Source: Desulfovibrio aminophilus DSM 12254 (GTDB lineage: Bacteria > Desulfobacterota > Desulfovibrionia > Desulfovibrionales > Desulfovibrionaceae). Taken from it: 64,000 nucleotides of DNA. Below, one piece after another: positions 1 to 64,000 of the stretch. A program made the position numbers and the translations under genes. The notes beneath the pieces are model-generated. The model did not search any database. It was not told the origin of the DNA and saw only the letters and a program-made list of their open reading frames with translations. The stretch's first letter is position 1. Each line of letters starts with the position of its first letter. Location of the stretch: contig NZ_AUMA01000003.1 of NCBI RefSeq assembly GCF_000422565.1, positions 310,001 to 374,000 of the forward strand, in the 5' to 3' direction.

Positions 1-2
1 CC

Positions 3-719
3 GGCGTGGACATCTGGCGGCACATCACGTTTGGCGGCAGTGACTTCGACATGCATCTGCAGTCCGAGGGCGTGGCCATCGGCGCCAACATTTCCGCTCT
101 GTACAAGTTCAACGAGGAGTGGGCCGCGGGCCTTGTCATCCGAACGCCCATGGATCTCTATGGTTCAGGCTCGGTGAGCTACTCCGGCACCAGGGCGGCG
201 CCGTTCAACGCCTATCAGGAAGGCGGCATGAGCATGACCACCACTCTGCCCGACAGCTACACCTTGGCCGTGAGTTGGACGCCCAACGAACGTTTCAGCG
301 TGGAGGCCGGGGCCACCTTCACCCGCTGGGAGCAATACAACAATTTCAATTACGATTTCGACAACAATCCGCCCGCCGACACCACGGACTGGAAGTACTG
401 GCGCAACGTTTGGCGTCTCAACGTGGGCCTGGAATACTGGGCCATGGATTGGCTGGCCCTGCGGGCCGGTTATGTCTGGGACCAGGAACCCATCCGCGAC
501 GGCCATGAGGACTACATGGTGACCGCCAACGACCGCCAGTTGGTCACCGGCGGTCTTGGCTTCAAGTGGGATGATCTGACCTTGGACCTCTCCTACCAGT
601 TCCTCTGGGCCAGGGATCGCGACAACTTCGCGATTTCGGAGCCGTTCGCCACGCCCAATGTGAGCTTCAAGAACAACCGCACACACCTCATCGGCGCGAC
701 CGTCGGCTATACGTTCTAA
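3..719 (+). CDS. OmpP1/FadL-family outer-membrane transport protein, C-terminal part (5' end outside window)
   Basis: The reading frame is open from the first bases of the window, so only the C-terminal 238 residues are present. The sequence alternates aromatic and polar residues in amphipathic beta-strand patterns (for example GLEYWAMDWLALRAGYVW and LTLDLSYQFLWARDRDN) and ends in GYTF with a terminal Phe, the usual outer-membrane barrel C-terminal signature. The layout fits the OmpP1/FadL family, which takes up long-chain fatty acids or other hydrophobic compounds through the outer membrane. The substrate cannot be told from this fragment. A strong intrinsic terminator follows 27 bp after the stop, so this is the last gene of its transcript. 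Family assignment is fairly secure. Confidence 0.8.
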   Translation, partial: GVDIWRHITFGGSDFDMHLQSEGVAIGANISALYKFNEEWAAGLVIRTPMDLYGSGSVSYSGTRAAPFNAYQEGGMSMTTTLPDSYTLAVSWTPNERFSVEAGATFTRWEQYNNFNYDFDNNPPADTTDWKYWRNVWRLNVGLEYWAMDWLALRAGYVWDQEPIRDGHEDYMVTANDRQLVTGGLGFKWDDLTLDLSYQFLWARDRDNFAISEPFATPNVSFKNNRTHLIGATVGYTF

Positions 720-746
720 TCTAATCCACTGCCCAGGATCATGTGC

Positions 747-776
747 GGGGGGACCGAATGGTCCCCCCGTTTTCTT
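747..776 (+). terminator. Rho-independent terminator after the FadL-type gene
   Basis: A perfect 9-bp stem (GGGGGGACC at 747-755 and GGTCCCCCC at 760-768) with a GAAT loop is followed by GTTTTCTTT. It isolates the porin gene from the ECF ATPase gene. It also shows that a GTG at 743 in the downstream frame cannot be that gene's start. Confidence 0.93.
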
Positions 777-820
777 TCCAGCGAACCCGTGCTAGCTCTC
801 AAGCTTCGAACCGGATCGGC

Positions 821-1564
821 ATGGAACCCCAGATGATCAGCGCCAGCACTCTCGGCTTCTCCTACGACGATACGCCCGCCCTGCACGACGTGAGCTTCGG
901 CGTCGCGGCGGGAAATCTCGTGCTCCTGGCCGGGGCCAACGGCAGCGGCAAGTCCACGCTTTTAGCCGTTCTCGCCGGTCTGGCAAGCCCAGGCGCCGGT
1001 CTGCTGCGCGTGGCCGATCTTCGGCTTCCGGGCCAGGAGCGCGCGTTACGGCGCATCAGCCGTCTCGTAGTCCAGGATGCCGATCTCCAGATCCTTGGGG
1101 CCACGGTGGGTGAAGATCTCATGTTGGGGCGATCCGCCACGGATGAGGCCATGGTCCGCTCCATGGCCGGGCGTTTCGACCTGGCCGGGGCCTGGGATCA
1201 GCCCGCGCACACGTTGTCCTGGGGCATGCGGCGAAAGCTCTGTCTGGCGGCGGCCTTGCTTGACGATCCGCGCCTGTTGCTCCTGGACGAGCCTTTCGCC
1301 GGTCTGGACTATCACGGGACGCTGGAGATGCGGCGCATCCTTACCGAAAATCGCCGGAAAAGTCTGACCCAGGTGGTTGCGGTCCATGACCTGGACCCGG
1401 TGGCCGATCTGGCCGACCAGATGCTCGTGCTCGACCGGGGGCGGCTGGTCCTGTCCGGTCGGCCCGCCGCCGTCATGGATGGGGTGCGGACCCATGGCGT
1501 ACGTCCGCCGTGCTCCTGGCTGGCGGGAAGAGGGCTTGTCCCCTGGGACGACGGGTATGGCTGA
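821..1564 (+). CDS. Energy-coupling factor (ECF) transporter ATP-binding protein, CbiO-like
   Basis: A 247-residue ABC ATPase. Walker A is GANGSGKST at about residues 38-46, Walker B plus catalytic Glu is LLLLDEP near 150, and the H-loop His lies in VVAVHDLD. The signature loop reads LSWGMRRKL rather than LSGGQ, a relaxed form often seen in CbiO/EcfA proteins. I chose ATG 821 (833 is an alternative) because the open frame upstream runs into the terminator at 747-776. No strong Shine-Dalgarno is visible. It overlaps the next gene, a T-component, by 8 bp, so the two are translationally coupled. ECF importers take up vitamins or Ni/Co. No S-component lies next to this pair, so the substrate is unknown. 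Confidence 0.85.
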   Translation: MEPQMISASTLGFSYDDTPALHDVSFGVAAGNLVLLAGANGSGKSTLLAVLAGLASPGAGLLRVADLRLPGQERALRRISRLVVQDADLQILGATVGEDLMLGRSATDEAMVRSMAGRFDLAGAWDQPAHTLSWGMRRKLCLAAALLDDPRLLLLDEPFAGLDYHGTLEMRRILTENRRKSLTQVVAVHDLDPVADLADQMLVLDRGRLVLSGRPAAVMDGVRTHGVRPPCSWLAGRGLVPWDDGYG

Positions 1565-2264
1565 GGCCGCGCGGCGTTTGCACGGCCTGGACCCCCGGCT
1601 CAAGCTCGGCTGGGCGCTGGCCGCGGGCTGGTTCATCTGGCGTGGCGGCGCGTTCGGGCTGGCGGCCTGGATCGTGGCGCTGTCGATTCTGGCGGTGTTC
1701 TTGCGCCCGTTCTGGCGGGGCATGTCCGGCATCTGGCGGAGCGGGGTGCTTTTCGCGTTGTTCTGGGGGGCGCTCAAGGCCGGACTTTTGTGGCTGGACG
1801 ACCTGCCGTTCCCTGATATTCTGGGACAGGCGTCCCTCCTGACCATGCGGCTCTTCGCCTTGGTGCTGTTGGGCCTGACCCTGGCCTTGTCCACCCCGCC
1901 GAGACAGTGCGGTCTGGCCCTGTCCTGGACCGGACGGCCTCTTCTTGGCCGCCGATCCTGGGAACCGGCCTTGGCCTTGACGCTCATGATTCATTTTCTG
2001 CCGCAATGTTGGCGCGTCATGAGCGCGGTACGCCGTAGCCTGGAGCAGCGTTGCCGCCGTGTGTCGTTCATGCGCCGCTGGACCTTGTTCGCCTCGGCCG
2101 TATTGCGGGCGTTGGGACGGCGGACCTGGGAACAGACTCTGGCAGTGGCCTCGCGGGGCTTGGACGAGCCTCAAGCCTGGGCGGCGGGATTCGACCCGCC
2201 GGACCGGAGCTGGTTGAAGGCGGCGATGTTGCTGGCGCTACTCGGCGCGTTGTCGTTTTTGTGA
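1557..2264 (+). CDS. ECF transporter transmembrane T-component, CbiQ/EcfT-like
   Basis: A 235-residue protein with several hydrophobic segments (about residues 20-60, 70-115 and 220-235) and a long basic cytoplasmic region. That region includes RRSLEQRCRR and the ASRGLDEP stretch, which resembles the coupling-helix area of CbiQ/EcfT where the ATPase docks. The ATG at 1557 lies inside the end of the ATPase gene. In ECF transporters this subunit links the ATPases to a substrate-binding S-protein. None is adjacent here, so it may serve S-proteins encoded elsewhere. Its 3' end overlaps the convergent DoxX gene by 27 bp. Confidence 0.8.
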   Translation: MAEAARRLHGLDPRLKLGWALAAGWFIWRGGAFGLAAWIVALSILAVFLRPFWRGMSGIWRSGVLFALFWGALKAGLLWLDDLPFPDILGQASLLTMRLFALVLLGLTLALSTPPRQCGLALSWTGRPLLGRRSWEPALALTLMIHFLPQCWRVMSAVRRSLEQRCRRVSFMRRWTLFASAVLRALGRRTWEQTLAVASRGLDEPQAWAAGFDPPDRSWLKAAMLLALLGALSFL

Positions 2265-2660
2265 AAACGACAGCACGGCCAGGGAGAGGAGCAGCAGGCC
2301 GCTGTCGCGCAGCATGGCCAGGGAAAGGCTGCCCGAGGCCGAAGGGTCCGTGCTGAAACAGCCGCAGACGATGTCCAGGCCGCGCCAGAGGGCCGAAGCC
2401 TCGGCCGTGAGGAACGTGGCCATGAACAGCACGCAGAGCAGGGCCGCGCCACTGGAAAGCGCGCCGACGATCAGGGCCAGGCCGCAGAGCAGCTCCAGCC
2501 AAGGCAGGAGCACCGCCAACGGAGCCACCAACGCGCCGGGCAGGATGCGGTAGTTCAGGATGATCCGCCCGAAGGCCTCGGGATGGAGCAATTTGTCCCA
2601 ACAAGCGGCCAGGAAGACCAGGCCGAGGGTCACCCGGAGCAGGAGCCTGATGTGTTTCAT
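2238..2660 (-). CDS. DoxX/MauE-family small membrane protein
   Basis: A 140-residue protein with four predicted membrane spans (about residues 5-22, 48-66, 70-90 and 115-132). It has the LVFLAACWDKLLHPEAF opening typical of DoxX/MauE-type quinone- or thiol-linked membrane proteins, and a CGCF motif near residue 99 in the third loop. MauE relatives support disulfide or quinone redox chemistry in the periplasm. Its ATG overlaps the stop of the upstream rhodanese gene by 4 bp (ATGA), so the two are co-translated. The pairing suggests sulfur or thiol handling at the membrane (inference). Its 3' end overlaps the convergent cbiQ-like gene. Confidence 0.75.
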   Translation of the reverse strand: MKHIRLLLRVTLGLVFLAACWDKLLHPEAFGRIILNYRILPGALVAPLAVLLPWLELLCGLALIVGALSSGAALLCVLFMATFLTAEASALWRGLDIVCGCFSTDPSASGSLSLAMLRDSGLLLLSLAVLSFSQKRQRAE

Positions 2661-3142
2661 TCCGCGCGCTCCAGGGGCCCGCGGGTCATGATCCAGCCTT
2701 CGATGCCGTTGTCCAGCACGGCCACGTCCAGGCCGTGCCGAAGCAGTTCCTCGGCCACCGCGTGGCTCGCGCCGCAGGCCATGCCGTCGCAGTAGATCAC
2801 GATGGTTTTGTCCCGGGGCAGATCCCGGCCTTCACCGGCCGCCGCCTGCGCCGGTGTCAAATTGACGGCCTTGGGTACATGGGCCATGGCGAACGCATCG
2901 GGTTGGCGCGCGTCAACGAAGACGGCCCGGCCTTGCTTCAGCAGTTCCGCCGCCTGGAGCGGTGAGAGGGTCTTGAAGCGGGCGCGTGCGGCGGCGGCTT
3001 CGCGCTCCGCGAAATTTTCCAACAGCGGCAGCCCATTGGGGCGGATGGCGTTGACTCCCGCCGCCAGAGGCAGAGCCAAGAGCACCAGCAGGAGCGCTTC
3101 CCTGAACGCGCGGCGTACGGACCAACTCATGTCGGGATTCAT
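2657..3142 (-). CDS. Membrane-anchored rhodanese-like (sulfurtransferase) protein
   Basis: About 161 residues: an N-terminal hydrophobic anchor (LLLVLLALPLAAGVNA), then one rhodanese domain. The domain has VFVDARQPDAF, the catalytic-loop segment IVIYCDGMACGAS containing the candidate persulfide Cys, and VLDNGIEGW near the end. The domain probably faces the periplasm. I chose ATG 3142; a TTG at 3166 and an ATG at 3130 are alternatives and none has a clear ribosome binding site. The gene forms a two-gene operon with the DoxX gene and is divergent from a second rhodanese gene at 3211. The catalytic loop CDGMACGAS differs from the usual six-residue CRxGxR loop, so activity is not certain. Confidence 0.75.
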   Translation of the reverse strand: MNPDMSWSVRRAFREALLLVLLALPLAAGVNAIRPNGLPLLENFAEREAAAARARFKTLSPLQAAELLKQGRAVFVDARQPDAFAMAHVPKAVNLTPAQAAAGEGRDLPRDKTIVIYCDGMACGASHAVAEELLRHGLDVAVLDNGIEGWIMTRGPLERAE

Positions 3143-3210
3143 ACTGAAACGCTGGGTTTCTTGCAATGCCGCCGTTGGCGGGGTATTTTGGCGAAGATGG
3201 AGGTTCCGCC

Positions 3211-4053
3211 ATGTTGCAGATGACCGCTGAGGAGGCCCGACGTTTTTTGGAAAGCCGCGCGGCCGAGGAGCATGTCCTGGTGGATGTCCGGCAGCCCTTC
3301 GAATATCAGGAATTCCATCTGCCGGGAGCGCGTCTCATCCCCCTGGGGGAATTGCCGGAACGTGCGGGTGAACTCAAGCGGGACAAGCTGGTGCTGGTGT
3401 ATTGCCGTTCAGGAAGCCGCAGCGTGGCCGCCGCCGGTCTGCTGGAGGGCCTGGGATTCTCCCGAGTGATCAACCTGCAGGGCGGTATCGCGGCTTGGCA
3501 GGGCGGCGTGGCCATCGGTCCTGGCCATCAGGGGCTGAATTTCTGCCTTGTTGCGGCGGACAAGGGAGATGTGCTCCTTCTGGCTTGCGGCATGGAGATG
3601 ATCCTGCAGGAATTTTACGAAGATCTCATGGCTCGGGCCGAAAGCCAGGACGTTCGCCTGGCTTTTCGGCAATTGGCCGGTTTCGAGGTGCGGCACCGGG
3701 AGCGGCTCTACCGTCTTCATGTCAAGGAGGATGCCGGGGCTCAGGACAGGGCGTCCTTCGAGGATCAGGCTCGGAGCCGGATCAGAAACGCGCGTGGTGA
3801 GGAAATGGCCGAAGGCGGCGTGGAGCCCGGGCATTTCTTGGAAAACATGGGCCTGCGCGCGACCCAGGCTCGGGATGCACTGGAGCTGGCCATGCAGTTC
3901 GAAGCCCAGGCCCTGGACTTTTATCTTCGTTGTTCCGAGCAGGAGCCGGCCGACGCCGAAAAGGCCAAGATGCTTTTGCAGCTCGGGCAGGAGGAGCGAG
4001 CCCATCTGCGCATGCTCGGCGGGTTGCTGGAGCGTCGTGCCGAGCGAGGCTAG
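3211..4053 (+). CDS. Rhodanese domain fused to a ferritin-like (rubrerythrin-type) domain
   Basis: A 280-residue two-domain protein. Residues 1-105 form a rhodanese domain with DVRQPFEYQEFHLPGA and the active-site loop CRSGSRS (Cys65). Residues about 125-275 form a four-helix ferritin-like domain with Glu/His clusters EMILQEFYEDLM, EVRHRERLY, EAQALDFYL and EERAHLRML that could hold a di-iron site. The start at 3211 is fixed by GGAGG at 3199-3203, 7 bases upstream. Rubrerythrin-like domains reduce peroxide in anaerobes and rhodaneses carry persulfide sulfur, so a role in oxidative or sulfur stress is likely (inference). The stop shares a CTAG with the convergent EamA gene. Confidence 0.85.
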   Translation: MLQMTAEEARRFLESRAAEEHVLVDVRQPFEYQEFHLPGARLIPLGELPERAGELKRDKLVLVYCRSGSRSVAAAGLLEGLGFSRVINLQGGIAAWQGGVAIGPGHQGLNFCLVAADKGDVLLLACGMEMILQEFYEDLMARAESQDVRLAFRQLAGFEVRHRERLYRLHVKEDAGAQDRASFEDQARSRIRNARGEEMAEGGVEPGHFLENMGLRATQARDALELAMQFEAQALDFYLRCSEQEPADAEKAKMLLQLGQEERAHLRMLGGLLERRAERG

Positions 4054-4943
4054 GCGGCTTTCGTCCCCGTGACCTTGCGGGCCGTGAGCATACGGGCGTT
4101 GGGCAGGACGATTCCAGCCACGATGAAAGCCACGCCGAAGAGTTGCAGGGCCACCACCTGCTCACCGAGGATCAGCCCGGCCGCAGCAAGGGTGGCCACG
4201 GGTTCGAAGGTGGAGAAGATGGAGGTCCAGGCGCTGCCGATCTTTTCGATGGCCAGATAGAGCAGGGAAATGGCCACGGCAGTGGGGATGATGCCCAGGC
4301 TCAGGCCGATGCCCAGGCGCTCGAAGGAGTTCAGCTGGAGGATAGTTCCCGGGCCGTTGATCACGGTGAAGGCCAGGGCCGCGAACAGGACCACGAAGAA
4401 CGTGGCCTGGAGCGGCTCTTCGTTCTTCAGCAGGAGCTGTACCGCGATGAGATAGGCGGAGAACAGGATCATGGAGGCCAGGGCGTAGAACACACCTGCG
4501 CCCGAGAGTCCCTTGAGGAAAGCGTCGTAGAAGACCAGGGCGCATCCGAGCATGACCAGGGTGAGCGAGGCGACGACGCAGCGGTCGATGCGCAGGCGGA
4601 AGATGAGGGCCGAGAGCAGGGTCACGGCCACGGGATAGAAATAGAAGACCAGGGCCGTTGTGGAGGCCGGAATCCGCTCCAGAGCCATGAAGAAGAGCAC
4701 GCTCTGGAAGACATAGAACACGCAACCCAGCAGCGCGGCCTTGGCCAGGAGGCGGGGGCTTGGCCGCAGGGCGGCGGGATTGCGGATGAGCAGGACCACG
4801 GCCAGGATGAGCGCGCCGAAGGCGAAGCGGTGCTGGAGCATGCCCCATGTATCCATGCCCGCCGCGAAGCCGAGCTTGGCCATGATGGCCATCAGGCCGT
4901 AGCAGATGGCCGAAATGACGGAATAGAGCATACCCCGGATCAT
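4050..4943 (-). CDS. EamA/DMT-superfamily transporter
   Basis: A 297-residue protein with about ten hydrophobic spans arranged as two EamA repeats. The second repeat contains a segment starting IPTAVAISLLYLAIEKIG and running into SIFSTFEPVATLAAAGLILGE, a hallmark of drug/metabolite transporter family members. These usually export or import small metabolites; the substrate is unknown. ATG 4943 was chosen because GGGAGG lies 4 bases upstream, and an open frame further 5' has no better site. It lies 41 bp downstream of tlyA on the same strand, so it may be read from that operon. Its stop codon interlocks with the convergent rhodanese-ferritin gene in a shared CTAG (4050-4053). Confidence 0.85.
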   Translation of the reverse strand: MIRGMLYSVISAICYGLMAIMAKLGFAAGMDTWGMLQHRFAFGALILAVVLLIRNPAALRPSPRLLAKAALLGCVFYVFQSVLFFMALERIPASTTALVFYFYPVAVTLLSALIFRLRIDRCVVASLTLVMLGCALVFYDAFLKGLSGAGVFYALASMILFSAYLIAVQLLLKNEEPLQATFFVVLFAALAFTVINGPGTILQLNSFERLGIGLSLGIIPTAVAISLLYLAIEKIGSAWTSIFSTFEPVATLAAAGLILGEQVVALQLFGVAFIVAGIVLPNARMLTARKVTGTKAA

Positions 4944-4983
4944 GAGTCCTCCCGCAAAGGAGGGGAACCTACCCCCGAAGTGA

Positions 4984-5733
4984 CTACCCGCCAAGCTTTT
5001 TGAGCAGGATCAAGTATTCCTGGTTGCCCTTCGGGCCGCGGATGTCCGCGGCGACCCGTCCGAGGCAGGTCAAGCCCAGCCTCTCGCAGAACCGGAGAAC
5101 CGTCTCCACGGCCTCTTCCCGATCCGCCTCGTCGCGCACCACTCCCTTGTCCGTGCGGCCCGGCCCCAGCTCGAACTGGGGCTTGACGAGCACGGCGGCC
5201 AGTCCGCCGGGTTTGAGAAAACGCAAACAGCCTTCCAACACGCGGGTTACGGAAATGAAGGAGACGTCGGCCGTGATGCAGTCCACGAGTTCGGGAAGAA
5301 GGGCGTCCGGAGGCTCTTTGAGGTTGACCCGCTCCAGAACCACAACGCGCGGATCCTGGCGCAGCTTCCAGTGCAACTGGCCGTAGCCCACGTCCGCGGC
5401 GTAGACGCGGACCGCGCCGTGCTGGAGCAGGCAGTCGGTGAATCCGCCGGTGGAGGCTCCGGCGTCCAGACAAATCATGCCCGAGGGGTCGAAGCCCAAT
5501 CGTTCGACGGCCGTGAGCAGCTTGAAACCGCCTCGGCTGACGAAGCGTTCCACACCCTCCACCAGCAGTTCGGCATCGGCCGGGAGCATCTGGCCGGGCT
5601 TGGCGATGGGCGTCTTCTGCCCGCGTTCGATGACGAAGGCCTGGCCCGCCATGACGAGGCGCTTGGCCTTTTCGCGACTTTCGGCCAGGCCCCGCAGCGC
5701 CAGGAGCTGGTCGGCCCGCTCCCGCGCGGCCAT
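4984..5733 (-). CDS. tlyA: TlyA-family 2'-O rRNA methyltransferase / hemolysin A
   Basis: A 249-residue protein with an N-terminal S4 RNA-binding domain (about 3-65, including ESREKAKRLVMAGQAFV) and an FtsJ-like methyltransferase domain. The SAM-binding motif is CLDAGASTGGFTDCLL near residue 90, followed by VYAADVGYGQLHWKL and the ADVSFISV segment. TlyA proteins 2'-O-methylate cytidines in 16S and/or 23S rRNA. ATG 5733-5731 shares one base with the TGA of thrC (TGATG), so translation is coupled. The frame remains open far upstream, antisense-like within thrC, but only this start gives the family length. Confidence 0.9.
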   Translation of the reverse strand: MAARERADQLLALRGLAESREKAKRLVMAGQAFVIERGQKTPIAKPGQMLPADAELLVEGVERFVSRGGFKLLTAVERLGFDPSGMICLDAGASTGGFTDCLLQHGAVRVYAADVGYGQLHWKLRQDPRVVVLERVNLKEPPDALLPELVDCITADVSFISVTRVLEGCLRFLKPGGLAAVLVKPQFELGPGRTDKGVVRDEADREEAVETVLRFCERLGLTCLGRVAADIRGPKGNQEYLILLKKLGG

Positions 5734-7178
5734 CAGCGTTTCGTCAGGCCCAGACGCCGGACTACGTTGACGGCGGCCTTGGCCGTATATTCCTCCGGGC
5801 TCAGGGAGGCCTTGTCCTCGGGCTGGAGGATCAATTCGGGGCGGTTGGCCAGGGTCGGATCGGGCGTGATTCCGAACTCCGCCGGGAAGGTGTTGTCGAA
5901 ATACTGCTGCTGGAAGCCCACGAATTTCAGGTGATGGGCCGTGGCGTCCAGGATGCAGGACTCGTCGTCGGAGAGCAGGCCCAGCTCCTTGGCCCGGCGA
6001 GCGCCGGCCAGGCATTCGCCGCCCTGGGTGCAGGCGATGTGGCCGTGACGGTTGGCTAGGAGCATGCCCTCGATGATGGCCTGTTCCGTGACTTGGAGCA
6101 CCTGGAAGGCATTCTCGCCGCCCAGGGTCTCGTAGCGCTCGGCGAAGTGTTTCACGCGCGGGAAGGAGACCGGGTTGCCGATCATGGCCGCCTGGGCCAC
6201 GCTCGGGGTCACGGGCACGGGCGCGTAGCTCCGCTTGGCCGGGTCGTCCACGGCGTAGTAGCGGTAGACCGGGTCGGCGTGGTGGGATTGCACGCCGAAG
6301 ATGCGCGGCAGGGTCTCGATGACGCCAAGGTCCAGGAGCTTGAGGAAACCGGCCATGACCGCGGTGATGTTGCCGGCGTTGCCGATGGGCACGAAGACGC
6401 ACTTCCCGGCCATGTCCCAGCCGTACCATTGGGCCACCTCGAAGGCGTAGGACTCCTGGCCCAGGATGCGCCAGGCGTTCTTGGAGTTGAGCAAGGCCAC
6501 TCGGTAGTTGTCGGCTAGGTATTCGACCACCTTCATGCAATCGTCGAAGACCCCGGGAACTTCCAGGACGATGGCCCCGCTGCCCAGGGGTTGGGCCAGC
6601 TGCTGCGGAGTGACCTTGCCGTGGGGCAGGAGGACCACGCTCTTGATCGGGCCGCCGACGTAGGCGGCGTAGAGGGCCGCCGAAGCCGAGGTGTCGCCCG
6701 TGGAGGCGCAGACCGTGAGCACCTGGTCCCAACCCTGACGGCGGATGCAGTTGCGCAGATAGCTGAAGGCGCAGGCCATGCCCCGGTCCTTGAAGGACGC
6801 GCTCGGATTCTGGCCGTCGTTCTTGTAGGCCGTGCGCAGACCCGTGATCTCCCGCAGGGCCGGGCTGGATTCCACGATGGGCGTGTTGCCCTCGCCCAGG
6901 CAGACGATGTCCTCGGGCTCCAGCACTGGGGCCATGAGTTCGTAGAAGCGGAAGATGCCGCGCAGGGCCGGGTTCTTGGATGCCGCGCGGGCGTCGAAGA
7001 TCTCGCGCCATTCTCGGCCGGAGGTCTTCTTCAGACTGTCGAAGGTCGTGTCGCGCAGCAGGAAGACGCCGCCGCATTCTGGGCAGGTGTAGAGCAGTTC
7101 GTCGATGCCGTAGGTCTTGCCGCAGCCCAGGCAGTGGTATTCCATGACGCCGCGGTAGGAAGGAAAGTGCGGGTTCAT
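5733..7178 (-). CDS. thrC: Threonine synthase with N-terminal zinc ribbon
   Basis: A 481-residue PLP enzyme that converts O-phosphohomoserine to threonine. The N-terminus carries a zinc-ribbon-like pair, CLGCG and CPECGG (about residues 16-37). The PLP lysine is in NPSASFKDRGMA near residue 127, and VCASTGDTSASAA and VPIGNAGNITAVM match the cofactor phosphate-binding loops of fold-type II enzymes. The start at 7178 is preceded by GGAGAAGACGG. It lies 19 bp downstream of the DUF456 gene and is coupled to tlyA. The long C-terminal part after residue 330 fits the bacterial threonine synthase family. Confidence 0.93.
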   Translation of the reverse strand: MNPHFPSYRGVMEYHCLGCGKTYGIDELLYTCPECGGVFLLRDTTFDSLKKTSGREWREIFDARAASKNPALRGIFRFYELMAPVLEPEDIVCLGEGNTPIVESSPALREITGLRTAYKNDGQNPSASFKDRGMACAFSYLRNCIRRQGWDQVLTVCASTGDTSASAALYAAYVGGPIKSVVLLPHGKVTPQQLAQPLGSGAIVLEVPGVFDDCMKVVEYLADNYRVALLNSKNAWRILGQESYAFEVAQWYGWDMAGKCVFVPIGNAGNITAVMAGFLKLLDLGVIETLPRIFGVQSHHADPVYRYYAVDDPAKRSYAPVPVTPSVAQAAMIGNPVSFPRVKHFAERYETLGGENAFQVLQVTEQAIIEGMLLANRHGHIACTQGGECLAGARRAKELGLLSDDESCILDATAHHLKFVGFQQQYFDNTFPAEFGITPDPTLANRPELILQPEDKASLSPEEYTAKAAVNVVRRLGLTKR

Positions 7179-7197
7179 CCGTCTTCTCCGAATTCAG

Positions 7198-7707
7198 TTA
7201 CGGCCAGACGCGCGGCATGCTCAGGATGATCATGACCGCGCCCAGGCTCATTTTCAGGGTGGTGCCCAGGGCCTTGCCCCAGAACGCGCCCATGGCCGCG
7301 CGTCGAGCCTCGGGCAGGGCCTTGCCCTGGATGATCTCGATCAGCAGACAGCCGGTGAAGGCCCCGGCCAAGGAGCCGATGAGCGCTCCCAGGCCGAACA
7401 GGAATGGAGCTCCAAGGATCGCCCCGGCGATGGCCCCGATGATGCCGCCCAGGTTGCCCTTGGCGCTGGCCCCGTACTTGCGGGCTCCATGGGCCTGGGC
7501 CGCGAACTCGGCGGCCTCGCCCGCCAGGGCCAGGACGAGCAGCAGGCCCATGAACAGCCAGGTCATGCCCTCGGGCTGGGTCGGATGCAGCCAGGTCCAG
7601 GCCGCCAGCAAGGTCAGGGCCACCCAGTTGGCGGGCAGGCCGAAGACGTGCAGGAACTGCACGGCCGTGATCAGGGACAGGAAGAGCGCGGCCCAGACGT
7701 AGTCCAT
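7198..7707 (-). CDS. DUF456-family membrane protein
   Basis: A 169-residue hydrophobic protein with about four or five spans and a glycine/alanine-rich central region (GNLGGIIGAIAGAILGAPF, then LIGSLAGAFTGCLLIE) typical of DUF456. The family has no established biochemical function. Its ATG shares one base with the TGA of the preceding paaK-like gene (TGATG at 7705-7709), so the two are translationally coupled. Nothing in the sequence points to a substrate. Family assignment is good, function unknown. Confidence 0.8.
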   Translation of the reverse strand: MDYVWAALFLSLITAVQFLHVFGLPANWVALTLLAAWTWLHPTQPEGMTWLFMGLLLVLALAGEAAEFAAQAHGARKYGASAKGNLGGIIGAIAGAILGAPFLFGLGALIGSLAGAFTGCLLIEIIQGKALPEARRAAMGAFWGKALGTTLKMSLGAVMIILSMPRVWP

Positions 7708-8999
7708 CAGGCGTTCCTCAAGTCCACCACGCGTTTGGCCTTGCCCTCGCCCTTGGGAATGGAGTCGTGCTGCACGAGCTCAACGCGGGGCGTGATGAGC
7801 AGCTCGTCGCGCAGCCGGTCGGCGATGCGCTTCTGGAGCTTCCGCAGGACGCGCATGTCCTCGACGAAGAATTCTTCCTTGATCTCCACCTTGACGCGCA
7901 TCTGGTCGATGAATTCCTCGGTGAAGAGTTCGATGACGTAGTTCTGGCCCACCTCCGGCAGACACATGAGAGCCTGCTCCACCTGCATGGGGTAGATGTT
8001 CACGCCCTTGATGATGAGCATGTCGTCGGCCCGGCCGGTGATCCGGTCGATGCGGCGGTGGGTCCGGCCGCAGGCGCATTCCCCGGGCAGGAAACGGGTC
8101 AGGTCGCGGGTGCGGTAACGCAGGATGGGCATGCCTTCGCGGGTCAGGGTGGTCATGACCAGTTCGCCCACCTCGCCCTCGGCCACGTGCTCGCCGGTCT
8201 CGGGGTCGACGATCTCCGCCAGATAGGAGTCCTCCCAGAGGTGCATACCGTTCTGGCGTTCGCATTCGAAGGCCACGCCCGGGCCGTTCATCTCGGAAAG
8301 GCCGTAGGAATTGTACGCCTTGAGGTGAAGCAACTCCTCCACGCGGCGGCGCACCTCCTCGGTGTGCGGCTCGGCGCCGATGAGCGCGATGCGCCATTTC
8401 AGGTTCGCCGGATCGATGCCCTCGGACTTGAGGAAGGCGCCGAAATACAGGGCGTAGGAGGGGATGATGTGCACGGCCGTGACGCCGAAGTCGCGGATGA
8501 GTTTGACCTGGCGCTTGGAGTTTCCGGCTCCGGCCGGGATGGTCAGGCAACCGAGCTTCTCGGCTCCGTAGTGGATGCCCAGGCCGCCGGTGAACAGACC
8601 GTAGCCGCTCATGTTCTGGAAGATGTCGCCCTTGCGCATTCCGGCGGAGTACATGCTGCGCGCCACCAGGTCGGCCCAGCGGTCCAGGTCGGCCTGGGTA
8701 TAGAAGATGGCCGTGGGGGAACCGGTGGTGCCGGATGAGGCGTGCAGGCGCACGAACTGATCCAGCGGGCGGCAGAGCAGGCCGTGGGGATACTGGGCGC
8801 GCAGGTCGTTCTTGGTGGTGAAGGGAAGGCGGCGCACATCGTCCACGCTCCTGATGTCCTCGGGACGGACACCGGCCTTGGCGAGATGCTCCTTGTAGAA
8901 CGGCGAATTACAGGCGTTTTCCACAACGGCCCGCAGACGCTCGGCCTGCAGGCGAAGCAGGTCCGCGCGGGGCAGGGTCTCCTCCGCAGTGTAGAACAT
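7707..8999 (-). CDS. Phenylacetate-CoA ligase family (PaaK-like) adenylate-forming enzyme
   Basis: A 430-residue adenylate-forming enzyme. The AMP/ATP-binding loop is HASSGTTGSPTAIFYTQ near residue 90, followed by YGLSEMNGPG, YRTRDLTRF and the C-terminal GRADDMLIIKGVNIYPMQVEQ hinge segment characteristic of PaaK. It would activate an aryl or aryl-acetic acid to its CoA thioester. Start ATG 8999 is fixed by GGGAGG four bases upstream; an ATG at 9014 would place that site inside the gene. It sits just downstream of dnaB. In anaerobes PaaK paralogues often salvage phenylacetate or indoleacetate derived from amino acids; the true substrate is not visible here. Confidence 0.88.
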   Translation of the reverse strand: MFYTAEETLPRADLLRLQAERLRAVVENACNSPFYKEHLAKAGVRPEDIRSVDDVRRLPFTTKNDLRAQYPHGLLCRPLDQFVRLHASSGTTGSPTAIFYTQADLDRWADLVARSMYSAGMRKGDIFQNMSGYGLFTGGLGIHYGAEKLGCLTIPAGAGNSKRQVKLIRDFGVTAVHIIPSYALYFGAFLKSEGIDPANLKWRIALIGAEPHTEEVRRRVEELLHLKAYNSYGLSEMNGPGVAFECERQNGMHLWEDSYLAEIVDPETGEHVAEGEVGELVMTTLTREGMPILRYRTRDLTRFLPGECACGRTHRRIDRITGRADDMLIIKGVNIYPMQVEQALMCLPEVGQNYVIELFTEEFIDQMRVKVEIKEEFFVEDMRVLRKLQKRIADRLRDELLITPRVELVQHDSIPKGEGKAKRVVDLRNA

Positions 9000-9015
9000 G
9001 GATCCTCCCGACATG

Positions 9016-10455
9016 TTATTCGTAGGGCGACTCGGACGGATAGGGCGTGGCGCTCAGATTCTCGAACGCCGTGTATTTCTTCAGGAAGGCCAGCTCCACC
9101 TCGCCCACCGGGCCGTTGCGCTGCTTGCCGATGATGATTTCGGCGACGCCGGCCTTGGGGTTGTCGTCCTTCTTGTTGTAGAACTCGTCCCGGTACAGGA
9201 ACACGATCACGTCGGCGTCCTGCTCGATGGCGCCGGATTCGCGCAGGTCCGAGAGCATGGGGCGCTTGTTCGTGCGTTCCTCGACCTTGCGGTTGAGCTG
9301 CGACAAGGCGATGACCGGGATGTTCAGCTCCTTCGCAAGAGCCTTCAAGTTCCGCGAAATATCAGAAATTTCCTGTTCGCGCGAGTCGATGTCCCGGCTG
9401 GAGCGCATGAGCTGGAGGTAGTCGATGACCACCAGACCGAGTTTGTGCTCGGCCTTGAGGCGACGGCAGCGGGCGCGCAGCTCCAGCGTGGACAGCGCCG
9501 GGGTGTCGTCGATGAAGATGGGCGCCTTGCCCAGCGTGTCTGCGGCGTCCTGGAGTTTGGCCCAATCCGCGTCCTCGATGAAACCGCTGCGCAGACGGGA
9601 AAGCTCGACCATGCCCTGGCAGGCCAGGAGGCGGGTCATGAGTTGTTCCATGCTCATTTCCAGGGAGAAGACCGCCGTGGGCACCTCGGACTTGACCGCC
9701 GCGCGCAGGGCCAGATTCAGGGCGAAGGCCGTCTTGCCCATGCTCGGACGACCGGCCACGATGATCAGGTCGGAGTTCTGCAGGCCGGAGGTCATCTCGT
9801 CGAAGCGCACGTAGGTCGTCGGGATGCCCGTGACCGCGGACTTGTTCTCGTAGCGCTGCTCGAGCTGGTCGAAGACCTTGTGCACCAGATCCTTGGAGGC
9901 CATGTAGGGGCTCTGGGCCTTGGCCTCCGCGATCTCGAATATTTGTTTTTCCGAGGCGTCCAGCAGGGCGTCCACATCCCGGGCTTCGTAGCATTCGGAG
10001 ATGATTTCGCTGGAGACGTCGATGAGACGGCGCAGAATCGACTTGTCGCGTACAATGCGGGCATGGAACAGGGCGTTGGCCGCGCTTACCGGGGAATCGG
10101 CAAGCTCCGCCAGATATACCGGCCCCCCCACCTGGTCCAACTCGCCGGATTGCTTGAGCGCATCCGTGACCGTGACCAGATCGATGGGCCGGTTCAGATT
10201 ATAGAGGTCGATGAAGCACTGGAAGATGGCCGCATGAGCCGGAGAATAGAAATCGTCGGGGCCGACGAGGTCGACCAGGGAGTTGAAGAGGCTGTTCTTC
10301 AAAAAGACGCCCCCCAGAACCGCCTGTTCGGCTTCCAGGTTCTGGGGGGGGACCTTGCGCAGGAGATCGGAGGAGGCCCTCGGCTGGGCCTCCCCCGATG
10401 GATTTCTGTCGCGGCCCCTAGGCCTGCTGGTCGTTTCCTTCCGCCTGCTGTTCAT
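9016..10455 (-). CDS. dnaB: Replicative DNA helicase DnaB
   Basis: A 479-residue hexameric fork helicase. The N-terminal domain begins at the classic VPPQNLEAEQAVLGG (about residue 35). The RecA-like domain has Walker A GRPSMGKTAF near residue 225, Walker B LGLVVIDYLQL and the SREQEISDISRNLK and LSQLNRKVEER motifs. There is a 34-residue basic, low-complexity N-terminal extension. The ATG at 10455 lies inside the 3' end of rplI (38-bp overlap). The rpsF-rpsR-rplI-dnaB order is conserved in many bacteria. It starts the second half of the minus-strand housekeeping operon. Confidence 0.95.
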   Translation of the reverse strand: MNSRRKETTSRPRGRDRNPSGEAQPRASSDLLRKVPPQNLEAEQAVLGGVFLKNSLFNSLVDLVGPDDFYSPAHAAIFQCFIDLYNLNRPIDLVTVTDALKQSGELDQVGGPVYLAELADSPVSAANALFHARIVRDKSILRRLIDVSSEIISECYEARDVDALLDASEKQIFEIAEAKAQSPYMASKDLVHKVFDQLEQRYENKSAVTGIPTTYVRFDEMTSGLQNSDLIIVAGRPSMGKTAFALNLALRAAVKSEVPTAVFSLEMSMEQLMTRLLACQGMVELSRLRSGFIEDADWAKLQDAADTLGKAPIFIDDTPALSTLELRARCRRLKAEHKLGLVVIDYLQLMRSSRDIDSREQEISDISRNLKALAKELNIPVIALSQLNRKVEERTNKRPMLSDLRESGAIEQDADVIVFLYRDEFYNKKDDNPKAGVAEIIIGKQRNGPVGEVELAFLKKYTAFENLSATPYPSESPYE

Positions 10456-10945
10456 CGGTCGTCTCGGGAGCGGACTGCTCCGGCTCCTCGGCTACATGGC
10501 CTTCGCGAACCACGGAGAGCTTGATGGCGGCGTGGACGTCGGGATGCAGCCTGACCTCGACCTCGTATTCGCCCAGGGCGCGGATGGCTTCGGGCAGGAC
10601 GATCTTGCGGCGGTCGATTTCGATGCCCTTCTCGGCGGCCAGGACGTCGGCGATGTTCACCGAGGTCACGGAGCCGTAGAGCTTGTCGTTCTCGCCCACG
10701 CGGACGGCGATGGTCAGGGCCACGCCGTTGATGCGCTCGGCCACGTCGGCGGCGCTGGTGCGCAGCGTGTCGGCCTTGGCCTGGAGCTTCTTGCGCTCCA
10801 GTTCGAACTGCTTCAGGTTGGCCTCGGTGGCCGGCATGGCCAAGCCCTGGGGCACGAGGTAGTTGCGGCCGTACCCGGGCTTGACGGTGACGATCTGGCC
10901 GAGGCGGCCGAGGGCCTCCACATCGGCGCGCAGAATGAGTTTCAT
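10418..10945 (-). CDS. rplI: 50S ribosomal protein L9
   Basis: A 175-residue protein. The N-terminal L9 domain reads MKLILRADVEALGRLGQIV followed by VKPGYGRNYLVPQGLA, then a long charged helix and a C-terminal domain with KRINGVALTI-like and ALGEYEVEVRLHPDV segments. It is about 25 residues longer than the usual L9, owing to an acidic Gln-rich tail (EQSAPETTDEQQAEGNDQQA). It lies 10 bp downstream of rpsR with GGAGGCCGGAG before the ATG. The extra tail is encoded by the stretch that overlaps dnaB. Confidence 0.96.
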   Translation of the reverse strand: MKLILRADVEALGRLGQIVTVKPGYGRNYLVPQGLAMPATEANLKQFELERKKLQAKADTLRTSAADVAERINGVALTIAVRVGENDKLYGSVTSVNIADVLAAEKGIEIDRRKIVLPEAIRALGEYEVEVRLHPDVHAAIKLSVVREGHVAEEPEQSAPETTDEQQAEGNDQQA

Positions 10946-10955
10946 CTCCGGCCTC

Positions 10956-11216
10956 CTACAGGGTCCGCTTCTTCACGTCCGTGCTGTGCACGGTGGTGTA
11001 GAAGAGCAGCGCCATCTGGCGGGCGCGCTTGATTTCAGTGGTCAGCTGCCGCTGGTGCTTGGCGCAGGTGCCGGTGATGCGGCGGGCGATGATCTTGCCG
11101 CGCTCGGTGATGTAGTCCCGAAGGATGTCGGCGCGTTTGTAATCCAGGGGCAGATTCTTGTCCGCGCAGAAGCGGCAGAACTTCTTGCGGGGGGTGAACT
11201 TCTTGCGGAATGCCAT
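10956..11216 (-). CDS. rpsR: 30S ribosomal protein S18
   Basis: An 86-residue protein with the S18 core ([17 protein letters not shown], then [16 protein letters not shown]). It has an N-terminal CRFC pair plus Cys50, the Cys-containing (zinc-type) form of S18. It binds 16S rRNA as a heterodimer with S6, encoded 12 bp upstream. The ATG is preceded by AAGGAGGACTGGCC. Full family length. Confidence 0.96.
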
Positions 11217-11228
11217 GGCCAGTCCTCC

Positions 11229-11531
11229 TTACGCGGCGGTCGCGTCCGCCAAGCGGACGGTGACGAACTTGAAGATGCCGTCGGTGATGCGGATGTTGCG
11301 CTCCAGCTCCGCGACGAGCGGGCCGGGCCCGGCATACTCCAGGCGCACGTAATAGCCACGGGTCTGCTTCTGGACCGGATAGGCCAGGGTGCGGATTCCC
11401 CAATCGTCCACGACGTTCACCTTGCCCCCCTCGCGGTCCACGATGGCGGAGAGGTTGTCGATGAGCGTCTTGCGGTTCTCCTCGGCCAGTTCAGGCGAGA
11501 GAAGAACCAGTGTCTCGTAGGTCTGAGACAT
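11229..11531 (-). CDS. rpsF: 30S ribosomal protein S6
   Basis: A 100-residue protein with S6 signatures: YETLVLLSPELAEE at the start, VDDWGIRTLAYPVQKQTRGYYV in the centre (quoted in part here) and the RNIRITDGIFKFVTVRL strand. It is the first gene of the rpsF-rpsR-rplI-dnaB operon. It is preceded by a strong AAAGGAGGAACAC ribosome binding site, a leader hairpin (11557-11573) and a promoter (11591-11619). Confidence 0.96.
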   Translation of the reverse strand: MSQTYETLVLLSPELAEENRKTLIDNLSAIVDREGGKVNVVDDWGIRTLAYPVQKQTRGYYVRLEYAGPGPLVAELERNIRITDGIFKFVTVRLADATAA

Positions 11532-11556
11532 GTGTTCCTCCTTTTGGTCTATGGCC

Positions 11557-11573
11557 CTTCCCGTTGCGGGAAG
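11557..11573 (-). promoter_or_regulatory. Leader hairpin in the rpsF 5' UTR
   Basis: A perfect 7-bp stem CTTCCCG / CGGGAAG with a CAA loop (minus-strand reading) sits between the promoter and the rpsF ribosome binding site. The rpsF leader of many bacteria is bound by the S6:S18 heterodimer through a CCG-containing stem for autoregulation. This hairpin has a CCG next to its loop, so it is a candidate, but I cannot confirm the full motif. Confidence 0.45.
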
Positions 11574-11590
11574 AGCAAGGCAGAACGGGC

Positions 11591-11619
11591 AACTTATTCG
11601 TTCGCTCCGTTGCTGTCAA
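11591..11619 (-). promoter_or_regulatory. Sigma70-type promoter for the rpsF operon
   Basis: On the minus strand a consensus -35 TTGACA (11614-11619) is separated by exactly 17 bp from TAAGTT (11591-11596). The leader to the rpsF ATG would be about 50 nt. The -35 is a perfect match; the -10 is weak. Confidence 0.7.
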
Positions 11620-11675
11620 GGCCGTTTCGTCTTGTCCGTGCCGGGCGGCGTCCAGCCGCACTCCTTCTTGGGGCC

Positions 11676-11762
11676 TCAACCGAGGCCCAGGTTCGAGAGT
11701 CCCTTGCGGCAGAGCCAGAAGGCCGCGACCAGAACGGCCAGGACGATGATTCCCTTGAGCAT
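11676..11762 (-). CDS. Putative 28-residue single-span membrane peptide
   Basis: A short frame starts ATG 11762-11760, one base after the fabI stop, and ends at TGA 11678-11676. It encodes a Lys-containing start (MLKG), a hydrophobic helix (IIVLAVLVAAFWLC) and a basic C-terminal part (RKGLSNLGLG). GGGG lies about eight bases upstream and overlaps the fabI 3' end, as in coupled genes. The last codons lie in a perfect 7-bp hairpin GGGCCTC-GGTT-GAGGCCC (11674-11691 region). It could be a small integral membrane protein, but no family is recognised and chance cannot be excluded. Confidence 0.5.
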   Translation of the reverse strand: MLKGIIVLAVLVAAFWLCRKGLSNLGLG

Positions 11763-11763
11763 C

Positions 11764-12534
11764 TCATATCCCCATGATGCTGAAGCCGGAGTCCACGTAG
11801 AGGACCTCGCCGGTGATCCCGGAAGCCAGGGAGGAGGCCAGGAACAGGGCCGTGTTGCCGACGTCCTCGATGGTCACGTTGCGGTGCATGGGAGCGTGCT
11901 CCTCCACGTGGGCCAGGATGCTCTTGAAGCCGGAGATGCCCGAGGAGGCCAGGGTTTTGATGGGACCGGCGCTGACCGCGTTGATGCGTACGCCCTTCCG
12001 TCCCAGGTCGGCGGCCAGGTATCGGACGCTGGCTTCCAGGGCGGCCTTGGCCACGCCCATGACGTTGTAGTTGGTCACCACCTTGGTGGAGCCGTGGTAG
12101 GTCATGGTCAGGATCGAGGCGTCGGGGCTCAGCAGGTCTTCGTAGGCCCGGCAGAGGGCCACCAGGGAAAAGGCCGAAATGTCCAGGGCCAGCTTGAAGC
12201 CGTCGCGGGAAGTCTCGATATAGCGGCCCTTGAGGTCGTCACGGTTGGCGAAGGCTACCGAATGCACGAGCACGTCCACTCCGCCCCATTTCTCCCGCAC
12301 CATCTCGGCGGAGGCCGCGATGCTCGCGTCGTCGGTCACGTCGCAGGGGAAGATGAATTCGCCGCCCAGCGTCTCGCTGATGGGCTCCACACGTTTCTGG
12401 ATGGCCTCGTTGACGTAGCTGAAGGCCAGGCGCGCACCGTTCTTCTTGAACGCCTCGGCGATGCCGTAGGCGATGCTCTTGTCGTTGGCCACGCCGAAGA
12501 CGAGGGCCCTCTTTCCTTGCAGAAGCATGTTCAT
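11764..12534 (-). CDS. fabI: Enoyl-[acyl-carrier-protein] reductase (NADH), FabI type
   Basis: A 256-residue short-chain dehydrogenase-like enzyme that catalyses the last reduction of each type II fatty-acid elongation cycle. FabI features include the cofactor loop GVANDKSIAYGIAEA near residue 14, the SVAFANRDDLKG segment, the catalytic Tyr/Lys pair in YNVMGVAKAALEASVRY (YxxxxxxK spacing) and the substrate loop PIKTLASSGI. It lies 23 bp downstream of purC on the same strand. Full length; a well supported call. Confidence 0.95.
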   Translation of the reverse strand: MNMLLQGKRALVFGVANDKSIAYGIAEAFKKNGARLAFSYVNEAIQKRVEPISETLGGEFIFPCDVTDDASIAASAEMVREKWGGVDVLVHSVAFANRDDLKGRYIETSRDGFKLALDISAFSLVALCRAYEDLLSPDASILTMTYHGSTKVVTNYNVMGVAKAALEASVRYLAADLGRKGVRINAVSAGPIKTLASSGISGFKSILAHVEEHAPMHRNVTIEDVGNTALFLASSLASGITGEVLYVDSGFSIMGI

Positions 12535-12557
12535 TCTCCTTGGTTCGTCTTGGAAGG

Positions 12558-13460
12558 CTATACCGTCAGCTCCGTTCCGGTCAACAGGCGGTAGGCCTCC
12601 AGATATTTCTCCTGGGTTTTCAGGGCGATCTCTTCCGGGATGCGCGGGGCCGGGGGGCGCTTGTCGAAGCCGATCTCCTCCAACCAGTCGCGCAGAAACT
12701 GCTTGTCGAAGCTCGGCTGGCCCCGGCCCGGGGCATAGCCGTCGGCGGGCCAGAAGCGCGAGGAGTCCGGGGTCAGAACCTCATCGATGAGCAGCAGGCC
12801 GTCATCGGTTGCGCCGAACTCGAACTTGGTGTCCGCGATGAGGATGCCCCGCGTCCGCGCGTGGGACCGGGCCCGGGAATAGATGGCCAGGGCGAGATCC
12901 TGGACTTTGGTCATGAGCGCCGGGCCGAGCATGGCCGCGGCCTGGTCCACGGTGATGTTCTCGTCGTGCTGTCCGATCTCGGCCTTGGTGGACGGCGTGA
13001 ACAGGGGTGTGTCCAACATGTCCGACTCGCGCAGGCCCGTGGGCAGTTTGTGCCCGCTGACCATGCCGGTTTTCTGATAGTCCTTCCAGCCCGAGCCGGT
13101 GATGTAGCCGCGCACGATGCACTCGATGGGCAGGGGCTTGGCCTTGCGCACCAGCACCGAGCGCCCCCGGAGCATGGCCGAGTAGGGGGCCAGGGCCTTG
13201 GGGAAGTCGGCGGTGTCGGCGGCCAGAATGTGGTTCCCGACGAGATCTTCCATCATCTTCATCCAGTACAGGGTGATCTGGTTCAGGATCACGCCCTTGA
13301 GCGGGATGGGGTCGGGCATGACCACGTCGAAGGCCGAAATTCGGTCGGTGGTCACGATGAGCAGGGTCACGGGGTCGATCTCGTAGATGTCCCGGACCTT
13401 GCCCCTGGAAGCCAGCTTGAATTCCTTGATGTCGGTGGTGATGACGGCGGGTGCGCTCAT
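12558..13460 (-). CDS. purC: Phosphoribosylaminoimidazole-succinocarboxamide (SAICAR) synthase
   Basis: A 300-residue purine-biosynthesis enzyme joining CAIR and aspartate with ATP. Family landmarks are KLASRGKVRDIYEID near the start, TTDRISAFDVVMPDPIPLKG, VRGYITGSGWKDY and the IADTKFEFG and LLIDEVLTPDSSR segments near residue 225. It is the long (about 300-residue) type rather than the 237-residue E. coli type. It starts 4 bp after the hisD stop, with AGGTAGC as the ribosome binding site, so it is in the hisD-purC-fabI operon. Confidence 0.95.
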   Translation of the reverse strand: MSAPAVITTDIKEFKLASRGKVRDIYEIDPVTLLIVTTDRISAFDVVMPDPIPLKGVILNQITLYWMKMMEDLVGNHILAADTADFPKALAPYSAMLRGRSVLVRKAKPLPIECIVRGYITGSGWKDYQKTGMVSGHKLPTGLRESDMLDTPLFTPSTKAEIGQHDENITVDQAAAMLGPALMTKVQDLALAIYSRARSHARTRGILIADTKFEFGATDDGLLLIDEVLTPDSSRFWPADGYAPGRGQPSFDKQFLRDWLEEIGFDKRPPAPRIPEEIALKTQEKYLEAYRLLTGTELTV

Positions 13461-13464
13461 GGTG

Positions 13465-14784
13465 CTACCTCTTTTTCTTCTTGGGGATGCGGCATTCCAC
13501 GGAACGGGCGTGGGCCTCCAGTCCTTCCAGCCGGGCCAGCCGGGCGATCTTGGCTCCGTGCGCGCCGACGAAGGCCGGGGAGGCGGCCACGATGCTCGAC
13601 TTCTTGCAGAAGGTCTGCACGGACAGGGCCGAGGAGAACCGCGCCGTTCCCAGGGTGGGCAGGACGTGGTTGGGCCCGGCGAAATAGTCGCCCACGGGCT
13701 CGGGGCAGTGGTGGCCCATGAAGATGGCCCCGGCGTGGCGGATGGACGGCAGCAGGGCCCAGGGCTCGGCCACGGCCAGCTCCAGGTGTTCGGGGGCCAG
13801 TCGGTTGACCATGTCCGCCGCCGTGGCGAGGTCCGGGGTGAGGGCCAGGACGCCCCAGTCGGCCAGCGACTTGGCGGCGATCTCGCCGCGTGGCAGGAGC
13901 TTGAGCTGGGCGGCCAGCTCGGCGGTCACGGCCTTGGCCAGCTTTGTGTCCGGCGTGGCCAGGACGCAGGCGGCCAGGGGATCGTGCTCGGCCTGGGAGA
14001 GCAGGTCCGCCGCCAGCCATGCGGGATCGGCGGAGGCGTCGGCCAGGACGGCGATCTCGCTCGGTCCGGCCACCATGTCGATGCCCACTTCGCCCACCAG
14101 GAGCGATTTGGCCGTGGCCACGTAGATGTTGCCCGGCCCGGCGATGACGTCGCAGGGGCGGATGGTCTTGGTGCCGTAGGCCAGGGCGGCCACGGCCCAG
14201 GCGCTGCCCGAGAGGTGGACCTCGTCGATGTCGAGCAGGGCGGCGGTGGCCAATATATATGGATTGAGCGTCCCGTCGGCCCGGGGCGGGGAGACGACCG
14301 CGATCTCGCGCACTCCGGCCACCCGGGCGGGCACGGCGTTCATGATCAGGCTGGAGACCAACGGCGTTTCGCCGCCCTGTCCGCCGGGGACATACAGGCC
14401 CACGCGGTCCACCGGCAGGACCAGCTGGCCCAGGATGGTGCCGTCCGGGGCCGTGGTGAGCCAGGAATTCTCGCGTTGGCGCTCGTGGAAGGCCCGGACA
14501 TTGGCGATGGCCTCGGCCAGGATGGCCGCGTCCTCGGCGGGAATGGCCTTGAGGGCCTTCGTGATGGCCGTCTTGGGGACGCGCTGGCGGGAGGCCGTGA
14601 AGCCTGGACAGTCGAAGCGGCGGGTGTAGTCCGCCAGGGCGACGTCGCCGCGTTCGCGCACGTCGGCCAGGATGTCGCGGACGACATCCCGGACCTTGGA
14701 TTCCGGATTGCGGCGGCCCGCGAGGCGTCCGCTCAGGGCGGGCCAGTCGTCAGGACTGGAGTAGATGATCTGTTTGAGGGGCAT
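13465..14784 (-). CDS. hisD: Histidinol dehydrogenase
   Basis: A 439-residue enzyme oxidising L-histidinol to histidine with two NAD+. Landmarks are VPGGQGGETPLVSSLIMN, the GPGNIYVATAKSLL and IDMVAGPSEIAVLAD motifs, the zinc/catalytic region AEHDPLAACVL, and NRLAPEHLEL. I chose ATG 14784 because MPLKQI gives the family length; the frame is open upstream but that part is low-complexity antisense of the porin terminator. No strong ribosome binding site is visible. It is the first gene of the hisD-purC-fabI run, and the remaining his genes are not nearby. Confidence 0.94.
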   Translation of the reverse strand: MPLKQIIYSSPDDWPALSGRLAGRRNPESKVRDVVRDILADVRERGDVALADYTRRFDCPGFTASRQRVPKTAITKALKAIPAEDAAILAEAIANVRAFHERQRENSWLTTAPDGTILGQLVLPVDRVGLYVPGGQGGETPLVSSLIMNAVPARVAGVREIAVVSPPRADGTLNPYILATAALLDIDEVHLSGSAWAVAALAYGTKTIRPCDVIAGPGNIYVATAKSLLVGEVGIDMVAGPSEIAVLADASADPAWLAADLLSQAEHDPLAACVLATPDTKLAKAVTAELAAQLKLLPRGEIAAKSLADWGVLALTPDLATAADMVNRLAPEHLELAVAEPWALLPSIRHAGAIFMGHHCPEPVGDYFAGPNHVLPTLGTARFSSALSVQTFCKKSSIVAASPAFVGAHGAKIARLARLEGLEAHARSVECRIPKKKKR

Positions 14785-14867
14785 GAGGTGTTCCGTGGTT
14801 CGAGGGGTTGTCGTCGAAGCGGAAATATACGGGAGGCGGCCTGGAAAGTCGAGTCGGGCCAGGGCAT

Positions 14868-14896
14868 AAAAAAAGGCCGGGGCTTGCGCCCCGGCC
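14868..14896 (-). terminator. Rho-independent terminator of the distal porin gene
   Basis: On the minus strand a 9-bp stem GGCCGGGGC / GCCCCGGCC with a 4-nt loop is followed by seven T residues. It is almost identical to the terminator at 16503-16534, as expected for duplicated genes. Confidence 0.93.
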
Positions 14897-14930
14897 CGGG
14901 TATGGCGTGGGATCCGAGTCCCAGTCTGGA

Positions 14931-16346
14931 CTAGAACTCGTACTTGATGCCGGTGCTCAGCTTGTAGGCGTCGGCGGGATCGCGGGTGGCCGAGGAGGCC
15001 CACACGTCCTTGTCGTAGCCGTTGTTGATGTAGCCGAGGTCGAAGCTCAGGGTCAGTTCGTCATACAGCTTGTAGCTGGTGTTCAGGTCCACTTCCCAGA
15101 TGTGGTCCTTCTCGGTCAGCGTGTAGCCGTAGGAGTAGTAGTTGCTGCCCGCGACGCCGACGAGATCCTTGTCGTTGGTGCCCTGGGCGTACATGACGAT
15201 GAAGGTGTGCTTCAGCTTCTCGATGAAGCTGATGTCCTTCAACTGCAGGCCCACGGCCCAGAAGCCCAGGTTGCGGGCGTCGGTGGTGCCGTTGGGGGTG
15301 CCCTCGATCAGGGTGTCGCCGTTGAAGAAGAAGGAGCCGACGCCCCAGTTACGGGCGGTGAGCATGGGCATGCGCTCGGAACCGTTGCTGGTCTTGTCGT
15401 CTTCACCGGAGGTGTAGGCGAAGAACAGCTCGGGGGTCATGAAGTCGAGGCCGGTGTAGTCCACGGCCAGGTCGAACATCCAGCCGGAACGGTCATCGGA
15501 GTCGATGCTGCCGGTGGCCTTGCCGTAGTTCACGTCGGCCATGACCTTGATCGGATCGAAGTAGGTCATCTCGAAGCTGGTGCCGCCCCAGTAGGCGTTG
15601 CGGCCGTTGATGGTCGGGGCGCCGGGGCCGGTGAGGCCGCGGATCATGCGGCGCGCGCTGTTGGAGTAGCTCGTGTCGGTGGCCAGATCGCTGACGGCGG
15701 CGGAACCGGCGTAGGCGTACATGAAGAAAGGCGCGAACTTGAAGCCGTCGAGCTTCACCGGCACGATCAGGGTGGCGGCGTCAACCGAAGTGTTCGAGGT
15801 GCCACGCGGGGTGGTGGTGTTATCGTAGTCGTAGAGGCGGGCGTAACCGGCCACCACGCTCACCTCGTCGATCACCGGGATGGTGGTGAACACGCCGGCC
15901 ACTTCGTCGTCCAGGATCAGGCTGCCGCCGCCGTAGGCCGCGGGCAGGTTGATGCCCTGGTAGCCGATGCGGTTGGCGATCTTGGTGCCCGGAATCTTGA
16001 AGTCGACATAGGCCCGGCGCACGTTGATGCCGTTGAAGCGGTCATGGAAGCGGTACTGGTCGCCGCCCCAACGCTGCTCGTCGGCCGTGGAGCCGATTTC
16101 CGTGGCCAGCACGCCCTTCAGGTTCTCGTTGGCGATGAAGTCGAACTGGGTGCGGAAGCGCTGGAACACGTTGAAGTCGCCGTTGCGGTCGCTCGCCGTG
16201 TTGGCTTTCTCGTTCAGGTCGAAGTTGTCCGAAACGAGGAACTCGATGATCTACTGGCCGGAGGCCTTCATGGTCACGGCGTGGGCCGAAGCGGCCATGC
16301 CGAGCACGAAGGCCAGGAGGGTGGCCAGCAGAACCAAGCGTTTCAT
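14931..16346 (-). pseudogene. Desulfovibrio-type outer-membrane porin, interrupted by an in-frame amber codon
   Basis: From ATG 16346 the frame encodes a signal peptide (MKRLVLLATLLAFVLGMAASAHA), quoted here only to show near identity with the next paralogue; cleavage is expected after AHA. Codon 32 is TAG (16253-16251) where the neighbouring intact porin has Trp (GAWAVEF versus GQ-stop-IIEF). After it, the same frame stays open for 439 codons with clear porin strands and a terminal YEF. Promoter, ribosome binding site and terminator are all kept. The simplest reading is a recent TGG-to-TAG nonsense mutation; low-level amber readthrough or a sequencing error are alternatives. The body has not otherwise decayed. 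Confidence 0.85.
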
Positions 16347-16415
16347 GGTTATCCTTCCTTTCTTTTGCGGTGTTCGCAAATAAATGTCCGATCCTTCGCC
16401 GATACCCTTGCACTT

Positions 16416-16444
16416 GTCGTATCCATGTTCAAAAATTTTTACAA
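16416..16444 (-). promoter_or_regulatory. Candidate promoter of the distal porin gene
   Basis: On the minus strand TTGTAA (16439-16444) lies 17 bp from TACGAC (16416-16421). The -35 and spacer belong to a 19-base sequence (16427-16445) that occurs identically upstream of the other porin. A near-perfect 18-bp AT palindrome, AGTTAAAA-TT-TTTTAACT (16462-16479), lies just upstream and could bind a regulator. Confidence 0.5.
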
Positions 16445-16502
16445 GAGGAAATTCGTTACAAAGTTAAAATTTTTTAACTCGAGGTATCCCATTCAAAAGA
16501 TG

Positions 16503-16534
16503 AAAAAAAAGGGCCGGGGCTTACGCCCCGGCCC
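16503..16534 (-). terminator. Rho-independent terminator of the proximal porin gene
   Basis: A minus-strand stem of 10 bp (GGGCCGGGGC / GCCCCGGCCC, 16511-16534) with a 4-nt loop is followed by eight T residues. It separates the two porin transcripts, so each porin is expressed from its own promoter. Confidence 0.93.
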
Positions 16535-16573
16535 GGGTCAGGCGTGGGAAAGACGTGGGGCTGGAAGCAAGGA

Positions 16574-17983
16574 CTAGAACTGGTACAGGATACCGGTGCT
16601 CAGCTTGTAGGCGTCGTTCTTGTCCAGACCGCCCATACCAGGGGCCGCACGCCACTTGTCCTTGTCGTAGCCGTTGTTGATGTAGCCGAGGTCCAGGGTC
16701 AGGCACAGTTCTTCGTAGAGCTGGTACTTGGTGTTCAGGTCCACTTCCACGATGTGGTCTTCCTCGGTCAGCGTCTGGCCGTAGGTGATGGCCGCGTTGC
16801 CGATGAGGGCCTTGTCGTTGGTGCCCTTCGCGTACATGACGGTGAAGGTGTGGGACAGCTTCTCGAGGAAGCTGATGTCCTTCAGGCTGAGGCCGAGAGC
16901 CCAGAAGCCGGTCTGCTCGACGCCGTAGCCCTTGGAGCCCTGAAGCAGGGTGTCGCCGCCGAAGAAGAAGGAGCCGAGAGCCCAGTTACGAGCGTTCAGC
17001 GTGGGCATACGCTCGGAACCGTCGGTCACGTCGCTGTCCTCGCCAGAGGTGTAGGCGAAGAACAGCTCGGGGGTCATGAAGTCGAAGCCGGTGTAGTCCA
17101 CGGCCAGGTCGAACATCCAGCCGGAACGGTTGTCGACCTTGTCACTGCCGGTGGCCTTGCCGTAGTTGACGTCGGCCATGACCTTGATCGGGTCGAAGTA
17201 GGTCATCTCAAAGCTGGTGCCGCCCCAGTAAACCTTGCGGCCGGCGGTGCTGATGGCGCCGGGGCCGGTCAGGCCCCAGGTGCCGGGGCCAATGAGGTCG
17301 AGAGTAACCGGATCGGTGCGGACCATTTCGTTGACGGCAGCGGAGCCAGCGTAGGCATACATGAAGAAGGGCGCGAACTTGAAGCCGTCCAACGTCACGG
17401 GCAGGATCAGGACGCCCGCGTCAAGCGAGGTGTTCTGGGTGCCGCTAATGTTGTCGTCGTTGTCGAAGTCGTAGAGGCGGGCGTAACCGGCCACCACGCT
17501 CAGCTCGTCGATGACCGGGATGGCGGTGACCACGCCGGCCACTTCGTCGTCCAGGATCATGCTGCCGCCGCCGACGGCCGCGGGCAGGTTGATGTTCTGG
17601 TAGCCGATGCGGTTGGTGATCTTGGTGCCCGGGATGGCGAAGTCGACATAGGCCCGGCGCACGTTGATGCCGTTGAAGCGGTCATGGAAGCGGTAGTTGT
17701 CGCCGCCCCAACGCTGCTCCGCAGCGGTCGAGCCGATTTCCGTGGCCAGCACGCCGCGGAGGTTCTCGTTGGCGATGAAGTCGAACTGGGTGCGGAGACG
17801 CTGGTAGACGTTGAAGTCGCCCTGGCCGTCGCCAGCACCGCCGTTCTTATCCATGTCGAAGTTCTCAGAGAACAGGAACTCCACGGCCCAAGCGCCGGAA
17901 GCCTCCACCTTGACGGCGTGGGCCGAAGCGGCCATGCCGAAGACGAAGGCCAGAAGCGTGGCCAAAAGAACCAAACGTTTCAT
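16574..17983 (-). CDS. Desulfovibrio-type outer-membrane porin
   Basis: A 469-residue beta-barrel protein with a typical signal peptide ending AHA at residue 23, mature start VKVEASGAWAVEF, many alternating amphipathic strands and a terminal QF. It matches the general porin class abundant in Desulfovibrio outer membranes, which gives passive entry to small solutes. ATG 17983 was chosen over an upstream in-frame ATG because AAGGAAGG precedes it. It shares long blocks with the interrupted paralogue downstream (for example a stretch starting QFDFIANEN and ending at the YRFHDRFNGINVRRAYVDF strand pair), showing tandem duplication. Solute preference is unknown. Confidence 0.88.
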   Translation of the reverse strand: MKRLVLLATLLAFVFGMAASAHAVKVEASGAWAVEFLFSENFDMDKNGGAGDGQGDFNVYQRLRTQFDFIANENLRGVLATEIGSTAAEQRWGGDNYRFHDRFNGINVRRAYVDFAIPGTKITNRIGYQNINLPAAVGGGSMILDDEVAGVVTAIPVIDELSVVAGYARLYDFDNDDNISGTQNTSLDAGVLILPVTLDGFKFAPFFMYAYAGSAAVNEMVRTDPVTLDLIGPGTWGLTGPGAISTAGRKVYWGGTSFEMTYFDPIKVMADVNYGKATGSDKVDNRSGWMFDLAVDYTGFDFMTPELFFAYTSGEDSDVTDGSERMPTLNARNWALGSFFFGGDTLLQGSKGYGVEQTGFWALGLSLKDISFLEKLSHTFTVMYAKGTNDKALIGNAAITYGQTLTEEDHIVEVDLNTKYQLYEELCLTLDLGYINNGYDKDKWRAAPGMGGLDKNDAYKLSTGILYQF

Positions 17984-18049
17984 GTTATCCTTCCTTTCTT
18001 TTGCGGTTGCGTAATGCGATTGCCCTTCCAACGCCATGCCCTGAGTCGA

Positions 18050-18078
18050 CTTCTAGCAAGGTTCAAAAATTTTTACAA
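18050..18078 (-). promoter_or_regulatory. Candidate promoter of the proximal porin gene
   Basis: On the minus strand TTGTAA (18073-18078) is 17 bp from TAGAAG (18050-18055), about 66 nt before the ATG. The -35 sits in the 19-base repeat shared with the other porin (18061-18079). A further shorter copy of the core (TCAAAATTTTTACAA, 18099-18113) lies 20 bp upstream, as for a regulator or UP-like element. Confidence 0.55.
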
Positions 18079-18222
18079 GCCTCCAGGGGCAAAAAGTATC
18101 AAAATTTTTACAATGAGACGGGACGACCCCTCGCCGCCGGAAATCCGCGCCTGGGAACGAACGTTGTCATGATTCCGGGAGGGGCGTAGAGAACCCCGAA
18201 CCGCTTCATGAAAGGAATGAGC

Positions 18223-20034
18223 ATGGCCGCGCTGTTTCACTTCCGCTCCGCGGATTTTCCCGACTCGCCCGGGGTCTATCTCATGAAGGACGAACGGGGG
18301 CGCATCATCTATGTGGGAAAAGCCATCAGCCTGCGCAAGCGTCTGGCTTCCTATTTTCGTGGGCCGCGCAACCTCTCGGCCAAGACGCGCGCCCTGGTGG
18401 CCCGGGTGGCCCGGGTGGACGTGCTGGCCGCGACCACGGAGAAGGAGGCCCTGCTCCTGGAGGAGAGCCTGATCAAGAAACACCGGCCGCGCTACAACGT
18501 GGTTCTGCGTGATGACAAGCAATACCTTTTGTTCCGTCTGGACAAGACTTCCAAATTTCCCCGGCTTCAGATCACCCGGCGGGTGACGCGCGACGGAGCG
18601 CTTTATTTCGGCCCGTTCACCTCGGCCCAATCCGCGCGCGAAACGTGGAAGCTCCTGGGGCGGATATTCCCGTTGCGCAAATGTTCCGAGAAGGTTTTCC
18701 GCAACCGGGTGCGCCCCTGCCTCCATCATCATCTGAATCAGTGTCTGGCCCCGTGCGTGCGGCAGGTGGACGAGGAAGCCTACCGCGAATTGGTGCGCCG
18801 GGTGGAACGTTTTCTCTCCGGCCGTGCGGAATCCGTTCTGGCCGAACTCAAGCGCGAGATGAACGAGGCGGCCGAGGCGTTGCGCTTCGAGCAGGCGGCC
18901 GTGATCCGCGACCGCATGGCCGCGATCCGGCGCACGGTGGAGCGCCAGGCCGTGGTGCTGCCCGGCGGCGGCGACCTCGACGTGCTGGGGCTGGAGCCGG
19001 TGGAGGAGGGCCTCGGCCTGGGAGTGGTTTTCGTGCGCCGGGGCCGGGTTCTGGACGAGCAGGCCTTCCACTTTCCGGACATGAGCCGACAGGAGGCCGC
19101 CGAGGTGCTGGAGGGGTTCCTCGTGCAGTTCTACCACGAGGAACGGTTCATCCCCGCGCGTATCGTGGCGGAACAGGCGCTGCCGGACCTGTTGGCCGAG
19201 GTGCTGGCCGAGCGCCGGGGTGGAGACGTGCGGTTGGCGCGTCCCCGGGGGCAGGCGGAACGCGGCCTGCTCGAACTGACCCGAGAGGTGGCCCGGCGGG
19301 CGGCGCCGCGCCGGAGCGCCGACCTCCTGGCCGGACTGGAGCGACGTTTGCGTCTGGGGCGACGTCCCGTTCGCGTCGAGGGCGTGGATATTTCGCATCT
19401 CGGCGGCACCGGCACCCGCGCGGGCATGGTGGTCTTCGAGGAAGGCCGACGCCTGCCCAAGGAGTCCCGGCACTACGCCTTCCCCGAACTCGAGGGTTCC
19501 TCCGACGACTACGCGGCTTTGGCGGCCTGGGCCGCGCGTCGTGTGGAGTCCGGCCCGCCCTGGCCGGACCTCGTGCTTGTGGACGGTGGACGAGGTCAGT
19601 TGGCGGCCGTGGAGCGGGCATTTTTCGAAGCCATGCGCGGCATGGAGGACGCCCCGATCCTGGAACTGGCGGCCATCGCCAAGGGCGAGACGCGCCGGGC
19701 CGGGGAACTGGGCGACTTCATCTTCCGCCCGGGCCGAAAGAATCCCGTGGACCTGCCGCCTGGCGGGCCGGAACTGCTCTTTCTCCAGTCCGTGCGCGAC
19801 GCGGCCCATCGCTTCGTACTCGGCGGCCAGCGCCGCAGCCGCGCCTCCAAGGCCCTGAAGAGCGCGGTGCTGGATTTGCCCGGCGTGGGACCAAAGACCG
19901 CGCGGCTGCTCTGGGAGCGTTTCGGCAGTCTGGAGGCATTGCGGGCCGCGACCAAGGATGACCTGAGGAGTGTGCCCGGGCTCGGCGACAGGCGCGCGGA
20001 GAAGATCGTCGAGGCGCTGGCCCGTCTGGGCTAG
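18223..20034 (+). CDS. uvrC: Excinuclease ABC subunit C
   Basis: A 603-residue nucleotide-excision-repair nuclease that makes the dual incisions around UvrB-bound lesions. Domains in order: GIY-YIG nuclease (PGVYLMKDERGRIIYVGKA) at about residues 10-90, the UVR helix hairpin near 195-230, the RNase H-like endonuclease with VEGVDISHLGGTGTRAGMVV and VLVDGGRGQLAAV, and C-terminal helix-hairpin-helix repeats (LPGVGPKTARLLWERFGS and VPGLGDRRAEKI). ATG 18223 is used because GAAAGGA lies six bases upstream; ATGs at 18208 and 18217 are in frame. Its TAG shares CTAG with the convergent hydrolase gene. Confidence 0.95.
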   Translation: MAALFHFRSADFPDSPGVYLMKDERGRIIYVGKAISLRKRLASYFRGPRNLSAKTRALVARVARVDVLAATTEKEALLLEESLIKKHRPRYNVVLRDDKQYLLFRLDKTSKFPRLQITRRVTRDGALYFGPFTSAQSARETWKLLGRIFPLRKCSEKVFRNRVRPCLHHHLNQCLAPCVRQVDEEAYRELVRRVERFLSGRAESVLAELKREMNEAAEALRFEQAAVIRDRMAAIRRTVERQAVVLPGGGDLDVLGLEPVEEGLGLGVVFVRRGRVLDEQAFHFPDMSRQEAAEVLEGFLVQFYHEERFIPARIVAEQALPDLLAEVLAERRGGDVRLARPRGQAERGLLELTREVARRAAPRRSADLLAGLERRLRLGRRPVRVEGVDISHLGGTGTRAGMVVFEEGRRLPKESRHYAFPELEGSSDDYAALAAWAARRVESGPPWPDLVLVDGGRGQLAAVERAFFEAMRGMEDAPILELAAIAKGETRRAGELGDFIFRPGRKNPVDLPPGGPELLFLQSVRDAAHRFVLGGQRRSRASKALKSAVLDLPGVGPKTARLLWERFGSLEALRAATKDDLRSVPGLGDRRAEKIVEALARLG

Positions 20035-20711
20035 ACGGTCAGCGCCCCGCCCGGCGCGAGGTCGAGCAGTTTCACGCTCGGCGCGATCTTTTGCAGCTGC
20101 TTGCTGAAACCCGCCGTGTCCTGCTCCAGGATCGGGAAGGTGCCCCAGTGCATGGGCGCGACCATGTCGCAGCCGAGCAATCCGCAGGCGTGGGCGGCGG
20201 ACTTCGGGTCCATGGTGAAGTGGCCGCCGATGGGCAGCATGGCCAAGTGGATGTGCTGGAACCGGCCGAACATCTCCATGTCTCCGAACAGGGCCGTGTC
20301 GCCGGAATGATAGGCGCAAAAGCCGTCCGGCCAGGTCAGGATGTAGCCCGCGCAGGTTCCGCTGGCCGAAGAATGCATGGCCTGGACCATCTGCACCTCC
20401 ACGTCCGCCAGGCGCACCGCGCCGCCGAGATTCATGCCCAGGCCCAATTCCTGGGGCAGGCCCTGGGACACGAGTTTGCACACGGTGTCGAAGACGCCCA
20501 CCAATGGAATGTCGCGTTCGGTGCTGATTTCCACGGCCTGCCCGAGGTGGTCGCCGTGGTCGTGGGTCACCAGCACGGCGTCCACCGACCCCAGCGTCTT
20601 GCGCCAGGGTCCGGGAGCCTTGGGGTTGCCGGTGAAGAAGGGATCGATGGAAAAGGCCGCGCCGCCGTGGGCGAGGCGGAAATTGGAGTGGCCGAACCAG
20701 GTCAGTTCCAT
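20031..20711 (-). CDS. UPF0173-type metal-dependent hydrolase (metallo-beta-lactamase fold)
   Basis: A 226-residue protein beginning MELTWFGHSNFRL, with the metal-binding motif VTHDHGDHLG near residue 50, YHSGDTALFGDME near 135 and a downstream PMHWGTFP His. These are the hallmarks of the UPF0173/YtkL-like branch of the metallo-beta-lactamase superfamily. The reaction is unknown. It lies 9 bp downstream of ubiX on the minus strand and interlocks stops with uvrC. Confidence 0.85.
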   Translation of the reverse strand: MELTWFGHSNFRLAHGGAAFSIDPFFTGNPKAPGPWRKTLGSVDAVLVTHDHGDHLGQAVEISTERDIPLVGVFDTVCKLVSQGLPQELGLGMNLGGAVRLADVEVQMVQAMHSSASGTCAGYILTWPDGFCAYHSGDTALFGDMEMFGRFQHIHLAMLPIGGHFTMDPKSAAHACGLLGCDMVAPMHWGTFPILEQDTAGFSKQLQKIAPSVKLLDLAPGGALTV

Positions 20712-20720
20712 GAACGCCTC

Positions 20721-21299
20721 CTATTCCCCCCAGCGCTGGAACAGCGTGTTGGGGATGTCCAGTTGGTCCAGAATCCTGCCCGCGAGATGGGCGGCCATAT
20801 CCTGAATCGTCGTCGGGCGGTGATAGAAGCCGGGGCAGGCGGGCAGGATCGTCGCGCCCGCTTCGCGGGCGGCCAGAAGGTTGCGCAGATGGATGGTCGA
20901 AAGCGGCGTTTCCCGTGGCACGAGCACGAGCTTCATGCCTTCCTTGAGCGTTACGTCCGCCGCGCGGTGGATCAGGTTGTTGCCCAGGCCCTGGGCGATG
21001 GCCGCCACGCTGGCCATGGAGCAGGGGCAGACGATCATGCCCTGGTGTCGCCAGGAACCGCTGGCCGGGGGGGCGGCGATGTCCTTTTCCGAGTAGAGGG
21101 CCCGAGCGGTGCTCCGCAGGAACGCCTCGTCCAGTCCGTCCTCATGGCGCATGACCTCGCGGGCCGCGTCCGAGATGATGGCGAACAACTCCACGTCCTC
21201 GCGGGAGCCGAGTTCACGGGCCAGGATTCCGGCGTAGATCAGACCGCTGGCCCCGGTGACGGCCAGAACCACTCGTTTTTTGGGGGATTCAGTGCTCAT
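20721..21299 (-). CDS. ubiX: UbiX-type flavin prenyltransferase
   Basis: A 192-residue flavoprotein. The N-terminal LAVTGASGLIYAGILARELG is the FMN/prenyl-phosphate binding motif, and ASGSWRHQGMIVCPCSMASVAAIAQG, split over the active-site region, plus LLAAREAGATILPACPGFYHRPTTI are typical of UbiX/Pad1. The enzyme makes prenylated FMN, the cofactor of UbiD decarboxylases. A UbiD homologue occurs at 43842 in the same window and is a likely client. The ATG is preceded by a short ATCATGAGC leader, and the gene is divergent from tRNA-Arg. Confidence 0.9.
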   Translation of the reverse strand: MSTESPKKRVVLAVTGASGLIYAGILARELGSREDVELFAIISDAAREVMRHEDGLDEAFLRSTARALYSEKDIAAPPASGSWRHQGMIVCPCSMASVAAIAQGLGNNLIHRAADVTLKEGMKLVLVPRETPLSTIHLRNLLAAREAGATILPACPGFYHRPTTIQDMAAHLAGRILDQLDIPNTLFQRWGE

Positions 21300-21375
21300 G
21301 ATGAGAGTGTAAACGGCCCCTCGGCCATTGACAAGGAGCCTTGATGCCGTAGAGAGTGAATCCGTGCCCTCGCCC

Positions 21376-21404
21376 TTGACAGGAGCGGGCGCTGAGGATA
21401 GCTA
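21376..21404 (+). promoter_or_regulatory. Candidate promoter of tRNA-Arg
   Basis: A consensus -35 TTGACA (21376-21381) is 17 bp from TAGCTA (21399-21404), which is 11 bp before the tRNA 5' end. The -35 is perfect; the -10 is poor, but the spacing to the tRNA start is right. Confidence 0.6.
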
Positions 21405-21415
21405 AACCCCCTCGC

Positions 21416-21492
<77 letters not shown>

Positions 21493-21500
21493 GCGAAAAC

Positions 21501-21536
21501 AAGGACTTACGACATAGCGTCGCAAGTCCTTTTTTC
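21501..21536 (+). terminator. Rho-independent terminator after tRNA-Arg, probably bidirectional
   Basis: A long stem AAGGACTTaCGAC / GTCGcAAGTCCTT closes a short loop and runs into TTTTTT. On the minus strand it is also followed by T-rich DNA, so it may stop the response-regulator transcript too. The core AAGGACTT-CGACAT recurs in the hairpin at 38027-38070. Confidence 0.9.
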
Positions 21537-21612
21537 GTTTCTGCGCCAGGCGGCTCTCTTGGCCCCGCGTGTCTCTTTGGGGTTGACTGGGGCGATCGAC
21601 GTCGAGCATCCC

Positions 21613-23010
21613 TCAGGGCAGATCGTACTTTTTCAACAAAGCGTACAGGCGGGCCCGGGACAGGCCGGACAAGGCGCAGGCTTGCTGGATGTCGCCCCCA
21701 GCTTCGGCCAACAGATCACGGAGATAGCGCGACTCCACTTCGGCCACGGCCTGGAGCCGGACTTCCTTCAGCGAAGGAAATGGTTCGTCGCCAGCCGCCC
21801 CCGGCTTCTCGACCGATGGTTCCCGGTTGGGCACGGAGGCACGCGCCAGACTCACCCGGATGTTCGTGGGCAGATGCGCCGGGACGAGCACCGGGTCGTT
21901 CAGGGCTGCGGCCAGGGAGCGTTCCACGGCGTGGAGCAGTTCGCGGACGTTTCCTGGCCAGTCATAGCTCTCCAGGGCGTCCAGGTAATCCGGCGAGATG
22001 CGCTTGGCCGGGAGGCCGTTGAGCCGACATTGTCGGGCCAGGAAATGGCGGCAGAGCAAGGCGATGTCCCCATGTCGGTTCTTGAGGCGCGGCAGGTTGA
22101 GGGTCATGGTCCGCACACGGAAGAGCAGATCCTGACGGAAACGTCCCTGTTCCACCATGGCATCCAGATCACGGTTGGTGGCCACCACCAGGCGGAATTC
22201 ACTACGGACTTCCTTGACACCGCCTACCGGCCGGTAGCAGCCGTCCTGCAGAACCCTCAAAAAGGATTTCTGCACCGCCAGCGGCAGTTCCCCGATCTCG
22301 TCCAGGAAGAGGGTGCCCCGGTGAGCTTGGCGCACCAAACCTTCGAAACGGCGGTCCGCGCCGGTGAAGGCTCCCCGTTCATAGCCGAAGAGCTGGCTTT
22401 CCACCAGCTGTTCCGGCATGGCGGCGCAATCCACCACCACGAAGGGCTCATCGGCCCGGGCGCTGTTGTCGTGGATGGCCCGGGCGAAGAGTTCCTTGCC
22501 CGTGCCGGTCTCGCCGGTGATGAGCACCGAGGCGTCGGTGACCGCAGCCTGGGCCGCCAGGTCCAGACAGCGCCGCACGGCTCGGCTGTCTCCGATGATG
22601 CCGCTGCGTTTGAGCCCCAGGGGAAGGAGCTTGCTCTTGCCCCGGTGGTGCTCGATGGCCCGTTGGAGCGGCAGACGGATCTTATTCAGGGTGGGGGGCT
22701 TGGCGATGTAACTCCAGGCGCCGCTGCGGATGGCCAGTTCCGCGCCGTCTGGATCGCCAACGCCGGTGAGGATGATGACCTCGGGATTCGATGGACACTC
22801 CTGGAAACGGCCCAGGCAGTCCAGGCCGCTGCCGTCGGGCATGCGCACGTCCAGAACGACCACGTCGTAGTCCCCGGCCTCCGCCATGGCCAGGCCCTCC
22901 TTGAGGGTGCCCGCGCCGTCCGCCGTGCAGCCCATCTGCTCCACGGCGGTTTGGAGCGCGTCGCGGAGCATGGCGTCGTCGTCCACGATGAGCACGCGCG
23001 GCTGGGTCAT
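21613..23010 (-). CDS. Sigma54-dependent NtrC-family response regulator
   Basis: A 465-residue activator. The receiver domain has Asp10-12 and phospho-acceptor Asp54 (VVLDVRMPDG) and the AKPP lysine. The central AAA+ domain has Walker A GETGTGKE, the sigma54-contacting GAFTGAD loop, Walker B GTLFLDEIGELPL and the DWPGNVREL segment. A C-terminal Fis-type helix-turn-helix (DIQQACALSGLSRARLYALL) completes it. ATG 23010 has GGAGGGGAAGG upstream and overlaps the kinase stop by 4 bp (ATGA), so kinase and regulator are co-translated. The pair is divergent from the Hdr cluster, which makes that cluster a likely target, although I found no convincing sigma54 promoter there. Confidence 0.92.
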   Translation of the reverse strand: MTQPRVLIVDDDAMLRDALQTAVEQMGCTADGAGTLKEGLAMAEAGDYDVVVLDVRMPDGSGLDCLGRFQECPSNPEVIILTGVGDPDGAELAIRSGAWSYIAKPPTLNKIRLPLQRAIEHHRGKSKLLPLGLKRSGIIGDSRAVRRCLDLAAQAAVTDASVLITGETGTGKELFARAIHDNSARADEPFVVVDCAAMPEQLVESQLFGYERGAFTGADRRFEGLVRQAHRGTLFLDEIGELPLAVQKSFLRVLQDGCYRPVGGVKEVRSEFRLVVATNRDLDAMVEQGRFRQDLLFRVRTMTLNLPRLKNRHGDIALLCRHFLARQCRLNGLPAKRISPDYLDALESYDWPGNVRELLHAVERSLAAALNDPVLVPAHLPTNIRVSLARASVPNREPSVEKPGAAGDEPFPSLKEVRLQAVAEVESRYLRDLLAEAGGDIQQACALSGLSRARLYALLKKYDLP

Positions 23011-24950
23011 GCGCCTTCCCCTCCGGAGCGCCGTCCACGGCCGAGAAGCCGCCGGACGAGAACGACCAGTTGATCCATTCCGTAGGGTTTGTCCAGATAT
23101 TCCAGTGCGCCGAGTTTCCAGGCTTTTTCCCGGGAAACCAGGTCGCTGTGCCCGGAGGCCAGGATGATCGGCAGATGCGGCTCGATTTTGAGCAGTTCGC
23201 GCACAAGATCTGGCCCGGTCATTCCCGGCATGGTCGCGTCGGTGAGCGCCAGGTCGAAGCCATGCGGCGCATCGCGGAACAGGCTCAGGGCCTCCTCGCC
23301 CCGGGAGCAGGCCGTGACCTCGTAACCGAGGGCCGTGAGGCCCATGGTGCAGGCGTCCAGGATTTCCACTTCGTCGTCCACCACCAGGATGCGGCCGCCA
23401 TCCGTGGCTTCCAATAGGGGAACCGGCGACAGTTCCGGGATCGCCTGAGCCGTGGCCTCCGAACGCGGCAGGAGAATCTCGAAGCAGGTGCCCGAGCCTG
23501 GCTTGCTGCGTACCCGTACCCCGCCGCGCAACTGGTCCACGATGTTCTGGACCACGGCCAGGCCCAGGCCGGTGCCCGAGCCGTCGCCCCGGGTGGTGAA
23601 GAAGGGCTCGAAGATGTGCTCCATGTGCTCGGCGTCGATGCCGTGGCCCGTGTCGCGCACGCTGAGGAGCACATGCGGGCCTGGCGCGACGCAGGGAAAC
23701 GACCGATCCCCGCCCTTGGGCACATCCCGTTCCGTGACGCGCAGCTCCAGGGCCCCGCCGCTGCCGCGCATGGCCCAGGCCGCGTTGGTGCAGAGATTGA
23801 TGACCATCTGGTGGATTTGCGAGGGATCGGCCAGGACCACGTCGCGCTTGGTCTCCAGTTCCAGGCTGATGGCGATGGTGCTCGGCAGGGTGGGGCGGAG
23901 GAGTTTCAGGCATTCCTCCAGGATGGTGGCCAGGCGCACCGGCATGGGGTGGTCGGACTCGTGGCGGCGGCTCAGACCGAGAATCTGGCGCACCAGGTCG
24001 CCTGCCCGCTTGGTGGCCTTGAGAATGCGCTCGAAGACCGAGCGCAGCGGGTCGCCCTCGGGCAGGCGGCACAGACCGATGTCGGCCAGAAGCACGATGG
24101 GAGCCAGGATATTGTTGAAGTCGTGGGCGATGCCCCCGGCCAGGGTGCCGAGGGCCTCCATTTTCTGGGCCCGGCGCAGTTGGCGTTCGAGGATCTCCAC
24201 CTCGGTGACGTCGCGCCAGACGCTCACGTAGCCGAGGATGCTGCCGCCCTTGCCCCGGATGGGCGCCAGGGTCTTTTCGCAGCGGATGACCTTGTTGTCC
24301 TTGCAGGTGTTGCTCACGCGTCCGGTCCAGATATCGCCCCGAGCGAGGCAATCCATGATTTCTTCCAGACAGCGGCGTTGTTCGGGGCCGACATAGAAGG
24401 TGGAGGGCTCACAACCGCGCACGTCCTTGAGCGAGTATCCGGTGAGGGCTTCGAAGGACTGGTTGATGAATTCCACGCGCATGTTCTCGTCGTAGACGAT
24501 CACTGCGTCGGCAGTCTGCTCGATGGCCGAGGCCAGACGCGTGCGTTCGCGCTCGGCGGCCTTTCGCGCGGTGACGTCCCGGCTGAATACGGCCACGCGG
24601 TCCGGCTCCCCGTCTGCTCCCGTGACCCGATGCATGCGCGTCTCCAGGTCCAGACCTGGGATGAGGTTCTCCTCCAGCCGGCAATCCTGTCCGTCCAGGG
24701 CGCGGTCCACGGACTCGGCCCATTTTCGGGCCGTCTCCAGGGGGAAGAAGTCGTAGATGCGTTCTCCGGCGAGTTGCCCGGGATCAAGGTGGAAGATGGC
24801 GGCCATGGAGCGGTTGCAGGCCAGGACCGTGCCGTCCCGGCGGAGGAGCAGGGCATGGTCCGAGGCGGCGTTGAGCAGGGTGTGGACGAGATCCTCCCCG
24901 GGCCGTCGCGGGCAGCGGCGGGACGTGGCGGCAGGGCGTCTGGAGCGCAT
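23007..24950 (-). CDS. PAS-domain hybrid sensor histidine kinase with C-terminal receiver
   Basis: A 647-residue protein without membrane spans, so cytoplasmic. Order: PAS (about 25-125), PAS (about 130-245), HisKA with phospho-His in GGIAHDFNN (about 270), HATPase with TNAAWAM, DTGHGID, FEPFFTTRGDGSGTGLGLAVV, and a receiver (about 510-630) with VVDDE, ALTDATMPG and the YLDKPYG lysine. ATG 24950 is preceded by GGGGAGG; an upstream in-frame ATG at 24989 lacks a site. The PAS domains have no obvious haem or flavin motif. The attached receiver means a multistep phosphorelay is possible; an Hpt protein is encoded at 47529. Confidence 0.92.
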   Translation of the reverse strand: MRSRRPAATSRRCPRRPGEDLVHTLLNAASDHALLLRRDGTVLACNRSMAAIFHLDPGQLAGERIYDFFPLETARKWAESVDRALDGQDCRLEENLIPGLDLETRMHRVTGADGEPDRVAVFSRDVTARKAAERERTRLASAIEQTADAVIVYDENMRVEFINQSFEALTGYSLKDVRGCEPSTFYVGPEQRRCLEEIMDCLARGDIWTGRVSNTCKDNKVIRCEKTLAPIRGKGGSILGYVSVWRDVTEVEILERQLRRAQKMEALGTLAGGIAHDFNNILAPIVLLADIGLCRLPEGDPLRSVFERILKATKRAGDLVRQILGLSRRHESDHPMPVRLATILEECLKLLRPTLPSTIAISLELETKRDVVLADPSQIHQMVINLCTNAAWAMRGSGGALELRVTERDVPKGGDRSFPCVAPGPHVLLSVRDTGHGIDAEHMEHIFEPFFTTRGDGSGTGLGLAVVQNIVDQLRGGVRVRSKPGSGTCFEILLPRSEATAQAIPELSPVPLLEATDGGRILVVDDEVEILDACTMGLTALGYEVTACSRGEEALSLFRDAPHGFDLALTDATMPGMTGPDLVRELLKIEPHLPIILASGHSDLVSREKAWKLGALEYLDKPYGMDQLVVLVRRLLGRGRRSGGEGA

Positions 24951-25221
24951 GCGGCCTCCCCGTCTTCTCGGTGTGCGCCGAGCACGCACCTGAAAAGGCT
25001 GTTATCTTCTTATGGAAGACTTTGTCTTGCCGCGCAAGACGTTTCTTGCGCCCTGGAATGGAGTCTGGATCGGAACATAATCGTCAACATTTTGAAATGC
25101 GTATCAATTTTTCGACTGGGGGGATTGGGCATGATTCTTGAGTAGAGCCATGCAGCCAGCGACCGCGCGGTCCCGAACGGAAACGCCGGGCGGGACCGCG
25201 CAAGGAACGGGAGGGCACGGC
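24951..25221. promoter_or_regulatory. Divergent control region between the kinase gene and the Hdr cluster
   Basis: A 271-bp gap holds the start regions of both divergent operons. It contains a CTTGC-CGC-GCAAG inverted repeat (about 25026-25038) followed by another CTTGCG half-site near 25045, and an AT-richer tract at 25075-25115. The inverted repeat could bind the NtrC-type regulator encoded next door. No sigma54 -24/-12 pair with correct GG-N10-GC spacing was seen. Confidence 0.4.
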
Positions 25222-27219
25222 ATGGCCAGCAGAATCGGTGTGTACGTATGCCATTGCGGCACGAACATCGCCGGCAGGGTGGATTCGGCGGGCGTGGCGC
25301 GCTTCGCGGCGGGACTCAAGAACGTGGTCGTGGCCCGGGATTACAAATTCATGTGTTCGGACCCGGGGCAGGACATGATCATCAAGGACATCCGGGAGAT
25401 GGGCCTGACCCGGGTGGTGGTGGCGTCCTGTTCGCCGCGGCTGCACGAGAAGACCTTCCAGAAGGCCTGCCAACGCGGCGGGCTGAACCCCTTTCTCTTT
25501 CAGATGACCTGCATCCGGGAGCATTGCTCCTGGGTAGTGGCCGATCCGGGAGAGGCCACGGCCAAGGCCCGCAACTTGGTGGCCGCGGCGGTGTCCCGGG
25601 TCAATTACCATGACGAACTGCATTCCCGCGTGGAGGCCGTACACCCCGACGTGCTCGTGGTGGGCGGCGGAATCGCCGGAATCCAGGCCGCCCTGGACAT
25701 CGCCAAGTCGGGCCACAAGGTCCACCTCGTGGAGAAGGGGCCTTCCATCGGCGGTCACATGGCCCAGTTCGACAAGACCTTCCCGACCCTGGACTGCGCG
25801 GCCTGCATCTCCACGCCCAAGATGGTGGCCGTGGCCCAGGAACCGAACATCAATCTCATGACCATGAGCGAGGTGGTGGAGGTCAAGGGCTACGTGGGGA
25901 ACTACACGGTGCGGGTGCGGACCGCGCCGCGCTATGTGAACCAGGATCTCTGCACGGGCTGCGGCCTGTGCATGGAGAAGTGCCCCAAGAGCGTGACCAG
26001 CGAGTTCGAGGAAGGCATCGGCAAGCGCAAGGCCATCCACCGCAACTCGCCCCAGAGCGTGCCCAACACCCCGGTGATCGACCCCGCCGTCTGCATCCAT
26101 TTCGTCAAAGGCAAGTGCGGAGCCTGCGAGAAGCATTGCCCCTCCGGGGCCATCGATTTCCAGCAGACCGAATCCTTCCTGGACCTGCAGGTGGGCACCG
26201 TGGTTCTGGCCACCGGCTTCGACATCCTCGACCCGTCCAGCCTGCCGCAGTATGGCTTCGGCCGCTATCCCGAAGTCTACACAGGGTTGCAGTTTGAACG
26301 TCTGAACAACGCCGTGGGCCCCACAGGCGGCAAGATCGTGATGAAGAACGGCCGTCCGCCGGAGAGCGTGGGCATCATCCATTGCGTGGGCAGCCGCGAC
26401 GCGAATCATCATCCGTACTGTTCCCGGGTCTGCTGCATGTACGCCCTGAAGTACGACCACCTCATCAAGGACAAGGTCGGTCACGCCACCCGGGTCTACA
26501 ATTTCTACATCGACATGCGCTGTTTCGGAAAGGGCTATGAGGAATTTTACCGCCGGGTCCAGGAGGAGGGCGTGACCTTCATCCGGGGCCGGCCGGCCGA
26601 GATCACCGACCGCGCGTCCACTCCCGCCGAGAAGGGCAAGCTCGTGGTGGTCTGCGAGGACACGCTGCTGGGACGCACCCTGCGTGTCCCCGTGGACATG
26701 GTGGTGCTCTGCACGGCCATGACGCCTCGGCGCGACGCCTCGGACGTAGCCCGGGTCTTCGGCATCAGCCAGGGCCAGGACGGCTTCTTCCTGGAGGAGC
26801 ACCCCAAGCTCGGGCCGGTATCCACGGCCACCGACGGCATCTTCCTGGCCGGAACCTGCCAGGGGCCCAAGGACATCCCCGACGCCGTGGCTCACGCCTC
26901 GGGCGGCGCTGGACAGGCCCTGGCCTTGGCGGCGCGCGGCGAGGTGGACATCTCGCCCACGGTCTCCTGGATCAACCCGGACATCTGCGTGGGCTGCAAG
27001 ATGTGCATCGACCTCTGCGCCTACTCGGCCATCGAGTTCGACGAGCGGCGCAAGGTCTCGGTGATCAACGAGGCCATGTGCAAGGGCTGCGGCAGCTGCG
27101 CCGGCCACTGCCCCAGCGGGGCGGCCCAGATCCGCCATTTCAACGGCAAGCAGGTCTTCGCGGAGATGGAGGGGCTTCTGAGCCCGACTCCGGAAGCGCC
27201 CGGCGCGGAAGCCGTCTGA
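25222..27219 (+). CDS. HdrA-type flavin iron-sulfur subunit (heterodisulfide reductase A)
   Basis: A 665-residue full-length HdrA, the FAD subunit that carries out electron bifurcation in Hdr complexes. It has an N-terminal CHCG segment, the FAD motif VVGGGIAGIQAALDIA (148-160), the HdrA cysteine pair LDCAACISTPK (192/195), two internal ferredoxin-like clusters (CTGCGLCMEKCP at 244 and a second ending ACEKHCPSGA near 300) and two C-terminal [4Fe-4S] motifs (CVGCKMCIDLC near 590, CKGCGSCAGHCP near 620). ATG 25222 has GGAGGG upstream. It leads a plus-strand run ending at 37964 and is followed 24 bp later by its usual partner MvhD. The substrate-side partner is not known; it is not the sulfate-reduction QmoA, which lacks this layout. 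Confidence 0.92.
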   Translation: MASRIGVYVCHCGTNIAGRVDSAGVARFAAGLKNVVVARDYKFMCSDPGQDMIIKDIREMGLTRVVVASCSPRLHEKTFQKACQRGGLNPFLFQMTCIREHCSWVVADPGEATAKARNLVAAAVSRVNYHDELHSRVEAVHPDVLVVGGGIAGIQAALDIAKSGHKVHLVEKGPSIGGHMAQFDKTFPTLDCAACISTPKMVAVAQEPNINLMTMSEVVEVKGYVGNYTVRVRTAPRYVNQDLCTGCGLCMEKCPKSVTSEFEEGIGKRKAIHRNSPQSVPNTPVIDPAVCIHFVKGKCGACEKHCPSGAIDFQQTESFLDLQVGTVVLATGFDILDPSSLPQYGFGRYPEVYTGLQFERLNNAVGPTGGKIVMKNGRPPESVGIIHCVGSRDANHHPYCSRVCCMYALKYDHLIKDKVGHATRVYNFYIDMRCFGKGYEEFYRRVQEEGVTFIRGRPAEITDRASTPAEKGKLVVVCEDTLLGRTLRVPVDMVVLCTAMTPRRDASDVARVFGISQGQDGFFLEEHPKLGPVSTATDGIFLAGTCQGPKDIPDAVAHASGGAGQALALAARGEVDISPTVSWINPDICVGCKMCIDLCAYSAIEFDERRKVSVINEAMCKGCGSCAGHCPSGAAQIRHFNGKQVFAEMEGLLSPTPEAPGAEAV

Positions 27220-27243
27220 TTCTGGAAGAAACGGGAGGAAGTC

Positions 27244-27714
27244 ATGGAAGAACTGGTCGTCGTTCCGCAAACGGAATCCCGGACAGTCCCGGGGGAGAGC
27301 TTCGAGCCCGCCATCGTGGCCTTTGTCTGCAACTGGTGTACTTACACCGCCGCCGATTTGGCGGGCACCGCGCGCATGGTCCAGTCGCCCAACGTCCGCC
27401 TGGTGCGCATGATGTGCACCGGCATGGTCGATCCCAAGTATGTCATCAAGGCCCTTCTGAGCGGGGCCGACGCCGTGCTCGTCTCCGGCTGTCACCCCGG
27501 GGACTGCCACTACATCAACGGCAACTACAAGGCCCGCCGGCGCATCAAGCTGCTCAAGGAGATCCTGCCGCGCTTCGGCATCGACGAGCGGCGGCTCAAG
27601 TTGACCTGGGTGGGCGCAAGCGAGGGCAACGAATTCGCCGCCACGGTCAATTCCTTCGTGGCCGAGATCAAGGAGCTGGGGCCCATCGACACCCGGCGCC
27701 TGCCCTTGCTCTGA
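27244..27714 (+). CDS. MvhD-type hydrogenase iron-sulfur subunit
   Basis: A 156-residue [2Fe-2S]-type protein with the MvhD landmarks FVCNWCTYTAADLAG, VRMMCTGMVDP and SGCHPGDCHYINGN and a conserved WVGASEGNEFA C-terminal segment. MvhD passes electrons between HdrA and a partner dehydrogenase or hydrogenase. In some anaerobes one of these cysteines is selenocysteine; here all are encoded as Cys. It lies between HdrA and an FdhB-like gene, spaced 24 and 25 bp, so it is in the same operon. Confidence 0.93.
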   Translation: MEELVVVPQTESRTVPGESFEPAIVAFVCNWCTYTAADLAGTARMVQSPNVRLVRMMCTGMVDPKYVIKALLSGADAVLVSGCHPGDCHYINGNYKARRRIKLLKEILPRFGIDERRLKLTWVGASEGNEFAATVNSFVAEIKELGPIDTRRLPLL

Positions 27715-27739
27715 ACCCCTGATCGAGCGGAGGAACGTC

Positions 27740-28882
27740 ATGGGAACCATCGCCAGAATCGAGGTCAAGGACGGCAATCCGGTGGCCGCGGTGCAAGAAC
27801 TCTGCGTCCAGCTGCTGGGGGACGATGAGATCGCGGCCGTGCTCGTGCCTCGGCGTCTGCCCGGAACCAATGGGACCATGCCCGCGCTCATCACCGATCC
27901 GGCCGAGCTGCGGGACGCCGATCCCCTGGCTCCATCCTTCCGCATCAACGGAGCCCGCATGTTGGCCCGGCTCACCCGGGGCGGCACGGATGGCGGCCTG
28001 GTGGCGGCTTTCCTGCGGCCTTGCGAGGTTCGGGCTTTCGTGGAGTTGTGCAAGCTGAATCAGGGCAGCATGGAAAACGCCCTGATCATCAGCGCCGACT
28101 GTCCAGGGGCCTTTTCCAATGCGGATTATCCCACCTTCGCGGGAAATGGCGACGCGGCAGAGGCCGAGACGGACTTCCTGCGCGCCGAAGGACGGGGAAA
28201 CTTCAACGGCGTGGAGATCGCGCGGGCCTGCGCGGTCTGCGATCATCCCTCGAGCGCGGAAGCCGACCTGTCCATCGGCATCTTCGGCCAGAGTCCGGAT
28301 CAGGGTCTGCTGCTTCTGGCCAACACCCCCCGGGGCGAAGGATTTATGACCCGGCTGCAATTGCCCGAGGTCGTCGACGACGGGGGGCGGAGCAAGGCTC
28401 TCGGAGAGCTGGTCGCCGAGCGGAGCGCCGCCCGCGACAGGATGTTCGAGGAGACGTCCGCCGCCACCTCGGACATGAACGGCCTGTCCACTTTCCTCGC
28501 GGCCTGCGTCAACTGCTACAACTGCCGGATGGCCTGCCCGGTCTGCTATTGCAAGGAGTGCGTCTTCCTCACCGACGTCTTCGACCACAAGCCCTGGCAG
28601 TACATCTCCTGGGCCCGTCAGCGCGGCAGCCTGAAGATGCCCACGGACACCGTCTTTTTCCACATCACCCGTCTGGCCCACATGAGCACCGCCTGCGTGG
28701 GGTGCGGGCAGTGCTCCAACGCCTGTCCCAACGGGGTACCGGTCATGGAGCTGTTCCGGACCATCGCCGCCTCAACCCAACGTGCTTTCGAGTACGAGGC
28801 GGGCCGAAATCTCAATGAGCCCCCGCCGCTGTCGGTGTTCCGGGAGCGGGAATTCGCCGAGGTCACCGGAGGATTGGAGTAG
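27740..28882 (+). CDS. FdhB/FrhB-like iron-sulfur protein with two [4Fe-4S] motifs
   Basis: A 380-residue protein. The N-terminal two thirds resemble the F420-hydrogenase/formate-dehydrogenase beta-subunit fold, with RPCEVRAFVELCKLNQG near residue 95. The C-terminal third has CVNCYNCRMACPVCYCKEC (about 255-275) and CVGCGQCSNACPNGVPVMELFR (about 318), quoted in part, matching two ferredoxin clusters. Such proteins link Hdr/MvhD modules to a dehydrogenase or ferredoxin pool. GGAGG lies before the ATG. No F420 is expected in this lineage, so the electron donor is probably another carrier such as NAD(P)H or ferredoxin (inference). Confidence 0.78.
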   Translation: MGTIARIEVKDGNPVAAVQELCVQLLGDDEIAAVLVPRRLPGTNGTMPALITDPAELRDADPLAPSFRINGARMLARLTRGGTDGGLVAAFLRPCEVRAFVELCKLNQGSMENALIISADCPGAFSNADYPTFAGNGDAAEAETDFLRAEGRGNFNGVEIARACAVCDHPSSAEADLSIGIFGQSPDQGLLLLANTPRGEGFMTRLQLPEVVDDGGRSKALGELVAERSAARDRMFEETSAATSDMNGLSTFLAACVNCYNCRMACPVCYCKECVFLTDVFDHKPWQYISWARQRGSLKMPTDTVFFHITRLAHMSTACVGCGQCSNACPNGVPVMELFRTIAASTQRAFEYEAGRNLNEPPPLSVFREREFAEVTGGLE

Positions 28883-28921
28883 CCCCCGTCGCGGGGGCCG
28901 TGTGGGACGCGGGAGGATCGC

Positions 28922-31900
28922 ATGAAGAAGGAATACGGAGCCCTGGTGGTTGGAGCCGGAATCGGAGGCATCCGCGCAGCCCTGGACCTGGCCGAAACCG
29001 GGCACAAGGTGGCCCTCATCGACGCCCGGCCGAATCTGGGAGGAATCCTGACGCAGCTCGATCTGCAATTCCCCACGGATGGATGCGGCATGTGCAAGAT
29101 GCTTCCCCTGACGCAGCGCGACCAGTCGAGCCAGTATTGCCTGCGCAAGGGATTGTTCCACAAGAACATCGACATCTTCCTGCACACCGAGTTGACTGCT
29201 CTGGAGGGCGATCCGGGCAAGTTTCACGCCAGCTTGAGTCGCCGCTCCACCTTCGTGGACCCGGAACGTTGCGTGAGTTGCGGCATGTGCGCCGAGGTCT
29301 GCCCGGTGCGGGTGCCCAACGAGTTCAACGCCGGGCTGAACGAACGGGCGGCAGTCTATCTGCCCGTGCCGCACAACATCCCCAACCACTACGTGGTGGA
29401 CCTGGACAGTTGCCAACGCTGCTGGCGTTGTCACGAGGCCTGCCCCACCGGGGCCATCGACTTCCGTTCGGCCCAGCGCGCCGGATTTCATGTCCTGGTG
29501 GTCACGCCGGACGCGGCGGCCGGGGCGGAGCTGACGCAATGGCTCCAGGATCTGGATTTCCCCACGCGGGTGGAGGGCGCAAGCGAGACCGCCGTGGACC
29601 GACTCGGCGGCGGCGCGGACTGCGGCCTGTTGCTTTTGGATTTGGACCTGCCCGGCGGCGGGGCCGAGCGGACTCTGCGCCGCGCCCTGGAGTTGCGGCC
29701 AGGGCTGGCCGTGGTTCTGCTGGCCGCGCCTGGACACGAGGACGCGGCCGATGTCCTGCTCAAGCTCGGCGCACGCGACGTGCTGCGCAAGCCCCTGGTT
29801 CGGGAGACGGCGGTGCCCTGGCTGGACAAGCTCTTCATGCGCTTGGCTTCGGACCAGAGTCTGGAGCTGGAGGTTGGCGCGGTGATCCTGGCCGCCGGGT
29901 TCGAGTGCTTCAACCCGGCCACGGCCCCGGCCGGATGCGCCGACATTCTGGCCTACGGCTCGCATCCGGGCGTGCTCACCTCCGTGGAGTTCGAGCGCCT
30001 GTGCAGCTCCACCGGCCCCACCGGCGGCCGCATGCTCCGGCCCGGGGACGAGAAGCCCCTGCGCCGGATCGCCTGGCTCCAGTGCGTGGGATCACGGGAT
30101 GTGAAGCGCAACGCGGACTTCTGCTCCTCCTTCTGCTGCATGATCTCCATCAAGGAAGCCATGCTGGCCAAGAAGCTGTCGGGGGGCGAGGCCGAAACGG
30201 TCATTTTCTACATGGACATGCGTACGCCGGGGCGGGACTATCAGCGCTACCGCGACGAGGCCGAAACCTCGGGCGGGGTCCGTTTCGTGCCCGCCCGTCC
30301 GCATACCTTGCTGCCCGGACCGGACGGCGGCGTGCTGGTGGAATATTACGACTATTCCGGTGAATTGCGTTCGGAGGTCTTCGATGCCGTGGTTCTTGCC
30401 GTGGGCGCCAGACCGCCCCGTTCCATGGAGCGCTTGGCCTTGGCCGCCGGGGTCGAGGTCAACCCGTGGGGTTTCTGCGAAACGAAGCCCCTGGCCCCCA
30501 ACCGCACGAGCCGACTGGGCGTGTTCGCGGCCGGAGCCTTCGGAGAGCCCAAGGACATTCGCGACTCCTTGATCCAGGCCGGAGCGGCGGCCATGGGAGC
30601 CTCGCGCATGATCCGCGTCTACCGCGGGCCGCGTGAGGAGGTGGTGGAGGAGGAGCCGGTCTACACCGATGTTTCCCGCCAGGAACCCCGGGTGCTCATG
30701 GCCATCTGCACGTCCTGTCCGACTCTGGAGCGCCGGGCGGACATGGCCGAGCTGCGGCGGCGCATGGAGTCCCTGCCCGGGGTGGCCCGGGTGGTCGAGG
30801 TGGCTTCCGCCTGCACACGCCAGGGCTGGGAGGCCATCAGGAACGAGGCCGCCGAGCTGCACCCCAACCGGGTGCTCATTGGGGCCTGTCTGCCGTACGC
30901 CCACGTGCCGCGTCTGCGGGAGCTGGGCGAGGCGCTCGAACTCAACCCCGCGCTCATGGACGTGGTGGACATCCACACCGCCGCATTCGCCGGGGGCAAC
31001 GGGAATAAGTCCGCGCGGACAAACGAGACGGCCTCTCTGTTGGCCATGGCCGAGGCCAAGTTGCTGGGGGCGGATCCCTCGCCCCTGCCACAGGCCACGT
31101 CGGTTTCGCCCAATGCCCTGGTGGTGGGCGGCGGACTGGCGGGCATGACCGCCGCCATGGGCATCGCGGACCAGGGGTTCAAGGTCTTCCTGGTGGAAGA
31201 GGCCGAAGAGTTGGGCGGCATGGCCATGAACCTGCGCTACACTCTTGAGGGAGAAGATCCCGTCCGCTTCATGGAAGATCTGGTGGAGCAGGTGGAGAAG
31301 AACCCCAACATCCGCGTGCTCAAGGACTCCCGTGTGGTGCTCTCGCGCGGGCGGGCCGGACGTTTCGTGACCGTCATCGCCACCGGCGAGGGCGTGGCCC
31401 ACACCCTGCACCACGGAGCCACCATCCTGGCCACCGGCGGCCGGGAAGCCCGGGTCTACGAATACGGCAACAGGGTGCACAAGTGCGTGCTGACCCAGTT
31501 GGAGCTGGAGCAGCGTTTGGCCGATGGCGCGGTGGACGCCTCCGGGCTCGGCGGGGTCGCCATGATCCAGTGTTGGCGCTCGCGCGACGAGTCGCGCCGC
31601 TATTGCAGCCGGATTTGCTGCCTGAGCGCGCTGAAGAACATTCTCATGCTCAAGCGTCGCAATCCCGGCTTGCCCATCTACGTCTTCTACCGCGACATCA
31701 TGAGCACGGGCTTCTCGGAGCACTTCTACACCGAGGCCCGGCGCGCCGGGGCCGTGTTCGTCCGCTACACCCTGGCGAACAAGCCGCGCGTGGAGTTCGA
31801 GGACCAGAGGCCGGTGATCACCGCCCTGGACCCCGTCCTGGGAGGTGAGATTCAGGTGCGGCCGGATCTGCTCGTGCTTTCCAGCGGCGTTGAGCCCAAC

Positions 31901-32389
31901 GACGCCGCCGAGGTGGCCGAACTCTTCGGCGTGGGGCTGACCGAGGACGGCTTCTACCAGGAGGCCGAGACCAAGTGGCGGCCGGTGGACTTCCTCAAGC
32001 ACGGCGTCTTCGCCTGCGGCCTGGCCCTTGGACCGGCCACCATGCGCGACACGCTCCTTTCGTCCAAGGCCGCCGCCCAGCGGGCCGTGCGCATTCTGAA
32101 CGAGAAGCACCTCACTTGCGGCAACGTGGTGGCCGAGGTCCGCAACACCCTTTGCTCGCGCTGCGGCCGCTGCATCCCGGTCTGCCCGTATGGGGCGCGG
32201 TCCCTGGACCTGGAGCACGACGCCATCGTGGTGGACGACCTGCTCTGTCAGGGCTGCGGTTCGTGCATGGCGGTCTGTCCCAACAGCGCCACCGTGTTGC
32301 GCGGCTTCCGCGACGAGCAGGTCATGGCCGTGATCGACGCGGCCCTGGCCGGATCGTCCCAGTCCGCGGTCGTGAACACCGGACGGTGA
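28922..32389 (+). CDS. Double HdrA-like flavoprotein with an internal receiver-like domain
   Basis: An 1155-residue protein containing two HdrA-type FAD modules. The first has GAGIGGIRAALDLAETG (11-27) and two ferredoxin motifs (C117/C120/C123/C127 and C164/C167/C170/C174). The second has VVGGGLAGMTAAMGIAD (734-750) and C-terminal clusters CSRCGRCIPVCP (near 1077) and CQGCGSCMAVCP (near 1107). Between the ferredoxin pair and the rest of the first FAD module, residues about 189-310 look like a response-regulator receiver: a VLVVTPDAA strand, LLLLDLDLPGGG with Asp240 in the phospho-acceptor place and RKPL with Lys290. The acidic pair is Thr-Pro-Asp and the switch Thr is Ala, so phosphorylation is uncertain. 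The frame is uninterrupted. Confidence 0.88.
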   Translation: MKKEYGALVVGAGIGGIRAALDLAETGHKVALIDARPNLGGILTQLDLQFPTDGCGMCKMLPLTQRDQSSQYCLRKGLFHKNIDIFLHTELTALEGDPGKFHASLSRRSTFVDPERCVSCGMCAEVCPVRVPNEFNAGLNERAAVYLPVPHNIPNHYVVDLDSCQRCWRCHEACPTGAIDFRSAQRAGFHVLVVTPDAAAGAELTQWLQDLDFPTRVEGASETAVDRLGGGADCGLLLLDLDLPGGGAERTLRRALELRPGLAVVLLAAPGHEDAADVLLKLGARDVLRKPLVRETAVPWLDKLFMRLASDQSLELEVGAVILAAGFECFNPATAPAGCADILAYGSHPGVLTSVEFERLCSSTGPTGGRMLRPGDEKPLRRIAWLQCVGSRDVKRNADFCSSFCCMISIKEAMLAKKLSGGEAETVIFYMDMRTPGRDYQRYRDEAETSGGVRFVPARPHTLLPGPDGGVLVEYYDYSGELRSEVFDAVVLAVGARPPRSMERLALAAGVEVNPWGFCETKPLAPNRTSRLGVFAAGAFGEPKDIRDSLIQAGAAAMGASRMIRVYRGPREEVVEEEPVYTDVSRQEPRVLMAICTSCPTLERRADMAELRRRMESLPGVARVVEVASACTRQGWEAIRNEAAELHPNRVLIGACLPYAHVPRLRELGEALELNPALMDVVDIHTAAFAGGNGNKSARTNETASLLAMAEAKLLGADPSPLPQATSVSPNALVVGGGLAGMTAAMGIADQGFKVFLVEEAEELGGMAMNLRYTLEGEDPVRFMEDLVEQVEKNPNIRVLKDSRVVLSRGRAGRFVTVIATGEGVAHTLHHGATILATGGREARVYEYGNRVHKCVLTQLELEQRLADGAVDASGLGGVAMIQCWRSRDESRRYCSRICCLSALKNILMLKRRNPGLPIYVFYRDIMSTGFSEHFYTEARRAGAVFVRYTLANKPRVEFEDQRPVITALDPVLGGEIQVRPDLLVLSSGVEPNDAAEVAELFGVGLTEDGFYQEAETKWRPVDFLKHGVFACGLALGPATMRDTLLSSKAAAQRAVRILNEKHLTCGNVVAEVRNTLCSRCGRCIPVCPYGARSLDLEHDAIVVDDLLCQGCGSCMAVCPNSATVLRGFRDEQVMAVIDAALAGSSQSAVVNTGR

Positions 32390-32402
32390 AGGAGGACTCG
32401 CC

Positions 32403-32981
32403 ATGAACGAACGGACCGAAGCCGTTTCTCTGCCCGCGGCCGCGACCATCGCGGTCGACATCACGGCCCTGGCGGAAATCCAGGACATGGTGCGGGCCTG
32501 CATGCAGTGCGGAACCTGCTCCGCCTCCTGCCCCAACGCCCCGGCCATGGACCGCACGCCCAGGAGTCTGTGGCGCATGCTCCTGCTGGGGCTCGTGGAC
32601 GAGGTGCTGGAAAGCCGAACTTTCTGGCTCTGCTCGGCCTGCTACTCCTGCACGCTGCGCTGCCCGCGCGGCCTGCCCCTGACCGAGGCCATGGCCGCGC
32701 TGAAGCGCTTGGCCGCCACCGACGGCCGGGCCGCGGACCGCAAGCGCGGGCTCTTCTACGAGGACTTCATACGCAACGTGGAGAAGAACGGGCGGGTGCG
32801 CGAAACGGAACTCATGCTCCACTACTTCCTGGACATGCGCGATCCGCTCCTGCCCCTGGACTACACCCCGCTCGGCCTGAAGCTCCTGCGCAAGGGCAAG
32901 CTGCGCCTGGGCGGAAGCGGACAGCGAGGCAGGCTCGGCCCGCTCTTCGCCAAGGTCCGTGAAATGGAGGCCCGGCCATGA
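32403..32981 (+). CDS. HdrC-type iron-sulfur subunit
   Basis: A 192-residue protein with two [4Fe-4S] motifs: CMQCGTCSASCP at about residue 33 and CSACYSCTLRCPRG at about 77, the HdrC pattern that wires HdrA to HdrB. There is an unusual 20-residue N-terminal lead and a basic C-terminal tail. AAGGAGG precedes the ATG. The ATGA overlap with the next gene (32978-32981) couples it to HdrB, as expected for an obligate pair. Confidence 0.92.
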   Translation: MNERTEAVSLPAAATIAVDITALAEIQDMVRACMQCGTCSASCPNAPAMDRTPRSLWRMLLLGLVDEVLESRTFWLCSACYSCTLRCPRGLPLTEAMAALKRLAATDGRAADRKRGLFYEDFIRNVEKNGRVRETELMLHYFLDMRDPLLPLDYTPLGLKLLRKGKLRLGGSGQRGRLGPLFAKVREMEARP

Positions 32982-33865
32982 AGTACAGCTACTATCCCGG
33001 CTGCTCCCTGGAGAGCGGGGCGGTGGAGTACGACCTTTCCAGCCGCGAGGTGTTGCGTCTGCTCGGCGTGGAGCTGGCGGAAATTCCGGATTGGACCTGC
33101 TGCGGCGCGAGCGCCGTGGAGCCCGTGAGCCGCCTGCTGACCCTGGCCCTGCCGGCCCGCAATCTGGCCCTGGCCGAGCGCGAGGCTCCGGACGCGGACA
33201 TGCTCGTGCCGTGCAGCGCCTGCTACCTGAACCACATGCGCGTGGAGCGGGAATGCGAGGCGGACCGCAAACTCGCGGCCAGGGTCAACGAGGCCCTCTC
33301 CGCCGAGGGACTGAGCCGCTCAGGCACGGTGCGGGTCCGCCACCTCCTGGACGTGCTCGCCCGGGACGTGGGCCCGGAGCGGGTGGGCCAGGCCGTGGTC
33401 CGCCGCCTGGAGGGGCTGACCGTGGCGCCTTATTACGGCTGTCAGGTGCTGCGACCCTATCCGCTGTTCGACGATCCGGAACGTCCGGCCTCGATGGAGC
33501 CCCTGCTCAAGGCCTTGGGGGTCGAGGTCTTGGACTGGGACATGGGCGGCCGCTGCTGTGGAGCCTCGCTCATGGCCACCAAGCGCGCGGCGGCACTGGC
33601 CCTGGTGTCCGCCATCCTGGACGCGGCATCTGAGGCGGATCTCATCGTCACGGTCTGCCCCATGTGCCAGATGAACCTGGAGGCCTACCAGAAGGAGGCC
33701 ATCCGCTCCGGCGGCAGGGGACGCCCGGTGTCGGTGCTCTATCTGCCTCAGCTCATGGGCCTGGCGCTGGGTCTTTCGGAAGACGACGTGTTGTTGGGCA
33801 AGAACATGGCGGTCACGGACGCTCTGCGCGGCAAGCTGCGCGCGCCCGCGGCCGCGACGGTCTGA
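32978..33865 (+). CDS. HdrB-type CCG-domain catalytic subunit
   Basis: A 295-residue protein with two cysteine-rich CCG domains. The first has YYPGCSLES, WTCCGASA and PCSACYLNHM; the second has YYGCQVLRP, GGRCCGASLM and VCPMCQMNLEAYQ. In HdrB these bind the noncubane [4Fe-4S] clusters that reduce disulfides; here both sets of cysteines are complete. The physiological disulfide or other acceptor in sulfate reducers is not known. It overlaps hdrC by 4 bp and lies 31 bp upstream of a universal stress gene. Confidence 0.93.
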   Translation: MKYSYYPGCSLESGAVEYDLSSREVLRLLGVELAEIPDWTCCGASAVEPVSRLLTLALPARNLALAEREAPDADMLVPCSACYLNHMRVERECEADRKLAARVNEALSAEGLSRSGTVRVRHLLDVLARDVGPERVGQAVVRRLEGLTVAPYYGCQVLRPYPLFDDPERPASMEPLLKALGVEVLDWDMGGRCCGASLMATKRAAALALVSAILDAASEADLIVTVCPMCQMNLEAYQKEAIRSGGRGRPVSVLYLPQLMGLALGLSEDDVLLGKNMAVTDALRGKLRAPAAATV

Positions 33866-33896
33866 GGTCACGGAACCCCAACAGGAGGGTGAGGAT

Positions 33897-34847
33897 ATGT
33901 TCAAGGACATCCTTTTGGCGATCACGCCGTCGGAATTGTGCGACTGTGCGGCTGACGCGGCCTTCCACTTCGCGCAGCGGTTCGAGTCCCGCCTGGTCGT
34001 GGTGCATGTCTGTGGCATGGTCCAGGGCTGGGGCGAGATGGAGTTCCTGGAGTCTTCCGGCGAGGTCGGCCGGATCAAGGCCTCGGTGGAGGAATACTAC
34101 AAGGACAAGCTCAAGGGGCTTGAGAACTACGAGATCAAGGTGGTGCCCGGCGTGCCTCACGCCGAGATTCTGCGCATCGCCCGCAAGATGAACTCCGACC
34201 TCATCGTCATGGGGCCGCACACCAAGGAATACGCGGAGTTGCGTTCCCGCCAGTGGGGCATGGCCGGCAGCACCCTGGAGCAGGTCAGCCAGAAGTCGCG
34301 TTGTCCGGTCATGATCGTGGCCAAGTCCACGCCTTACGGCGAACACAATTTCATGAACATCGTCGCCGCCACGGACTTCTCCGAGCAGGCCGATTGCGCG
34401 GTCTTCTACGGCGGCCAGATCGCCCGGCATTACAAGGCCGGTCTCTCGGTCTTCCACTGCGTGGACGCGGGCGGAGAGTCTGGTCGGGTTTCGTTGAGCC
34501 AGGAGGAGATCCGCCGCTCCATCGAGACGGCCAAGACCGCTCTTGAGGACCGGTACGGAGACAAGCTCCGGGGCATCAAGAATTGCTCCTTCGACGCCTG
34601 GGAGGGAATGCCCGCCATGGAGATCCTCAAGCTGGCGCGGATGCGCGAGGCCGATCTCATCCTCATGGCCCACCATACCCGTGAAACCGATCCCGAGAAG
34701 GCCTTCCTGGGATCCACCGTGGTCCAAGTGGCCCTCAACGCCACCTGTCCGACCATGAGCGTGAACCGTCATTTCGACCTGCGCTGCGGTCTGATGTACG
34801 ACCAGGGCGGCGAAGTGGTCTCGGAAACCGGTATGGCCGCCGTCTAG
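33897..34847 (+). CDS. Tandem universal stress protein (two UspA domains)
   Basis: A 316-residue protein with two UspA domains (about 1-145 and 150-300). Each starts with a strand-acidic motif (FKDILLAITPSE; MNIVAATDFSEQ) and ends with a nucleotide-binding stretch (GMAGSTLEQVSQKSRCPVMIV; STVVQVALNATCPTMSV). The first domain keeps a G-x9-G-S/T-like loop. USPs bind ATP and act in stress and dormancy. The odd point is its position inside an Hdr operon, between hdrB and a response regulator, with GGAGG upstream and 16 bp to the next gene. Confidence 0.88.
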   Translation: MFKDILLAITPSELCDCAADAAFHFAQRFESRLVVVHVCGMVQGWGEMEFLESSGEVGRIKASVEEYYKDKLKGLENYEIKVVPGVPHAEILRIARKMNSDLIVMGPHTKEYAELRSRQWGMAGSTLEQVSQKSRCPVMIVAKSTPYGEHNFMNIVAATDFSEQADCAVFYGGQIARHYKAGLSVFHCVDAGGESGRVSLSQEEIRRSIETAKTALEDRYGDKLRGIKNCSFDAWEGMPAMEILKLARMREADLILMAHHTRETDPEKAFLGSTVVQVALNATCPTMSVNRHFDLRCGLMYDQGGEVVSETGMAAV

Positions 34848-34863
34848 CCCGGGAAGGAATGCC

Positions 34864-35253
34864 ATGAACGAACTGATCAGGGTGCTGGTGGTGGACGACG
34901 ACGCGCGTTTCGCCGGCAATATGGCCAAGCTCCTGGAGGCATACGGCCTCTTCGCCGACACGGTGAACAGCGGTGAGGAGGCCGTGAAGACCTTGGGCCG
35001 GGACGCCTACGACGTGGTGCTCCTGGACATGCGTCTGCCCGGGCTCACCGGTACGGCCACCCTGGAGCGTCTGGGCGAGGCCCGGGTCGGGGCCAGGATC
35101 ATCGTGGTCACGGGGCACGCCTCGCCGGACGACGCGGCCGAGTTCCTTCGGCTGGGGGCTTTCGACTACCTGCTCAAGCCCTGCAAGACGGAGAAGCTCC
35201 TGGAGGTGATCCGCAGGGCCCACGGAAGCAGGACCGGGGCGACGGTCGGCTAG
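34864..35253 (+). CDS. Single-domain response regulator
   Basis: A 129-residue CheY-like receiver with intact residues: acidic triad Asp11-13, phospho-acceptor Asp55 (VVLLDMRLPG), Thr83 (VVTGHAS) and Lys105 (YLLKPC). There is no output domain, so it must act by protein contact, perhaps with a redox subunit encoded around it (inference). It could receive phosphate from the hybrid kinase at 23007 directly or through the Hpt protein at 47529. AAGGAATGCC precedes the ATG. Confidence 0.92.
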   Translation: MNELIRVLVVDDDARFAGNMAKLLEAYGLFADTVNSGEEAVKTLGRDAYDVVLLDMRLPGLTGTATLERLGEARVGARIIVVTGHASPDDAAEFLRLGAFDYLLKPCKTEKLLEVIRRAHGSRTGATVG

Positions 35254-35281
35254 CGCCCGGCGCGGCCAAGGAGGGAATGCC

Positions 35282-36577
35282 ATGGGAGAGACAATGACGA
35301 CGCTGACGCCCAGGACCAGCGAATTCCTGGGCAAGGTCATGAACCTGATGCCGGAAGGCGGAAACCTGTCCATGTGTCTGACCTGTGGTGCCTGCGCTGC
35401 AGGGTGTCCAGCGTCGGGCCTGCACGACATGGACCCGCGCAAGTTTCTTCGGCTGTGCGCCCTGGGACAGGATGAAATCGTGCTCTCCACCCCCTGGGTC
35501 TGGATGTGCACCATGTGCCAGCGATGCGTTTACGCTTGTCCCATGCGCATCGACATTCCGCGTCTGATTTACGAGGCGCGTTCTTCGTGGCCCAGGGAGA
35601 ACCGGCCCAAGGGCATCCGGGGTTCCTGCGACCAGGCGCTGAACACGGAAGGCAATTCGGCCATGGGGGCGAGAAGCGAGGACTTCAAGTTCGTGGTCGA
35701 GGACATCCTGCAGGAGGTCAAGGAGTCGCAGCCCGGCTGGGAGGATCTTTCCGTTTCCTTCAATCGCCAGGGCGCGGAGTATTTCCTGAACCAGAACTCC
35801 CGCGAACCCGTGACCGAGCCGGACGAGATGGTCCCGCTGTGGAAAATCCTGCACACCACGCAATGTGATTGGACCTATGGAACATTGGGCTGGGCCGCCG
35901 AGAACTACTGCATGTTCCTGGCCGACGACAAGGCCTGGGAAACGATCGTGCGCAACAAGGTCCGGGCTGTGGAGGAGCTGGGATGCCGCTATTGGCTGAA
36001 CACGGAGTGAGGGCACGAGATGTACGCAATCCGGTCCGGATTGCAGAAGTTCGGCATCACCCCCAAGTTCGAGATCGAGAGCATCATCCGCCTGTATGCC
36101 CGTTGGATACGGGAAGGGAAGCTGAAGGTCAGTTCCGACTGGAACCGGGATATTGGAGTAACCTTTACGGTCCAGGATCCCTGCCAGCTCGTGCGCAAGT
36201 CCTTCGGCGACCCGGTGGCCGAGGATCTGCGGTTCGTGGTCAAGTCCGTGGTCGGCGAGGAGCACTTCATCGAGATGTACCCCAACCGTTCCAACAATTA
36301 TTGCTGCGGCGGCGGGGGCGGCTATCTCCAATCCGGCTTCACCGCCGAGAGGAGAGCCTATGGGGAAAGGAAGTTGCGACAGATTCTGAACACCGGCGCG
36401 GACTATTGCATTGCTCCGTGCCACAACTGCCATTCACAGATTCACGATCTCTCCGAACATTCAGGCAAGCATTTTCCGGTGGTTCACCTTTGGACCCTTA
36501 TCTGCTTGTCCATGGGGTGTCTTGGAGAGAACGAGCGCAGCTATCTGGGCGAAGACCTGGCCGGCGTGGGGCTATGA
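35282..36577 (+). CDS. Selenocysteine-containing HdrC/HdrB-type (HdrD-like) protein; UGA at codon 243 read as Sec
   Basis: Read through the TGA at 36008-36010, one frame of 431 codons encodes two ferredoxin motifs (CLTCGACAAGCP, C32-C42; CTMCQRCVYACP, C76-C86), U243 in the motif NTE-U-GHEMYAIRSG, and a complete C-terminal CCG domain (C301, C341-C342-G, C380-x2-C383). The paralogue at 36651 is collinear and has Cys235 in PDCGGGSYG at the same place. The frame does not shift. A perfect hairpin with a GGUC apex lies 15 nt after the UGA, and selC is at 60282. AGGAGGGAATGCC precedes ATG 35282. A routine caller would split it at ATG 36020. It is likely a catalytic Hdr-complex component; Sec could ligate the cluster or attack the substrate (inference). 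Confidence 0.86.
36011..36044 (+). promoter_or_regulatory. Bacterial-type SECIS element downstream of UGA(Sec)
   Basis: Directly after the UGA, a 15-nt spacer leads to GCAATCCG-GTC-CGGATTGC (36026-36044), a perfect 8-bp stem whose apex reads GGUC. SelB-binding SECIS hairpins of bacteria lie within the coding sequence just 3' of the UGA and carry a G/GU-containing apical loop, as in E. coli fdhF. Spacing and apex agree. Its codons still encode AIRSGLQ. Confidence 0.82.
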
Positions 36578-36579
36578 CG

Positions 36580-36637
36580 CGTTGCGGGGCGCGTCCGGCC
36601 TCCGGGCCGGGCGCCCCCGCGACGACGCCCCGCAGCG
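36580..36637 (+). other. Nested hairpins between the Sec and Cys paralogues
   Basis: An outer 12-bp stem (36580-36591 with 36626-36637, one G-U pair) encloses CCGGCC-TCCG-GGCCGG (36595-36610). It fills most of the 73-bp gap and ends 13 bases before the next start codon. No T-run follows, so it is not a standard terminator. It may be a processing, stability or translational-control element. Confidence 0.55.
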
Positions 36638-36650
36638 AGTGAGGTTCGCC

Positions 36651-37964
36651 ATGAGCACCGTCATTCCCACCTCCCTGGATGAGGAAATCCGGCTGCATCT
36701 CGCCAAGTTCGATTTCAGCGCCTGTTTGGCCTGCGGGGCGTGCAGCAGCGGCTGCCCGAGCGGCGACGCCCCGGACAACGAGGGCTGGAACATCCGCAAG
36801 GTGTTGCGCATGTTGGCCTACGGGATGCTGGACGAAGTCGTGGCCTCCAACTTCCCCTGGCTCTGTACGGGCTGCGGCCGCTGCGCCCTGGCTTGCCCCA
36901 TGGGCCTGGACATCGTGCCGATCATGCTCCATATGAAGCACCTCCGCTCCCGCGACGCGGTGCCCGGCGTGCTCCAGAAGGGCATCGTGAACAATCTGGA
37001 GAGCGGCAACAACATGAACATCTCGCGGGACGACTACCTCCAGGGCATGGCCGAATTGGGCCAGCAGCTCTCGGACGAGGAGTGTCCCGGCTTCTACGTG
37101 CCCGTGGATCGCGCCGCCGCCGACATCCTGTTCTTTCCCAACTCCAAGGAAGTCTACGGCGACTTCGAGGATCAGTTCTGGTGGTGGAAGATATTCTACG
37201 CCGCGGGAGAGAACTGGACTGTGCCCTCAGAGGGTTGGGAGGCAGTGGATTGGGCCCTGTTCACCGGCAACTACGAGGGAATCAGGGCCCTGGCCGAGCG
37301 CAAGATCGAGTTCATCAAGCGGCACGGCATCCGGCGAATGATCATGCCGGACTGTGGCGGCGGCTCCTACGGTTGCCGGACCGGCATGAAGCACTGTATC
37401 GAGCTGAACGAGGAGAATAAGGTCAATTTCATTTATCTTTATGACTACCTGAAGGAAATCATCGAGCAGGGGCGGATCAAGCTGGACAAGAGCGTGCATG
37501 CCGGCAAGCTCTTTACCTGGCACGATTCCTGTAAGCACGGCCGCGAACTGCTCAAACACTACGGGCAGGCGTTTTTCGACGAACCACGCTGGATTCTCTC
37601 CCAGTGCGTGGACGACTTCGTGGAGATGACGCCCAACCGCGAGGCCAATTACTGCTGCGGCGCGGGCGGGGGCAACTGGCCAGGCCCCTTCGAGAAACAA
37701 TCGGCCTTCCACGGCCGCTACAAGGCCGAGCAGATCCGGCGTACCGGCGCGGACGTGGTGGTGGTCGGCTGTTCCAACTGCCGCGACCAGATCATGAAGC
37801 GCCTGCCCAAGTACTACAAGGATCTCAAGTACGAGGTGAAGTACCTCTGGCAGGTGGTGGCCGAGGCCCTGGTCATCGAACCTTGGGCGGATGACGTCGT
37901 GAACCGCGCGACCCTGGAGGCCGCCGCTCAGTGGAAGGCATTCGGCATTGAACCGGAGGTCTGA
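36651..37964 (+). CDS. HdrC/HdrB-type (HdrD-like) iron-sulfur protein, Cys paralogue of the selenoprotein
   Basis: A 437-residue protein with ferredoxin motifs CLACGACSSGCP (C25-C35) and CTGCGRCALACP (C72-C82), DCGGGSYGC (C235, C242) and a full CCG domain (C294, C335-C336, C374-x2-C377). Its layout matches the upstream selenoprotein throughout, with Cys235 at the Sec position. The start 36651 has GAGG 8 bases upstream; the frame is open further 5' but that part encodes only the selenoprotein 3' end in another frame. It is the last gene before a terminator at 38027. Together the pair may form the terminal disulfide- or thiol-handling module of the Hdr complex (inference). Confidence 0.86.
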   Translation: MSTVIPTSLDEEIRLHLAKFDFSACLACGACSSGCPSGDAPDNEGWNIRKVLRMLAYGMLDEVVASNFPWLCTGCGRCALACPMGLDIVPIMLHMKHLRSRDAVPGVLQKGIVNNLESGNNMNISRDDYLQGMAELGQQLSDEECPGFYVPVDRAAADILFFPNSKEVYGDFEDQFWWWKIFYAAGENWTVPSEGWEAVDWALFTGNYEGIRALAERKIEFIKRHGIRRMIMPDCGGGSYGCRTGMKHCIELNEENKVNFIYLYDYLKEIIEQGRIKLDKSVHAGKLFTWHDSCKHGRELLKHYGQAFFDEPRWILSQCVDDFVEMTPNREANYCCGAGGGNWPGPFEKQSAFHGRYKAEQIRRTGADVVVVGCSNCRDQIMKRLPKYYKDLKYEVKYLWQVVAEALVIEPWADDVVNRATLEAAAQWKAFGIEPEV

Positions 37965-38026
37965 ACAGGGAGGTCGCCCGCGATGCATCCGAGATGATGA
38001 AGGCCCTTCTGTTGGTGGGCGTTGAA

Positions 38027-38070
38027 GACAAAGGACTTGCGACATGAAATCGCAAGTCCTTTGTCGTTTT
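38027..38070 (+). terminator. Long hairpin terminator after the Hdr operon
   Basis: A perfect 16-bp stem GACAAAGGACTTGCGA / TCGCAAGTCCTTTGTC with a 7-nt loop CATGAAA is followed by GTTTTC. It ends the 25222-37964 transcription unit. The core matches the terminator after tRNA-Arg at 21501. The rest of 37965-38204 shows no gene. Confidence 0.85.
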
Positions 38071-38204
38071 CACGCCTGCGAACCTGTCCAGCAGCGGCGT
38101 CCGGCGTTCTCTGTCCGGGGGCCTGGAAAAGCCTTTTGTTTCTCTCGGGAATGGCTTAACCAAACCCGGCGGGGGAGTTCCCCCAAGGAGGTCGAGAAGG
38201 TTTC

Positions 38205-39827
38205 ATGTCCATTGTCGAACGTTTGCTGGACGCCTATCCTCGCGAGGGCGACATCCCTTCCGAATATGCCCTGGCCGCTCCGCTGGAGGATCGCGGCTAT
38301 CTGCTCAACGGTGAGATTCTGCGCTGGCCCGGCGAAATGACGCGCATCGATTCAACTGTGGCCGTTCGTTCCGGCGACCGGCTCGCTCCGGTTCATCTCG
38401 GCTACGGTCCGGTTCTGGACGAAGCGGCCGGCTTGGCGGCCGTGGCGGCCGCCGACGCGGCCTACGGCGACGGCATGGGGGCTTGGCCGACCATGGGCGT
38501 GGCCGAACGCATCCGACACGTGCGGGAGTTCATCCCTCGCCTGGAGGCGTGCCGTGACGATGTCGTCCGGTTCATGATGTGGGAGATTTGCAAGCCGCTG
38601 AAAGAGGCTCGGGACGAATTCGAACGCACCGTGGAGGACATCCGCGACACCGTGGAGGCCCTCGATGGCCTGCATCGCGCCTCGGCCCGCTTCGTCGAGG
38701 AGAAGGGCATCTTCGCCCAAATCCGGCGCGCCCCCCTTGGACCGGTGCTCTGCATGGGGCCCTACAACTATCCCCTGAACGAGACCTTCGCCACGCTCAT
38801 CCCGGCGCTGCTCATGGGCAACACGGCCATCGTCAAAACCCCGCGCCAGGGCCGCCTGATCTTCGGTCCGCTTCTGGAGGCCTTCCGTGACTGTTTCCCA
38901 AAGGGCGTGGTGAACGTTCTGCACGGCGACCGCCGCGTGGTCCGGCCCATCCTCCAGTCCGGCAGGATAAGCGTGTTGGCCTTCATCGGCACGAGCGCCG
39001 TCGCGGCCTCCCTGCGTGCACTCCATCCCCACCCGAACCGCCTGCGCTGCGTGCTCGGCCTGGACGCCAAGAATCCGGCCATCGTCACGGAATCCGCGGA
39101 CATGGAGCTGGCGGCCTCGGAAGTGCTGACCGGCAGCTTGGCCTTCAGCGGCCAGCGCTGCACCGCGTTGAAGATCGTCTTCGTGCATGAGAGCCGTCTG
39201 GACGAGATGCTCGAACGTCTGTCCCGGGGCATCGGAAGGCTTACCGTGGGCATGCCCTGGATCCAGGGCGTGAACATCACTCCCCTGCCGACGCACGGCA
39301 AAATCGAGTACCTGACGGAGCTGCTGGACGACGCCCGCTCCCGGGGGGCGCATGTGGTCAATCCCGACGGCGGCGCCTCGGTGGGGGCCTTGTATCATCC
39401 CGCCCTGCTGTCGCCGGTGAGCGGGGACATGCGTGTCTTTCACGAGGAGCAGTTCGGGCCGATCGTTCCCGTGGTGCCGTATCGCGACGCCCGCGAACCC
39501 ATCGAGGCCCTGGTGCGTTCCAAATACGGACAGCAGGTCAGCGTGTTCAGTTCCGACCCCGAGGCCCTGGCCCGACTCATCGACCCTCTGGTCAATCAGG
39601 TCTGCCGGGTGAACGTCAACAGCAAGTGCCAGCGCGGCCCGGATACGTTCCCGTTCACGGGGCGCAAGGACTCGGCCGAGGGCACGCTCTCGGTGAGCGA
39701 CGCCCTGCGCTGCTTCTCCATCCGCACGCTGGTGGCGGCCAAGGGCACCGAAGGCAACAAGGCCCTGCTCAACGACATCGTGGGCGGGGGCAGGTCCACG
39801 TTCCTGTCCACGGACGGATCCTTGTAG
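38205..39827 (+). CDS. NAD(P)-dependent aldehyde dehydrogenase, GapN-like
   Basis: A 540-residue ALDH-superfamily enzyme. It has the cofactor-binding segment GPVLCMGPYNYPLNE, VKTPRQGRLIFGPLLE, the FIGTSAVAA turn, the Glu-region LGLDAKNPAIV (normally ELGGK-NP; here Leu-Gly-Leu-Asp) and the nucleophile in FSGQRCTALK near residue 318, then EEQFGPIVPV. GQRCTALK is the form seen in non-phosphorylating glyceraldehyde-3-phosphate dehydrogenases. AAGGAGG precedes the ATG. It lies after the Hdr-operon terminator and 47 bp before the NAD(P)H oxidoreductase gene, so it likely starts a second unit with the hydrogenase. Exact aldehyde unknown. Confidence 0.82.
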   Translation: MSIVERLLDAYPREGDIPSEYALAAPLEDRGYLLNGEILRWPGEMTRIDSTVAVRSGDRLAPVHLGYGPVLDEAAGLAAVAAADAAYGDGMGAWPTMGVAERIRHVREFIPRLEACRDDVVRFMMWEICKPLKEARDEFERTVEDIRDTVEALDGLHRASARFVEEKGIFAQIRRAPLGPVLCMGPYNYPLNETFATLIPALLMGNTAIVKTPRQGRLIFGPLLEAFRDCFPKGVVNVLHGDRRVVRPILQSGRISVLAFIGTSAVAASLRALHPHPNRLRCVLGLDAKNPAIVTESADMELAASEVLTGSLAFSGQRCTALKIVFVHESRLDEMLERLSRGIGRLTVGMPWIQGVNITPLPTHGKIEYLTELLDDARSRGAHVVNPDGGASVGALYHPALLSPVSGDMRVFHEEQFGPIVPVVPYRDAREPIEALVRSKYGQQVSVFSSDPEALARLIDPLVNQVCRVNVNSKCQRGPDTFPFTGRKDSAEGTLSVSDALRCFSIRTLVAAKGTEGNKALLNDIVGGGRSTFLSTDGSL

Positions 39828-39874
39828 AGGGAGACGACCGGGAAGCGGAAGAACGCAACCGCAGCGAGGGAAAC

Positions 39875-41872
39875 ATGGCGCGCATCATCTATGGAGTCTG
39901 GGATTCGCGGGTCCATGACAATCGGGGCAAGGGCCTGTTTGAAATCCCGGAATCGGTGGAGCTGGCCGAGTTCGACGCCTTCAATCAGGGCAACCCCATC
40001 AAGGCCTTCGTGGGCGACCGGGGATTCTTCGTCTTCGCCCCGGACACGAGCCTGCTGGACGCCCTGTTCCGCCACTTGGCCGCCGCCGCCGTGGAATCCT
40101 GCGGAAAGTGCACGCCTTGCCGCGTGGGATTGCATCTCATCCAGGAAAAACTCGCCGCCTTGCGTGACGGCAAGGGCGGGCCGGAACTCCTGGACGAGGC
40201 CGCCGAACTGGCCCGGCTGGCCGGATCGACCTCGCGCTGCAACCTGGGCCGCTCCAGCGCCGTGGCCCTGCTGGCCGCCGTGGAGCATTTCCGCGATGTG
40301 CTCGAGGCCGAGATCCTGGCCGCGCCGCTGCCGGTGCAGCCCGGCCAGTCCTACACCACGGCCCCCTGCGTGGAGGCCTGCCCGGCCAAGGTCAACGTGC
40401 CGCGCTACATCGACTACATCAAGGACGGCAAGCCTTCGCATTCCCTGGGCGTGATCCTGCAAAAATATCCCATGGCCGCCACCTGCGGCCGGGTCTGCGT
40501 GCGCTTCTGCGAACAGGCCTGCCGCCGGGGCCTGGTGGACGAGCCCGTGGGCATCAAGACCCTCAAGCGCTATGTGGCCGACCACGAGCACCATCTTTCC
40601 GAACATTGGTTCACCCGCGACCTCATCGAGGAAGAGAAGCCGTCGCATCTCAAGGTGGCCGTGGTGGGCGCCGGCCCGGCGGGCATCTCCTGCGCCTACC
40701 ATCTGTTGCTCAAGGGCTATCCCGTGGACGTGCTGGAGGCCCGCGACGAGGCCGGAGGCATGGCCGCCTGCGGCATCCCCAGCTATCGTCTGCCCAAGTC
40801 CGTGCTCAAGTCCGAGGTGCGCATCGTGGAGGATCTGGGCGGCCGCATCTTCTACAATCGCCGCATGGGTCGCGACTTCACCCTCGACGATCTCTTCGCC
40901 CAGGGCTACAAGGCCGTGTTCCTCGCCCTGGGCTGCTCCACGGGCCGACCGCTGGGCGTGAAGGGAGAGCACTGCTCCGAGGGCTGTCGTTCCGGCGTGG
41001 ATTTCCTCCTGGACGTGCATGATCACGTGGAGGGCCAGCGCCCCATGAGCCTGACCGGCAGGACCGTGGTGGCCGTGGGCGGCGGCAACGTGGCCATGGA
41101 CTGCGTGCGCTCGGCATTGCGTCTGGGAGCCAAAGCCGTGCATCTGGTCTACCGCCGGGGCCGCGAAGACATGCCGGCGGATCACGAGGAGGTCGAGGCC
41201 GCCGAGCAGGAAGGCGTGATCTTCCATTTTCTGAGCAACCCCACGCGCATCCTCTCCGAGGATGGGCGGGTCATCGGCGTGGAACTCATCGAGATGCGTC
41301 CGGTGGAGACCGACGGCCGGGGACGGCGCGGGGTGGACCCCGTGCCCGGCACGGAGCGCGTACTGCCCTGCGACCTGCTCATCTCGGCCGTGGGTCAGCA
41401 GATGGACAGCGCTTCCGTCAGTCCCGGCGACGGCGTGGTCATCGACAAACGCGGCTGCCTGGAGACCGACCCCATGACTTTGGCCACGGCCCGACAAGGC
41501 GTCTTCGCGGGCGGCGACTGCGTGCTCGGCCCCTCAACCCTGATTCATGCCATGGCCAACGGCCTCAAGGCCTCTCGGGCCATAGACGACTATCTGACCT
41601 ACGGCCGGGTGCGCTTCTTCGCCCGCAGCCGCATGCGCAAGCTCATCAACGACTTCATGGTCCGCTCCAAGGAGTGGACGGACGCCCCGGTGAAGCACCT
41701 CTACCGCATCCGGGGGCAGGAACTGGATCCCGCCGAACGCCGTGAACTGTTCGAGGAGGTGGAGCGCCCGATCGGACAGGAGGAGGCTTACCGCGAGGCC
41801 GGGCGTTGTCTGCGTTGCTACCGAATCTATTCCCTGGTCACGGAATCGCCCATCCCCAAGGGCAGCTACTAG
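39875..41872 (+). CDS. NuoF-tail / GltD-like NAD(P)H-dependent FAD iron-sulfur oxidoreductase
   Basis: A 665-residue fusion. The first 150 residues hold the NuoF-type cluster region ESCGKCTPCRVGLHLIQEK and a later CNLG. Then comes a glutamate-synthase-small-subunit-like module with cysteine motifs (CVEACPAKVNVPRYI, CGRVCVRFCEQACRR), an FAD loop VAVVGAGPAGISCAYHLL (near 267), an NAD(P) loop VAVGGGNVAMDCVRSALR and GVFAGGDCVLGPSTLIHAMANG, quoted in part. Proteins of this layout pair with group A2 [FeFe] hydrogenases. ATG 39875 has GAGGG upstream. It lies 10 bp before the hydrogenase gene. The likely role is electron exchange between NAD(P)H and hydrogen or ferredoxin. Confidence 0.86.
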   Translation: MARIIYGVWDSRVHDNRGKGLFEIPESVELAEFDAFNQGNPIKAFVGDRGFFVFAPDTSLLDALFRHLAAAAVESCGKCTPCRVGLHLIQEKLAALRDGKGGPELLDEAAELARLAGSTSRCNLGRSSAVALLAAVEHFRDVLEAEILAAPLPVQPGQSYTTAPCVEACPAKVNVPRYIDYIKDGKPSHSLGVILQKYPMAATCGRVCVRFCEQACRRGLVDEPVGIKTLKRYVADHEHHLSEHWFTRDLIEEEKPSHLKVAVVGAGPAGISCAYHLLLKGYPVDVLEARDEAGGMAACGIPSYRLPKSVLKSEVRIVEDLGGRIFYNRRMGRDFTLDDLFAQGYKAVFLALGCSTGRPLGVKGEHCSEGCRSGVDFLLDVHDHVEGQRPMSLTGRTVVAVGGGNVAMDCVRSALRLGAKAVHLVYRRGREDMPADHEEVEAAEQEGVIFHFLSNPTRILSEDGRVIGVELIEMRPVETDGRGRRGVDPVPGTERVLPCDLLISAVGQQMDSASVSPGDGVVIDKRGCLETDPMTLATARQGVFAGGDCVLGPSTLIHAMANGLKASRAIDDYLTYGRVRFFARSRMRKLINDFMVRSKEWTDAPVKHLYRIRGQELDPAERRELFEEVERPIGQEEAYREAGRCLRCYRIYSLVTESPIPKGSY

Positions 41873-41882
41873 GAGGACGGCC

Positions 41883-43703
41883 ATGCGCGCGCATATCGAC
41901 GGCAGGGAAGTCGTGTTCGAGGACGGTCAGAGCATCCTCGAGGTGGCCCGGAACAACGGCTTTTTTATTCCCACGCTCTGCGAGCTGGCCGACATCAACC
42001 ACACTCCCGGCACCTGCCGGGTCTGTCTGGTGGAGATGCGCCGAACCCCGGATGCCGTGCCGGTGGTGGTCACGTCCTGCAACACGCCCTTGCAGGAGGA
42101 CATGCTCGTGTCCACCAACTCCCTGGAATTGCGGCGCATGCGGCGGCTTCAGGTAGAACTACTCCTGGCCGACCACGACCAGGACTGCGCTTCCTGCTCC
42201 CGGCACGGCGACTGCGAACTGCTCGACGTGGCACGGGTGGTGGGCATCGAGCGGGAACGCCCGGTCCTGGAACACCCAGGCGGAGGCCGCACCCGCAACC
42301 TGACGGCCACGGCTGTGACCCGGGACATGGGCAAGTGTGTGCGCTGCCTGCGCTGCCTGGCCGTGTGCCGCAACATTCAGGGCGTGGACGCCCTGGTGGT
42401 GGCCGGGGAGGGCTTGACCTGCGAGATCAATCTGCGCGACGGCCAAAGCCGCCCGGAGCCCGGCTGCGTGTCCTGCGGTCAGTGCACCCTGGTCTGTCCG
42501 GTGGGGGCCCTGGCCGCCAAGGACGACACGGGCCGGGCCGCGGACATGCTGGCCGACCCGGACAGCGTGGTAGTGGCCCAGTTCGCTCCGGCCGTGCGCG
42601 TGGGCCTGGGCGAGGAATTCGGCTTGGCCCCGGGCGTCAACGTGGAAGGACGCATCATCTCCGCACTGCGGGCTTTGGGCGTGGATGTGGTTCTCGACAC
42701 CAACTTCGCCGCCGACCTGGTCATCATGGAGGAGGGCACCGAACTCCTCGGTCGTCTGAAGCAAGGTGGCCCGCTGCCCCTGTTCACCTCCTGCTGCCCG
42801 GCCTGGATCAACTTCGTGGAGACCCGCCATCCCGAACTGCTGCCCCGGATCTCCAGCACCCGTTCGCCGCAACAGTGCCTGGGCGCGCTGGCCAAGACCT
42901 ATCTGGCCCGCAACATGAGCCTGGAGCGGGAACGTGTGCGTGTGATCTCGATCATGCCTTGCACGGCCAAGAAGGACGAGGCCCGGCGTCCCGCGCTGTT
43001 CACGGATGGTTCGCCGGACGTGGATGTGGTGCTGACCACCCGGGAGTTCGCCGAACTCATGCGCATGCACGGCCTGGACCTGAAAAACCTGCCCGAATCC
43101 GATTTCGACAATCCGCTCATGGGCGCCTATTCCGGAGCGGGGGCCATCTTCGGCACCACCGGTGGAGTCATGGAGGCGGCCGTGCGCACGGTCTACCACG
43201 TGCTCAACGGCCGGGAACTGGAGAACATCGAACTGACTCCGCTGCGGGGCTACGAGAACGTCCGCGAGGCCGTGCTCGACCTGGGCCCGGAGGCCGGGCC
43301 CCTGAAGGTGGCCGTGGTTCACGGCCTGAAGGGCGCCGCGCGCATGGTCGAGGACGTGTTGGCCGGACGCTCGGACCACGCCTTCATCGAGGTCATGGCC
43401 TGCCCCGGCGGCTGCATGGACGGCGGCGGCCAACCTCGGGTGAAGCGGGCCTACCAACCGCACGCCCAGGCCCGGCGACAGGCCCTGTTCGCCATCGACC
43501 GGGGCTGCGGGGTGCGCCAGTCGCACAACAACCCGCTTATCCGAAAGCTTTACGAGGATTTTCTTGAGCGGCCCAATTCCCATCTGGCCCATGAACTGCT
43601 GCATACCGGCTACGGGGATCGCCGCCGGGAGCGGTATTACACCATGAAGGAAATCTGGCGGGAGATCACCCTGGCCACCCGAGTTCACGGGCAGAACGGC
43701 TGA
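41883..43703 (+). CDS. [FeFe] hydrogenase, group A2-like (glutamate-synthase-linked)
   Basis: A 606-residue cytoplasmic hydrogenase without a signal peptide. It starts with a plant-type [2Fe-2S] domain (CELADINHTPGTCRVCLVE), an accessory His/Cys motif (HDQDCASCSRHGDCEL) and two [4Fe-4S] motifs (CVRCLRCLAVC, CVSCGQCTLVCP). The H-cluster motifs follow: TSCCPAW (near 302), MPCTAKKDE (near 357) and MACPGGCMDGGGQP (near 505), all cysteines present. A small-subunit-like tail includes YTMKEIWRE. AGGAGG precedes ATG 41883. The adjacent GltD-like fusion is the defining neighbour of group A2. Maturases HydE/F/G are not in the window. It can make or take up H2 using NAD(P)H or ferredoxin. Confidence 0.92.
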   Translation: MRAHIDGREVVFEDGQSILEVARNNGFFIPTLCELADINHTPGTCRVCLVEMRRTPDAVPVVVTSCNTPLQEDMLVSTNSLELRRMRRLQVELLLADHDQDCASCSRHGDCELLDVARVVGIERERPVLEHPGGGRTRNLTATAVTRDMGKCVRCLRCLAVCRNIQGVDALVVAGEGLTCEINLRDGQSRPEPGCVSCGQCTLVCPVGALAAKDDTGRAADMLADPDSVVVAQFAPAVRVGLGEEFGLAPGVNVEGRIISALRALGVDVVLDTNFAADLVIMEEGTELLGRLKQGGPLPLFTSCCPAWINFVETRHPELLPRISSTRSPQQCLGALAKTYLARNMSLERERVRVISIMPCTAKKDEARRPALFTDGSPDVDVVLTTREFAELMRMHGLDLKNLPESDFDNPLMGAYSGAGAIFGTTGGVMEAAVRTVYHVLNGRELENIELTPLRGYENVREAVLDLGPEAGPLKVAVVHGLKGAARMVEDVLAGRSDHAFIEVMACPGGCMDGGGQPRVKRAYQPHAQARRQALFAIDRGCGVRQSHNNPLIRKLYEDFLERPNSHLAHELLHTGYGDRRRERYYTMKEIWREITLATRVHGQNG

Positions 43704-43729
43704 CGACCCGCCGAAGCGCGGAAACATTC

Positions 43730-43761
43730 AGGCCCCGGGCGTCGCGGAACGTCCGGGGCCT
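43730..43761 (+). other. Strong hairpin after the hydrogenase gene
   Basis: A 13-bp stem AGGCCCCGGGCGT / ACGTCCGGGGCCT (one G-U pair) with a 6-nt loop lies 27 bp after the hydrogenase stop. No T-run follows, so it is not a classical intrinsic terminator; it could still end or protect the transcript. Confidence 0.6.
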
Positions 43762-43841
43762 GCGCGTCATTCCGGTTCCGGAGGCTCCGCTCTTCCCATG
43801 CCCCCGGGTTCCGGTGTAGGACGATATCGGGAGCGACACGC

Positions 43842-45683
43842 ATGGGATACCATAATCTGCGCGCCTGCCTGACCGACCTGGAACGGGTGGGGCAGCTCAG
43901 GCGCATCGACGTGGAGGTGGAGGCCGAGCTTCTTGCCGGAGCCATCCAGCGCCGCGTCTTCCTGTCCGGGGGACCGGCCCTGCTGTTCACCCGGGTCAGG
44001 AACTGCGCCTTCCCCATGGCCGCCAACCTATTCGGCACCCTGGAACGGACGCATTTCATCTTCCGGGACACCTTGCGATCCCTGGAGAATCTGTTCCGGC
44101 TCAAGATTGATCCCCTGGAAGCCTTGAAACACCCCTTGAAGTATCTTGGAGCACCCAAGGCTCTCTGGAACACCCAGCCGCGCCGGGTGGCCACCGGGCC
44201 GGTGCTGGAATGCGAGACCAGCATCTCCAGCCTGCCTCGACTTGTCTCCTGGCCTCGCGACGGCGGACCGTATGTCACGCTGCCGCAAGTCTACACCGAA
44301 CACCCGGCCCGACCTGGATTTCGCGACTCCAACCTCGGCATGTACCGGGTGCAGCTCTCCGGCAACCGCTACCGCGCGGACGAGGAGGTGGGCCTGCACT
44401 ACCAGATCCACCGCGGCATCGGCCCGCACCACGCCGAGGCCATCCGTAGGGGAGAACCCCTGCGCGTGAACGTCTTCGTGGGCGGTCCCCCGGCCATGAC
44501 CTTGGCGGCCGTCATGCCCTTGCCCGAGGGCCTGCCCGAGATATTTTTCGCCGGAGTCCTGGCCGGGCACCGCATCCCCATGGCCACTCCCGAAGGCTGC
44601 CTGCCCGTCCTCTCCGAAGCCGACTTCTGCATCTGCGGCAGCGTGGACCCGGACGTGCAGCTTCCCGAGGGCCCTTTCGGCGACCATCTGGGCTACTACA
44701 GCCTGGCCCACGACTTTCCGGTGATGCGGGTGGACAAGCTCCTGCACCGCAAGGACGCGATCTGGCCCTTCACCACCGTGGGCCGTCCGCCGCAAGAGGA
44801 TACGGTCTTCGGAACCTTCATCCACGAACTGACCGGCTCCCTGGTGCCCACGGTCTTTTCCGGGGTCCACGAGGTCCACGCCGTGGACGCCGCCGGGGTC
44901 CATCCGCTGCTTCTGGCCGTGGGCAGCGAACGCTACGTGCCCTATGCTCGCGATCGCCAACCCCAGGAACTGCTGACCTGCGCCATGAATCTTTTGGGCA
45001 CGACCCAGACCTCCCTGTCCAAATACGTGCTCATCGCCGCGCGGGAGGACGACGACCGGCTCACGGCCAAGGACATCCCGGGCTTCTTCCGGCATCTTCT
45101 GGAACGCCTGGACCTCAGCCGCGACCTGCACTTCGTCACCCGCACCACCATGGATACCCTGGACTATTCCGGCATCAGCCTGAACCAGGGCTCCAAGGTG
45201 ATCCTGGCCGCAGCGGGCAGACCTCGGCGATCCCTGGCGTCCCGACTGGACAGGGAGCTCCCCCTGCCGGAAGGCTTTGGCGGACTCCACGTTCAATCAC
45301 CGGGCATTCTCGTGCTTCAGGGACCGCCGCACGACCGCGAACGCGACAGCCAGGATCCCCGGCTGGAAGACCTCTGCCGGGCCCTGGAACAGGCCGGAGA
45401 CCTCTCTGGTTTTCCGTTGGTGCTGCTGGCCGATGATGCGGCCTTCACCGCCGCCTCTTGGGAAAATTTTCTCTGGGTGGCCTTCACCCGTTCGGATCCG
45501 GCCACGGACCTTTACGGGGTCCGGGCCTTCACCCATTGCAAGCATTGGGGCTGCCACGGCCCCCTGGTCATGGACGCCCGGCTCAAGACCTACCACGCCC
45601 CGCCGCTGACGCCCGATCCCGAGGTGGAGCGCCGCGTGGATGAGCTGGGGGCCCCTGGTGGGCCGCTGCACGGCATCATCTAG
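43842..45683 (+). CDS. UbiD-family decarboxylase, probably menaquinone (futalosine route) type
   Basis: A 613-residue prenyl-FMN-dependent decarboxylase. UbiD features are NRYRADEEVGLHYQIHRGIG in the cofactor site, the catalytic Glu loop LPEGPFGDHLGYYSL, and VATPEGCLPVL-like and HELTGSLVPTVFSGVHEVHA segments. Its length exceeds the about 490 residues of E. coli UbiD and fits the longer UbiD homologues linked to futalosine-pathway menaquinone synthesis. UbiX at 20721 would supply the cofactor. GGGAGCGACACGC precedes the ATG. An aromatic-acid decarboxylase is the alternative. It lies after the hydrogenase hairpin and 12 bp before an unknown gene. Confidence 0.85.
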   Translation: MGYHNLRACLTDLERVGQLRRIDVEVEAELLAGAIQRRVFLSGGPALLFTRVRNCAFPMAANLFGTLERTHFIFRDTLRSLENLFRLKIDPLEALKHPLKYLGAPKALWNTQPRRVATGPVLECETSISSLPRLVSWPRDGGPYVTLPQVYTEHPARPGFRDSNLGMYRVQLSGNRYRADEEVGLHYQIHRGIGPHHAEAIRRGEPLRVNVFVGGPPAMTLAAVMPLPEGLPEIFFAGVLAGHRIPMATPEGCLPVLSEADFCICGSVDPDVQLPEGPFGDHLGYYSLAHDFPVMRVDKLLHRKDAIWPFTTVGRPPQEDTVFGTFIHELTGSLVPTVFSGVHEVHAVDAAGVHPLLLAVGSERYVPYARDRQPQELLTCAMNLLGTTQTSLSKYVLIAAREDDDRLTAKDIPGFFRHLLERLDLSRDLHFVTRTTMDTLDYSGISLNQGSKVILAAAGRPRRSLASRLDRELPLPEGFGGLHVQSPGILVLQGPPHDRERDSQDPRLEDLCRALEQAGDLSGFPLVLLADDAAFTAASWENFLWVAFTRSDPATDLYGVRAFTHCKHWGCHGPLVMDARLKTYHAPPLTPDPEVERRVDELGAPGGPLHGII

Positions 45684-45695
45684 CGAGGAACGAAC

Positions 45696-46202
45696 ATGGA
45701 CCGCCGCGTCATCGAACGACTGAAGGAAGCCTTCGCCCTGGACCTGTACGAAACCGTGCGCGCCGCCCGCCAGGTGCGGGGCGAGAAGGTCTTCCGCCAT
45801 ACGCTCTACGAAGATGGACAGGCCGTCTTCTGCGGTTTCTATCCCAAGGCCGAGTTGCTGGAGTTCCCGGGCGTGGACGAGGAGTTCATCTCCCGCCTGT
45901 CCACCTTCAACCTCCTGGGCGTGATCACCGACGGGGTCACCCGCTTGGACCTTTTCCTCCTGGCCGGACGGAACAAGCCCTTCACGGCGGCGGAGTCGCA
46001 CAAGGACATCGCCAAGCTGCTGCGCGAACCTGAATTGGCCCGCTTCCTGGACGCCTATTTCAAGCTTCGGGACGTGTGCCTGGACATCTATACCATGACC
46101 TTGGAGCAGTTCATGGACGCCGTGTCCGACGAAGTGGCCCGGAACACACCCATCGCGGAGTTGCAGCGCGTGGACATGCTCATGGGCGAGAAGGGGGAGT
46201 GA
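45696..46202 (+). CDS. Conserved-looking protein of unknown function
   Basis: A 168-residue soluble, acidic protein with no signal peptide or membrane span. Clear secondary-structure-like runs include VIERLKEAFALDLYETV, VFCGFYPKAELLEFPGVDEEF and the Leu-rich LRDVCLDIYTMTLEQFM. A single VFCGF Cys and a second at VCLD are too few for a cluster. I do not recognise the family. GCGAGGAACG precedes the ATG; it starts 12 bp after ubiD and ends 7 bp before the M48 peptidase gene, so it is most likely co-transcribed with both. Codon use and GC look like its neighbours. Confidence 0.7.
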   Translation: MDRRVIERLKEAFALDLYETVRAARQVRGEKVFRHTLYEDGQAVFCGFYPKAELLEFPGVDEEFISRLSTFNLLGVITDGVTRLDLFLLAGRNKPFTAAESHKDIAKLLREPELARFLDAYFKLRDVCLDIYTMTLEQFMDAVSDEVARNTPIAELQRVDMLMGEKGE

Positions 46203-46209
46203 GAAGGCC

Positions 46210-47541
46210 GTGAATGGACGTTCGCTTGCTCGACGCCTCCCAGGCGGCATGAGCCGCCGCGATTTTCTGCGGCTGGGCGGCGTGGCCGCCATCGGGCTGC
46301 TGGCGGGCTGCGCGGTGAACCCCGTCACCGGCCAGTCGCAGCTCATGTTCATCGACAAGGACGACGAGGTCAAGATCGACCGTCAGTACGCTCCTCGCCA
46401 GCACTCCAACGACTACGGCGTGGTCCGGGACAAGGCTCTGAACGCCTATGTGAACTCCGTGGGCCAGACCCTGGCCGCCCGTTCGCACCGGCCGGACATG
46501 CCGTATTCCTTTCAGGCGGTCAGCGCCACCTACGTCAACGCCTACACCTTTCCCGGCGGCAACATCGCCTGCACAAGGGGCATCCTGGTGGGCCTGCGCA
46601 ACGAGGCCGAACTGGCCGCCTTGCTGGGACACGAGATTGGGCACGTGAACGCCCGGCACACGGCCGCGCGCATGAGCCAGGGCGTCCTGGCCCAATTGCT
46701 CCTGGGGGGAGCCGGGGCCGTGGCCGGAGGTGGAGCCTTGGGCCAGGTGGTCCAGGGGCTCGGCGGGCTCGGGGTCAGCGCCATGCTGGCCAGCTACAGC
46801 CGAGACGATGAGCGTCAGGCCGACGAACTGGGCATGGAGTATATGGTCCGCGCGGGTTACAATCCCTTGGGCGAGGTCCAGCTCATGGAGTTCCTCATGG
46901 CCCAACACAAGGACAGGCCGAATGCCCTGGAGACTCTGTTCGCCACCCACCCCATGAGCGACGAGCGCCGGGCCGACGCGATCCGGCGGACCGAGACCCA
47001 GTACGCCCAGGTGCGCGACCTTCCGTTCCTTGAGGCCCGCTACATGGACAACACGGCCTCGTTGCGCAAACAGGCCGGAGCCATCCGGGCCATGCAGGAC
47101 GGCGACAAGTACATGGCCAAGAAGAACTACGGCGAGGCGGCCCAGGCCTATGACGCGGCCCTGGCGGCGGCCCCTGGGGACTACGCCGGGCTGCTCATGA
47201 TGGCCAAATGTCAGGCGGCCATGGAGCGCTGGCGCGATGCCCGCCAGTTCGCCAGGCTCGCCCGTCAGGCCTATCCCGGCGAGGCCCAGGCCGTGCTGGT
47301 GGGCGGGCAGATCGCCCTGGCCTCGGACGAGTTCGAACAGGCCTACGTGGATTTCACCGAATACAATCGGATATTCCCGGGCAACAACGGACTGAACTTC
47401 CTTCGAGGCTATTGCCGCGAGAAACAAGGCCGCACCCGCGACGCGGCGAGCCTGTATAGGAACTTCCTGCGCAACGGCGGGTCCGGGCAGCAGGCCCAGT
47501 ACGCCTACGCCAGGCTCGTGCAGTGGGGTTACGTGCGCTGA
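46210..47541 (+). CDS. M48-family zinc metallopeptidase lipoprotein with C-terminal TPR-like region (BepA/LoiP-like)
   Basis: A 443-residue protein. The N-terminus has a twin-arginine motif (SRRDFLRLGG) and a lipobox (LLAGC, Cys36), so it is probably a Tat-exported lipoprotein. The peptidase domain has VNAYTFPGG, the zinc motif HEIGHVNARH (near 140) and the third-ligand segment DERQADELG (near 200). Residues about 300-440 form TPR-like helices (AAQAYDAALAAAPGDYAGLL). Periplasmic M48 proteins with TPRs monitor outer-membrane assembly. Start is GTG 46210 with AGAAGG upstream; ATG 46249 is an alternative. Its 3' end overlaps the convergent Hpt gene by 13 bp. Confidence 0.85.
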   Translation: MNGRSLARRLPGGMSRRDFLRLGGVAAIGLLAGCAVNPVTGQSQLMFIDKDDEVKIDRQYAPRQHSNDYGVVRDKALNAYVNSVGQTLAARSHRPDMPYSFQAVSATYVNAYTFPGGNIACTRGILVGLRNEAELAALLGHEIGHVNARHTAARMSQGVLAQLLLGGAGAVAGGGALGQVVQGLGGLGVSAMLASYSRDDERQADELGMEYMVRAGYNPLGEVQLMEFLMAQHKDRPNALETLFATHPMSDERRADAIRRTETQYAQVRDLPFLEARYMDNTASLRKQAGAIRAMQDGDKYMAKKNYGEAAQAYDAALAAAPGDYAGLLMMAKCQAAMERWRDARQFARLARQAYPGEAQAVLVGGQIALASDEFEQAYVDFTEYNRIFPGNNGLNFLRGYCREKQGRTRDAASLYRNFLRNGGSGQQAQYAYARLVQWGYVR

Positions 47542-47936
47542 ACCCCGGCCCGCAGACCGGCCACCCGGCCCAGGCGTTCCAGAAGTGCGGAGACGTCACG
47601 GACTTCGCCGGCCTCGACGTCCTCCACCATCTCACGCATTGCGTCCAATCCTTCCAGCAGGATGGAGATGATGCGCCCGGTGGGCGTCAGTTCCCGTCTG
47701 CGCATCCGCTCCAGGATGTTCTCCAATTTGTGGGCCAATTCCTCGATGTTGCGCAGATGGAGCAGATTGGCCCCCGCCTTGATCGAATGGGCCTCGCGGA
47801 AGATGCCGTGGATCATGGCCTCATCCGCGTCGCGGCAGTTTTTTTCCAGCACCAACAAACCCCGCTCGATGGATGCGAGGCGTTCCCGGCTCTCCTCCAC
47901 GAAGACGGTGAGGACGTCGTCGCCGTAAGTGGTCAT
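47529..47936 (-). CDS. Hpt-domain phosphotransfer protein
   Basis: A 135-residue all-helical protein. The phospho-His lies in EAHSIKAGANLL near residue 50, matching the H-S-[IL]-K-[GA] motif of CheA P1/Hpt domains, within VFVEESRERLASIERGLLVLE and LAHKLENILERMR helices. It has no kinase or output part, so it must shuttle phosphate between a hybrid kinase and a response regulator. Such partners are encoded here at 23007 and 34864, though it may serve others. It is transcribed alone; a TTGACG about 65 bp upstream of the ATG could be a -35. Confidence 0.85.
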   Translation of the reverse strand: MTTYGDDVLTVFVEESRERLASIERGLLVLEKNCRDADEAMIHGIFREAHSIKAGANLLHLRNIEELAHKLENILERMRRRELTPTGRIISILLEGLDAMREMVEDVEAGEVRDVSALLERLGRVAGLRAGVQRT

Positions 47937-48177
47937 GATCGGCTGTCTCCGCTGGGTCGCGACATGGCTTTCATCCTATGGTATGCTTATCCGCCAAACC
48001 CATTCGGCGTCAATGAGGCCCGGCAACGGGCACGACCCGGGATCGGCGTTAGAAAGATCGAGGCGCGCCGTCGATTCCCTTGACGCCGCCGCCCCCGCCA
48101 TGCACCTTGCTGGGTGAAGCCGGGACGGTGTGTCCCGACGGCCGACCCGCCGTCGGTCGGAAGCCTCGGAAGGAGTC
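47937..48177. other. Divergent gap between the Hpt and HPPD-like genes
   Basis: A 241-bp gap with no supported gene. It holds two small hairpins in the HPPD-like leader, CGGGAC-GGTGT-GTCCCG (48121-48137) and CGAC-CCGCC-GTCG (48143-48155), and on the minus strand a possible TTGACG (-35) for the Hpt gene. Confidence 0.5.
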
Positions 48178-49266
48178 ATGTTCATGGCCACGTTCCGCAA
48201 CGACGACGAAACACTGCGCATGAGCGCGGAGGCGGTTCTCGCGGAACGCCGTCGCCTGGGCCTTGAAGGACTCGTGGGAGGCTTGGAGGCGATATGCATC
48301 CGCGTGGAGCCCGACGATTTCGTCCCGGCCGCGCGGGAGTTCCTGGAACGGACCGGTCATGTCCTGACGGACGCCTTTGAGGAAGGCGGACAGCGTTGTT
48401 GCCTCCTGCGCCTGCCCGGTTCAGCCGATCTGCTCCTGCGGGCAGGTACGGTACGAGACAACCCTTTCCGGTCGTATAATTTCGGCCCCAAGTCCGAACA
48501 TCTACCGGACACCAGACTGGAAACCTTCGTTTTTCGCTGCGGCGACGTGCGGCGCTACGCGGCGATTCAGAAGGGACGCGGGGTGGAGTTTCTGACCCCG
48601 GAGCCGGTGGAGACCGAGGCATCCCTGTTCATCCAGACCCGACCGTCGGTCCATACCGGGAATTCCTTGGGGTTCGTGCAGTGGAAGGGCGAACCTGGGC
48701 GCTACCGCCACGGCGGCTGCGCGGACCTGGTTCTGCCCTTGGAGAAACCTGGAAAGCCTCATCTCGCGAATATCCTCGAAGTGGACCATACTGCCACCCG
48801 GGTCCATGCTCGAGACCGCGATCCGGCGATTTTGGAGTTCATGGGCCTGACCGCCTACAATTTTGATTTCGCGGTCCACGTGGAGTCGCTCAACTCCATC
48901 ACCAATGTGGCGCGTATGCCCGGCGGCGGCTTCGCCATGGTCTTCACCTCGGGCATTGAACCCTATTCCGCGGACGGCTCTTCGGGGCCGACCGAGCAGT
49001 ACATCCACAACTATGGTCGGCGGGTCCACCACATGGCCTTCCGCTGTCGAGACATCCGGGCGGTGTTTCCCTCGCTCAAGACCGATGGCATGGAATTTCT
49101 CACGGAGCTCGTGGGTTCGCGCGAGGAAGGTCTCAGGCAGACCTTCTCCCGGCCCTCGCAGCGGACGCTCCTGGTCAACGAGTATATCGAGCGCTACGAC
49201 GGATTCGACGGCTTTTTCACGAAAAGCAATGTGACGCTCTTGACCAAGGCCACGGAAAACCAGTAG
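48178..49266 (+). CDS. 4-hydroxyphenylpyruvate dioxygenase-like (VOC superfamily) protein
   Basis: A 362-residue protein built of two VOC modules (about 35-150 and 195-345) as in HPPD. The three expected Fe(II) ligands can be placed: His in LEVDHTATRVH, His in RVHHMAFRC and Glu in LVNEYIERYDGFDGFF, where the -F-F-T- ending is HPPD-like. The first residues differ strongly from classical HPPDs. ATG 48178 has AAGGAGTC upstream. HPPD needs O2 to turn 4-hydroxyphenylpyruvate into homogentisate, which is odd for an anaerobe; no other tyrosine-degradation gene is nearby. A different VOC reaction is possible. Confidence 0.75.
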   Translation: MFMATFRNDDETLRMSAEAVLAERRRLGLEGLVGGLEAICIRVEPDDFVPAAREFLERTGHVLTDAFEEGGQRCCLLRLPGSADLLLRAGTVRDNPFRSYNFGPKSEHLPDTRLETFVFRCGDVRRYAAIQKGRGVEFLTPEPVETEASLFIQTRPSVHTGNSLGFVQWKGEPGRYRHGGCADLVLPLEKPGKPHLANILEVDHTATRVHARDRDPAILEFMGLTAYNFDFAVHVESLNSITNVARMPGGGFAMVFTSGIEPYSADGSSGPTEQYIHNYGRRVHHMAFRCRDIRAVFPSLKTDGMEFLTELVGSREEGLRQTFSRPSQRTLLVNEYIERYDGFDGFFTKSNVTLLTKATENQ

Positions 49267-49396
49267 GCCGGTTGGCCGCGCCGCGCCCGAGACGGCGCGC
49301 GCACGACGCGACTTCGTATTGGAGACGGGACCGGGGGGCCCGGCTTCGCCGGTTTTCAGAAAGGCGAGCACGGCTTTTCCCCGAGCGCACTCAGGC

Positions 49397-52129
49397 ATGA
49401 CGAACGAACGCCACCTCATACAAATAGAGATCAAAACAAGATCCCATGCTTACGCCGTGCCTTTTTTGCCGGGGGCCGACGTTCCCGACAACCCGGAAAA
49501 CGTCGAACGTTGGCGGACCTTTCTGGACATGCTCTCGGCCAAGACACGCGTAGGCGAAGATCCGGAAACCAAACAGGTTGGAATTCTCTTCCGCAAGGGA
49601 ACCTGGCTCGGCGACCTGATCCTGGCCGACGACGTCAAGACTCTCTTCGTCATTCCCTACATTCGCGAGGTGCGCGGCAACCTTGTGGCCCGCAACGCCC
49701 GTGTTCGTACGCGCTCCTTCATCCACGCCCTGCGCGTGGCCGGGGACGTGGTGCTGCACCAGGACATCCTGCGCGAGGACCCTCCTCCTATGGAGCGCGG
49801 AGGCGATTTGTCCCTGTCCTGGCCACGAAAGGTGGAGGATCTGCGCGCAACGCCCCAGCGTCTGGCGGCTTGGGGAGTGGGGGAGCGCTCCCGGTTGCGC
49901 ATGGAGGAGGGGGTCTTCACCCTGGGCGAGGAGCGTGAAAGCGGTTCGGCGGTGTTCGTTTTGCGCAACGTGGATTCGGGCCGACATTATGTCTGGGAGT
50001 TCAACGCCTGGGAACCTGTGCGGGCCAGCGAACTGGGACAGGAGATTCTGAACCAGGTTTCGGCGCGCCTGGAGCGTTTCTGCAAGCTTTCGGGACTGGG
50101 CGCGGACTTCGTGCTCAAGAACACCAAGAAGATCGGCCACGACATCCGTAAGATTCTGCGTTACCTTGAATTTCTCGGGCTCGGATCACCGGGCGAATGC
50201 CCCCCCGAGGTCGAGGGCGTCCTGTCCGAAGTCGCGGGCATCCTGCGGGATATGGAGAAGAACGTCTACGGTCCCAACCCCGACGCGCCGAACATCCTGA
50301 TCATGCTGGACGTGCTCTCGGACCGCCTGGCGGCCAAGGTGCATGCGATCAACGCGGTCCCCAGGGAGAAGAGACCCGAGGGTCATCTTCAGAACGACTT
50401 GGAAATTCTGGCCGCGATTTCGGCCGAGGAAGTGGGTGTCGACGAACTGTTCCGTCACCCCACTCGTGCGGCCCTGTTCTTCAACGACGTCATGCACTCC
50501 GACGAGGGACGCGCGGCCGTGCGCGCGGCTCTGGAGGACTTCGTTTCGGCTCTCGATGCGGCGCTCGCCGCCGTCGGCGCCGCGGAGGAATTCCCGCTGA
50601 CGCGGGCTCTGCGTTGGCCCGTGGATACCCTGGCCATGCTCAAGGAGCGGGCGGGGGAGGGCGTGGCCGCCGTCGAGGATCTGGAATTCGAGCTGGCCCG
50701 CCTGGGGGACATCTCGCCCAGAACCCTGCTCCGTTCGGTGCAGCGCGCCATGCAGACCGGCGGCTACGGCGCCGAGGGTGAGGTCGATCTGCGGCTGCTC
50801 GCCGACCTGGACCGTTTCAAGGGGTCACTGGATTCCCTGGCCCAGCAGCCGGGCTTCCTGCTCAATCTGATCCTGGCCAATTTTCAGTCGCCCATGGTCG
50901 AAAATCTGTTGCGTGTCCGCGAGAGCCTGACGGGAGGGGAGCGGGACGAGGACGTGGGCGTGCGCGTCATCCTGGCCCGGCTCAAGACGTCGCAGCCGCT
51001 GGATTTCGTGCGTTTCCTCCAGCGTCGGGTGAACTGGGAGCATTCCGTGGTGCGGCGCTTCAACCAGAACGCCATGCCGCCGCGCAAAAAAATCGCGGCG
51101 ACGGGAACGCGACCCGAGGCGTCCTTGGACCCTCGGCCCGACATTCTCGCCCGCCTTGGTCGCGTCTGCCAGCTGGGCGGCCTGGGCAAGGGCTTCATGG
51201 AACCGAGCCCCGCAGCGTTGCAGGCCAACCTGGAAAAGATGCGCGCGGTCATTGAACTTTGCGTTCTCACCACTGTGGCGCCCGAGGGGGATGCCCGGGC
51301 GCTCAAATGCCGGGCTTTGTTGAAGGATTTCGCCAGCCGCCTGCGACTTCTGGAACAGGCGGCCCGGCGACGCGACGACGCGACCCTGCGCGGGGTTGCC
51401 GCCGCCCTGGGGGAAAATTACATGCAGGCCCTCCGGGCGGCCTTGTCCATGGACCGCAAACGAATCAGCGCCCTGGAGCTTCTAGGCGACATCAACATGC
51501 TGGATCGCTTGGCCAAACAGGATTTGAGCCTGGACGACATCCTGGGCGGCACGGACAAGGCGCTTTTCTTTCTCAATGCCGTCCTGGAATCCAAAGCCGC
51601 CAAACGGGCGATATTCCAACTGGTCAAGCCCCTCAACGACGCCTTGACGGAACTCTTCAAGGCCCGCCAGGGACTGCGTCTTTCCATGTCCGACGTGCTG
51701 CGGCGTTTCGAGCGTGCCAGTCAGGGGCTCACCGCCCGGGTCGTGGGCGAGGAGGCCGCCCGTATTCTGGAGCACATGCGGACGCTTCTGCTCCGCCTTC
51801 GGGCTGAGCCATTGACGCGGGTTTTACCTTCGCTGCGCAAAGCCGCCACGGCCGAAAGCGGCGAGGCCGGCGAACTGGACGCCGCCCTGCTGGGGCGCAT
51901 GGAGCGGTTCGAGCGCGGTGGCGTGAGCGGACTCAGCCTGCCCCCCTTGCATGTGGTCCAACTTCTGCTGTCCCATCTCGGCCCGCTGGCCGGCGAAGAG
52001 ATCAAGGTGCTTTCCGGTCGGGGCGAGTTCGAAGGAAAATCCACGCCCGCCATCATCGCCCTGTCCCTGGACCGGCTGCGTTGGCGCGAGTCCATCATCC
52101 AGGCCCACAACACGCTGGCTCGACGTTGA
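49397..52129 (+). CDS. Large helical protein of unknown function
   Basis: A 910-residue protein without signal peptide, membrane span or metal motif. The first 190 residues mix strands (TKQVGILFRKGTWLGDLILAD, quoted to residue edges; RKVEDLRATPQRL), while the rest is mostly amphipathic helices rich in Leu, Ala, Arg and Glu, with repeated LLxxL-type patterns. No family is recognised by eye. ATG 49397 follows a weak AGGC site; an ATG at 49319 in frame lies in low-complexity GC-rich DNA. It stands alone between the HPPD-like gene and an ABC importer. The length, even charge and lack of decay indicate a real gene; a scaffold or regulatory role is only a guess. Confidence 0.72.
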   Translation: MTNERHLIQIEIKTRSHAYAVPFLPGADVPDNPENVERWRTFLDMLSAKTRVGEDPETKQVGILFRKGTWLGDLILADDVKTLFVIPYIREVRGNLVARNARVRTRSFIHALRVAGDVVLHQDILREDPPPMERGGDLSLSWPRKVEDLRATPQRLAAWGVGERSRLRMEEGVFTLGEERESGSAVFVLRNVDSGRHYVWEFNAWEPVRASELGQEILNQVSARLERFCKLSGLGADFVLKNTKKIGHDIRKILRYLEFLGLGSPGECPPEVEGVLSEVAGILRDMEKNVYGPNPDAPNILIMLDVLSDRLAAKVHAINAVPREKRPEGHLQNDLEILAAISAEEVGVDELFRHPTRAALFFNDVMHSDEGRAAVRAALEDFVSALDAALAAVGAAEEFPLTRALRWPVDTLAMLKERAGEGVAAVEDLEFELARLGDISPRTLLRSVQRAMQTGGYGAEGEVDLRLLADLDRFKGSLDSLAQQPGFLLNLILANFQSPMVENLLRVRESLTGGERDEDVGVRVILARLKTSQPLDFVRFLQRRVNWEHSVVRRFNQNAMPPRKKIAATGTRPEASLDPRPDILARLGRVCQLGGLGKGFMEPSPAALQANLEKMRAVIELCVLTTVAPEGDARALKCRALLKDFASRLRLLEQAARRRDDATLRGVAAALGENYMQALRAALSMDRKRISALELLGDINMLDRLAKQDLSLDDILGGTDKALFFLNAVLESKAAKRAIFQLVKPLNDALTELFKARQGLRLSMSDVLRRFERASQGLTARVVGEEAARILEHMRTLLLRLRAEPLTRVLPSLRKAATAESGEAGELDAALLGRMERFERGGVSGLSLPPLHVVQLLLSHLGPLAGEEIKVLSGRGEFEGKSTPAIIALSLDRLRWRESIIQAHNTLARR

Positions 52130-52237
52130 GCCTCCGCCGGGAAAGCGCGCATGTCCGCGCTCCGGGGCTCCGAGCACGAGGCGCTTCCACGCGTCCGGCA
52201 CTTGCCGGAAAAAGAGGAAAGTCGTAAGTACGTGCGG

Positions 52238-53164
52238 ATGCGGCGCATCTTCGTGAGCATTGTGTGGGCCGGGTTGGTGCTGGCCATGATTCTTCCGTCC
52301 GGACGCACGGCCCGGGCCGAGACCGTGCGCATCGGCGTTCTACCGGTGCTGGACGCGCTGCCTTTGCAGGTGGCCACCCAAGACGGTCTGTTCCTGGAGC
52401 AGGGCCTGGACGTGGAGTTGGTTCCGTTCCAGAGCGCCCTGGAGCGGGACATGGCTGCTCAGGCCGGGCGGATCGACGGTTATTTCGGTGACCTCGTGGC
52501 CGCGCTCCTGCTGCTGCGTTCAGACGTGCCCATGCCCGCCCTGCTGGTGTCATATCGCACCACCCCGGGCCACCCCATGTTCGCCCTGGTGACCACCCCG
52601 GGCCGCAAGGGAGCGACTTTGGCCGACCTCAAGGGCGCGAGCGTGGGCATCTCCACTTCGACGATCATCGAATTTCTTCTGGATCGCCTGGAAGCCCGCC
52701 ACCATCTGCCCAGGGACTACTTCCGGCGGGTGGAGATCAAAAAATTCCCGCTCCGTCTCCAGATGCTGGCCACGGGCCAGATCGATCTGGCGCTCCTGCC
52801 CGAGCCGTTGGTGTCCCTGAACGTGCTCAAGGGCGGTTCCCTGGCGGCCACGGACGGAGACCTGAATCTGCCCTTGACCGTGGTCTGTCTGCATGAGCGA
52901 CTGAGGCCGCAATTCCCGGCCTTCCGCGCGGCCTACGCCGAGGCCCTGGAGCGGCTGACCCGCGATCCCGAGTCCTACCGAGAACTCATGGTCCGCTCCT
53001 GCGCCATTCCCGCGCCCCTCACCGCGCGGTTCCCCGTGCCGCCCTATCCCGCGCCCGTGCCGCCCACGCGCACCGAACTGGACGACGTCCAGGACTGGAT
53101 GCTCGACCACGGCCTGCTCCAGGCGCGCATTCCCTTCGAGCGGGCCGTCGCCCTCGCGCACTGA
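52238..53164 (+). CDS. ABC transporter substrate-binding protein (NMT1/SsuA-like)
   Basis: A 308-residue periplasmic protein with a signal peptide (MRRIFVSIVWAGLVLAMILP, cleavage after TARA). The mature part begins VRIGVLPVLDALPLQVATQDGLF, quoted in part, and has GYFGDLVAALLL, GASVGISTSTIIEFLLD and QIDLALLPEPLVS segments typical of the NMT1/THI5-SsuA-TauA family. Ligands of the family are sulfonates, taurine, nitrate or pyrimidine precursors; the ligand cannot be told here. It is followed 3 bp later by its ATPase and then the permease. Confidence 0.85.
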   Translation: MRRIFVSIVWAGLVLAMILPSGRTARAETVRIGVLPVLDALPLQVATQDGLFLEQGLDVELVPFQSALERDMAAQAGRIDGYFGDLVAALLLLRSDVPMPALLVSYRTTPGHPMFALVTTPGRKGATLADLKGASVGISTSTIIEFLLDRLEARHHLPRDYFRRVEIKKFPLRLQMLATGQIDLALLPEPLVSLNVLKGGSLAATDGDLNLPLTVVCLHERLRPQFPAFRAAYAEALERLTRDPESYRELMVRSCAIPAPLTARFPVPPYPAPVPPTRTELDDVQDWMLDHGLLQARIPFERAVALAH

Positions 53165-53167
53165 GCC

Positions 53168-53905
53168 ATGCTCGAAGCCCTCGGCATCCGCAAGGCCTAC
53201 CGCTCGGGCGAGGACATCCTGAGCGACGTTTCCCTGACCCTGGCCGAGAACGAGACCCTGGCCGTGGTGGGCCCGTCGGGTTGCGGCAAGACCACACTGC
53301 TCTATCTTCTCTGCGGGCTGGCCCGGCCGGACTCCGGGCGTGTGCTCCTGGACGGCGCGCCGGTGGTCGGGCCGAATCCCGACATGTCCATCATCCTGCA
53401 GGACTATGGCCTGCTGCCCTGGAAGAGCGTCATCGAAAACGTGGCCCTGGGCCTCAAGCTGCGGGGCATGCCCCAGTTCGAACGCCTGAAACTGGCCCGG
53501 GAACAGCTGGCCGAGTTGGGCATCAGCGGCCGCGACCGCGACTGGCCGGGGCGTCTCTCCGGCGGTGAAAAGCAGCGGGTGGCCATCGCCCGGGCCTTCG
53601 TGGGGCGACCCCGACTCCTGCTTATGGACGAGCCCTTTTCCTCCCTGGACGCCCTGACCCGGGAAAAACTCCAGCATACGCTGCTGGACGTCTGGAGCAG
53701 GCGGCGCGTGCCTTACGTGCTCGTGACCCACAGCCTGGAGGAAGCCGTCTTCCTGGGCCGGCGCATCCTGGTTTTGGCGGGACGGCCCGCCGGGGTGGCC
53801 GCGAGTTTCGACAACCCCGGCTTCGGCGACGGGCGCTACCGCGAACGGGACGACTACTTCGAACTCGTGCGCAGGCTGCGCCGGAGCGTGGAGGATTTGT
53901 GGTGA
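53168..53905 (+). CDS. ABC transporter ATP-binding protein (SsuB/TauB-like)
   Basis: A 245-residue ATPase: Walker A GPSGCGKTT (near 37), Q-loop LQDYGLLPWKSVIENVALGL, quoted in part, signature LSGGEKQRVAIARAF, Walker B LLLMDEPFSSLD and H-loop VTHSLEEA. The pattern matches nitrate/sulfonate/taurine importers. Its stop overlaps the permease start (GTGA), so all three genes of 52238-54663 are co-translated. Confidence 0.92.
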   Translation: MLEALGIRKAYRSGEDILSDVSLTLAENETLAVVGPSGCGKTTLLYLLCGLARPDSGRVLLDGAPVVGPNPDMSIILQDYGLLPWKSVIENVALGLKLRGMPQFERLKLAREQLAELGISGRDRDWPGRLSGGEKQRVAIARAFVGRPRLLLMDEPFSSLDALTREKLQHTLLDVWSRRRVPYVLVTHSLEEAVFLGRRILVLAGRPAGVAASFDNPGFGDGRYRERDDYFELVRRLRRSVEDLW

Positions 53906-54663
53906 GCGGTCTGGCCCGCAAGGCCCTGAGCTACGGGCTGGTGGTCCTGGTCCTGGGACTTCTCTGGCAGGTTCTCTCAGCCTCCTTGGGCTCGGCCGTG
54001 CTGCCTCCGCCGCTGGAGGCGGGCGGGGCCTTCATCCGGGCCCTGGGCACGACGGAGTTCTGGTGCCACTTTTGGGCCAGCTTCGTGCGCGCGGGCCTGG
54101 GCATGCTCCTTGCCTTCGCCCTGGCCTTCCCCCTGGGGTTGGTCATGGGCGGATCGCGTCGCGCCGACGCCCTGTTGGGGCCATTCGTATTGCTCACCTA
54201 TCCGGTGCCCAAGATCGTGCTCCTGCCCGTGCTCCTGGTGCTCCTGGGCCTGGGCGACGCGGCCAAGATCGCGATCATCGTCCTGATCCTCGGCTATCAG
54301 GTTCTGGTGACCACCCGCGACGGGGTCCGCTCGGTACATCCCAAGTACGTGGACTCGGTGCGCTCCCTGGGAGGCGGCAGGCTGGACATCCTGCTTGAGG
54401 TGCTGCTCCCGGCGGCGCTGCCGCATGGCTTTACGGCCCTGCGTCTCGGCACGGGCGTCTCGGTCGCGGTTTTGTTCTTCGTGGAGTCGTTTGCCACTAC
54501 GAGCGGCCTGGGGTATTGCATCATGGACGCCTGGGGCCGCATGGACTACGTGGCCATGTTCACCGGCATCCTGGGCATGAGCGTCATGGGCGCGGCGCTG
54601 TATGAGGCCGCCGACTTGCTGGAGCGCCGGGTCTGCGCCTGGATGCGGGCCGGGCGGCGCTAG
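53902..54663 (+). CDS. ABC transporter permease (SsuC/TauC-like)
   Basis: A 253-residue permease with about six spans. The EAA coupling loop is LPAALPHGFTALRLGTGVSVAV, quoted in part, and the N-terminal half has FALAFPLGLVMGGSRRADALL. GTG 53902 is favoured because GGAGG at 53890-53894 is 7 bases away; GTG 53899 is too close. It completes the importer; substrate unknown. It is followed 7 bp later by phoH. Confidence 0.88.
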   Translation: MSGLARKALSYGLVVLVLGLLWQVLSASLGSAVLPPPLEAGGAFIRALGTTEFWCHFWASFVRAGLGMLLAFALAFPLGLVMGGSRRADALLGPFVLLTYPVPKIVLLPVLLVLLGLGDAAKIAIIVLILGYQVLVTTRDGVRSVHPKYVDSVRSLGGGRLDILLEVLLPAALPHGFTALRLGTGVSVAVLFFVESFATTSGLGYCIMDAWGRMDYVAMFTGILGMSVMGAALYEAADLLERRVCAWMRAGRR

Positions 54664-54670
54664 GAGGCGC

Positions 54671-55669
54671 ATGAGCAGACGCAAAAAGGATATTGTCCGT
54701 ACTCTGGATTTTGACGACGCGGTGCTGGCGGGACAGCTCTTCGGCCCGCAGAACGCCAATCTTCAGCTCGTGGGCGAACGGGCGGGGGTCGGCATCGAGA
54801 GCAGGGGAGGGCGGCTGACGCTCACGGCCGAGACCGAGGACCGCCTGAATCTCGTCGAGTCCGTGCTGACGCAGCTCTATGGTCTGCTCCAGCAGGGCCG
54901 TCCCGTGCATCCCCAGGACGTGGACTGCGCCTGCCGCATGCTCGCCCGCGACCCGCGCACGGATCTCGCCCGCGTCTTCCGCGACAGCGTCTACACGGCC
55001 TCGCCCAAGAAGACGATCACCCCGCGCACCGTGACTCAGCGTGACTACCTCACGGCCATCCGCGAAAACGATCTGGTCCTCGCCATCGGCCCGGCGGGCA
55101 CGGGCAAGACCTATCTGGCCGTGGCCACGGCCGTGGCGGCCCTGACCCGGCGCGAGGTCAAGCGCATCGTGCTCACGCGCCCGGCCGTGGAGGCCGGGGA
55201 AAAGCTCGGCTTCCTGCCCGGCGACATGGTCGAGAAGGTCAATCCCTATCTGCGCCCGCTCTATGACGCCCTGCACGACATGCTGGACTTCCGCAAGGTG
55301 CAGGAAATGCTCGACACCGGAATCATCGAGGTGGCCCCCCTGGCCTTCATGCGCGGCCGCACCCTGAACGACGCCTTCGTCATCCTGGACGAGGCCCAGA
55401 ACACCACCCCGGAACAGATGAAGATGTTCCTCACCCGCCTGGGTTTCGGCTCCCGGGCCGTGGTCACCGGCGACGTGACCCAGATCGACCTGCCCGCCGG
55501 AAGCCGCTCGGGACTCATCCAGGCCGCCGAAATCCTCTCCGCCGTGACCGGCATCGCCTTCATCCGCTTCAACGAGGACGATGTGATCCGCCACCCCCTG
55601 GTGGGCCGCATCGTGCAGGCTTACGATCAGCACGATCAGGCCGAGGAAAAACGGCGTGGCGGTCGTTGA
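54671..55669 (+). CDS. phoH: PhoH-family ATPase
   Basis: A 332-residue protein: an N-terminal KH-like part ([20 protein letters not shown], about 10-95) and a helicase-type ATPase with Walker [14 protein letters not shown], the [19 protein letters not shown] block, Walker [16 protein letters not shown] and the [12 protein letters not shown] motif. PhoH (YbeZ) proteins partner with YbeY in RNA metabolism, and ybeY follows here with a 14-bp overlap. TAGGAGG precedes ATG 54671. Confidence 0.93.
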
Positions 55670-56057
55670 ACGCCGTCTCGCACCGGACCCGCGGCTGCCC
55701 CTGTCGCGGCGCGAGCTGGATGGGTTGCTGGCGGATCTGACCGGAGCCCTGGGCATCGACGGCGAGTTTTCCCTGGCCTTGGTGGACGACCGCGAGATGG
55801 CCGTTTTGAATCTCCGCCATTTGGGCTGCCCCGGGCCGACCAATGTCCTGGCCTTCGAGTCGGGCGGAGAGGACGGACTGGGCGAGATCGTGCTCTCCGT
55901 GCCCGCCTGTCTGCGCGAGGCGCGGCTTTACGGCCAGGAGCCCGCGCGGCATCTGGCCCGCCTTCTGGCCCACGCCCTGCTTCATCTGGCGGGGTTCGAC
56001 CACGGCCCGGAGATGGACGCCCTCACCGAGCACGCCGTGGACGCCGTCCGACTGTAA
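55656..56057 (+). CDS. ybeY: Endoribonuclease YbeY
   Basis: A 133-residue zinc protein with the family motif [12 protein letters not shown] (three His ligands) near residue 110 and [20 protein letters not shown] in the middle, quoted in part. It matures 16S rRNA 3' ends and takes part in ribosome quality control. GTG 55656 lies inside phoH, so translation is coupled. It is slightly short of the usual 150 residues but has every key residue. Confidence 0.92.
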
Positions 56058-56150
56058 GCGGCGGCCTCCCGCACTTTACAATCGATTACGCGTGGGGCAA
56101 TATGGCCGCTTTCCCAGTCGGGCAAAGCCCCGACCAGTGAAGGAGTGAAC

Positions 56151-57056
56151 ATGCCCAGACATCTTTTGCGCATCGCGGACCTGAGCCGGGAAGACGCCTG
56201 GAAGATCCTGCACCGGGCCAAGGAACTCAAAGACGGCGGAATCCGCACGAAGACCATGGACGGCCGCACGGCCATTCTCATCTTCGAAAAGTCCTCCACC
56301 CGCACCCGCGTGTCCTTCGAGGTGGCCGTGCGCCACCTGGGCGGACAGACCATCTTCATGACCCCGGTGGAATCCCAGCTCGGCCGCAGCGAACCGCTCA
56401 AGGACACCGCCCGCTGTCTGTCGCGTTACGCCGACTGCCTGGTGGTGCGGACCTACGGCCAGGAGAAACTGGAAACCCTGGTGCGGTTCAGTTCCATCCC
56501 GGTGGTCAACGCCCTCTCCGACGAGCACCACCCCTGCCAGGTGCTCTCCGACATGCTCAGCATGTACGAGCGCACGTCGGACCTGGGTTCATTGCGCGTG
56601 GCCTGGATCGGCGACGGCAACAACATGGCCCATTCCTTCATCGACGCGGCCGCGCTCTTCGGCTTCGATCTGGTCCTGGCCTGCCCCGCGGGCTACGACC
56701 CCGATCCCGCCATCGTGGCCCAGGCCCGGGAGCGGGGCGCGCGCGTGACGCTCACCCGGAACCCCGAGGACGCCGCCCGCGACGCGGACTACCTGAACAC
56801 CGACGTCTGGGCCAGCATGGGGCAGGAAGGGGAGCAGCGTGAACGCGAACGGGTTTTCGCCGGGTTTCAGGTGGACGACCGCCTGCTGTCCCTGGCCAAG
56901 CCCGCCTGCAAGGTCATGCATTGTCTGCCCGCGCATCGCGGCGAGGAGATCAGCGAGGCGGTGCTGGAAGGCCCGGCATCCATCGCCTTCGATCAGGCCG
57001 AGAACCGCCTGCACATGCAGAAAGCGGTCCTGGAATGGGTTTTCGGGACAATCTAA
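56151..57056 (+). CDS. argF: Ornithine carbamoyltransferase
   Basis: A 301-residue enzyme that forms citrulline from ornithine and carbamoyl phosphate. It has the carbamoyl-phosphate motif FEKSSTRTRVSFE, the VESQLGRSEPLKDTARCLSRY loop, quoted in part, DEHHPCQVLSDM and the ornithine-binding MHCLPAHRGEEI. ATG 56151 has AAGGAG upstream; an in-frame GTG at 56145 overlaps that site. A small hairpin (GTCGGG / CCCGAC, 56117-56134) lies just before the ribosome binding site. It is the first gene of argF-argG-argH. Confidence 0.95.
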   Translation: MPRHLLRIADLSREDAWKILHRAKELKDGGIRTKTMDGRTAILIFEKSSTRTRVSFEVAVRHLGGQTIFMTPVESQLGRSEPLKDTARCLSRYADCLVVRTYGQEKLETLVRFSSIPVVNALSDEHHPCQVLSDMLSMYERTSDLGSLRVAWIGDGNNMAHSFIDAAALFGFDLVLACPAGYDPDPAIVAQARERGARVTLTRNPEDAARDADYLNTDVWASMGQEGEQRERERVFAGFQVDDRLLSLAKPACKVMHCLPAHRGEEISEAVLEGPASIAFDQAENRLHMQKAVLEWVFGTI

Positions 57057-57068
57057 GGGGATTTCGAA

Positions 57069-58310
<1,242 letters not shown>

Positions 58311-58323
58311 ACGGGAGCGGGGC

Positions 58324-59727
58324 ATGAGCGGGAAGAAGATGTGGGGCGGCCGGTTCCGGGCGGCCACCGACTCCTCCGTGGAGGATTACACCCAGTCGGT
58401 GTCCTTCGACCGGCGGCTCTACGCCGAGGACATCGTCGGGTCCAAGGCCCATGCCCGCATGTTGGCCCGCCAGGGCCTGCTCACGGCCGAGGAGGCCGAG
58501 ACCCTCGTTTCCGGTCTGGACGCGGTGCTGGCCGAGATCGAGGCCGGAACCTTCGCCTGGGACGTGGCCCTGGAAGACGTGCATATGAACATCGAGCGCC
58601 GCCTGACCGACATCGTCGGCCCCGTGGGCGGCAAGTTGCACACCGGCCGGTCGCGCAACGATCAGGTGGCCCTGGACTTCCGGCTTTTCGTCTCCGGCCG
58701 CGTCTCGGCCTGGACCAGGGAATTGGCCCGGCTGGTGGAGGTGCTTCTGGCGCGCGCCTCGGAGCACGAGAACACGCTCTTGCCGGGCTGCACGCATCTC
58801 CAGCCCGCGCAACCCGTGTCCCTGGCCCAGCATCTCTTGGCCTACGCCTGGATGTTCCGCCGCGACGCCGAACGCCTGGAATCCTTCCAGACGCGCATCC
58901 GCGTCTCGCCCCTGGGGGCGGCCGCGCTGGCCGGCACCACCTATCCCCTGGACCCCGCCTCGGTGGCTGCGGAACTCGGCATGACCGAAATCTTCGGCAA
59001 CAGCATGGACGCGGTCTCGGACCGGGATTTCGCCCTGGAGGCCCTGTTCGGCGGCAGCCTCGTGATGATGCACCTCTCGCGTTTCTGCGAGGAGCTCATC
59101 CTCTGGGCCAATCCGGCCTTCGGCTACGTGCGCCTGCCGGACGCCTACTCCACGGGTTCCTCGATCATGCCCCAGAAGAAGAACCCGGACGTCTGTGAGC
59201 TCATGCGCGGCAAGACCGGCCGGGTCTACGGCTCCCTGGTGTCCCTGCTGACCCTGATGAAGGGACTGCCCTTGGCCTACAATCGGGACATGCAGGAGGA
59301 CAAGGAACCCTTCCTGGACGCCGACCGCACCGTCTCGGCCTCGGTGTCCATCATGGCCGACATGTTGGCCGAGATGACCTTCGTGCCCGAGGCCATGCGC
59401 CGGGCGCTGTCTCGGGGATTCCTGAACGCCACCGAGTTGGCCGACTACTTGGCGGCCCGTGGTCTGCCTTTCCGGGAGGCCCATCACGCGGCGGGCTCCG
59501 CCGTGGCTTTGGCCGAATCGCGCGGCTGCGGTTTGGAAGACCTGAGCCTGGAGGATCTGCGCGGTTTCTCGCCGTTGATCGAGAACGACGTTTTCGAGGC
59601 CCTGCGCCACGAGACGGCCGTGGCCCGGCGGAGCACCCCCGGCGGCACGGGCCCCGACTCCGTGCGTCGGCAGATATCCGCTGTGTCGGCTTGGCTGGCG
59701 GCCAAAGGATGGAAGGCCGAACCGTGA
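58324..59727 (+). CDS. argH: Argininosuccinate lyase
   Basis: A 467-residue fumarase-fold enzyme that releases arginine and fumarate. Signatures: [36 protein letters not shown], quoted in part, and the family motif [12 protein letters not shown] with the catalytic Ser region. It starts 13 bp after argG and its TGA overlaps the GTG start of the next gene, so the arg operon extends at least to 60272. Confidence 0.96.
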
Positions 59728-60272
59728 TCCTGACCGAGAAGCACATCCAACTGCTCAAGGACATCAACCGGTACTCGCGCATCAAGCGCTATCACGGATT
59801 GCTGCCCCGCAAGGAGTGCTTCATGTTCGACGACGCGGTGCTCGAGTCGCTCCAGGAGAACGGCATCGTGGAGGAGGGCGTCATCTTCACCCGTTGCGGC
59901 TCCAACCCCACGGGCTACCGCATCGCGGAACACGCCAAGGAAGAACTGAAAAAGCTTGGGGTGGACTTCTCCGACCACGGCGGGGACTGGGACAAGGTCA
60001 AGGAAGAAGAGGTCGTCACCCTGGACCAGTTGGAGAAGGAGCATATCGACGCTCTGGTGGACGTCTACCATTTTTCCAAGACCAACAAGTTCGGCGGGAT
60101 GGCCCCCACGGACATCATGGACGACTACGACAAGGCCGTCATCGACTATCTCTACGACGCGGGATACATCTTTCAGATCAAGGTCAAGGGCAAGAACGTG
60201 AAGTACGAGAAGGGCTTCGTCCTTTCGGACAAGTCCATGAAGATTCTCAAACAACTGGGGTACGCCATGTAG
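59724..60272 (+). CDS. Conserved-looking protein of unknown function, coupled to argH
   Basis: A 182-residue soluble protein with many charged residues and winged-helix-like runs ([40 protein letters not shown]). GTG 59724 overlaps the argH stop (GTGA) and has GGAAGG 7 bases upstream; ATG 59709 is an alternative without a site. Its C-terminal third is Lys/Tyr-rich ([20 protein letters not shown]). I do not recognise the family. It ends 9 bp before the 3' end of the convergent selC. Confidence 0.72.
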
Positions 60273-60281
60273 TCGGCGGAG

Positions 60282-60374
60282 TGGCGGAAGCGTACAGGAG
60301 TCGAACCTGCCCGAGAGGATGAGTCTCGCAATGGGTTTGAAGCCCACGCGCCACACCGGTGACGAAACGCTTCC
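60282..60374 (-). tRNA. selC: tRNA-Sec (selenocysteine tRNA, anticodon TCA)
   Basis: The minus strand gives an 8-bp acceptor stem GGAAGCGT / ACGCTTCC, anticodon loop CTTCAAA with TCA (60338-60340), a long variable arm, the T-loop GGTTCGACTCC and G plus encoded CCA. The 8-bp acceptor stem, long extra arm and UCA anticodon define tRNA-Sec; about 93 nt in all. It means the organism decodes UGA as selenocysteine, which supports the in-frame UGA at 36008. A possible promoter is TTGCCC-17-TAAGTG upstream on the same strand. Confidence 0.96.
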
Positions 60375-60446
60375 ATTGATTCCGAATCCGAGGCACTTAC
60401 CAAGGAAACGGAGCCAGGGCAAGGGTGGGAAATCCGTCCAGTCCCC

Positions 60447-60474
60447 TTGATTTTTTTTCTCGCGGACTTAAAGT
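60447..60474 (+). promoter_or_regulatory. Candidate promoter of the ftsH-folP-cdaA operon
   Basis: TTGATT (60447-60452) lies 16 bp from TAAAGT (60469-60474), about 60 nt before the ftsH ribosome binding site, in the only sizeable gap upstream of ftsH. Matches are 4 of 6 in each box. Confidence 0.5.
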
Positions 60475-60540
60475 GGCATTCATGCCCGCCGACACCCGCG
60501 TCCCGGGTGGGCCCGTCCCGACCTTGCGGAGGAACACTGT

Positions 60541-62502
<1,962 letters not shown>

Positions 62503-62517
62503 GAGCTGTTAAGGCTC

Positions 62518-63384
62518 ATGCGTGAGAACAGTTGGAGCATCAAGGGGGGCAAGGTCTTGGGACCGGCCCCCTTTTTCATCGCCGGCATCGTCAACGTGAC
62601 GCCGGATTCCTTTCATGACGGCGGCCGCTGGTTCGACACCCGAGCCGCGGTGGCGCACGGCCGGGAACTGGCGGCCCAGGGTGCGCACATTCTGGACGTG
62701 GGCGGGGAAAGCACGCGTCCAGGCGCGGCCGAAGTTTCCGAAGACGAAGAACTGCGCCGCGTGCTGCCGGTGATCGCGGAACTGGCGACGCTCCCCCGAG
62801 CGGCACTGCCGGACTGCTCCGGGGAATATCCGGTGCTGTCGGTGGACACCTTCAAGGCCCGCGTGGCGGCTGAAAGCCTGGCGGCCGGAGCGGGGATCGT
62901 CAACGACATCTCGGCCTGTCGTTTCGACGAAGCTCTGGCCGACGTGCTGGCCCAGGAAAAACCCGGCTACGTGCTCATGCATAGCCAGGGACGCCCTCGG
63001 GTCATGCAGAAGGCTCCCGCCTACGGCGACGTCGTGGAAGAAGTGCTGGCGTTTTTCGAGGAACGGTTGCAGTATTTGTGCGGACGCGGACTTCCGGAGG
63101 ATCGTATCGTGCTCGATCCGGGCATCGGCTTCGGCAAAACCTTGGAGCACAACCTGCGCCTTCTCCGCGAAATCAAACGGTTCGAGAGTCTGGGACGTCC
63201 GGTGTACATGGGGCTCTCCAACAAATCCCTGTTTCAGGGGTTGCTGGGGCTGGAACCGGGGCGTCGCGGCACGGCGACCCAAGTTGCCACGGCCGTCTTG
63301 GCCGCGAAAGGCGTGGCCGTGCATCGCGTGCATGACGTGGCGGAAACTGTCCGCACATTGCGCCTGGCGGCGGCCATGGCCTGA
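62518..63384 (+). CDS. folP: Dihydropteroate synthase
   Basis: A 288-residue folate-pathway enzyme (pterin-CH2-PP plus p-aminobenzoate). Landmarks: GIVNVTPDSFHDGGRW near the start, ILDVGGESTRPGAAEVS, NDISACRFDEAL and the C-terminal DPGIGFGKTLEHN and GLSNKSLFQGLLG, and HRVHDV. It lies 15 bp after ftsH. Order ftsH-folP-cdaA fits Desulfovibrio-type chromosomes, where the three are likely co-transcribed. Confidence 0.95.
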   Translation: MRENSWSIKGGKVLGPAPFFIAGIVNVTPDSFHDGGRWFDTRAAVAHGRELAAQGAHILDVGGESTRPGAAEVSEDEELRRVLPVIAELATLPRAALPDCSGEYPVLSVDTFKARVAAESLAAGAGIVNDISACRFDEALADVLAQEKPGYVLMHSQGRPRVMQKAPAYGDVVEEVLAFFEERLQYLCGRGLPEDRIVLDPGIGFGKTLEHNLRLLREIKRFESLGRPVYMGLSNKSLFQGLLGLEPGRRGTATQVATAVLAAKGVAVHRVHDVAETVRTLRLAAAMA

Positions 63385-63404
63385 GTTCATCACGGCGGGG
63401 CGGT

Positions 63405-64000
63405 ATGGAGTTCGAAGGATTGACCTTGCCTCTGCGCGAGATCCTGGACATCGGGATCGTCGCGCTCATCTATTACTATCTTATCCTGCTCGTGCGCGGC
63501 ACCCGCGCGGTGGCCGTGATCTACGGCCTGGTTCTGGTGCTCTTCGTCTTCCACCTCTCCGACGTCTTCGGCCTGTACACTCTGAACTGGCTCTTGACCA
63601 ACTTCCTGGGCTCCATTTTCCTGGTGGTCATCATCCTCTTCCAGAGCGACATCAAGAAGGCCCTGGCCCAGGTGGGCGCCGGTCCGCTCTGGCGCAAGCC
63701 CGATTTGCGCGAGGAGACCCTGGATCAGCTCGTGCAGTCCGTGATGACCATGTCGCGGATCAAGATGGGCGCCATCATCGTCCTGGAACGCACCATGCCC
63801 TTGGGCGACATCGTGGAGCGCGGGGTGGAGATCGACTCCCGCCTGAGCAAGGAGCTTCTGCTGACCATCTTCCACTACGACACGCCCCTGCACGACGGCG
63901 CGGTCATCGTGCGCAAGGGACGTCTGGCCGCCGCCGCCTGCATCCTGCCGCTGAGCTCCAAGTTCAAGGGCCAGACCGTCTTCGGCACCCGTCACCGCGC
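63405..64000 (+). CDS. cdaA: Diadenylate cyclase CdaA, N-terminal part (3' end outside window)
   Basis: The frame is open from ATG 63405 to the window end, 198 codons. About three N-terminal membrane spans (residues 10-80) precede a DAC domain with the DTPLHDGAVIV motif near 160 and the beginning of RHRAA at the edge (GTRHRA). CdaA makes cyclic di-AMP from two ATP. GGGGCGG lies before the ATG, 20 bp after folP. The next genes (often a YbbR protein and glmM) lie outside. Confidence 0.92.
   Translation, partial: MEFEGLTLPLREILDIGIVALIYYYLILLVRGTRAVAVIYGLVLVLFVFHLSDVFGLYTLNWLLTNFLGSIFLVVIILFQSDIKKALAQVGAGPLWRKPDLREETLDQLVQSVMTMSRIKMGAIIVLERTMPLGDIVERGVEIDSRLSKELLLTIFHYDTPLHDGAVIVRKGRLAAAACILPLSSKFKGQTVFGTRHR

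Follow-up and report, generated by a model that had tools for sequence, protein, structure and literature searches.

The gene at 35282-36577 of the window (the whole stretch of DNA analysed here, 64,000 nt of Desulfovibrio aminophilus DSM 12254, NZ_AUMA01000003.1, 310,001-374,000) almost certainly encodes a soluble HdrD-type protein in which an internal UGA is translated as selenocysteine (Sec243), by means of SelABCD and a hairpin located within the gene at 36026-36044 (Table 1). Our best explanation as a whole, which joins the Sec gene, its membership of the UGH family, the cluster site and the mechanism discussed below, appears to us probable. The open reading frames 35282-36010 (242 aa) and 36020-36577 (185 aa) share a common frame, whose sole stop before 36575 is the TGA at 36008-36010, and to judge from the comparisons that follow they very probably form a single gene of 431 codons with Sec243 encoded by that TGA. 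The preliminary description of this stretch had joined the two frames by read-through of the TGA, and had noted an unbroken frame on both sides, ferredoxin motifs before the UGA with a complete CCG domain after it, a Cys at the aligned position of the paralogue at 36651, a perfect 8-bp hairpin 15 nt past the UGA, and selC in the same window (60282-60374, minus strand); all of these points held up, the TGA column and the hairpin being conserved in homologues.

At the residue-243 column, which had been singled out as the place to look for Cys or U, the 137 distinct homologues above 400 bits in the fetched loci (aligned at 53-100% identity, with the window gene included) carried TGA (120/137) or a Cys codon (17/137; 13 TGC and 4 TGT), and all 160 rows comprised 140 TGA, 16 TGC and 4 TGT; the share of Cys in these sets is not a frequency estimate, because one of the six search peptide patterns has Cys codons at residue 243 and so favours Cys copies, if anything, the best 80 of 325 were kept in the pattern search, and further Cys copies were chosen for want of a stop. 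Since 17 homologues have Cys, Sec is not indispensable. In the neighbouring paralogue (36651-37964), the codon aligned with the UGA is TGT (Cys, PDCGG). Of the 106 closest among the matches listed for 297 genomes of the class (E up to 1.7e-150; counted by eye, with only some candidates scored per genome), 92 had an in-frame TGA, accompanied in one of them by a TAA, and the rest had no stop at all (13) or a TAG (1). In a phylum-wide sample of 297 genomes, 37 gave a match at E up to 1e-100; the 50 matches listed for this sample (counted by eye) comprised 38 with one TGA and 12 with none. In annotation the gene is easily split in two by mistake, and its close relatives are spread over the phylum, so that correct calls matter for models of energy metabolism.

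Constraint on the protein extends past the UGA: compared with the homologue L090, changes in the downstream part numbered 15, 9 and 64 at codon positions 1, 2 and 3, and the third-position bias was strong on both sides of the UGA in the homologue comparison (substitution table without row L002, which is out of register at 12% identity). The gene therefore combines the marks expected of a selenoprotein gene, namely an in-frame UGA, protein-level conservation on either side of it and Cys homologues at the same column. Two coupled genes, a 242-aa ferredoxin-type protein ending at the UGA followed by a CCG protein starting at ATG 36020, would accord with the GAGG at 36009-36012 that precedes this ATG and with the start codon present at most 12 codons past the UGA in 32/120 UGA homologues (ATG in 20). 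However, no ATG, GTG or TTG occurs within 12 codons in the other 88/120, the median first start is codon 38, beyond the invariant G279, and the 13 stop-free homologues of the class are single ORFs. Neither TAA nor TAG was seen at the column in any of the 160 rows, a stop at this point would split a domain between strand 237-240 and helix 244-256, and stand-alone proteins ending at residue 242, which the preliminary description had named as counter-evidence, were absent from the matches listed. We therefore regard the two-gene arrangement as very improbable.

A bacterial SECIS element is a hairpin that closely follows the UGA and whose apical loop opens with a G. The hairpin of the window gene has this geometry, with a perfect stem of 8 bp (36026-36033 paired with 36037-36044), a GUC loop (36034-36036) and a distance of 15 nt from the UGA. 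Taken singly it is only moderately unusual (z of -2.89 for 36019-36050 as compared with shuffles), and random draws of synonymous codons for the same peptide formed all 8 pairs in 644/100,000 and at least 7 in 7,313/100,000; it is lifted above chance by the comparison with relatives, in which the stem is conserved and its pairs covary. Among 112 distinct UGA stretches, 8 pairs were formed in 71 and at least 7 in 108, and the first base of the loop was G in all of them (112/112), whereas 8 pairs were formed in 0/17 and at least 7 in 3/17 of the Cys stretches. In 66 of the 112 stretches, hand-chosen for spread, 95.1% of the cells were paired, as compared with 11.0-42.8% when the partner was slid, and 34 cells had changed on both sides, as compared with a mean of 6.8 in shuffles, which the kinship of the sequences makes lenient and for which the Cys set provides a matched control; these compensatory changes occurred in 5/8 pairs. 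The 17 Cys stretches were paired in 55.1% of cells against a mean of 58.7 in their own shuffles, and in 20.6-46.3% in slid versions. The hairpin is thus kept in the Sec versions of the gene and lost in nearly all Cys versions.

The genome holds the complete set of selA, selB, selC and selD. In addition to selC within the window, selA (G000:C1:279508-280878) and pieces of selB (within C1:282330-284222) were detected above cut-off about 26-30 kb before the window, and selD was detected above cut-off at G000:C23:149247-150164, so that all three genes whose absence the preliminary description would have held against a Sec reading were found. The selD gene has one in-frame TGA of its own, and SelD is therefore probably a selenoprotein too. 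Sequence data do not make the inserted residue visible, and the UGA might be read through with Trp, Cys or Arg by near-cognate insertion instead of Sec; with the Sec machinery complete, the loop-start G in 112/112 stretches and nothing but Cys codons in place of the UGA among 137 distinct homologues, the chance of this appears to us exceedingly slim. A recent nonsense mutation, a pseudogene or a sequencing error, for which the window gene offers no sign even if a few relatives appear to be damaged (an extra TAA in G141, a TAG in G201), is refuted by the presence of the same codon in 120 distinct homologues, by the third-position bias of changes on both sides of the UGA and by the conserved hairpin, and its probability is negligible.

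Sec and Cys appear to have been exchanged repeatedly in this family with loss of the hairpin in the Cys forms, an aspect that, as far as we have seen, is less described. On a tree of 110 of 152 rows retained after thinning (quick search, midpoint root, 40/107 inner branches open), the Sec/Cys label requires 11 changes, 7 of them forced by starred branches; the residue-243 column does not drive this tree, because it was read as Cys in all rows. Subject to the caveat of a midpoint root, change from Sec to Cys is the simplest reading within a mostly-Sec clade, since the Cys rows are scattered inside it. The contrast between a hairpin kept with Sec and lost with Cys extends to closely related pairs, such as L071 (Halodesulfovibrio spirochaetisodalis, Sec) and L130 (Cys), with end branches of 0.034 and 0.13. 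The tree suggests that for the clade sampled here the pattern of exchange differs from that of a 2006 survey, whose accessible text gives for GlpC no Sec-to-Cys and two Cys-to-Sec events (PMC1794560). Most of these changes cannot be put down to loss of the Sec machinery, because selA was above cut-off in 11/12 genomes with a TGA-less copy (11 stop-free and G201 with TAG; the column was read in the stop-free copies other than those of G361, G425 and G542), as it was in 15/15 genomes with TGA copies; the exception, G201, lacks selA and carries TGC at the residue-243 column. One enzyme in Sec and Cys versions, with the hairpin kept or lost, amounts to a natural experiment.

Two further groups of relatives were observed. 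A Cys-type copy (NIECGH, about 62-64% identity) adjoins the Sec gene in L092, L093/L133, L094, L012/L138 and L098/L141, and such neighbours possibly form Sec/Cys isoenzyme pairs. A distant HdrD-like group of 31-34% identity (L048 and L142-L146; e.g., L048:12162-13283 and L142:3236-4444) has TGA at the same column (PE-U-GH) and, in L142, L145 and L146, adjoins HdrA-like and FdhB-like genes; its hairpin misfits the 8-pair geometry (30/48 cells) and has another geometry.

By motif and linkage, this iron-sulfur electron-transfer protein is assigned to the established 'Fe-S oxidoreductase-like (GlpC), UGH' group of selenoproteins. Its kind has thus been described before in sulfate-reducing bacteria, to which the present gene adds a member with another operon context: while the Sec protein of HdrC/HdrB layout proposed in the preliminary description, with Sec at codon 243, is strongly supported, the accompanying suggestion that such proteins are rare or little described has to be given up. 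In their accessible portions, a review lists an 'Fe-S oxidoreductase-like protein, PTHR43551, UGH', with reference to Kryukov and Gladyshev 2004 (PMC13188914), a survey tabulates five GlpC selenoproteins, including those of Syntrophobacter, Desulfotalea and Desulfovibrio vulgaris (PMC1794560), another paper lists DP1009 (PMC1914089), and a 2009 report on Desulfobacterium autotrophicum gives Sec in HdrD4 and HdrF2 (PMC2702500). HdrD4 of strain HRM2, as described there, is likewise a soluble Sec-containing HdrC-HdrB fusion (PMC2702500). The GlpC/UGH family (COG0247, PTHR43551), which these sources in the portions accessible describe from deltaproteobacteria with hdrA and frhD neighbours (PMC13188914, PMC9312934, PMC1794560), shares with our protein the U-G-H motif in a Fer4 plus CCG protein, as the motif is given in the review (PMC13188914), and the linkage to hdrA and frhD/mvhD, or a same-strand HdrA-like or MvhD-like gene, is seen in the window operon and in 43/80 named loci. 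The operon described in the accessible text, glpC-hdrA-frhD-frhG-frhA (PMC1794560), contains the hydrogenase genes frhG-frhA, whereas the window operon is without them and has instead genes for FdhB-like, second HdrA, HdrC, HdrB, Usp-like, response regulator and Cys-type HdrD proteins.

Other named families fit less well. The protein scores 32.4 of the 279.9 bits required by TIGR03379 for GlpC proper, the subunit of anaerobic glycerol-3-phosphate dehydrogenase, and its best NCBIfam matches, DsrK, HmcF and TmcB, are far below their cut-offs (145.9 of 750, 140.4 of 735 and 103.7 of 400 bits, respectively). These proteins have Cys where the Sec protein has Sec; the paralogues in this genome that we read as DsrK-like and HmcF/TmcB-like carry ECGH and a single CCG domain in the corresponding region. 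HdrD is defined as an HdrC-HdrB fusion with two complete CCG domains, including the Cys set in the first. The Sec protein has the two [4Fe-4S] motifs and the HdrB-like fold in one chain but lacks the Cys set of the first CCG domain.

Pfam places Fer4_8 at residues 29-90, the eight Cys of the ferredoxin motifs all preceding the UGA, and detects one CCG domain, at residues 296-387. In the first CCG half, C/U243 is the only invariant Cys column, and this domain, as far as its sequence indicates, is without the other cluster cysteines and retains U243-G-H245. A single noncubane [4Fe-4S] cluster is predicted for the second CCG domain, and H245 aligns with the histidine that ligates this cluster in EtfD. 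An AlphaFold model of the read-through chain (53-row alignment, rows hand-chosen for spread; Cys at 243 and no clusters) had a mean pLDDT of 90.2, with residues 241-250 at 88, and places residue 243 in a turn between strand 237-240 and helix 244-256. Its best fold match, over nearly the whole chain, was EtfD of Mycobacterium smegmatis (9ojn; Z 25.7, 367 residues, rmsd 2.6, 18% identity), in agreement with Foldseek, followed by Helicobacter pylori 3kwl (Z 21.0), HdrB chains (Z about 20) and a LutA model, 9a6l (Z 19.6), in a PDB comparison dominated by residues 161-421; 3kwl and LutA score on a par with HdrB, so that the fold is not specific for HdrD. The methanogen HdrB/HdrC structures (5odc, 7bkb, 8rvu) resemble residues 165-430 in fold and the N-terminal part in sequence, but are separate chains, and HdrB has two noncubane clusters (PMC13083937, accessible text), as compared with one complete CCG domain in the Sec protein.

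In a profile search, the query CGHE (C standing for U243, i.e., UGHE) aligned with CPHC of EtfD, pairing U243 with the first Cys and H245 with the His. According to the accessible text on EtfD, which has transmembrane helices, heme and a linear [3Fe-4S] cluster, Cys581 and Cys584 ligate the linear cluster and His583 the noncubane one, and in HdrB the displaceable bridging ligands are Cys81 and Cys234 (PMC13083937). By this alignment and the EtfD numbering, U243 would correspond to Cys581, H245 to His583 and E246 to Cys584; the other ligand positions of the linear cluster are not Cys in the Sec protein, which thus retains only U243 of that set. That Sec takes the place of the ECGH cysteine, aligned with Cys581 of EtfD and two residues ahead of the one aligned with His583, appears, as far as we have seen, to be a less described feature of this protein. 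A correspondence of U243 with HdrB Cys78 is not claimed, as hhalign profile comparison with HdrB aligned the second CCG domain only (probability 8.7).

The protein is likely to act in the manner of DsrK or HdrD, as a link between HdrABC and a thiol/disulfide partner. We infer from the alignments and the neighbourhood a noncubane cluster with Sec beside it, as placed by the EtfD alignment, electron flow to or from HdrA-MvhD, and a partner of the disulfide type. Electrons would pass between a bifurcating HdrA/MvhD/HdrBC module, both cubane clusters and the noncubane one; next to the latter, Sec243 would be a reactive selenol that opens or forms the disulfide of a partner protein, or binds a sulfur substrate, on the model of the action proposed for DsrK on DsrC. 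The analogy is with the reduction of a DsrC trisulfide by DsrK. We rate this mechanism, HdrA-linked electron flow combined with a Sec243 selenol acting on a partner disulfide or sulfur substrate, as plausible though slightly short of an even chance. A narrower proposal, that Sec243 ligates or acts directly on the noncubane cluster, such that one noncubane cluster and a selenol replace the two clusters of HdrB in heterodisulfide-type chemistry, is tentative and rather doubtful; if Sec does sit on this cluster, the protein would be a test bed for the use of selenium in disulfide-type iron-sulfur chemistry. No statement placing Sec243 on a noncubane cluster was found in a limited search of titles and the beginnings of abstracts, mostly of papers outside subscription.

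Sec residues of oxidoreductases usually act as nucleophiles, which argues against Sec243 being a purely structural or electronic ligand of the remaining cluster (through an Se-Fe bond) in a relay without disulfide chemistry. Such a role seems to us unlikely, even though EtfD, the best fold match, itself serves as a relay, in which the His aligned to H245 closes the noncubane cluster: Cys581 of EtfD is a ligand of the linear cluster, and the remaining ligand positions of that cluster are not Cys in the Sec protein. The His-ligated cluster of EtfD is termed non-catalytic in the accessible text (PMC13083937), which would favour the relay.

The Sec gene is the last but one in a row of genes resembling an operon (HdrA, MvhD, FdhB-like, large HdrA, HdrC, HdrB, Usp-like, response regulator, HdrD-Sec, HdrD2). 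The same-strand HdrA-like or MvhD-like gene noted above was present in 20/31 loci of at least 17 kb, and no same-strand HdrA/MvhD match was found in 37/80 named loci (many of them short contigs) or in 11/31 of those of at least 17 kb; HdrC, HdrB and Usp-like genes recur together in 11/80 named loci. In six other loci, the nearby ORFs examined (ten, picked by length and strand) were unrelated, including ParAB, LpxK, PBP and TrkH. A fixed complex with HdrA is therefore not general.

Table 1. Features of the Sec gene and its surroundings, in window positions
Feature	Position	Strand	Basis or remark
HdrA-like, 665 aa, ordinary TGA stop	25222..27219	+	NCBIfam HdrA2 E 1.8e-238, 793.6 bits, below cut-off 1100
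MvhD/VhuD-like subunit, 156 aa	27244..27714	+	matches below cut-offs
Iron-sulfur protein, presumably FdhB-like	27740..28882	+	no NCBIfam match at 1e-15; adjoins in some loci
Large HdrA-like protein, 1155 aa	28922..32389	+	four stretches match HdrA2 model; unusually large
HdrC-like	32403..32981	+	TIGR03290 86.9 bits, below cut-off 160
HdrB-like	32978..33865	+	TIGR03288 150 bits (cut-off 345); SdhE model 173 bits (cut-off 500); both below
Protein that we take to be Usp-like	33897..34847	+	no NCBIfam match at 1e-15; neighbour in relatives too
Single-domain response regulator	34864..35253	+	part of the operon-like row
HdrD-like (HdrC-HdrB fusion) selenoprotein gene	35282..36577	+	431 residues; own stop TGA 36575-36577
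Two [4Fe-4S] motifs, HdrC-like: C32 C35 C38 C42; C76 C79 C82 C86	35375..35539	+	invariant in 53-row alignment; Pfam Fer4_8
UGA codon read as selenocysteine 243, motif NTE-U-GH	36008..36010	+	TGA/Cys pattern in homologues
Bacterial SECIS-type hairpin, 8 bp, apical loop begins with G	36026..36044	+	conservation in UGA homologues
Complete C-terminal CCG domain: C301, C341, C342, C380, C383; predicted noncubane [4Fe-4S] site	36167..36442	+	Pfam PF02754 E 2.5e-13; Cys invariant
HdrD2, Cys-type HdrD-like paralogue	36651..37964	+	about 28% identical
tRNA-Sec (selC)	60282..60374	-	ARAGORN; Rfam RF01852 79.5 bits at 60286-60374

The same row of genes contains a control for the homologue test. The HdrA-like and MvhD-like genes at 25222-27219 and 27244-27714 also lie in one frame, split by the TGA at 27217-27219 and 24 nt apart, and a second read-through at this TGA was ruled out: in relatives the HdrA stop varies (TAA, TAG or TGA) and frequently stands in a different frame or overlaps MvhD, so that the codon at 27217-27219 is an ordinary stop. 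The homologue test thus separates the Sec UGA at 36008-36010 from an in-window control TGA. A short distance downstream of the Hdr row, the window also contains ORFs for a NuoF/GltD-like flavoprotein (39626-41872) and an [FeFe] hydrogenase of group A (41742-43703; TIGR02512 above cut-off).
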